Shown: piece after piece, positions 1 to 36,436 of the stretch
Position numbering within the stretch: the stretch's first letter is position 1
Layout: the number at the start of each line of letters is the position of its first letter
Assembly (NCBI GenBank): GCA_002780065.1
Contig: PEWQ01000120.1
Coordinates: forward strand, 1 to 36,436
DNA: 36,436 nucleotides
DNA from: Candidatus Hydrogenedentes bacterium CG07_land_8_20_14_0_80_42_17
GTDB taxonomy: Bacteria; UBA8481
Reading direction: 5' to 3'
Made by a program: the position numbers and the translations under genes
Notes under the pieces: generated by a model
What the model was told of the DNA's origin: nothing
Database searches by the model: none
Seen by the model: the letters and a program-made list of their open reading frames with translations, nothing else

Positions 1-738
1 GATGTAGGACAAGGCGACGGAATAATAATCAAATTACCGCACGGCAATTATGCGGTAGTCGATTCAAATAACGGTCCGAAGATGGTGGAAATTTTAAAAA
101 ACATGGGGTGCAAGAGGTTAAAGGCAGTTGTATTGACTCATCCACATGCCGACCATTTGAAAGGACTAGCGGATATATTCAAAGCATTTCCTGTCGAAAC
201 ATTTTATGATCCCGGAGCCACACATCCGACAGCAGGATACATGAGACTACTTCAAGCAGTTGAACAAAATGGTGCAGATTACGTAAATTCGTTTAAGCCG
301 GGAGAATTACTTCAATGGGATCCTTCATGTAAAATAACTGTTCTTCATGCAGGCGGAGCAGGGGGCACAAGCATAAATAATTATTCGATTGTATTGCGGA
401 TAGAGTTCAAGAGAACCTCTGCTTTATTGACCGGAGACGCAGAGAAAGAAGTTGAAGCGGGTATAATTGAGAGATTCAGAGGCAGATTGAAGAGTGAACT
501 TTTAAAGGTTGGACACCACGGTTCAAAATCTTCATCCTCACCGGAATTTTTAAAGGAAGTAATGCCGAAGATAGCGGTAATATCGTGCGGCACGGGCAAT
601 ACCTACGGGCATCCGACTCCGTTGACTTTGCGGAATCTTGAGGCAATAGGCGCAAAAATTTTCAGGACTGACTTAAAAGGAACTATTGTTGCAATATCAG
701 ATGGAAACAGTTTTAAGATTTCATCGGAGAGAGAATGA
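1..738 (+). CDS. ComEC/Rec2-type metallo-beta-lactamase domain protein (5' end outside window)
   Basis: Frame 1 is open from base 1 (DVGQGDGIII...); motifs THPHADH, LTGDAEKE, LKVGHHGSKSSS typical of the ComEC C-terminal MBL domain. Confidence 0.85.
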   Translation, partial: DVGQGDGIIIKLPHGNYAVVDSNNGPKMVEILKNMGCKRLKAVVLTHPHADHLKGLADIFKAFPVETFYDPGATHPTAGYMRLLQAVEQNGADYVNSFKPGELLQWDPSCKITVLHAGGAGGTSINNYSIVLRIEFKRTSALLTGDAEKEVEAGIIERFRGRLKSELLKVGHHGSKSSSSPEFLKEVMPKIAVISCGTGNTYGHPTPLTLRNLEAIGAKIFRTDLKGTIVAISDGNSFKISSERE

Positions 739-795
739 CTCAAGGCGGGTTGACGGAATCACTTTGAAACAACATACTGCACGGAGGATAAGAAG

Positions 796-1620
796 ATGAG
801 TTATAATATTTTTGAAATTATGCTGGGACGTTTCAGAGATTTAATGTTCAGAATTTCTAACGAGATTCCTTTAAATGATTTTTTGAGCGCAATATTTTTT
901 GTACTGCTAGGTTTAATATTCGGAAAGATTATTTATGTTATTGTGGCTTCGATACTTGAACTAATCAGATTTGACCGCCTTGCAGAAAAGATAGGATTAT
1001 ATGAACTTTTAGACTCACGTATGAGAATGACACCTTCCCAGATTGCAGGAAGAATTGCTTATTGGATTGTCATTGCTCTTTTCATTATGGCTGGAATCGA
1101 TTCGTTACAGATTGTAGATGTTCCTCACATCTTAGAGTCACTAGTAGGGCTAGGAGGCAGGATATTTACATTTCTTGCGCTGATAGTGCTTGCAGACTTA
1201 ATCGGACGAATTGCCGGAGCGATATTTGATTCTCTACTTCAAATGACTGATCATCCTGCCGGCGGAAAAATTTCGGTTGCAGTGCATATTTTTATTTTGC
1301 TTTGCGCTGTGATTACGAATCTCGATGTAATGGGAATAGATATCAAAACCGGATATGGAATTGGAATTGTCGGTGTGGCTACAGCAATGGGCTTTACATT
1401 TTTTGTTATGTGGGCGAGATCACGATTGAAACTTATAGAAACTGAAAAGAGTTTGAGAAGAAGAGTGAAAGTAGGATACAGATTGACTCTGACGGACGGC
1501 AGAACAGGAGTAGTTAGAAAGATTTTGGCTGACTCTTTAATTTTAGCCGGCGATGAAGACGAGTGGCTTATTCCAGCGGCATGGGTTCTTGATGCTCCAA
1601 TTAAAGTGGAGGATTTTTAA
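796..1620 (+). CDS. Multi-TM membrane protein, TM-helix/MscS-like (CmpX-like)
   Basis: 274 aa with several hydrophobic helices followed by a soluble C-terminal segment; stop overlaps next ATG (TAATG). Confidence 0.6.
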   Translation: MSYNIFEIMLGRFRDLMFRISNEIPLNDFLSAIFFVLLGLIFGKIIYVIVASILELIRFDRLAEKIGLYELLDSRMRMTPSQIAGRIAYWIVIALFIMAGIDSLQIVDVPHILESLVGLGGRIFTFLALIVLADLIGRIAGAIFDSLLQMTDHPAGGKISVAVHIFILLCAVITNLDVMGIDIKTGYGIGIVGVATAMGFTFFVMWARSRLKLIETEKSLRRRVKVGYRLTLTDGRTGVVRKILADSLILAGDEDEWLIPAAWVLDAPIKVEDF

Positions 1621-2201
1621 TGTTCAAAATAATAAAAAATATTTTTTCTGTCAGGCCGGAAATGGACGACCATGTAATTTCAGTTCTTGGTGAAACAAGA
1701 CTCTTCGAAAATTTATCTCTGCTCGATATTGAAAAGATTGCAGAGAAGATTGAGATTCGGGAATACAACAGAGGAGAGATTATATTCAGCGAGGGTGACA
1801 GAGGCGACGGCTTGTATATTATCGACAAAGGTTTGGTCGAGGTTTTGGTGAAGAGCGAAATCGGATTGAAACGAATTGCTTTGCTTAGAGACAGAGAGCA
1901 TTTTGGAGAGATGGCATTAATTGATGAAGCCGGTTTGAGGACAGCTTCTGTAAAGGCAATGAAAGACACAACGGTGCTGTATCTTTCGCGTGATGAATTC
2001 GAGGACTTGCTTGCCTCGTCGCACATTACAGCCGCAAAGATTTTGTATCATCTTTCGAGAACTCTTTCGCGCCGCCTTGCGAGAACATCGAGAATTGCCG
2101 CCGGCGTTAAGAATATTGAAGAAGAAGGATTGCGTGAAGATTTCAAATATTCTGAAACTGCTCCGGCGCTGCTTCCTCCTCCGCCTCCAATTTCTAAATA
2201 A
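1620..2201 (+). CDS. Cyclic nucleotide-binding domain protein
   Basis: cNMP fold: YNRGEIIFSEGDRGDGLYIIDKGLVEVL...HFGEMALIDEAGLRTASVKA...LYLSRDEFEDLL. Confidence 0.85.
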   Translation: MFKIIKNIFSVRPEMDDHVISVLGETRLFENLSLLDIEKIAEKIEIREYNRGEIIFSEGDRGDGLYIIDKGLVEVLVKSEIGLKRIALLRDREHFGEMALIDEAGLRTASVKAMKDTTVLYLSRDEFEDLLASSHITAAKILYHLSRTLSRRLARTSRIAAGVKNIEEEGLREDFKYSETAPALLPPPPPISK

Positions 2202-2204
2202 GAG

Positions 2205-2420
2205 ATGAAGATAACGATTAGAGTCAAACCCGGAGCGAAGAAAGATTTTTTGGAGCGGATGTCTGACGGAACTTTTGTAGTTAAAGTGAGAGCAAAGGCA
2301 GAGGATGGAAAGGCGAATGAAGCTGTTAGAGAGCTTATAGCGGATGAATTCAAAATATCGAAGTCGCGGATTAAAATTTTATCTCCGCGAAGCAGAATCA
2401 AGATTGTAGAGATAGAGTAG
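2205..2420 (+). CDS. DUF167 / YggU family protein
   Basis: KITIRVKPGAKKDF...VKVRAKAEDGKANEAVRELIADEFKISKSRIKILSPRSRIKIVEI. Confidence 0.85.
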   Translation: MKITIRVKPGAKKDFLERMSDGTFVVKVRAKAEDGKANEAVRELIADEFKISKSRIKILSPRSRIKIVEIE

Positions 2421-2472
2421 AACGTAATGCCTTAGTCTCGGGAGTAATCATTCAGCGACGCATGCTTATTTT

Positions 2473-2500
2473 GCACGCACGGGGGCGTGCGTGCCTCCAT
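2473..2500 (-). repeat. REP-like hairpin, locus A (GGAG + 9-bp stem)
   Basis: GCACGCACG (2473-2481) / CGTGCGTGC (2486-2494), loop GGGG; minus strand reads catGGAG + stem, followed by aaaataagcatgcgtcg tail. Confidence 0.75.
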
Positions 2501-2513
2501 GTGAATCAGAACT

Positions 2514-3659
2514 CTATCTAGCTTCGCTCAATTCCTGCACAAAAGGAATTATAGGAAATTTAATGTTAAAAATTACAGGGTTGAATGAAACTCCATTTAG
2601 AATATCGAGAAGTGTTTGCGCGGTTTTACGATAAAGTGTGATGCTTGCTTCAGGCATGTAATTATTTCCTCTTCCAAGTTTAATGTTAAGTTTTTGGAAT
2701 TGAACTACTCTAGAGTCTAAAAACTCTCTGGCGGATTCCCGCATCATTGGAGAGAGCTCAATAACTCCGGGAGAAACTGAAGAAATATCTCCGCTCAAAT
2801 CCAACAAGTTCGGGCTTTTATATGACAGAACAACATTGCCTTCAACTGAGGCTAGGGTGACTCGAGCAAAGTAAGGCAGACCGGGAAGAATTTCAGGAAG
2901 TTTCATCAGATTGACATTTCCGAATTTCACTGCGGCAACCATGCGAATATCGTTTCCGCGATGATCTATGACCATGCTTCCGATTCCTTTTCCACCAAGA
3001 AAATCCAGACTGATCTGTTCGAAACGAAGAATTTTATTTTCATAAGATGCATTTGCTTCGAAGCTATGAGCAACATAGCGGTTGTGCCAGACCATGGTGT
3101 CGATATGGATGCTGGTTTTTTTTATACTCTCTATTGGCTCTTGATTCCATCTAGGGTCCATAGCCCGCCTGAAGGGCATATCTCCATTTAAACCTAGCAT
3201 AGCGAATTCTCCATTTTCCCACCACAGAGATACATTTGTCATTTTGAGTTTACCTTCGATAGAAGGATTCGAACCTGTAACAATTTCGAGTTCCAAATCC
3301 ACATTGCCGTCGAATTTCAAGGCATCATGATAGTCTTGATTTGTTACTAAAGTACGAAAAAGAGATTCGGCATCGGTATTTTTTAACCAGATTCTTGCTC
3401 TCGGATTCCAATTCTCATACCACAGCACGGCAGTGACATTTTTATTTAGAGTTGTGTCTTCAGTTTGAGCCGAATAATTCTCGATTATTTTTCGAAGCAA
3501 CTTATCGAGTTCAAAAGTGCCTGAAGCAGACGCTGACGTTTGAATTATTTGTATAACAGTGTTGTAATCGTGAATTTCGAGAGCGGAAGTTTGGAGTGAC
3601 GTTGATAAGAGAAGAGTCAGAATGAATATTATTTTTTTCAATGTCCAGCCTCCAGCCAA
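2514..3659 (-). CDS. Secreted/periplasmic protein of unknown function (possibly YdbH/AsmA-like)
   Basis: Long ORF with signal peptide (KKIIFILTLLLSTSLQTSA); beta-rich C-terminus ending VIFNIKFPIIPFVQEL; may start at internal TTG rather than the ATG overlapping polA. Confidence 0.6.
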   Translation of the reverse strand: MAGGWTLKKIIFILTLLLSTSLQTSALEIHDYNTVIQIIQTSASASGTFELDKLLRKIIENYSAQTEDTTLNKNVTAVLWYENWNPRARIWLKNTDAESLFRTLVTNQDYHDALKFDGNVDLELEIVTGSNPSIEGKLKMTNVSLWWENGEFAMLGLNGDMPFRRAMDPRWNQEPIESIKKTSIHIDTMVWHNRYVAHSFEANASYENKILRFEQISLDFLGGKGIGSMVIDHRGNDIRMVAAVKFGNVNLMKLPEILPGLPYFARVTLASVEGNVVLSYKSPNLLDLSGDISSVSPGVIELSPMMRESAREFLDSRVVQFQKLNIKLGRGNNYMPEASITLYRKTAQTLLDILNGVSFNPVIFNIKFPIIPFVQELSEAR

Positions 3660-6310
3660 TTTGCTCCAGAACCTATATTGAGATCGAGCATTTCACCGAG
3701 AAGAGGAATATCTTTCATCTTCTTCTCGACCATTACTTGAATTTGCTCGATAGCATCTTTATCTATTTCGAGCAGAATCTCATCGTGAATTTGAATTACT
3801 ATAGCATTTTCTTTTTGAATTGCCAATTCATGATAAATGGAAATCATAGCAATCTTGATTATGTCCGCCGCAGTGCCCTGAACTACAGTATTGACTGCTA
3901 TGCGCTCTGCTTGCTCACGCGCAGTTCTGCTCTTTGAATTTAAATCCGGAAGATATCTTTTTCTGCCGAACAACGTTTCGACGTAACCGGATTCTTTAGC
4001 GTGTTCCTTTAATTTCTCCATCCAAGTTTTTATTCCAGGAAATGCGGCAAAATACGAGTCAATAAAATTTGAAGCTTCAGTTCTGGATATACCGAGCATT
4101 TGCGAGAGACCAAAAGGAGTCTTTCCGTAAAGAATGGCGAAGTTGGCAGTTTTGGCTCTGCGGCGTGCTTCATCATTATTTAAAGAAGAGTCTCCGAACA
4201 GCCGCTTAGCCGTTGCGGAGTGCAGATCTTCATTTTTTTTGAAAGCGTCAATCAAGATTTCGTCCTGCGAAAGAAAAGCAAGAACTCGAAATTCAATCTG
4301 CGAGTAGTCTGCAGAAATAAGTAATTTTCCTTCCGGAGCGCGGAACGCCTTTCGGATTTCTTTACCTCTCGAACTTCGAATCGGAATATTTTGAAGATTT
4401 GGTTTTGATGATGCAAGTCTACCGGTTGCAGTTCTGACTTGATTGAATGATGTATGCAGTCTGCCGGTTTGGGAGTGAATCAATCCGGGAAGAGCTTTAA
4501 TATACGTTGAAAGCAGTTTGGATAGCTCCCGATATTCGAGAAGAATTGCGGGCAGGTGATTAATTTTTGATAACACCTCGAGTGTTTCCTGATCAGTGGA
4601 AGTTCCAGTTCGAGTTTTTCTAATCGGCTTCAAACCGATTTTATCGAAGAGAATATTCGAGACTTGTTTCGGAGAATCGAGATTAAACTCTTCTCCGGCT
4701 TCTTTCCAAGCCATCTTTGTAATTTCTTCGAGCTCGATTGAATATGCGTAATCAAGTTCACTGAGGATTTTTCTATCGAGATAAACACCTGTCCATTCCA
4801 TATCTGCGAGCACGAATATTAGAGGATGCTCGATATCGAAATAGCAGGACTTTAATTTTTCGTCGGCATTTATAATTCCAAGATACCGGCGTCTGAACTC
4901 CGAAGCGAAAAAAGCGTCTTGACCTGAATACTCAGCGGCCTTTTCAACCGGCAATGCGCGAATTTCCGCTCCAAGATTTTCAAAATGTATTGTTTCATAT
5001 TTGAAGAGCTCGAGCGCGAGCGAGTCGAGCGAATATGAAAGCTTGCCCGGTTCGGCTACCGCCGCTCCAACAATGGAGTCGAAGAAAAAACCCTTTGTTT
5101 CGAATCCTGCTCTGCGAAGCACCTGCATATCGTATTTGATGTTGTGACCGCATTTTTTTGCGGATGAGTCCGAAAAATATGATTGTAAAAGTGCGATAGC
5201 AGAGGAATCGCATTGAGATTCAAGATGACTGACAGGAAGGTATGCTGGAGCAAGTCCATCGGCGCAAAACGATATTCCGACCAATTCGGCATCTCTGACA
5301 TGAAGAGAAGTTGTTTCGGTGTCTACTGCGGCAATGCAGTCTTTTTTTGAAATCTTTTCGAGATAATTTTTTAATCCCTCGGTATCAAGAATTTCTGTTT
5401 TCGGTATTGAAAGCGTCGACTCAATTTTGACCGGAGGTTCTACTTCGCCGAGTTCATCGAGTATTGATTTTAATCCGAGTTCGCTGAGAATTTCGCGGCC
5501 GGTGGAGGAGAGCGATATCGAGAAAGTTTTTTCGAAAGAAAATGGAAGCTCAAGATCGAGTTTAAGGGCGACAAGTTCTCGGGATAATTTGAGAGTATCA
5601 GAGGACTTTTCAAGTAAAGAGCGGAGTTTAGCAGGAAGCTTTTCAATTTGAGAGAGGAGAGCGTCAATACTGCCGTATTCATTAATCAATTTTGCCGCTG
5701 TTTTTTCTCCGATGCCGGCGACACCCGGAATATTATCCGAGGAATCACCCATCAAAGAAAGAAGATCCGGAATTTGGGCGGGTGTGACTCCGAATTTTTT
5801 TAATACTCCTTCGGAATCCAAAAACTTTTCCGTATCGAGTTCTCTCGAAGGAGCAAGAAGAGTAATCTCACCAAATTGACCTGAACGGGTTTTGACGAGG
5901 GCTGCGAGGTCTTTATCACCGGACAGAATTTCAATATCGTGATCTCTTGCTGAAGCTTTTATTGCAATAGTGCCTATAACATCGTCTGCTTCCACTTCAG
6001 GGAGGACTATAAAATTCACGCCAAGCGCGGGAAGAAGCTGTTGAAGAGTCTGAAGCTGTTCAAATAAATCATCAGGCATCGGCGAGCGGTTAGCTTTGTA
6101 GTCATTAAATATTTTTTTTCGAAATGACGGACCTTTTCCGTCGAATACAACAATTAGATTTTGAGGTTTTCGATCGCGGAGAACTCGGAGCATTTTTCGA
6201 AGAAAACCGTAAATTGCATTCGTAGGAATACCGTCAGGTGAAGTCAGATTGCGGATAGCATAATAACTTCTATAAAGAAGAGCATTGCCGTCAATAATTA
6301 AAATTTTCAT
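3638..6310 (-). CDS. polA: DNA polymerase I
   Basis: 5'-nuclease domain (IIDGNALLYRSYYAI...LSGDKDLAALV...SSDNIPGVAGIGEKTA), 3'-5' exo domain (AAVDTETTSL), polymerase motifs (ISADYSQIEFRVLA, RRRAKTANFAILYG, IQIHDEILLEI). Confidence 0.98.
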   Translation of the reverse strand: MKILIIDGNALLYRSYYAIRNLTSPDGIPTNAIYGFLRKMLRVLRDRKPQNLIVVFDGKGPSFRKKIFNDYKANRSPMPDDLFEQLQTLQQLLPALGVNFIVLPEVEADDVIGTIAIKASARDHDIEILSGDKDLAALVKTRSGQFGEITLLAPSRELDTEKFLDSEGVLKKFGVTPAQIPDLLSLMGDSSDNIPGVAGIGEKTAAKLINEYGSIDALLSQIEKLPAKLRSLLEKSSDTLKLSRELVALKLDLELPFSFEKTFSISLSSTGREILSELGLKSILDELGEVEPPVKIESTLSIPKTEILDTEGLKNYLEKISKKDCIAAVDTETTSLHVRDAELVGISFCADGLAPAYLPVSHLESQCDSSAIALLQSYFSDSSAKKCGHNIKYDMQVLRRAGFETKGFFFDSIVGAAVAEPGKLSYSLDSLALELFKYETIHFENLGAEIRALPVEKAAEYSGQDAFFASEFRRRYLGIINADEKLKSCYFDIEHPLIFVLADMEWTGVYLDRKILSELDYAYSIELEEITKMAWKEAGEEFNLDSPKQVSNILFDKIGLKPIRKTRTGTSTDQETLEVLSKINHLPAILLEYRELSKLLSTYIKALPGLIHSQTGRLHTSFNQVRTATGRLASSKPNLQNIPIRSSRGKEIRKAFRAPEGKLLISADYSQIEFRVLAFLSQDEILIDAFKKNEDLHSATAKRLFGDSSLNNDEARRRAKTANFAILYGKTPFGLSQMLGISRTEASNFIDSYFAAFPGIKTWMEKLKEHAKESGYVETLFGRKRYLPDLNSKSRTAREQAERIAVNTVVQGTAADIIKIAMISIYHELAIQKENAIVIQIHDEILLEIDKDAIEQIQVMVEKKMKDIPLLGEMLDLNIGSGANWLEAGH

Positions 6311-6384
6311 TAATTTACTTGAGGCAGATTAATATTCTGAAAATTATTTTCTCTTTCGGGAAGAGGAAATATAATTTCGAATTT

Positions 6385-6407
6385 CCCCTCTCCCAAAGGG
6401 AGAGGGG
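6385..6407. terminator. Strong hairpin CCCCTCTCCC-AAA-GGGAGAGGGG downstream of the ferredoxin gene; terminator-like but lacks a T-tract
   Basis: Perfect 10-bp inverted repeat with 3-nt loop. Confidence 0.5.
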
Positions 6408-6433
6408 TGGTATAAAAATGGAAATAGATTCTA

Positions 6434-6667
6434 TTACTCTCCGTCGTTGCCTATTGCTTCGACTGGACATTGAGACTTTGCATCCTCGCATGCCTTAAGT
6501 TCATCATCGTTTCCAGGCTGATTGAAAACTATATCATGATCACCGGCTTCAGATTCCTTAAAATTGTTTGGCGCGAGCTGAACACATAACGAGCAAAGAA
6601 TGCAAGAATTATCCACATACCAAGCCCCGTCCGTATTATCTTCCCACCGTTCGTCTTTGTTAGCCAT
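6434..6667 (-). CDS. 4Fe-4S ferredoxin
   Basis: CILCSLCVQLAPNNF...CEDAKSQCPVEAI cysteine spacing. Confidence 0.9.
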   Translation of the reverse strand: MANKDERWEDNTDGAWYVDNSCILCSLCVQLAPNNFKESEAGDHDIVFNQPGNDDELKACEDAKSQCPVEAIGNDGE

Positions 6668-6748
6668 GAGTTAAAACCTCCAAATTATATGATGAAATAA
6701 TTTTATTGAATCAAAAATAAAAGACAAGGCATATTAATTTTAATTTTC

Positions 6749-6881
6749 GGAGGCACGTGAGCTACGCGTCAATGGGCGCTACGCGTCAATGGGCGCTACG
6801 CGTCAATGGACGCTACGCGTCAATGGACGCTCTCGCACGTGTTGGATAAGTTTGCATTGCAAGCACAGGCGATGGCACCTG
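6749..6881 (+). repeat. REP-like composite repeat, locus B, containing 4 tandem 17-bp units
   Basis: GGAGGCACGTGAGC, then 17-bp GCTACGCGTCAATGG(G/A)C x4 (6761-6828), then GCTCTCGCACGTG and TTGGATAAG tail, then a degenerate inverted copy (gcaagcacaggcgatggcacctg). Confidence 0.75.
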
Positions 6882-7012
6882 TATTTGTAGTGCGATTTGT
6901 GGGTGATGAAAAAGAGTGGTGCTAGAATGAAAGAAAAGAACTTTATTAGTTTGGAAAACTGCAGTAATTTTAAAGTCTTATTGCGTATTAACCAATTAAA
7001 TTTTATATTGAT

Positions 7013-9547
7013 TTGATGATAGCATTCAAAAAGTTTTTAAATCTTCGTGTTTTTCTTATTTTGTTTTCGATTGTAGTTTTATTATTGATTGCAGTTTCTG
7101 CTACAGCATGGTTTTTAGTGGATTCAAATCGAATTCGCATTGAGCTTGGCAGGCAGATCGGCAGGAACGTAGAGTTCAAATCGATTTCTCCAGGACTACT
7201 GGCGATCAAAATCGACAGATTAGTCATTAGCGATACTAACGGATTTAATTCTGATTCACTTATCGAATGCGATAAGTTTTCTTTAAAATATTCTATTTTT
7301 TCGCTTTTTACAGGCAGACTTTTGGTCAACAACATTTCTTTGACGCGCCCGATAATACATATCGAATTTGATACTTCGGGTCATTCTAATGTTGAAGATA
7401 TTTTATCAAAAAAAACCGATAAAAAATTATTTGATGTGAAGTCAATTGAAGTCGATGAAGGGAAAATTATTCTTACGGGATTTAATAAAACTGCAGTTTT
7501 GTCTGAAGTTAAAACAGAACTTTTCAACATGAACGGCTCAACATCGATCGATGGCTCACCGTGGTTTGTAAAATCTAATTTCAATCTGAACGGCGCTCCT
7601 GTAGGAATTACCGGCAGAGTGACTCCTGCTACACTTGCATCGGAGTTAAAGATTACGGCGAAAAGAATAGCTCTGGATTTTGCACCTATTCCTGATTCGA
7701 TAATGGATCCTAAAGGCCTGACTCTGGATCTAGATGCTGAAGTAGGCTATGCGGCAGACTCTGTTTCATTCAAAGGAAAAGGAAATATTCAGGGACTTGC
7801 TTCATTGAATGGAAATATAGTTATTGATTGGAGAGAATCGCTAAGAGGAAAAGGCAATATATCGATCATCGCAAATACATCAGGTTTAAGAAAGATTGTG
7901 CCTTTGAAATCAAAACTGGACGAACTCGAGGCGAATGGCGACCTGAGCGTGACTGTTAAGATTGACGGACCGCTTGATAAGATACCTGAATCTGTAAGCG
8001 GAGAATTTTTGAGTTTTGACGTAAGACCTCCGGGATTTACATCATGCTTAACGAACCTCCGCGGAGCATTTTCCATAACGCCTTTACGGCTCACTTTGAC
8101 CGGAGTTACGCTCAATGCGGCCGGTTCGCCAATGACAGTATCGGGGTTTGTTTTGCTTTCTAATTCGTATCTTGACTTATCACTTAAAAGCAGTCGAGTT
8201 GAACTTGAAAAACTATTGACTTTGGTGAAACCTTCGCCGCTTCCGCCGACTTTATCGGTTTCGGGTCCGGCTCGAATTGACATTGCATTGAAGGGAACTT
8301 CACCCGATATATCTGCTACAGGAACGATAGAATTACTCGGAGCTGTTTTAAATCTTACCGACCCCAAAACAGAGCTTTCATCAATTAATGGCAATTTAAA
8401 ACTTTCTGGCAGTAAACTTTTAATTTCAAATATGAACTGCAATCTTGGCCGCTCATTAATTACCGCAGACGGAACAATCGATCGAGCGAAGGAAACTTTA
8501 GATATTAATGTTGCAGCCGACCGTTTGACTCTTGCAGATATCCCAATCGAATTAGGATCAGAGAGATTGAAGATGGATGGAACAGCTTCATTCAAAGGAA
8601 AAGTTTTTGGAAAACTTATTGCGCCTGGAGTTGACGGCAGGATCTCAGCCGATCATGCGACTCTTTTTTCAGTGCCGATCACGGAAATGTTCGGATTAGT
8701 GCGTTACGACGGAGAAAAAATTTTGGTTAAGGAATTGAAGGCAAAAGCTCTTGAAGGAGCGGTATCAGGCGATGTCTCTGCAACTCTTGCAGGGAACCAT
8801 TTACCGTTTACACTTTCTCTTGATCTTGCAGGAGTATCTTTGCCTAATTCGATAAGGACAATTACCGGCAGTAACGCTATTTCGGGCGGAATTGCAAGAG
8901 GAAAGCTGACCCTTAGCGGAGATGGCACTAACGTCTCAACATATTTTGGAGACGGTTCGATTACAGCGGAACAAATTTCAATTTCCGCAATGCCGATTTT
9001 TAAAACAATGAGTTCTGTTATGGGAATTTCTGCGAATTCTCTAGAAAACTTTTCCGGAGGAAATTTAGTTTTCACTATTCGCGGCGGCAAACTTCTTTTT
9101 TCAAAGCCGCTGACTATTTCAAACCAAAATATTGATTTGCGTTTTAGCGGAGGAATCGGATTAGACGGTTCTATCAGCGAAATGAATATTCTTGCAGGAG
9201 TGAAGGACGGATTATTACCGTCTGCGATCAGCGGCATTCCACTTTCTTCAGCGCTCGGGATAAAGAAAGAGAATGGAAAAACATACATTCCTTTAAAGTG
9301 CATAGGAAGCATAACGAGTCCGACACTCGTTCCTGATATCGATGCTGGCAGAGCAGTGACGAATATCATTACAGATAAATTGGGAGTGGACTTGAACAAT
9401 GTAATAGGCAATCACTCTCAGAATGAACCTGATGTTGAAACTAATAAAGACAAATCAACAACAGAGACTCATGCGGTTGAGCCTGAAAAAACATCACCCT
9501 CAAATCCACTTGGAATAATCACGGACATATTGAAACGGCGGAGATGA
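7013..9547 (+). CDS. AsmA family protein
   Basis: N-terminal TM anchor, IRIELGRQIGRNVEFKSISPGLLAIKIDRLVISDTNGF, long beta-rich repeats and AsmA-like C-terminus. Confidence 0.8.
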   Translation: MMIAFKKFLNLRVFLILFSIVVLLLIAVSATAWFLVDSNRIRIELGRQIGRNVEFKSISPGLLAIKIDRLVISDTNGFNSDSLIECDKFSLKYSIFSLFTGRLLVNNISLTRPIIHIEFDTSGHSNVEDILSKKTDKKLFDVKSIEVDEGKIILTGFNKTAVLSEVKTELFNMNGSTSIDGSPWFVKSNFNLNGAPVGITGRVTPATLASELKITAKRIALDFAPIPDSIMDPKGLTLDLDAEVGYAADSVSFKGKGNIQGLASLNGNIVIDWRESLRGKGNISIIANTSGLRKIVPLKSKLDELEANGDLSVTVKIDGPLDKIPESVSGEFLSFDVRPPGFTSCLTNLRGAFSITPLRLTLTGVTLNAAGSPMTVSGFVLLSNSYLDLSLKSSRVELEKLLTLVKPSPLPPTLSVSGPARIDIALKGTSPDISATGTIELLGAVLNLTDPKTELSSINGNLKLSGSKLLISNMNCNLGRSLITADGTIDRAKETLDINVAADRLTLADIPIELGSERLKMDGTASFKGKVFGKLIAPGVDGRISADHATLFSVPITEMFGLVRYDGEKILVKELKAKALEGAVSGDVSATLAGNHLPFTLSLDLAGVSLPNSIRTITGSNAISGGIARGKLTLSGDGTNVSTYFGDGSITAEQISISAMPIFKTMSSVMGISANSLENFSGGNLVFTIRGGKLLFSKPLTISNQNIDLRFSGGIGLDGSISEMNILAGVKDGLLPSAISGIPLSSALGIKKENGKTYIPLKCIGSITSPTLVPDIDAGRAVTNIITDKLGVDLNNVIGNHSQNEPDVETNKDKSTTETHAVEPEKTSPSNPLGIITDILKRRR

Positions 9548-9555
9548 TACAAGTA

Positions 9556-9909
9556 TTAAAAAAACATTTTTATTCCTGTTAATATCAGCACTGTACCGAA
9601 AATTTTCTGAAGGTTAGCGTCTGGAATATCCTGAGCAAATACTGCTCCAAGCCACCCTCCGAGCGCAAATCCCAGGCACATAGCGCCTGCGGCGGGAAGA
9701 TTGACGAATCCATTTTTGTAGTAAGTCCACGCGGCGAATATTCCGATTGGAGGAACCATGAGCGCCAGAGTAGTTCCTTGAGCCTCATGCTGGGACATTT
9801 TGAAGAATGCGACGAGCGCCGGAACGAAAAATATTCCTCCGCCCAGCCCGATAAATCCGCTTAGGACTCCGACAGCGATACCAAGAAGCGCATAAAAAAA
9901 GTAAATCAT
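9556..9909 (-). CDS. TauE/SafE family membrane protein, half-size (117 aa)
   Basis: GVLSGFIGLGGGIFFVPALVAFFKMSQHEAQGTTLALMVPPIGIFA. Confidence 0.85.
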   Translation of the reverse strand: MIYFFYALLGIAVGVLSGFIGLGGGIFFVPALVAFFKMSQHEAQGTTLALMVPPIGIFAAWTYYKNGFVNLPAAGAMCLGFALGGWLGAVFAQDIPDANLQKIFGTVLILTGIKMFF

Positions 9910-10025
9910 TTTTTTCTCCTTACACGATATTCAAATAATCTCGTTTTCAATACTTGTAATCATTGATATTCTTTTGAAAATTTGAAATAGTTCAAGAGAA
10001 AGCTTCTCAGAGCAGGAGGCATTAC

Positions 10026-10613
10026 ATGAAGACAGCAAGACATTTGATTGTGATAATTGTCATGGCGCCGTTATTGATGGCAGCGGATTGTCAGAATCCT
10101 GAGGTGAGTTTGCCATCGAATATCAGAAAGATTGCGATTCCGACATTTGTCAATACGTCCGACAGAGAAGGAATCGAGTTAGACGTGACACAGCGGATTC
10201 TGAATCAGTTTATGGCTTCGAGCCAACTCGCTGTGACTCCGAGAGTTGAGGAAGCAGATGGAGTTTTGAGGGGCGAGATTTATCGATATCAGAGAGCTCC
10301 GGTTTCATGGGACCAGACGAATAGGATAGTCCAATACAAGATTAAAATTTTATGCAGAGTAGGTTTTTACGACAGAACTTCAGGCGAAGAAAAGTTAATC
10401 TGGCAAGTTGACGACATTGACGGAGTGACGGCATATTCTCTGCTGGCATCACCGCCCGAGACAGAAGAACTTGCAATATTTTCCGCGGCGGATGAGCTGG
10501 CTAGAGACATCATAAATTATCTTTACGAACAGAGACAATACACTCAGGACGATCTGCTTTTTTCAGAGTCGAACCCTGCGGCTGTCCAACCCGGCGAAGT
10601 GCAGAGAAGATAA
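10026..10613 (+). CDS. LptE-like (LPS assembly) lipoprotein
   Basis: Signal peptide; IRKIAIPTFVNTSDREGIELDVTQRILNQF...VEEADGVLRGEIYRYQRAPVSWD typical of the LptE-like family; directly upstream of holA. Confidence 0.7.
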   Translation: MKTARHLIVIIVMAPLLMAADCQNPEVSLPSNIRKIAIPTFVNTSDREGIELDVTQRILNQFMASSQLAVTPRVEEADGVLRGEIYRYQRAPVSWDQTNRIVQYKIKILCRVGFYDRTSGEEKLIWQVDDIDGVTAYSLLASPPETEELAIFSAADELARDIINYLYEQRQYTQDDLLFSESNPAAVQPGEVQRR

Positions 10614-10615
10614 AG

Positions 10616-11611
10616 TTGCGGCAAAATGAAGAGCCTCGCTTTCTGAGGAGGAACGAGGCCGAATCTGCATTTTTTGTAAAAAATTCGTCGAGAGCATTTT
10701 TTCTTGCAGGTTCCGATGCAGTTGCGATCAAAGAGCTGGAGCGCAGTTTGATAGAGAAGATTGCCGGGCTCGAATTGAACGATACTTTTCGCATCAAACT
10801 GGACGCGGATGAATGCGGAATTGAGGAGCTTAATAACTCGTTAATGTCTGTTCCTCTTTTTGGAGGGAATCAAGTTGTATCGGTTTCATCTGCCGAGTCT
10901 TTAACCAACGAAAAAAAATTTGAAGGACTGCTCGAAAAAATAAAGAAACTTGATGAGTCAGTGCTCTTAATTATGAAGACGCGCAAATCGGTTCCTGCTA
11001 GACAATTATTGAACAGCTCGTTAGTCAAGTATTGCGCAGAGAAGCGGGCGGCATTTTACGGATACGCGCCTAACAACGAAAGAGAGGCAGTTGCATGGGT
11101 GACGGATTATTGTAGGCGCAAAGGCTATCGAGTTACTGCCGACGCCGCGGCGAGATTAGTCACACTTGTAGGAATGGAGCCGGGAGAAATTGTTTCGGAG
11201 GTCGAAAAGATTGCTTTGAATTTCGACGGCAATTTAACGAAAGAGAATGTTGAGGAACTTCTTGTCGATCATCGTGAGCGCGCGGCCGATGAGTGGGCGG
11301 AAGCGATATTGCAGGGTGAGGCGCGCTCAGTGGCGCTTGCCGCGAAAGCGACTAATTCCGGTCGTGAAGGAATATTGGCGATCAGCATTTTGTTTTCGAA
11401 ATTAATGGAGCTGGAATCGGCTAAGAGTGGAGAACAGGTAGTGTATTTTCGAAGGGCGGCGGTGGAGCGCGCAATGAAGAGATGGAATTCGGAAAAGATT
11501 GGAAAGGCGCTCGAAATATTGCTGAAGCTTGACATCAATTTAAAGAGCAAGCCGCAGGACGGAGCGATTGCAAGAATAGAACTAGCGACATTGAAGCTGC
11601 TGGAGCTGTAA
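10616..11611 (+). CDS. holA: DNA polymerase III delta subunit (TTG start)
   Basis: FFLAGSDAVAIKELERSLIEKI...VPLFGGNQVVSVSSAESL...AAARLVTLVGMEPGEIVSEVEKIALN. Confidence 0.85.
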   Translation: MRQNEEPRFLRRNEAESAFFVKNSSRAFFLAGSDAVAIKELERSLIEKIAGLELNDTFRIKLDADECGIEELNNSLMSVPLFGGNQVVSVSSAESLTNEKKFEGLLEKIKKLDESVLLIMKTRKSVPARQLLNSSLVKYCAEKRAAFYGYAPNNEREAVAWVTDYCRRKGYRVTADAAARLVTLVGMEPGEIVSEVEKIALNFDGNLTKENVEELLVDHRERAADEWAEAILQGEARSVALAAKATNSGREGILAISILFSKLMELESAKSGEQVVYFRRAAVERAMKRWNSEKIGKALEILLKLDINLKSKPQDGAIARIELATLKLLEL

Positions 11612-11640
11612 AAAGAGGCTGGAGATTTCTTTAGCTCAAT

Positions 11641-11754
11641 GGATAAGCATGGGTCGCAAGCAGGCGAGGGCGTCCATTGACGCGGAGCGTCCATTGACGC
11701 GGAGCGCCCATTGACGCGGAGCGCCCATTGACGCGGAGCGCCTGTGCCTCCATG
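11641..11754 (-). repeat. REP-like composite repeat, locus C, containing 4 tandem 17-bp units
   Basis: CAGGCG (11661-11666) / CGCCTG (11739-11744) flank 4 x 17-bp GCG(T/C)CCATTGACGCGGA (11670-11737); minus-strand head catGGAGgcacaggcg. Confidence 0.75.
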
Positions 11755-11832
11755 ACGAGTTATAATATTTGAAAGTGCAAATTGGAAAGTGCAAATTGAA
11801 AATTTTATTTTTCCAATTTTCATTTTGCAATT
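11755..11832. repeat. AT-rich hairpin repeat, copy 1
   Basis: AAATTGGAAA (11779-11788) / TTTCCAATTT (11810-11819); nearly identical to 23872-23945. Confidence 0.8.
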
Positions 11833-11886
11833 ATTTTACCTCGTTCCGCAAGAGTACTTTCAACAAAATGATATTTTTTCTCATTC

Positions 11887-11926
11887 GGAGGCATGTGCGC
11901 CTCGCACATGCAGGATAAGCATGCGT
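11887..11926 (+). repeat. REP-like hairpin, locus D
   Basis: GGAG + GCATGTGCG (11891-11899) / CGCACATGC (11903-11911), loop CCT, tail AGGATAAGCATGCGTC. Confidence 0.75.
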
Positions 11927-11938
11927 CTCAAAGAGCTA

Positions 11939-12925
11939 CTATGCAAGCAGACTTCTTACAAAATTCGGTCCGTTGTACACAAGACCGGAATATACCTCTA
12001 TGAGGTCTGAACCGAGTTTTATTTTTTCGAGATAATCGTTTTTGTTCATGATTCCTCCGACTCCGATCAATGCTATTTTGTTTTCGGTTTTTTTCTTTAA
12101 TAATGACAACACGCGGTTCGAAACATTATAGAGCGGCGCTCCACTAATTCCTCCGCCTTCGGGAAGATCGTGATGCATGGTCGTGTTCGTTGCTACGATG
12201 CCGTTTAGCTCCATTTTTGAAGTAAGTTCGGCAATATTGAAAATTTCATTCTCATTGAGATCCGGAGCTATTTTTATCAACAACGGTTTTTGACCGAGTT
12301 TTATGTTTTCTTTTTGAAGTGAAGTTAATATTGGTTCGAGGAGACTCGGAGTCTGTAATTTGCGAAGGCCCGGCGTATTTGGCGAACTCACATTGACTAC
12401 AAAAAAATCGCCTGCGCTGTAAAGAATTCTGAATGACTCAAGATAATCCTTTTCGGCATCTTCGATGGAACAATTACGAGATTTTCCGATGTTTATTCCG
12501 ATTGGAAAATCGTGATGACAATTTTTCTTTTTCCATTTTGCGATTCTCTTAGCAATTATTTCTGCGCCATCGTTAGGAAATCCCATTGAGTTCACGAGAC
12601 CTTTTTCTTTTACAAGACGGAAGATACGAGGTTTTGGATTTCCTTCTTGAGGAAGAAGAGTCACGGTTCCTACCTCGCAGAATCCAAATCCGAGTTCATA
12701 CCAAGCTGAAAGCGCGACTGCATTTTTATCAAATCCGGCGGCAAGTCCTACAGGATTTCTGAATGTAAGGTTCCAGAGTGAAACGGGACAGGAAGGTGCA
12801 GTTGAAAAGAGAGAGAGAGATGATGGGACACTTGGCAGGGAAAGAATTTTTAGAGCGAGATCATGAACACGCTCTGCATCGAACTTAAATAAAATTTGTT
12901 TCAGCAGGGAATAGAATCTGTTCAT
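11939..12925 (-). CDS. pyrD: Dihydroorotate dehydrogenase (class 2-like)
   Basis: LWNLTFRNPVGLAAGFDKNAVAL...VVNVSSPNTPGLRKLQ...LLIKIAPDLNENEI...ALIGVGGI; start at internal ATG (MNRFYSLLKQ) immediately after the pyrC stop. Confidence 0.95.
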   Translation of the reverse strand: MNRFYSLLKQILFKFDAERVHDLALKILSLPSVPSSLSLFSTAPSCPVSLWNLTFRNPVGLAAGFDKNAVALSAWYELGFGFCEVGTVTLLPQEGNPKPRIFRLVKEKGLVNSMGFPNDGAEIIAKRIAKWKKKNCHHDFPIGINIGKSRNCSIEDAEKDYLESFRILYSAGDFFVVNVSSPNTPGLRKLQTPSLLEPILTSLQKENIKLGQKPLLIKIAPDLNENEIFNIAELTSKMELNGIVATNTTMHHDLPEGGGISGAPLYNVSNRVLSLLKKKTENKIALIGVGGIMNKNDYLEKIKLGSDLIEVYSGLVYNGPNFVRSLLA

Positions 12926-12926
12926 A

Positions 12927-14228
12927 TCACAAGCAGAGACTGAAGCATTTTCCCTCGATGAAAGTGAAGACTGGTTTTGCAGAATATTTTTTTCCGATAA
13001 AGCATGAATTCTTTGACAGACTCTTGAAGTTATCAGGTTCCACAAAAAAATCGGCTGATGGATCGACAACAGTGATATCCGCCTGAGCTCCGACTTTAAG
13101 TTTGCCGCCCGGCAGATTGAAGATTGTGCAAGGCGCAAGGCTTAACGCCTCAACCCATTTCAAAGGTGACAATATACCGGATTTGACAAGTATCGTGTAA
13201 GTCACTGGAACTGCAGTTTCGAGCCCGATTGTGCCGAAAGGCGCGGAATCGAAAGGAAGGTCTTTATCGATTTGAGTATGAGGAGCGTGATCGGTTGCTA
13301 TCGCGTCGATGGTGCCGTCCTTCAATCCTTCACAGAGAGCGGCTCGATCTTCTTCGGAACGCAGAGGCGGATTAATCTTGAATCGAGTATCGTAACCGAT
13401 CAGTTCGGAGTCGGTCAGAGCAAGGTGATGCGGAGTCACTTCCGCTGTCACGGAAATACCTTTTGATTTAGCTTCTCGTATCAGCTGCACTGCGTTTTTC
13501 GTAGAAACATGAGCAAAGTGCACTTTGGCGTGAGTAAGTTCGGCAAGAGCAATGTCGCGGGCAATGGCGATAGTTTCTGCGCAGGAAGGAATTCCGGCAA
13601 GCCCGAGAATTGCGCTGATCTTTCCTTCATTTATTTGGCCGCCTCGCGCAAGATTTTCATCTATCGAATGAAGTGAAATCGGAGCAGAAATGCCGTTAGT
13701 ATAAATGCCACGGGCATATTCCATGGCTCTCCTCATTATCAAAGCATCCATCACGGTTCTGCCGTCATCCGAAAAAGCAACTGCTCCTTCTTCAAAAAGC
13801 GATGCCATATTCGTGAGACTTTTTCCCTCCGATTTTTGTGTGATTGCCGCAATTGGATAGACCTTAGCAAATCCCGCACTCTTGGCACGCTCTATGATGT
13901 ATCTGACTGCTCCGACAGAATCGACTGCAGGGTCAGTGTTCGGCATACAGCAGACTGCAGTAAATCCTCCATACACGGCAGACAAAGCTCCGCTAGCGAT
14001 AGTTTCTCTGTCCTCCTGCCCGGGTTCCCTAAGGTGAACATGCATATCTACAAAACCGGGACAGACCCAAAGCCCTTCTGCATTAATTACTTTCGAGTCT
14101 TCGGCATTTAAACTTTTTCCTATTTCCGAAATCTTTCCGTCGATTACGGCTACGTCAAGAATTTCATCGAGATGTGAAGCCGGGTCCAAAACTCTTCCGC
14201 TTTTAATTACAATTTTTTCGTTCATCAT
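12927..14228 (-). CDS. pyrC: Dihydroorotase
   Basis: GFVDMHVHLREPGQEDRETI...CMPNTDPAVD...IATDHAPHT. Confidence 0.97.
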   Translation of the reverse strand: MMNEKIVIKSGRVLDPASHLDEILDVAVIDGKISEIGKSLNAEDSKVINAEGLWVCPGFVDMHVHLREPGQEDRETIASGALSAVYGGFTAVCCMPNTDPAVDSVGAVRYIIERAKSAGFAKVYPIAAITQKSEGKSLTNMASLFEEGAVAFSDDGRTVMDALIMRRAMEYARGIYTNGISAPISLHSIDENLARGGQINEGKISAILGLAGIPSCAETIAIARDIALAELTHAKVHFAHVSTKNAVQLIREAKSKGISVTAEVTPHHLALTDSELIGYDTRFKINPPLRSEEDRAALCEGLKDGTIDAIATDHAPHTQIDKDLPFDSAPFGTIGLETAVPVTYTILVKSGILSPLKWVEALSLAPCTIFNLPGGKLKVGAQADITVVDPSADFFVEPDNFKSLSKNSCFIGKKYSAKPVFTFIEGKCFSLCL

Positions 14229-14232
14229 GTCC

Positions 14233-15216
14233 TCACAATTTTCCTGCCAAGAGGTAAAGAATACTCATTCTGACCGCAACTCCGTTTGTAACCTGATCGA
14301 GTATCACAGAGCGCGGCCCGTCTGCAATTTCGGAATCGATCTCGACTCCGCGGTTGATCGGCCCGGGATGGAGCACAACGCAATGTTTTTTTGCCAGCGA
14401 TAATCTTTTTTTATTGAGTCCGTATCGATGAGAGTATTCGCGCAGAGACGGAAAGAAAGTGCTTTCCATGCGCTCCTGTTGGATTCTAAGAAGCATTACC
14501 GCATCAGCGGAAGGAAGAGCAGAGTCGAGATCATATTGAATCTCGACACCGGGCATTTCGAGTCCTTGAGGCACAAGAGTTGGAGGACCGACGAGCGTCA
14601 CTTTTGCTCCAAGCTTAGTGAGCCCCCAGATATCGGAGCGAGCCACACGCGAATGGAGAATATCTCCGACGATGAGAAGGTTCAAACCTTCAATGCTTCC
14701 GAATCGTTCTTTCAGAGTGAAAATATCGAGAAGTCCTTGCGAAGGATGCTCATGCGCTCCGTCGCCGGCATTGACGATTGCTGATCGAACTTTGTGTGAG
14801 AGCAGTTCAGGCACTCCGGAAGATTTATGCCGAACCACAATTATATCGCATGCCATTGCCTCGAGATTTCGCACGGTATCGATAATCGATTCGCCTTTTG
14901 TTGTGCTCGAGACGGAGACGGCGATGCTTACGACATCTGCCGAGAGCCTTTTCGCGGCAAGCTCAAAAGAGTTTCTGGTGCGCGTCGATGGCTCAAAGAA
15001 GAGCATGACAACTGTGCGGCCTTGCAGAGCCGGAACTTTTTTTACGCTCCGAGTTCCTTCTTTAGACGCGATGAAAACTTTTTTCATCTCACGCGCAGTT
15101 TCAAGAATGAGTTCGATCTCTTTGCACGTTAATTTTTCAAGAGCTATCAAGTGCCGCGAATTAAGCGCAGAACTTTGTATTGAAGAACTGTTGAAATTAT
15201 CAGATGTTTTGTTCAA
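14233..15216 (-). CDS. pyrB: Aspartate carbamoyltransferase catalytic subunit
   Basis: [19 protein letters not shown]...[19 protein letters not shown]...[13 protein letters not shown]. Confidence 0.97.
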
Positions 15217-15745
15217 TTATCTTCACCTCGTCTTTTCCATCAGTTTCATTGAATAGAACAGATACGTAGTCGAGAGGAGAAGTTTCGATCTTCATCCCGA
15301 AATAGTTTGCTTCTATCGGAAGTTCTCTATGACCTCTGTCGACGAGTACTGCGAGTTTAACGCATTTGGGTCTGCCGTAATCGGAGAGCGCATTCAGAGC
15401 GGCGCGCACGGTTCTGCCTGTAAAGAGGACGTCATCGACAAGAATAATCGTTTTGCCTTCAACTTTGAAATCTATCTCGCTCTCTTTTACAACCGGCCAA
15501 TCAAGCACTTGATTAAGATCGTCGCGGTATAATGTAATGTCGAGCCGCCCCATTGCAGGAGTTTTATTCGTTTGAGCTGAATAAATTTCAGAGAGGCGTT
15601 TCGCAAACGGAACTCCGCGAGTCTGAATTCCGACAAATGCGATATTCTCGTTCAAAAGCCTTTTCGAAATATCAGCTCCAATTTTGCCGATTGCTTTTTC
15701 CATGCCTATTTTATCCAGAAGAGTTACTTGCTTTTTAATATTCAT
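15200..15745 (-). CDS. pyrR: Bifunctional pyr operon regulator / uracil phosphoribosyltransferase
   Basis: [15 protein letters not shown]...[12 protein letters not shown]...[21 protein letters not shown]. Confidence 0.96.
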
Positions 15746-17034
15746 CTTTTTCTCCTGCCGATATCTTTTCGATAATGCATTCCTTCGAATGTTATCATCG
15801 AAACACCATCATAAGCATTTTTTATGGCTTCTGAAAGAGTTTTACCTTTTCCTGAGACTGATAGAACTCTGCCGCCTGAAGCGACAATTCGATCTCCTTC
15901 GCGTTTCGCACCTGAAATAAAAACAAGCGGTTCGGCTCCGCAAATTTCTTTATTCCAATTTTCAATTTTGCAATTTTGTGTTAATCCTTTTATCTCGAAT
16001 CCGGTTTCGTAATTGCCGGGATATCCTTTCGATGCAAGCATTACGCATGCGCTTGCCACAGAAGATATTCCGAAGTGAACTGGCTCCAATCTGCCTTCTG
16101 CGGCGCACAAAAGCCCTTTTGAAAGATTGCCTGCTACTCTTGGAAGAATCGCCTGAGTTTCAGGATCTCCAAATCTCACGTTAAATTCTACCACGAAAGG
16201 TCTGCCGTCTTTAATCATCAACCCGACATAGATGACCCCGCGATAATCTATATTTTCTTTTTGAAGAGCTTCGGAAAGAGGAGCAAGTATTTCTTTTTTT
16301 ACTTTGGAAATGACTTCGTCCGTAACTGCATGAGCAGGGGAGACTGCGCCCATTCCACCTGTGTTTGGACCTTGGTCATTATCAAAGACTTGTTTGTGAT
16401 CTTCAGCGGAAGGAAGAATAACAAAATCCTTTCCGTCGAAGACAGCAAGTATTGACGCTTCAGTTCCTTCAAGAAATTTTTCAATGAGAACTTGCTTGCC
16501 TGATTCTCCAAAACTTTTTTTTATGAAGATAGTTGTAAGACTCGAAATAATTTCCTCGCGACTGCGAGCAATAGTCACGCCTTTTCCTGCGGCAAGACCG
16601 TCAACTTTGATTACTATTGGCGTCTCCGAATCATGTTTGAATTCCCGCGATTCTGCAATTGATACAGCTTCATCAAAACTTTTTGCAGTCGCCGCAGGTG
16701 CCGTCGGTATTCCGTATTTTAGCATGAGATTTTTTGCAAATACTTTACTGGCTTCGAGCATAGCACCTTTTTGACTCGGCCCGAATACGAGCAGTCCTTT
16801 TGCGCGCAGGCGGTCACCAAGTCCGTTTGCAAGCGGTGATTCAGGGCCGATTACAACGAGATTGGGTTTTAAAATCTCGGCGGCAATTTCAGGTGTTGCA
16901 TTTGTAATATTTTTACTCCAACGTTCAGTGCCGGCGTTGCCAGGAATCGTAAAGACTTCAGTGCCGTAATCAAGCGAGAGCCGCCATGCCAGAGCATCTT
17001 CACGTCCACCCTGCCCGACAACTAGAATCTTCAC
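15742..17034 (-). CDS. purD: Phosphoribosylamine-glycine ligase
   Basis: MKILVVGQGGREDALAWRL...GLAAGKGVTIA...VEFNVRFGDPETQ. Confidence 0.97.
   Translation of the reverse strand: MKILVVGQGGREDALAWRLSLDYGTEVFTIPGNAGTERWSKNITNATPEIAAEILKPNLVVIGPESPLANGLGDRLRAKGLLVFGPSQKGAMLEASKVFAKNLMLKYGIPTAPAATAKSFDEAVSIAESREFKHDSETPIVIKVDGLAAGKGVTIARSREEIISSLTTIFIKKSFGESGKQVLIEKFLEGTEASILAVFDGKDFVILPSAEDHKQVFDNDQGPNTGGMGAVSPAHAVTDEVISKVKKEILAPLSEALQKENIDYRGVIYVGLMIKDGRPFVVEFNVRFGDPETQAILPRVAGNLSKGLLCAAEGRLEPVHFGISSVASACVMLASKGYPGNYETGFEIKGLTQNCKIENWNKEICGAEPLVFISGAKREGDRIVASGGRVLSVSGKGKTLSEAIKNAYDGVSMITFEGMHYRKDIGRRKR
15951..15976. repeat. Half of the AT-rich repeat embedded in the purD coding sequence
   Basis: tattccaattttcaattttgcaatttt vs ttttccaattttcattttgcaattatttt at 11809-11835; encodes QNCKIENWNK. 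Confidence 0.6.
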
Positions 17035-18335
17035 CTAATCAAACCAATCCTTCGGTAAATTTCTTCAATACTTTTTTTTAGCCAATCAAAGTTGAAAAGG
17101 TTATTCAGCTCGCTTTCAGAAATAGGAAGTTTACCTTCGGGAAAAGTAATCTCATTCAACCGCTCCGAAAGTGTTCCACCCTCATTCAATACTTTCATCG
17201 ATGCAGTTTGTATCCACTCATAAGCAATTTTTCTTTCGACTCCGCGCCGCATCAGTTCAGTGAGGATGCGTGAAGAGAATACAAGTTCATTACTTTTTTC
17301 AAGGTTCTTGCTGATACGTTCAGGAAAGACAGAGAGCCCATTTATTATTTGCGTCATTTTTTGAAGCATGTAGTCTATGAGAATAAACGAATCAGCTAGA
17401 ATAATTCGTTCTGCGGAAGAATGAGAAATATCACGTTCGTGCCACAATATTTGATTTTCAAAACCTGCACCCGCGTTGTTGCGGACGATTCGAGCGAGCC
17501 CCGAAATTCTTTCACAAAGAATTGGATTTCGTTTGTGAGGCATCGCAGAAGAGCCTTTCTGCCCCTTTCCGAACGGTTCTGCTGTTTCTCCGACTTCACT
17601 GCGCTGGAGGTGTCTGAACTCAACCGCAATTTTGTCGAGCGTCCCCGCAAGAATTGCGAGTGCGGACAGAAGCTCAGCATGAAGATCGCGCTGGATGACC
17701 TGCGTTGCCGTTCCCGCGCGTTTCAGCCCGAGAAACGAAAGAGCTCTGGCCTCCAATTCAGGAGTTGTTTCCGAATAGGTTCCTACGGCTCCGGAAAGCT
17801 TTCCGACAAGTATTCTCGATTTTGCGGAAAGAAGTCGTTCGCGATTGCGATTCATCTCATCCCACCACACAGCGAACTTCAATCCGAATATTGTCGGCTC
17901 GGCATGCATGCCGTGAGTTCTTCCAATGCAGATCAAATCTTTGTGAAGCAATGCGCGGTCACGAAGAGCGGACAAAAGTTTTTCTAAATCATTCTCAAGA
18001 ATTGCAAAAGCTTTTTTGAGGGTCAGAGCTTGCGCTGTGTCCACAACATCGGTTGAGGTTAAGCCGAGATGAATATATCGAGAAGCCGGACCGACTTTTT
18101 CTGCGAGCGATTCGAGGAATGCTATCATATCATGATTGGTAGTCTTTTCGATTTCACGAATACGTTTTACATCTATCGAAGCTTTTTTCTGAATTATCGA
18201 AAGCTCATTGCGAGGAATCAAAACGGCCTCAGCTAGAGCTTTGCAATGAGCAATTTCGACTTCAAGCCAACATTCAAATACCGCATCTTCATGCCATAAT
18301 TCGCCCATCTCAGGCATTGTGTATCTATCAATCAT
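17031..18335 (-). CDS. purB: Adenylosuccinate lyase
   Basis: MIDRYTMPEMGELW...LTSTDVVDTAQAL...GSSAMPHKRNPI; ATG at 18335 gives a 4-nt overlap with purM (ORF opens at 18353). Confidence 0.97.
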   Translation of the reverse strand: MIDRYTMPEMGELWHEDAVFECWLEVEIAHCKALAEAVLIPRNELSIIQKKASIDVKRIREIEKTTNHDMIAFLESLAEKVGPASRYIHLGLTSTDVVDTAQALTLKKAFAILENDLEKLLSALRDRALLHKDLICIGRTHGMHAEPTIFGLKFAVWWDEMNRNRERLLSAKSRILVGKLSGAVGTYSETTPELEARALSFLGLKRAGTATQVIQRDLHAELLSALAILAGTLDKIAVEFRHLQRSEVGETAEPFGKGQKGSSAMPHKRNPILCERISGLARIVRNNAGAGFENQILWHERDISHSSAERIILADSFILIDYMLQKMTQIINGLSVFPERISKNLEKSNELVFSSRILTELMRRGVERKIAYEWIQTASMKVLNEGGTLSERLNEITFPEGKLPISESELNNLFNFDWLKKSIEEIYRRIGLIR

Positions 18336-19306
18336 TTTCTTCCTATACTCCATTCGATACCGTTTCCGGATTTAACTTTTCCGATAATTCTAACAATTTC
18401 ACCGTGCGATTCCAGAAGGCTTGCGGCTCTTTCAACCGAAGATTCAGGCAGAACAAGAATCATTCCTATTCCGAGATTAAAAGTTTTCCTCATCTCTGCT
18501 TCTTCGATCTCTCCGAACTCTTGAATGAGTCTGAAGATTTCAGGAACGCTCCATGAATAACTGTCAATCTCTGCGCAAAGCCCTTTGGGAATTGCCCTGC
18601 AGAGGTTGCCCTCGATTCCTCCGCCAGTGATGTGCGCGATCGAGTGAATTTCCGTTTCAGCAATAGCATGGAGAACTGATTGAACATAAATTCTTGTCGG
18701 CGCCGCCAATAGATTTTGAATTGAGTCGGTCATTTTATCCGCCATTGCGGCGCGCGCAAGCGAATAGCCGTTGGAATGCAGACCTGACGAGCCGAGCCCT
18801 AAAAGAATATCTCCTTCTCTGACTTTGTGCGCACCGAGCCGCATTTCATCATCGACAATGCCGACTGCGAATCCGGCAAGATCGTAATCGCCTTCAGTGT
18901 AAATGCCGGGCATCTCGGCGGTTTCTCCTCCGAGCAGGCGGCAGTTTGAAATTTTGCAACCCGCAACGATGCCTTTTATTATCCTCTCGATTTTATTCGG
19001 ATCAATTTTTCCGGCCGCAATATAATCGAGGAAAAAGAGCGGCTTTGCTCCGGAGCAGAGCACATCATTCACATTCATTGCAACAAGATCAATACCGATG
19101 GTATCGACCAAATCCGCATCGAGCGCAATGCGGATTTTGGTGCCTACACCGTCGGCTCCGGCAACAAGAAGCGGCTTTTTGCATCCGGAAAGTTCGAGCG
19201 GAAAAAATCCGCCGAAATCTCCGATCTCAGGGACAATCTTCTTTATTCGGCTTACGACTTCATCTCCGCGTTCGATGCTCACTCCGCTCTTTTCATACGT
19301 AAGCAT
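18332..19306 (-). CDS. purM: Phosphoribosylformylglycinamidine cyclo-ligase
   Basis: KPLLVAGADGVGTKIRIA...GIDLVAMNVNDVLCSGAKPLFFLDY...GLHSNGYSLAR...HITGGGIEGN. Confidence 0.97.
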   Translation of the reverse strand: MLTYEKSGVSIERGDEVVSRIKKIVPEIGDFGGFFPLELSGCKKPLLVAGADGVGTKIRIALDADLVDTIGIDLVAMNVNDVLCSGAKPLFFLDYIAAGKIDPNKIERIIKGIVAGCKISNCRLLGGETAEMPGIYTEGDYDLAGFAVGIVDDEMRLGAHKVREGDILLGLGSSGLHSNGYSLARAAMADKMTDSIQNLLAAPTRIYVQSVLHAIAETEIHSIAHITGGGIEGNLCRAIPKGLCAEIDSYSWSVPEIFRLIQEFGEIEEAEMRKTFNLGIGMILVLPESSVERAASLLESHGEIVRIIGKVKSGNGIEWSIGRK

Positions 19307-20790
19307 TATTCATCATCCTCCCTTCGTGCATCAATTTTGCTTTCATCAGAAAACTCTACTGGATAGTTTCCGTCCATACATGCGGTGCAGTAGGAGCAAT
19401 TGCCTGTTATATCGAAGAGATCCTGAACCGAAAGAAATTCGAGCGAATTCACTCCGATCTCTTTTTTCATTTTATCAACTGTCAGGTTGTGAGCTATGAG
19501 CTGATCAATTGAAGGAGTATCGATTCCGTATCTGCACGGATGCGTCCAGGGCGGGCAGATGATGCGCATGTGGACTTCTTTTGCTCCGGCTTTTTTGATG
19601 AGTCTGACTATTTTTTTGCTTGTAGTTCCCCGTACGATTGAATCGTCGACGAGAACAACTCGTTTGCCTTTTAGGGTCGAAGCGACAGGGTTATATTTTA
19701 TTCTTGCTCCGAAATCTCTAATCTTCTGATCAGGCTCAATGAAAGTTCTCCCGATGTAATGAGATCGTATCAGCCCGAATGAAAATGGCAGTCCGGCTTT
19801 TTTTGCATAACCGAGCGCTGACGCGTTTGAGGAATCCGGAACAGAGATGACAACGTCTGCGTCGGCAGGGTGAGTCTCAGCAAGTTTTTCGCCGAGCTTA
19901 ACTCGGATTTCGTGGACCGAATTTCCAAAAATGAAACTGTCCGGCCGCGAGAAATAAATAAGTTCGAAGAGGCAGAGAGATTGATGCGCCGCCGGCGCGA
20001 GGAATCTGGAACGAAGTCCGCTTTCGTCAATAAAAATAATTTCGCCAGGTTCGACTTCACGAATAAATTCCGCTCCAACTAGATCGAATGCGCATGTTTC
20101 AGATGCGGCGATCCATCCTTCTCCGAGCTTTCCCAGAATTAGCGGCCTGAATCCGTTGGGATCGCGCGCAAGAATAATTTTGTTCTCACTCATCATGACT
20201 AAAGAAAATGCGCCTTTCACTATTGAAAGCGCGGAGATAAGCGCATCTTCAAAATTGCCGACATTACGCGCAAGAAGATGAAGAAGAACCTCAGTGTCCA
20301 CGCTTGTATGAAAGATAGCGCCTGTCCGTTCGAGGTTTTTTCGAAGCTCGAGCGCGTTGACGATGTTTCCGTTGTGAGCCACTGCGAGACTTCCTCTGCG
20401 GTAAACTATCTGCAGAGGCTGACTGTTTTCTATCGATGTGCCTCCTGACGTAGAATATCTGACGTGACCTATTGCGGAGTTGCCGGGCAGAATCTGAAAG
20501 TCGCTTTCTTCTCTGAATACTTCGTTGACAAGCCCCATTCCTTTTTTTATGCAGAGACGGCTTTCGTGAGAAGTGACAATGCCGGCGCTCTCCTGCCCGC
20601 GGTGCTGAAGAGCGTATAACGCGAGATACGCAATTTTAGAGGCGGAGGGAACATTATACAAAGCGACAACTCCGCATTCGTCTTTGGGAATTACATTCTT
20701 GCATTTTCTTTTCGATCGGTAGCCGCAGGCTTTAGCCTGCGTTTTTAACGCATGCTTATTATCTTCATTTGATTGAATCATCTTCTTCAT
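19306..20790 (-). CDS. purF: Amidophosphoribosyltransferase with a 38-aa N-terminal propeptide
   Basis: CGVVALYN (catalytic Cys39), LYALQHRGQESAGI, RYSTSG, VVLVDDSIVRGTTSKKIV. Confidence 0.97.
   Translation of the reverse strand: MKKMIQSNEDNKHALKTQAKACGYRSKRKCKNVIPKDECGVVALYNVPSASKIAYLALYALQHRGQESAGIVTSHESRLCIKKGMGLVNEVFREESDFQILPGNSAIGHVRYSTSGGTSIENSQPLQIVYRRGSLAVAHNGNIVNALELRKNLERTGAIFHTSVDTEVLLHLLARNVGNFEDALISALSIVKGAFSLVMMSENKIILARDPNGFRPLILGKLGEGWIAASETCAFDLVGAEFIREVEPGEIIFIDESGLRSRFLAPAAHQSLCLFELIYFSRPDSFIFGNSVHEIRVKLGEKLAETHPADADVVISVPDSSNASALGYAKKAGLPFSFGLIRSHYIGRTFIEPDQKIRDFGARIKYNPVASTLKGKRVVLVDDSIVRGTTSKKIVRLIKKAGAKEVHMRIICPPWTHPCRYGIDTPSIDQLIAHNLTVDKMKKEIGVNSLEFLSVQDLFDITGNCSYCTACMDGNYPVEFSDESKIDARREDDE
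20719..20760. repeat. REP-like GTAG hairpin plus AACGCATGCTTATT tail, inside purF coding sequence
   Basis: GTAG (20719-20722), CGCAGGCT (20724-20731) / AGCCTGCG (20734-20741); acgcatgctta also present beside locus A hairpin (2459-2469). Confidence 0.7.
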
Positions 20791-23057
20791 TTCGATCTCA
20801 CGTCAAAGAGCTGATACAGAGTATTAGACCATGCATTCTTAAGTTCGGCTAATTTAATTGAAATAGTTTTATCGAACGAAAGAACGAAACCTTCGAGCTC
20901 GCCGATTTTTCTCGCAGGAACTCCGGAACTAGAAGCTTTGTTAAGAAGCGCTTCGAGAGATTTTTCTTCACATGTCGCGAGAATGAGACCAGGAGCTTCT
21001 CCGAAGAGCGCGATATCTTTTCTGTTTGAAAAAGGCAGATTCAGTTTCATTCCAATTCCTCCTGCAATTGACATCTCTGCCGCGGCAACTGCAAGTCCGC
21101 CCTGCGAAACGTCGTTTGCTCCAAGAATAATTTCTTTTTCTATCATCTCAACCATAAATCTTTGCAGTCTCGATTCAAGAAGCAGATCCGGCATTTGAGG
21201 TCTGCCGGCCAGGCGGTTGTGAATTCTAAACAAATATTCAGACGCATCCAAAGTTGGATTAGCATCGCCGAGGAGAACAACGGATGAACCTCGAGCCGCG
21301 ATACCGATTGCGCGTTCGGGTCGGTCGATAATTCCGACCATGCCGATAACTACCGTTGGAAGAATCGGTATTCGCTCGCCTTTGAAATTCACGCTTTCAT
21401 TGTAGAGCGATACATTGCCTCCGGTGACCGGCGTATCGAAAGCTATGCATGCAGTTGAGATGCCTTCTACCGATTCTTTCATTTGCCAAAATATTTCCGG
21501 CTCGCGAGGATTCCCAAAATTCAGATTATTTGTAATTGCAACGGGACGCGCTCCTGAGCATGCAATGTTTCTGGCGGCTTCTGCTACAGCTTCTATAGCT
21601 CCGCGGCGCGGATCGAGGAATCCTGCTTTCGCGCACGAATCCGTCGTGACAGCAATGCCCTTAGACGAACCGTCGACAGTCATTACTGTGCTGGAACTGC
21701 CGATAGTTTTCAAGACAGTGGAAGTGCCGACCATGTGATCATACTGTTCGAAGACCCAAGCGCGCGAAGAAAGTTCCGGAGACGAAATTAAATCGAATAG
21801 AGTTTGATTTAAATTTGAGGGAACCGGTATCGATTCGACATCGAGCCTCCAGCGGTCTTTTAGATCACTCGGAGCTTTTCCCTCGAGAGAATAAATCGGA
21901 GATTCGTTGGAGATGCGAGCCGCAGGTATCTCGGCAAATATTTCTTCATCTTCATTTTGTTTTTTACTTTTGACAACCATCATTCCGTTGGAACTTATTT
22001 CGCCGAGAATTGTCGCGTTCAGTTCCCATTTCGAAAGAATTGCTTTTGCGCGATCAATATTCTCGGGCTTCACAACTGCGAGCATACGCTCTTGAGATTC
22101 AGAGAGCATGATTTCGTATGGCGTAATACCTTTTACGCGAAGCGGGACTTTATCAATATTGATCTCTATGCCCGTGCCGCCGCGCGCCGCCATCTCGCAT
22201 GAAGAGCAGGTAAGTCCTGCGGCGCCCATGTCTTGAATTGCGGATACTACGCCCTCTTCGATTAATTCCAGAGTCGCCTCCATGATTCTTTTTTCCATGA
22301 ACGGGTCGCCAATCTGAACGTTCGGCCTGCGGTCTTTTTCTTTCCCATCAAAAACATCGGACGCGAAAGTTGCTCCGTGAATGCCGTCGCGGCCAGTGGA
22401 ATTGCCGTAGTATAAAACCTGTTCGCCGGGGATTTGAGCTTTAGCGTTTGCGATTCGATTTCGTTTACCAATTCCAACTGCCATGACATTCACAAGACAG
22501 TTTTTTTGATATCGGGAATCGAAATGCAGTTCGCCCGCGACAGTCGGAATGCCGACACTATTTCCGTAATCAGAAATTCCTGCAATAACACCGCGCACAG
22601 TTCCTCTCAACGAATTTTTTTCCTGCTTCGAAAGCTTTTTTTTATCATTGATCGATGGATCACCAAAATGAAGCGAATCCAGAAGCGCTATAGGCCGTGC
22701 ACCCATTGTAAATATGTCTCTCAATATTCCACCGACGCCGGTTGCAGAGCCTTGATAAGGTTCGACCATTGAGGGATGATTGTGTGATTCTATTTTGAAA
22801 ACTATAGCAATATTTTCGTCGAGCGCGATTACACCGGCATTCTCGCCGGGGCCTTGAATTACTTGTTTGCCTTTGGTGGGAAGCTTTGCAAGAAGTGGTT
22901 TTGAACTTTTGTATGAGCAGTGTTCAGACCACATGACGGAGAATATTCCGTATTCAGTCCATGTAGGTTCTCTTCCGAGTATTTTTCTCGCGAGTTCAAT
23001 CTCTTCTGCTGTCATTCCAAGTTCAAGAGTTAATTTTTCATCGCTGATTACATTCAT
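20787..23057 (-). CDS. purL: Phosphoribosylformylglycinamidine synthase subunit PurL (small, PurS/PurQ-dependent type)
   Basis: [18 protein letters not shown]...[40 protein letters not shown]; 756 aa. Confidence 0.98.
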
Positions 23058-23737
23058 TGTTTTGTCTCCAATGCATTTATCATCGATTCGAAGATGCTTC
23101 TTCCGTCAATACTTCCTGAAAGATAAGTGACTGAACGTTCGGGATGAGGCATCATTCCCATTACGTTGCCTGTATCGTTGATGATGCCTGCGATATTATT
23201 TATCGAGCCGTTGCAGTTCTCATTATCGGACGCGTATCTGAATACAATTCCGCCGCTGTCTTCGAGTTTTTTCAGTTCATTATTGTCAGCGTAATATCTG
23301 CCTTGTCCGTGCGCGATCGGTAGTGAAAGCTCTCGCTTGCATGCAGAGGTAAATGAAGTGTTAGTGCGTTCGCAGATCAGTTTAACATATTTGCATACGA
23401 ATTTAAGAGAGTTGTTTTTCAGGAGCGCTCCGGGCAGAAGTCCTGCTTCGACCAGAATTTGAAATCCGTTGCAGATTCCGATTACCAGTCCGCCTTTTCG
23501 CGCATATTCGATTACAGAGTTTACGATAGGTGAGAATCTCGCAATTGCGCCTGCACGCAGATAATCGCCATAAGAAAATCCGCCGGGTAGAATTACAGCT
23601 GAATATTTTTCGAGAGATGTCGACCGATGCCAAACTGATTCGGTGTTTATTCCCAGCGACTGAACAGCCTTTACGCAGTCTCGATCACAATTTGATCCGG
23701 GAAAAGTGACAACGGCAAAAATATTTTTTTTCTTCAT
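23054..23737 (-). CDS. purQ: Phosphoribosylformylglycinamidine synthase subunit PurQ
   Basis: [10 protein letters not shown]...[17 protein letters not shown]...[17 protein letters not shown]...MMPHPER. Confidence 0.97.
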
Positions 23738-23752
23738 GACAGCTTCATCTTT

Positions 23753-23785
23753 TTTTCATTTTTCAATTATTTCGCACTTTCTCTG
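23753..23785. repeat. 33-bp direct repeat, copy 1 (duplicate of the purS 3' end)
   Basis: ttttcatttttcaattatttcgcactttctctg, identical to 23925-23957. Confidence 0.9.
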
Positions 23786-23860
23786 ACGCGTGGCGTCCAT
23801 TGACGCGTGGCGTCCATTGACGCGTGGCGTCCATTGACGCGGAGCGCCTGTGCCTCCATG
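23786..23860 (-). repeat. REP-like repeat, locus E: 17-bp tandem units with head GGAGGCACAGGCG, one arm missing
   Basis: GACGCGTGGCGTCCATT-type 17-bp units followed by gacgcggagcgcctgtgCCTCCatg; no CAGGCG arm on the left side. Confidence 0.75.
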
Positions 23861-23871
23861 ACATCTCCCGT

Positions 23872-23945
23872 TATATTTGAAATTGCAAATTGGAAAGTGC
23901 AAATTGAAAATTTTATTTTTCCAATTTTCATTTTTCAATTATTTC
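23872..23945. repeat. AT-rich hairpin repeat, copy 2
   Basis: ttatatttgaaattgcaaattggaaagtgcaaattgaaaattttatttttccaattttcatttttcaattattt; matches 11760-11832. Confidence 0.85.
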
Positions 23946-23957
23946 GCACTTTCTCTG
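23925..23957. repeat. 33-bp direct repeat, copy 2 (contains purS stop and last codons)
   Basis: Identical to 23753-23785; encodes PEKVRNN-stop of purS on the minus strand. Confidence 0.9.
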
Positions 23958-24195
23958 GTAGAGGAGTTAGGGCTTGTATTGAAAAAGTTTCGACGAGCGG
24001 GTTTGACAGCAATTTGTTCGCAATCTCATTCAAACGACCTGAATCCTCTCCATTATTGATTTCGACAAGAAATGACTTTCCTGCTCGAATAGAAGCAATT
24101 TCTTTAAATCCCAGCGAATGCGCGGCATCGAGAATTACCTCGCCTTGCGGATCGAGAACTTCATCCTTCGGAAGAATGATTACGAGATATTTCAT
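23935..24195 (-). CDS. purS: Phosphoribosylformylglycinamidine synthase subunit PurS
   Basis: MKYLVIILPKDEVLDPQGEVILDAAHSLGFKEIASIRAGKSFLVEI; internal ATG at 24195 overlaps purC stop by 4 nt. Confidence 0.92.
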   Translation of the reverse strand: MKYLVIILPKDEVLDPQGEVILDAAHSLGFKEIASIRAGKSFLVEINNGEDSGRLNEIANKLLSNPLVETFSIQALTPLPEKVRNN

Positions 24196-25070
24196 AGCGA
24201 CGGCTCCTTTTTTGTGATGAGTCGAAATGCTGTTTTGTAGCGTTCTAGTGTCCCTTGAATAATTTTTTGCGGAAGTTTTGGCGCTGGAGGTTCTTTGTTC
24301 CATCCGGACTCTTCCAGAAAGTCGCGCAGGAACTGCTTGTCAAATGGATTTTGAGTCCTTCCAGGCCTGTATTCGGATTTGAACCAATATCTCGATGAGT
24401 CAGGTGTCAGAACTTCATCGATTAAAATAATTTCGTTGTTTTTGTCGAACCCAAATTCGAATTTTGTATCTGCAAGAATAAGCCCGCGTTCCAAAAGAAA
24501 TTTTGCGGCGGACAAATAAAGTTTTATTGACAAATCTTTCAGCTTTCCTGCAAATTCAGTTCCGATTTTGTTGGACATCTCGTTGAATGAAATATTTTCA
24601 TCATGACCGCTCTCTGCTTTTGTCGCCGGCGTGAATATCGGCTCGGATAATTTTCCTGATTCCTTCAATCCCTTGGGCAGAATTGTTTTATTCACTGTCC
24701 CAAAATTTTTGTATTCTTTCCATGCGGAGCCTGCAAGGTATCCCCGCACTACGCATTCGAAATCGATTCTTTTCGCTTCCATGACCATCATTGATCTGCC
24801 TGCGAGTTCTTCAGTGTGCTCGCAAAAAGGCGAAGGATATTTTCTTGGATCGGTTTCGATTAAATGATTCGGCATGATGTTAGAAAATCCTGGAGCGTTA
24901 AGAAACCAAAATACCGAGAGCTGTGAAAGGATTTTTCCTTTTCCGGGAATCGGTTCGGAAAATACTACGTCGAATGCGCTTATTCGGTCTGAAGCGTTAA
25001 TGATCAGCTTATCACCGAGAACATAAACGTCGCGGACTTTGCCTCGATAATTCGGAGCTGGAAGAGTCAT
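24192..25070 (-). CDS. purC: Phosphoribosylaminoimidazole-succinocarboxamide synthase
   Basis: YRGKVRDVYVLGDKLIINASDRISAFDVVFSEPIPGKGKIL...ECVVRGYLAGSAWKEY...LIDEVLTPDSSRYW. Confidence 0.97.
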   Translation of the reverse strand: MTLPAPNYRGKVRDVYVLGDKLIINASDRISAFDVVFSEPIPGKGKILSQLSVFWFLNAPGFSNIMPNHLIETDPRKYPSPFCEHTEELAGRSMMVMEAKRIDFECVVRGYLAGSAWKEYKNFGTVNKTILPKGLKESGKLSEPIFTPATKAESGHDENISFNEMSNKIGTEFAGKLKDLSIKLYLSAAKFLLERGLILADTKFEFGFDKNNEIILIDEVLTPDSSRYWFKSEYRPGRTQNPFDKQFLRDFLEESGWNKEPPAPKLPQKIIQGTLERYKTAFRLITKKEPSL

Positions 25071-25648
25071 CGTTTATTCCTCCGTCTTTTTTTTGTTATG
25101 AAACTCGAAGATGATGATTTCAAATAAGAGCTTACACCATCTTTAACTAATTTTTTGTCTCTAGCTAAAACATTGCGGCGCATCTCGGAGCGCATCTCTT
25201 CCAATTGCTTTTGAATTATTGGATACTTCAACGCTAAAATTTGCGCCGCAAGAATTCCGGCATTCTTTGCGCCAGGTTTGCCGATTGCGAGACTTGCTAC
25301 AGGAACGCCCGCAGGCATCTGAACGATCGAATACAGGCTGTCTATTCCGTAAAGAGAAGTAGTCGGCATGGGCACAGCAAGTACCGGCAGAGTTGTTTGC
25401 GAAGCGATCGAACCGGCAAGATGTGCGGCTCCGCCTGCTCCGCTTATTATCACTTCTATTCCGCGGTCACGCGCAGTTTTTGCGTATTCTGAGGCTTCGT
25501 CAGGAGTTCTATGCGCAGAGAGAATGCGGACTTCATATTCGAGATTGAATTTTTTAAGAACCTCTATAGTTTCATTCATTATCGGGAGGTCGGTATCTGA
25601 CCCGATAACAATTCCGATTTTTGGCTTACGCGAAGATTTTTTATTCAT
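25067..25648 (-). CDS. purE: 5-(carboxyamino)imidazole ribonucleotide mutase (class I-like PurE)
   Basis: IGIVIGSDTDLPIM...SAHRTPDEASEYA...SGAGGAAHLAGSIAS...GIDSLYSIVQMPAGVPVASLAIG; ATG 25648 preferred over 25720, which lies in repeat F1. Confidence 0.95.
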   Translation of the reverse strand: MNKKSSRKPKIGIVIGSDTDLPIMNETIEVLKKFNLEYEVRILSAHRTPDEASEYAKTARDRGIEVIISGAGGAAHLAGSIASQTTLPVLAVPMPTTSLYGIDSLYSIVQMPAGVPVASLAIGKPGAKNAGILAAQILALKYPIIQKQLEEMRSEMRRNVLARDKKLVKDGVSSYLKSSSSSFITKKRRRNKR

Positions 25649-25701
25649 TGATAATTCCCAATATATTTTATATTGACTACTGTTCGAGTGTAATTGCAAG
25701 T

Positions 25702-25718
25702 GCAGGCGAGGCGCCTCC
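25702..25718 (-). repeat. REP-like minimal hairpin, locus F1
   Basis: gcAGGCG-agg-CGCCTCC; head CCTCC on plus strand = GGAG on minus. Confidence 0.6.
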
Positions 25719-25740
25719 AAAAAAAAGTTATTGATTTAAA

Positions 25741-25778
25741 TGGAGGCACGTGCGCCCACGCACGTGATTGACAAGCAG
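25741..25778 (+). repeat. REP-like hairpin, locus F2
   Basis: GGAGG + CACGTGCG (25747-25754) / CGCACGTG (25759-25766), loop CCCA, tail ATTGACAAGCAGATG. Confidence 0.75.
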
Positions 25779-25793
25779 ATGCTTTTTCTTTTT

Positions 25794-27341
25794 TCATTCC
25801 CATTCGATTGTGGCCGGCGGTTTCGATGAAATATCGTAAACTACTCGGTTCACTCCTTTTACTTCGTTTATGATTCTATTCGAAATCTTTTCAAGAAGCT
25901 CAGGCGGAAGTTTCGCCCAGTCCGCTGTCATAAAATCTTGTGTCACTACTGCGCGAAGAGCAATAGTCTCTTCATACGTTCTGAAGTCGCCCATGACTCC
26001 AACACTCCTTACCGGAAGCAGAACTGCCAGCGCCTGTGAGACTTTGTCATACCAATCCGCATTTCTCAATTCGTCAATGAATATCGAATCCGCCAATTTC
26101 AAAATCTCGAGTCGCTCTCGTGAAATTGCTCCGATGATTCTAACGGCTAATCCAGGTCCGGGGAAAGGATGCCTCTTCAAAAGTCCTTCTTTGATTCTAA
26201 GCTCTTTTCCTACTCGCCGCACATCGTCTTTGAAGAGCCAGCGCAACGGCTCGATCAGTTCGAATCCGAGTTCTTCAGGGAGCCCGCCGACATTGTGATG
26301 AGTTTTAATTGTGGCGCTCGGACCTCTATTCGGCGATTTGCTCTCGATGACGTCGGGATAAAGAGTTCCTTGCCCTAAAAACTTTACGTTCTTTCCTATA
26401 CCTTTTACAACCTCAGTAAAAGTTTCCACAAATGTATTACCGATTATTCTTCTCTTTGCTTCAGGATCCGAAATAGCTTCTAATTTAGATAGAAATCTCG
26501 CGCTCGCATCACAAACTCTCAGCTTGATTCCGAACTCTTTGTTAAAATTTGTTTCTACTTCCTGCCGCTCGTTTCTTCTCAAAAGCCCGTTGTCGATAAA
26601 GACAGGTATGAGTCTGTCTCCGATTGCTTTGTAAAAGAGCAGAGTTGCCACAGTTGAGTCAACTCCGCCTGATACCCCAAGAACGACTTTTTCTTCGCCG
26701 ACGACATTTCGAATTGATGAGATGCTTTCCTCAATGAATTTTCCGGCCGTCCAAGTCGGAGCGAGACCGCAGATTCGAAAAAGAAAATTCGAAATGATTT
26801 GCTTGCCGAATTCAGTGTGAGTCACTTCAGGATGAAATTGCAGTCCGACAATTTTAAGACTTGAGTTTTCTATGCCGACGCAAACTCGGTTGTGATCGTT
26901 CGCGGAAAATGCCAGAAGTTTCCAGCCGGGCGGAGCTTTTTCGACTATGTCGCCGTGGCTCATCCAAACAGAAAATTCTTTTGGGACGGCTGAAAAGAGC
27001 AAAGAATCTTCAACAAGTTTAATTTTTGTCTTTCCGTATTCGCGATTAGAAGACGGAGAAACTTTACCTCCAAGCGAGTGCGCCAACATTTGCATTCCGT
27101 AACATATTCCGAGTAATGGAATTTTGCCTTCGAGAAGCTCCGGATCGCATTTTGGAGCGTTTTCATTCCATACACTTGCAGGGCCTCCGGACAATATTAC
27201 GGCTGAGACTTTGCTTTTTTGCAGTTCATTTAGAGTGGCATCGTAGGGACGAATTGTTGAGAAGACACCAAGACTGCGGATGGTTCTCGCTATGAGCTGA
27301 GTATATTGCGAGCCGAAATCGAGAATTGCAACTTCAGTCAT
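25794..27341 (-). CDS. guaA: GMP synthase (glutamine-hydrolysing)
   Basis: ILDFGSQYTQLIARTIR...LGICYGMQMLAH...VLGVSGGVDSTVATLL...KRHPFPGPGLAVRI...PPATIEWE. Confidence 0.98.
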   Translation of the reverse strand: MTEVAILDFGSQYTQLIARTIRSLGVFSTIRPYDATLNELQKSKVSAVILSGGPASVWNENAPKCDPELLEGKIPLLGICYGMQMLAHSLGGKVSPSSNREYGKTKIKLVEDSLLFSAVPKEFSVWMSHGDIVEKAPPGWKLLAFSANDHNRVCVGIENSSLKIVGLQFHPEVTHTEFGKQIISNFLFRICGLAPTWTAGKFIEESISSIRNVVGEEKVVLGVSGGVDSTVATLLFYKAIGDRLIPVFIDNGLLRRNERQEVETNFNKEFGIKLRVCDASARFLSKLEAISDPEAKRRIIGNTFVETFTEVVKGIGKNVKFLGQGTLYPDVIESKSPNRGPSATIKTHHNVGGLPEELGFELIEPLRWLFKDDVRRVGKELRIKEGLLKRHPFPGPGLAVRIIGAISRERLEILKLADSIFIDELRNADWYDKVSQALAVLLPVRSVGVMGDFRTYEETIALRAVVTQDFMTADWAKLPPELLEKISNRIINEVKGVNRVVYDISSKPPATIEWE

Positions 27342-27343
27342 AA

Positions 27344-28507
27344 TCAGTTTTTTCCCATTCCAATGTGTTGAGTTCTTTGAGCAAGCTTGCCTTCGGTTTT
27401 TATTGCCGGTGCGATGATGAGCTCGGTCATTTGAAATTCTTTAATGTTCTTTGCTCCGACAGACCCCATGCATGTTCGTATAGCTCCGACTATATTTTGA
27501 GTTCCGTTGTCGAGAGTAGCCGGCCCGAAAAGAATTTGCTCCAGAGAGGAAGTGATGCCGACTTCTATGCGCGTGCCTCTGGGGAGATTCGAATGAGGAG
27601 TTGCCATTCCCCAATGAAAGCCGCGGCCTGGAGCTTCTTTAGCTTTTGCGAAAGCTGAACCGATCATGACAGCGTCTGCTCCTGATGCGAATGCCTTGCA
27701 GATGTCTCCGCCTGATGTCATGCCTCCGTCCGTAATTATCGGGACGTATCTACCGCTTTGTTTGAAGAAGAGGTCTCGCGCCGCGGCAGAGTCAACGGTC
27801 GCAGTGACCTGTGGAACTCCGATGCCTAGAACTCCTCGAGTCGTGCATGCCGCGCCGGGCCCGATTCCAATAAGAAGCGCGCTAGGCCCTGCCGCCATCA
27901 GTTCCAGAGCCATTTCGAATGTGACTGAATTGCCGACGATGATCGGAACCTTTGCATTCTTGCAGAACGCGGCAAGATCAAGCGTTTTGTATGCGGTCGA
28001 GATGTGCCTCACAGTAGCAACTGTGGATTGAACCACGAAGACGTCAACTCCAGACTCGATCGCGTAATTGTAATACTCTTCCGCTTTTTGTGGTGTGGCA
28101 GAAACTCCTGCAACTCCTCCGGCTTTTTTTATCTCTTCAATTCGCTTTTGAATTAATTTGGGCTGAACAGAAGGTTCATACAGCTTTTGAAGCAATTTCG
28201 TTGCGCGTTCGGGTGTTGATTTTGCGATATCATCAAGAATTTCGTTTGGATTTTCATATCGAGTCTGAACGCCTTCGAGATTTAGAATTGCAAGACCACC
28301 CAATCCGGAAAGTTCAATAGCGAATTTAGCATCTACAACTCCGTCCATCGCCGACGCAATAATTGGAATTTGAAAATTATTTTTTTCCAATTGAAAAGTA
28401 ATATCAACTTCATCAGGATTTACAGTGCGCTGACCGGGCACAAGTGCCACCTCATCAAATCCATACGCTAATCTTGCTTTGCGATTCATTCCGATATAGT
28501 AAGCCAT
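27344..28507 (-). CDS. guaB3: GuaB3 family IMPDH-related protein (no CBS domains)
   Basis: RKARLAYGFDEVALVPGQRTVNPDEVD...IIASAMDGVVD...GPGAACTTRGVLGIGVPQ...APGRGFHWGMATPHSNLPRGTRIEVG...LAQRTQHIGMGK; 387 aa, single barrel. Confidence 0.9.
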   Translation of the reverse strand: MAYYIGMNRKARLAYGFDEVALVPGQRTVNPDEVDITFQLEKNNFQIPIIASAMDGVVDAKFAIELSGLGGLAILNLEGVQTRYENPNEILDDIAKSTPERATKLLQKLYEPSVQPKLIQKRIEEIKKAGGVAGVSATPQKAEEYYNYAIESGVDVFVVQSTVATVRHISTAYKTLDLAAFCKNAKVPIIVGNSVTFEMALELMAAGPSALLIGIGPGAACTTRGVLGIGVPQVTATVDSAAARDLFFKQSGRYVPIITDGGMTSGGDICKAFASGADAVMIGSAFAKAKEAPGRGFHWGMATPHSNLPRGTRIEVGITSSLEQILFGPATLDNGTQNIVGAIRTCMGSVGAKNIKEFQMTELIIAPAIKTEGKLAQRTQHIGMGKN

Positions 28508-28535
28508 ACTTTTTCCTCCGAGTGGGAAGTGCGCT

Positions 28536-28581
28536 CACTAAATACATGGGTATATTTATTTGCATATCCTTATATTTAGTG
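28536..28581. promoter_or_regulatory. Inverted repeat in the guaB3 leader (candidate operator or RNA hairpin)
   Basis: CACTAAATA (28536-28544) / TATTTAGTG (28573-28581) with an inner imperfect stem GGATAT / ATATACC on the minus strand. Confidence 0.45.
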
Positions 28582-28699
28582 ATAACGTTCTTGATTATGG
28601 CAACACATAATTTAGCAAAAATTTGGTTAGGTCAAGAAAATTTTTCTAAATTAATTTGAAACCTGTGGAAAGAGTTATACAAATGTAGTGATTTTTATA

Positions 28700-28728
28700 T
28701 TGACTGATGCCATATATGCGGATAAGAT
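28700..28728 (+). promoter_or_regulatory. Sigma70-like promoter for nrdJ
   Basis: TTGACT (28700-28705), 17-nt spacer, TAAGAT (28723-28728). Confidence 0.45.
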
Positions 28729-28792
28729 TCTATTTGGAGTTCGGCGTATTATGCGTTGAAACTTCGGAAAAACCATTCGAGGGAGGATATTT

Positions 28793-31768
28793 GTGAAAGC
28801 GGAAATGATCGAAACAAACAATGCGGAACATCGTAATGCGGAACATAGTAGAGCGGGTCAAATTAAAAATTCGAAGGCTCTTAAAATTGAACGAATTTTT
28901 ACTCGAGAGGGTGAAGATGTTTACTCGATGGTTGAGTGGAATTTTAGAACTGCGGCTATTACCGATGATTCTGGGAAAGTAATATTTGAACAGAAAGATG
29001 TGTCTGCTCCGGTGACTTGGTCGGATCTGGCCGTGAATATAGTTGCATCAAAATATTTTCGCGGCTCGATTAATACTCCTGAACGTGAAAAGTCGATTCG
29101 TTCTTTAATTTCGCGCGTTGTCGAGACCATCTCTAATTGGGGCAGAAAGGGTGGATATTTCTTTTCTGAAGAAGACGCAAAGACATTTGAAGATGAATTG
29201 ACTTATATTCTCCTCTTTCAGATTGCGGCGTTCAACAGCCCGGTCTGGTTCAACGTTGGAGTCGAGCAAAAACCTCAGACTTCTGCATGCTTTATTAACT
29301 CAGTCGACGATACGATGGAATCGATATTGAATCTAACTAGAATTGAGGGAATGCTCTTCAAATACGGATCAGGGAGCGGAACGAATTATTCCTCTTTGAG
29401 GTCATCTAAAGAGAGCGTCAGAGGCGGCGGGAAAGCATCGGGACCTGTTTCGTTCATGAAAGGACTCGACGCGTTTGCCGGAGTCATCAAGTCCGGCGGA
29501 AAAACTCGACGAGCCGCAAAGATGGCGATACTTAATATTGACCATCCGGACATTATCGATTTTATTGAATGCAAATTGCATGAAGAGAAGAAGGCTCATG
29601 CGCTTATTGACGCGGGCTATGACGGATCAGTGAACGGAGAGGCATACGCTTCGGTTTTTTTCCAAAATGCGAACAATTCAGTGCGGGTTACCGACAATTT
29701 TATGGAAGAATATCTTGGCGACGGGCAGTATCAGACTCACTTTGTGACGACCGGAGATATAGCTGAAACCATGTCGGCGCGGGAAGTTATGCAGAAGATG
29801 TCGGCAGCGGCTCATGCCTGCGGAGATCCAGGAATCCAGTTTGACGACATAATCAACCGCTGGAACCCTTGCAAAAACTCAGGCAGAATTAACGCGTCGA
29901 ATCCTTGCGCCGAGTATATGTTTCTGGACAATACGGCGTGCAATCTTTCTTCGATTAATCTTTTGAAATTCCATGATCCTCTAGGAGTCATTTTCGATAT
30001 AGACAAGTTCATTCACACTGCGCAAGTCATGGTCACTGCGCAGGAAATTTTGGTTGATGAATCTTCGTATCCGACAGAAAGTATCGCCGAGAATTCGCAT
30101 AGGTATAGACCGCTCGGATTGGGCTACGCGAATTTGGGTTCTCTTCTGATGCATTTAGGCATTCCTTACGACTCTCATCAAGGCAGAGCGTGGTGCGGAG
30201 CAATCACTACGTTACTTACCGGAACCGCTTACATGCAGTCATCTGTTATTGCCTCTGCAATGGGGGCATTTGATGCGTATGAGGAGAACAGGGAATCATT
30301 CATCAATGTAATAAGAATGCATCGAGATGAAATCGAGCGTATCGATATTTCATCCGAGACTGCGGAGCGAGCGGAAAAACTTTTTGATATTGTCGCAAAA
30401 GCCAGATCGGTTTGGGACAGCGCGTTGGAAAACGGAGCTCGATGCGGCTTCAGGAACGCTCAGGCAACAGTTCTAGCGCCGACAGGCACGATCGCTTTCA
30501 TGATGGATTGCGATACTACGGGAATCGAGCCGGACATTGCTCTGATAAAATACAAAAAACTTTCAGGTGGAGGAACAATCAAGATCGCCAATAACAGTGT
30601 TCGGCCTTCGCTGAAACGACTCGGATATTCTGAAGATGAAATCAGAACGATACTTGCGTATCTTGACGAGCACGAAACAATTGAAGGCGCGCCTTATTTG
30701 AAAGACTGCGACCTTCAGGTTTTCGACTGCGCGTTCAGACCTTCTGCCGGACGTAGATTTATTGCTCCGATGGGACATCTCCGAATGATGTCTGCGGCTC
30801 AGCCGTTTCTTTCCGGCGCAATTTCTAAAACAGTGAATATGCCTAATGATGCGACTATCAAGGATATTGAGGAAGCGTTTGTATCGGCTTGGAAACTCGG
30901 TCTGAAAGCAGTTGCGGTTTATAGAGACGGCTGTAAACGAGCTCAACCATTGTCGACCGGCGCTGCGAAAGAAAAACAGAATGCTGCTCAATTAATTTCA
31001 CAGAGGCCTTTACGAAAGAGATTGCCGGCGGAACGAAGATCGATTACTCATCGATTTGATATACAGGGTTTCGAGGCTTACATAACTGTCGGAATGTACG
31101 ACGATGGAACTCCGGGCGAGATTTTTCTCAAAATGTCCAAAGAGGGAAGTACCTTCTCGGGGCTCACAGATACGATTGCGACCTTGACTTCGATTGCGCT
31201 TCAATACGGAGTGCCGCTCTCTGCGCTTGTTAGAAAGTTTAGCCATGTCCGTTTCGAACCGTCCGGATTTACGAATAACCATGAAATACCTATGGCAAAG
31301 TCCATCGTAGATTATTGTTTCCGCTGGCTTGCGTCGAAATTTCTTTCAGAAGAAGAACGTCATTCGCTCGGGATTTTGGATCGAAGAACATCTCTACCTC
31401 AAAAGGAAGAAAAAAAATCGTCCGACTGCTCTGATAATAACTGTTGTGATGAATCGCATTGCACTGAGACTCAACGAGCCGAGACTCAACGAGCCGAGAC
31501 TCAACGAGCCGAGACTCAACAAGCCGCGGATCAACAAGCCGAGACTCAACGAGCCGAGACTCAACAAGCCGCGGATCAACAAGCCGCGGATCAACAAGCC
31601 GAGACTCAACGAGCCGCGGCTTTTAATTTGGAAACGGAAACAAATCAGGCGAAGACATTTCAGAATCAGTCTGATGCTCCGTTCTGCCCTTATTGCGGCT
31701 CGGTAATGATTAGGAACGCGAGCTGTTATCTCTGCTTGACCTGCGGAACTTCGAATGGCTGTTCATGA
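28793..31768 (+). CDS. nrdJ: Adenosylcobalamin-dependent (class II) ribonucleotide reductase, GTG start
   Basis: FNSPVWFNVGVEQKPQTSACFINSVDDTMESI...KYGSGSGTNYSSLRS...NPCAEYMFLDNTACNLSSINL...ATVLAPTGTIAFMMDCDTTGIEPD; C-terminal zinc ribbon CPYCGSVMIRNASCYLCLTCG. Confidence 0.97.
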   Translation: MKAEMIETNNAEHRNAEHSRAGQIKNSKALKIERIFTREGEDVYSMVEWNFRTAAITDDSGKVIFEQKDVSAPVTWSDLAVNIVASKYFRGSINTPEREKSIRSLISRVVETISNWGRKGGYFFSEEDAKTFEDELTYILLFQIAAFNSPVWFNVGVEQKPQTSACFINSVDDTMESILNLTRIEGMLFKYGSGSGTNYSSLRSSKESVRGGGKASGPVSFMKGLDAFAGVIKSGGKTRRAAKMAILNIDHPDIIDFIECKLHEEKKAHALIDAGYDGSVNGEAYASVFFQNANNSVRVTDNFMEEYLGDGQYQTHFVTTGDIAETMSAREVMQKMSAAAHACGDPGIQFDDIINRWNPCKNSGRINASNPCAEYMFLDNTACNLSSINLLKFHDPLGVIFDIDKFIHTAQVMVTAQEILVDESSYPTESIAENSHRYRPLGLGYANLGSLLMHLGIPYDSHQGRAWCGAITTLLTGTAYMQSSVIASAMGAFDAYEENRESFINVIRMHRDEIERIDISSETAERAEKLFDIVAKARSVWDSALENGARCGFRNAQATVLAPTGTIAFMMDCDTTGIEPDIALIKYKKLSGGGTIKIANNSVRPSLKRLGYSEDEIRTILAYLDEHETIEGAPYLKDCDLQVFDCAFRPSAGRRFIAPMGHLRMMSAAQPFLSGAISKTVNMPNDATIKDIEEAFVSAWKLGLKAVAVYRDGCKRAQPLSTGAAKEKQNAAQLISQRPLRKRLPAERRSITHRFDIQGFEAYITVGMYDDGTPGEIFLKMSKEGSTFSGLTDTIATLTSIALQYGVPLSALVRKFSHVRFEPSGFTNNHEIPMAKSIVDYCFRWLASKFLSEEERHSLGILDRRTSLPQKEEKKSSDCSDNNCCDESHCTETQRAETQRAETQRAETQQAADQQAETQRAETQQAADQQAADQQAETQRAAAFNLETETNQAKTFQNQSDAPFCPYCGSVMIRNASCYLCLTCGTSNGCS
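31466..31615 (+). repeat. 15-bp in-frame tandem repeat, 10 units, encoding (ETQRA/ETQQA/ADQQA)10
   Basis: gagactcaac(g/a)agcc and gcggatcaacaagcc units counted by eye. Confidence 0.95.
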
Positions 31769-33323
31769 TATCGGACAATTTGATTTGAATAACTCAAATG
31801 GAGCTCCACTTCGCGTCAGACTGCTGAATTATTTTGAACGGCCTACGGATATTTCAGTTGCCGCGGCAATGTCGTGCTACAGTTCCAAATTGATTGCGCC
31901 GCAAGATTTGAAAAAAGAAAGGTCTGAACTCGAGCGCAGAGCTAAAATCGCTGAGCGCACTTTTCGAGCGGGACACAATACGACTCGTCAGCATGCTCAC
32001 TTTCAGTTTGCGCTTGAGGGCGTTTCGAGATTCTTCATCTGGTCGTTTCTGCACGACCATCCCTTTTATAACTCGGATCAAGTTTCTCAGAGATATGTTC
32101 ATGCGAAACCTGAAAATATTTTTATTCCTGCACTGAGTCCAAACGGTAGAAAAAAGTTTTTGATGCTTGCAGAACGCGCATTCGATGCCTACGAGTATTT
32201 AACCAAACTTCTGTTTCAGTCTGCAGAGAATGCATATTACGGCCGTTTCCCTTCGAGAAAGAAAAGAGGAAATTTCGAAAAAGAAATATTGAAGAAGGCT
32301 CAGGAGGTTTCTAGATATCTGCTTCCAATTTGCTCGACTGCTCATCTTCATCATACTATTTCTGCTCTGACTCTGCACAGATACCGAAAGATGGCGGAGA
32401 CGAGCGAGTGCATGGAAGAGGCTGAAAGAGTTATTCGCGCAATGTGTGAGGAAGTTGAAAGAATCGAACCGGATTTTTTTCGTTGTGATACTGAACCGTT
32501 TACGGCCGAATCTTCAATCGAGACAAGTTCGGTTTCAGGAAAAGATTCAGAATGGGTTCGAAGCTTTGATGAAAAACTGAATGGCAGAATAAGTCTGTTG
32601 GAAGGAATTTACGGCGGAGAAGATATTTTATGCGAGGCAGTCAGAAATGCTTTAGGCGCCACGAAGGAAGAACTTTCAGATGAAATTGCGTTATCTTTTG
32701 CGCTCGATCCGCAGTTCAATCCACTTCTTGCCGATTCTCTGAACCCAACGTATCACAGCAACCTTTCGCGCGCACTTTCGTTTATCAGGCTCACGTTCGT
32801 AAAGAAACTTTCTATCTCAGCCGACTCTCAGAATCAGCGGCACAGAATGATTCTTCGAGTCAGACCTCCGCTTGCGAAGACATTCGATTCGGACAAACCG
32901 GATTTTGTTATTCCTCAATTAATTGCGGAATCAAAAGCAGCTGAAGATTATTATGAAACTTATATGAACGAATTGTGGGACGGAATGCGCGAGCTTCTGA
33001 ATGATGGAGAAGCGCTCTTAGCAGTGCTTTATCTCCTGCCGAACGCATTTCCGATTCGATTGCGAGAGTCTGGAGATTTGCTTTCGTTCAGGCATAAGTG
33101 GGCGATGAGACTCTGCTTGAATGCTCAGGAAGAGATATGGCAGGCGGCAAAAGAGGAGGTTCTTGCTGTGAGAAAAGAATTGCCGAAGATAGGAAAATAT
33201 ATTTCGCCGCCATGCTCATTGCGGCTTCTACGCGGGCTGACGCCGGCATGCCCTGAAGGCAAAGGGTATTGCGGAGTTCCGGTATGGAAGAAAAATTTAT
33301 TCGAATTGAACAGAGTTATTTGA
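31755..33323 (+). CDS. Two-domain ThyX-like protein (FAD-dependent thymidylate synthase family)
   Basis: N-half RLLNYFERPTDISVAAAMSCYSS...GHNTTRQHAHFQFALEGVSRFFIWSFLHDHPFYNSDQVSQRYV; C-half HSNLSRALSFIRLTFVKKLSISADSQNQRHRM...MRLCLNAQEEIW; overlaps nrdJ by 14 nt. Confidence 0.75.
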   Translation: MAVHDIGQFDLNNSNGAPLRVRLLNYFERPTDISVAAAMSCYSSKLIAPQDLKKERSELERRAKIAERTFRAGHNTTRQHAHFQFALEGVSRFFIWSFLHDHPFYNSDQVSQRYVHAKPENIFIPALSPNGRKKFLMLAERAFDAYEYLTKLLFQSAENAYYGRFPSRKKRGNFEKEILKKAQEVSRYLLPICSTAHLHHTISALTLHRYRKMAETSECMEEAERVIRAMCEEVERIEPDFFRCDTEPFTAESSIETSSVSGKDSEWVRSFDEKLNGRISLLEGIYGGEDILCEAVRNALGATKEELSDEIALSFALDPQFNPLLADSLNPTYHSNLSRALSFIRLTFVKKLSISADSQNQRHRMILRVRPPLAKTFDSDKPDFVIPQLIAESKAAEDYYETYMNELWDGMRELLNDGEALLAVLYLLPNAFPIRLRESGDLLSFRHKWAMRLCLNAQEEIWQAAKEEVLAVRKELPKIGKYISPPCSLRLLRGLTPACPEGKGYCGVPVWKKNLFELNRVI

Positions 33324-33344
33324 TACAAGGAAAAGGGTGAGAAG

Positions 33345-33800
33345 ATGAAATGTCCATTTTGCAAAACCGGTGAGACTGGTGTGATTGAGACTAGAGCATG
33401 GGACGACGGAACTGTGATATGGCGCAGGAGAGAATGTCACGACTGCGACAGGAGGTTCTCTACGTATGAGCGAATGGAGATGGAGCCGCTTGTTGTTGTG
33501 AAGAAAGACGGGACCAGGGAGATATTTTCGAGAGAGAAACTTTTAGCCGGAGTTTTTTCCGCGTGCAAGAAGACAAAGATTCCGTTGGAGACGCTCGAAC
33601 AGTTCATATCGAGTATCGAGCGGACATTTCGAGATGAAGGCAGGCGGGAGATTCCTTCGATAGATATTGGCAAGGAGGTTCTTGCCGGATTGAAGTTGAT
33701 GGATCCTGTTGCGTATATCAGGTTCGCGTCGGTTTACAACGAATTAGATTCTGTAGATTCGTTTCGGGAATTGCTTTCGGACTTTGGCGAAGAAAAGTGA
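33345..33800 (+). CDS. nrdR: Transcriptional repressor NrdR
   Basis: MKCPFCKTGETGVIETRAWDDGTVIWRRRECHDCDRRFSTYER, ATP-cone. Confidence 0.96.
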   Translation: MKCPFCKTGETGVIETRAWDDGTVIWRRRECHDCDRRFSTYERMEMEPLVVVKKDGTREIFSREKLLAGVFSACKKTKIPLETLEQFISSIERTFRDEGRREIPSIDIGKEVLAGLKLMDPVAYIRFASVYNELDSVDSFRELLSDFGEEK

Positions 33801-33885
33801 ATGAGTGGCGCTCAATGCGCGATGATAATTTATTCCGAATGATAGCCGCGCGATGAGTTAATCATCTTTGGAAAGGAGATTCGAA

Positions 33886-34329
33886 ATGTCTAATAAAAGT
33901 GTAATCATTAAAGTAAAGAGACTGCGGGACGTACCGTTGCCGAAGGAGGCGCACGAAGGCGATTCAGGAGTCGACTTGTGCGCGGACGGCACTGAGGTTG
34001 TGATACCGCCTTTGGGCCGGGCATTGATTCCGACAGGACTTTCGTTCGAGATTCCGGTTGGCTACGAAATTCAGGTTCGACCTAGATCAGGGCTTGCGAT
34101 AAAGAAGGGACTTACAGTTTTGAATACTCCGGGAACAATCGATGCAGGATACAGGGGAGAGGTCTGCGTAATACTCTTCAATGCATCTGACAAACATGTC
34201 ACTATAAGCCCCGGTGATAGAATCGCTCAGGCAGTGCTTGCAAAGGTCGAGAGAATAGAATGGCAGGAAGCGGATGAATTGGAAGAAAGCGAACGAGGCA
34301 AAGGAGGCTTCGGCTCGACCGGGGAATAA
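33886..34329 (+). CDS. dut: dUTP diphosphatase
   Basis: [10 protein letters not shown]...[30 protein letters not shown]...GDRIAQAV...[13 protein letters not shown] ggaaaggag before ATG 33886. Confidence 0.97.
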
Positions 34330-34330
34330 G

Positions 34331-34358
34331 TTTAAGGGGTCAGGCTTGAACTTTTTTA
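34331..34358. repeat. Possible dispersed-repeat fragment TTTAAGGGGTCAGGCTTGAACTTTTT
   Basis: Recognised from memory as a recurrent intergenic motif; only one copy in the window. Confidence 0.35.
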
Positions 34359-34372
34359 CTTTTTATGATTTT

Positions 34373-34930
34373 TTATTTGTGCGCGTATCTTCCGATAAGT
34401 TCGCCGTAACCGAGAATATGGTTTTCCATTGCGCTAAGCGCATCTTTTTTTGTAAAGCCGTTAGGCAATTGTAATACGGTATCCAGCGCATATATTTTGA
34501 AAAAGTATCTATGAACTCCAGATGGTGGAGCAGGACCGCCGTATCCGATTTCACCGTAATCATTAACTCCTTGGATCGCTTCATTATCAAGGGTATTGAC
34601 TTTAGGTACTGCTTCAGAAATGCATGTGTCGGATGAAGGAATATTAGCTATCACCCAGTGCACCCATGTGCCGACAGGCGCATCAGGATCATCGCATATA
34701 ATAACAAAACTTTTTGTATTTACCGGAATCTTTTCCCATGCAAGATAAGGAGAAATATTATTATTTCTATAGCTATAACGGTCAGGCATTAATTCATTAT
34801 TCTTGAACCCATCGCTTGTCAGAACGATTTGAGAGTCACCTTTAGTCACTTCTTCATCCTCCTTTTCATGAGCAGAGCATGAAACTAAAATAGAAAAAAT
34901 AATTGTTAATGCCAATAAAAATTTTAGCAC
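34373..34930 (-). CDS. YbhB/YbcL family (PEBP/Raf kinase inhibitor-like) lipoprotein
   Basis: Lipobox ILVSC; ISPYLAWEKIPVNTKSFVIICDDPDAPVGTWVHWVIANIP...GGPAPPSGVHRYFFKIYALD. Confidence 0.95.
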   Translation of the reverse strand: MLKFLLALTIIFSILVSCSAHEKEDEEVTKGDSQIVLTSDGFKNNELMPDRYSYRNNNISPYLAWEKIPVNTKSFVIICDDPDAPVGTWVHWVIANIPSSDTCISEAVPKVNTLDNEAIQGVNDYGEIGYGGPAPPSGVHRYFFKIYALDTVLQLPNGFTKKDALSAMENHILGYGELIGRYAHK

Positions 34931-35124
34931 ACCAAATTCCTTTAAACATGATTATTTTTTCAGGGAAATTGTCAAATAATTTATTGCTCTGTATGCATCG
35001 TTGCCGAAGGGACACGATGTACCCGTGCTTTCCCAAAAAGTTAGTCTCTATTATTGACATCACATATCATTTCACCATACATTATCAAAGGGGAGGAAAC
35101 TTCTCTAATGAAAGTAGCAATATC

Positions 35125-35925
35125 ATGACATCTCAAGATCAAAAATCCGGTTCTGATTTCTTCATAGTTGACAATTCCGACGCCGATTGGAAGGTCCTGC
35201 AGTATCTTAAGGAATAGTGCGCCCTTTCCGAAGCCATAGATATTGCCACTGGTTACTTCGAGATTGGCTCGCTCCTCGCCTTGAAGGACGAATGGCAGAA
35301 GGTCGACCGCATCCGGATATTGATGGGCGATGAAGTTTCACTGCGAACAAAAAAAGTTTTCGAAGATCGTTTTCCAATAGCACAGAAGCGACTGGATGAC
35401 AGCATCGAAAAGGAGAAGGAGAAAAACGATTTTCTCTCAAGAGTCCCTGTGATTGTCGAGGCCATCCGCTCGGGCAAGATTCATTGCCGCGTCTACCGTA
35501 AGGATAAATTTCATGCCAAAGCCTACATCACCCACGCACGACAACGTATGATCGGATCCATGGCGCTGGTTGGATCATCCAACTTTACCTATCATGGAAT
35601 GATTGAGAACATAGAGCTGAACATCCAGATCTCCGGCCGTCAGGTCAATGCTCTTCAGGAGGCGGTGACCGGCTCGCCTCAGCCGGGCCCCGACATCGGG
35701 AGCGAAAGGGAAGACGCCGAAGAGGTTACACCAGAGATTCTGCGCATCATCGAACGTCACACCCGTGAATATCTTTCCTACGATATTTACGCCAAGTCGC
35801 TGATGGAGTTTTTCCGCGGACATGAAATGACCGTCTCTGAATGGGAATATCAACAGTCGGAAATGTATCGTCTGTTGGATCAGTATCAACGCGATGGCTA
35901 CCATGCATTGATGCAGCTCTGCTGA
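35125..35925 (+). pseudogene. Truncated PLD-domain N-terminal part of a helicase-type protein, interrupted by in-frame TAG at 35215-35217
   Basis: MTSQDQKSGSDFFIVDNSDADWKVLQYLKE*CALSEAIDIATGYFEIGSLLALKDEWQKV...KFHAKAYITHARQRMIGSMALVGSSNFT; same frame on both sides; ends before any helicase core. Confidence 0.7.
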
Positions 35926-36436
35926 TGGAGAATATGAAGAAGGACATGCTCGGATCCGTCGGCGGTCAGATCGTCATCTATCGTGCTTCGGACCAGTCGA
36001 CGGTTTTGAGTGTCAAATTGGAGGCGGAGACCATCTGGTTAACGACTCATCAGATGGCGGAACTCTTCGAAAAAGACCGCACTGTCATTCTGCGCCACAT
36101 TCATAATATCTATAAAACCAGAGAATTATCCGCGGCGGCAACCTGTGCAAAAAATGCACAAGTTGCCGCTGACGGCAGGATCAGAAAGATGGATTTCTAC
36201 AACCTTGATATGATCATCTCCGTCGGGTACCGCGTCAACTCTCGGCGCGGCACTGACTTCCGCATCTGGGCGACGCGAACCCTTCGAGAGCACATCGTCA
36301 AGAGTTGTGCCAATAATTTTCTGCAAATTCGTAAGAAAAAAGTAATTCTCTTTTTCTTTTTGCAGAAAATATTGTACACAACTGAGAGCGCCCGCAACCC
36401 CCAGGGTTGCACCCGGACCCAGGACGGCAGGCTTCG
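35925..36436 (+). CDS. RhuM family protein, open to the window edge
   Basis: TIWLTTHQMAELFEKDRTVILRHIHNIY...RKMDFYNLDMIISVGYRVNSRRGTDFRIWATRTLREHIVK; ATG overlaps preceding TGA; frame stays open to 36436 but sequence after REHIVK is not RhuM-like. Confidence 0.75.
   Translation, partial: MENMKKDMLGSVGGQIVIYRASDQSTVLSVKLEAETIWLTTHQMAELFEKDRTVILRHIHNIYKTRELSAAATCAKNAQVAADGRIRKMDFYNLDMIISVGYRVNSRRGTDFRIWATRTLREHIVKSCANNFLQIRKKKVILFFFLQKILYTTESARNPQGCTRTQDGRL

Follow-up and report, generated by a model that had tools for sequence, protein, structure and literature searches.

How does a palindromic repeat come to persist inside the first codons of purF? REPs are defined as extragenic, and copies found at the N termini of genes are mostly blamed on wrong start codons. 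The question is raised by the window analyzed here, a stretch of 36,436 nucleotides (contig PEWQ01000120.1, assembly GCA_002780065.1) from Candidatus Hydrogenedentes bacterium CG07_land_8_20_14_0_80_42_17, in which a GTAG-tagged palindrome lies between the start of purF and the codon for its catalytic Cys39 (Table 1). We consider it likely that a REP was inserted in frame into the purF propeptide and is discarded on maturation, making the insertion nearly neutral.

Table 1. Positions of the purF features and related repeats (window coordinates unless a locus is given; ↓, cut; G000, the window's own genome; G001, a relative from the same order)
Feature	Position	Strand	Basis
purF CDS, 494-aa precursor, amidophosphoribosyltransferase	19306..20790	-	TIGR01134 match; PDB 1gph alignment
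Propeptide-coding region, 38 aa (35 aa if start is ATG 20781)	20677..20790	-	In-frame start codons
Cys39 codon, predicted N-terminal nucleophile of mature PurF	20674..20676	-	TIGR01134, 1gph, start-codon survey
ATGA overlap, purL stop and purF start	20787..20790	-	GTGA at same overlap in G001
REP proper, GTAG-C-CGCAGGCT-TT-AGCCTGCG (GTAG 20719-20722, C, arms 20724-20731 and 20734-20741, 2-nt center)	20719..20741	+	
Repeat-derived stretch: TTCGATC flank, GTAG REP, spacer, AACGCATGCTTATT tail	20711..20760	+	Alignment of 47 genome copies; tail copies
AACGCATGCTTATT, junction piece of GTAG/GGAG composite; complement contains AATAAGCATGCGT	20747..20760	+	
Full GGAG-type repeat (GGAGGCACGCACGCCCCCGTGCGTGCAAAATAAGCATGCGTC), tail common with purF element	2457..2504	-	
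GspJ-like pseudopilin with REP in leader	L079 (G000:C204:12334-13116); REP L079:1501-1525		N_methyl and gspJ matches
O-antigen-ligase-like membrane protein with in-frame REP and second partial unit	L097 (G000:C83:1804-3000)		Wzy_C match
Putative lipoprotein; REP supplies possible ATG and n-region of signal peptide	L101 (G000:C150:10545-11051)		MVAAGFSLSKLRTIIVTVIFLFISAC↓AQNN; start uncertain

The purF element as a member of a dispersed REP family

The preliminary description had recognized in the element a GTAG plus palindrome typical of REPs, and searches of the genome to which the window belongs (87% complete, with 2.39 Mb in 207 contigs) show that it is a real member of such a family. The element has a GTAG tag at its 5' end, and an imperfect palindrome of the 20- to 40-bp type comes next. 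Its 16-base core, GCAGGCTNNAGCCTGC, has 14 exact copies in the whole genome; allowing one mismatch raises the count to 35, and the reversed pattern has none. The 25-nt unit GGTAGCC..GCGT (GGTAGCCGCAGGCTTNAGCCTGCGT) occurs exactly seven times, including the copy in purF, and 39 times with at most three mismatches over its 24 specified bases, against zero for the reversed-pattern control; most of these 39 copies are intergenic. Uniqueness of the palindrome in the genome, which had been named in advance as refuting, is ruled out by this count. A relaxed search with half-units (at most two mismatches) gave 63 matches versus 3 in the controls. Alignment of 47 copies, one of them shortened by a run of N, yielded the consensus TTcgAAc-GGTAGCCGCAGGCTTTAGCCTGCGT-t...Aa...at, corresponding to a unit of about TTCGAAC-GGTAGCCGCAGGCTTTAGCCTGCGTT. 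No copy was found in G001, the sole same-order relative compared, and 2 of 58 more distant genomes had the REP at one or two places each.

At three loci of the genome (L073, L082, and L083), a short GCAATGC-like junction connects the REP to an oppositely oriented GGAG-type hairpin behind it, forming composite dimers; a similar junction is present at L075. In the purF copy, the REP is preserved together with its left flank (TTCGATC) and the AACGCATGCTTATT junction, and the GGAG hairpin itself is missing. The proposed link of this copy to the tail of the GGAG repeats is borne out within the window, where AATAAGCATGCGT is matched exactly in the GGAG repeat (2458-2470) and with one mismatch at 11914. 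Tandem repeats are also found in the window. Units of 17 nt (GCTACGCGTCAATGGAC and complement) lie inside GGAG hairpin repeats at 6744-6836, 11661-11756, and 23767-23862 and lengthen their loops, and a 15-nt tandem repeat at 31466-31615 codes for (E/A)(T/D)Q(R/Q)A near the C terminus of a large ORF resembling B12-dependent ribonucleotide reductases.

The REP was presumably inserted by a Y1 (RAYT-type) transposase. Four Y1_Tnp genes are present in the genome, and none of their loci, which were scanned for GTAG/GGAG hairpins in this 87% complete assembly, is flanked by the purF-type REP. No REPtron was recognized at these loci: hairpins were found only at the fourth (L106) and are of another family. 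The Y1_Tnp gene there (G000:C205, ORF from about 1377) contains, within its reading frame (VGTGHRPVQIGHRPVQ...), copies of another GTAG palindrome, GTAGGGACAGGGCACCGCCCTGTCC.

Predicted removal of the REP-encoded peptide

The purF product matches TIGR01134 with 487.8 bits (model 1-432 to residues 39-477), placing model position 1 at Cys39, and residue 1 of Bacillus subtilis PurF (PDB 1gph) pairs with the same residue. The family model thus opens with the catalytic Cys, which lies inside the precursor, and this is the arrangement of PurFs with an autocatalytic propeptide. Next to the cut, the sequence resembles that of the family, reading PKDE↓CGVV in the window and PREE↓CGVV in both G001 and a plant enzyme (6lbp), with which the window PurF has the motif P(R/K)(E/D)E↓CGVV in common. 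The plant enzyme is known to mature at its Cys. A short propeptide that is removed autocatalytically to expose the Cys has been described for all eukaryotic and many microbial enzymes, and the B. subtilis enzyme has a propeptide (PMC7056826). Judging from the family, the propeptide of the window PurF is very probably cut off before Cys39.

Read on the - strand, the repeat-derived stretch encodes about 17 residues of PurF (residues 11 to 27, NKHALKTQAKACGYRSK) and stops 11 residues short of this cut. We propose that a GTAG-type REP, representing half of a GTAG/GGAG composite, entered purF in frame shortly after the start codon, adding about 17 residues to the propeptide and leaving PKDE↓C and the enzyme body untouched. 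As the precursor would cut itself before the catalytic Cys, the REP-coded peptide would be discarded, and the insertion would hence be almost without effect on the mature enzyme. That the cell tolerates the REP because its peptide is removed had been suggested from the start and is probably correct, given that the mature model opens with Cys39 and that removal is known from many enzymes of the family. The accompanying term “domesticated” fits less well than “tolerated insertion,” since there is no sign that the repeat gained a function.

Such a function could in principle be regulatory, with either an mRNA hairpin formed by the REP or a basic, two-cysteine propeptide controlling the synthesis or maturation of PurF. 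The hairpin lies 30 to 70 bases past the start of the gene for the committed purine enzyme, and the propeptide is rich in basic residues and has two additional cysteines, both of which would suit this explanation. However, the 171-nt start region folds just 1.3 standard deviations better than its shuffles (z = −1.32, not significant), which led us to reject a strong regulatory structure, and the REPs adjoin many unrelated genes and are not conserved across species. We regard a regulatory use as unlikely and favor an insertion that is tolerated because it is discarded.

Start of purF and comparison with other PurF proteins

Discarding the peptide presupposes that the repeat is translated. Between the preceding stop and Cys39, the purF frame contains just two ATG/GTG/TTG codons, ATG 20790 and ATG 20781, which are the only two starts that the preliminary description had allowed. 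They lie 38 and 35 codons upstream of Cys39 and beyond the repeat, no stop interrupts the frame within the REP, and a scan found no alternative ATG, GTG, or TTG between the REP and Cys39. PurF made from any standard start would thus contain the repeat, and this layout supports translation of the repeat as part of the PurF N terminus.

The closest PurF compared, that of G001, is 64% identical and is encoded in the same purL-purF-purM order. Its gene overlaps purL by four bases, and its propeptide has 16 residues, without the repeat segment. The conserved overlap and this repeat-free propeptide place the start codon upstream of the insertion point, which points to insertion of the REP inside the purF coding sequence rather than to a start that was shifted or misread after an intergenic insertion. 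The comparison of N termini called for earlier gave the same result more widely: the inserted peptide is missing from G001 and from about 54 other PurFs, whose propeptides differ. PurFs of the other genomes taken by name were all distant (31 to 53% identical). With orthologues that are free of the insert and a start-codon layout that would have it translated in frame inside a functional gene, the element resembles the protein-coding palindromes of the RPE type.

Propeptide length by itself proves nothing. Among about 55 PurFs, the distance from the nearest start to the catalytic Cys ranges from 1 to 31 (19 to 29 in many Leptospiraceae), and other propeptides reach 29 to 31 residues; the value of 35 for the window PurF is the largest and not far outside the range. 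The earlier view of propeptides as usually short (11 aa) was hence too narrow, while the 35 to 38 residues of the window remain the longest seen. Without the 17 repeat-derived residues, 18 to 21 would be left, which is well inside the range of the other PurFs.

If purF started at a nonstandard codon (e.g., ATT) downstream of the REP, the repeat would be an untranslated part of the purL-purF spacer. This would agree with the intergenic position of most REP copies and with a published caution that N-terminal REPs may be untranslated owing to wrongly annotated starts (PMC3733652), but it conflicts with the open frame, with the lack of a standard start from the REP to Cys39, with the purL overlap kept in G001, and with a pseudopilin gene that shows the same layout and no later start (see below). 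We consider an untranslated REP quite improbable. A chance palindrome or an assembly artifact at the repeat is very improbable, since, even though the assembly is fragmented and short repeats can cause joins, the purL-purF-purM synteny continues through the repeat as in G001, the repeat would fit within any ordinary read, and chance is ruled out by the expectation of 0.08 palindromes of 18 nt (at most three mismatches) per window in shuffled sequence and by the zero reversed-pattern copies genome-wide. We thus return to an in-frame insertion that is translated with the propeptide.

Other REP copies in and near genes

REP copies were placed one by one against the predicted genes at their loci. 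Nearly all are intergenic, often 10 to 60 bases downstream of a gene or touching its 3' end, and three or four of more than 40 are clearly inside genes; the 63 half-unit matches contained no additional clear in-gene REP. Five further candidates were rejected because the ORF is spurious (L080), because better starts exist downstream of the REP (L092 and L099), or because the overlap is limited to the 3' end of the gene (L084 and L123). At L084 (G000:C96:45-69) and L123 (G000:C186:9561-9585), the REP provides the final residues and the stop of a glycosyltransferase-like and a UvrA-like protein, respectively, as reported for GTAG REPs elsewhere. At L099 (G000:C115:9025-9049), purH, a further purine gene, has its likely start about 16 bases downstream of the REP.

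The three clear in-gene copies, in purF and in the genes for a GspJ-like pseudopilin and an O-antigen-ligase-like protein, share a reading frame that gives TQAKACGYR or a close variant. This frame is one of three open ones among the six, and its recurrence alone is not significant. In the pseudopilin, the REP lies between the last possible start and the prepilin cut (MVNHDYLV-TQAKACGYR-SNENSLHG↓FTLIELL), and no start codon follows it, an arrangement as in purF. The leader has 25 to 37 residues, versus nearest-start leaders of at most 17 in the other prepilins of the genome, and the GspJ of G001 (34% identical) is without the REP peptide. In the O-antigen-ligase-like protein, the REP occupies a loop stretch that is shorter in G001.

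N-terminal peptides that are cut off hold two of the three clear in-gene REPs, or perhaps three of four if the putative lipoprotein is counted. As the genome has only about ten prepilins, such placement is unlikely under uniform placement, in what is a post hoc comparison. Most other in-gene REP insertions may have been purged, leaving survivors in removed peptides or in loops. We tentatively suggest, as a possibility that we rate below even, that REPs repeatedly find safe landing sites in cut-off peptides (the PurF propeptide, the prepilin leader, and the lipoprotein signal peptide), where cassettes such as TQAKACGYR are translated and then discarded.

Relation to known repeats and implications

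GTAG REPs, their dimers, and intragenic REPs were described in 2013 in a paper that also recalls the in-frame RPEs of Rickettsia (PMC3733652). The present family resembles GTAG REPs in its GTAG tag and imperfect 20- to 40-bp palindrome, its dozens of copies, and its opposite-orientation dimers; these REPs, too, are mostly intergenic and close to 3' ends, with some inside ORFs and some at N termini (PMC3733652). The purF copy differs in that it can hardly be explained by a miscalled start and sits in a peptide predicted to be cut off; in addition, no REP-flanked transposase gene was seen among the four Y1_Tnp loci. Joining of GTAG and GGAG repeats in opposite orientation elsewhere in the genome is reminiscent of BIMEs, whereas the purF copy retains only the GTAG half and the junction. 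The Rickettsia RPEs belong to other families, of the CGTC type or the longer RPE-1 (PMC3733652). Like the purF element, they are palindromic repeats that lie in frame in functional genes and are tolerated at permissive sites. RPEs affect many genes and are not known to prefer propeptides. With the PurFs of B. subtilis and plants, the window PurF shares a Cys that becomes N-terminal after a propeptide and the (D/E)E↓C context; its propeptide differs in having 35 to 38 residues, about 17 of them repeat derived.

In-frame REPs themselves are already known, and what is new here is a niche for REPs in cut-away peptides without an alternative start. No paper on REPs in propeptides or in the leaders of prepilins turned up in the literature searched, although such papers may exist. 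In purF, there is no other standard start, and the insert lies in a peptide that the protein would discard. If the use of cut-off peptides as safe landing places holds, REPs would test which parts of protein N termini can be dispensed with. If general, it would explain where short mobile repeats survive in genes, would make them a source of new protein sequence, and would predict further inserts in leaders and propeptides that could be counted across genomes.
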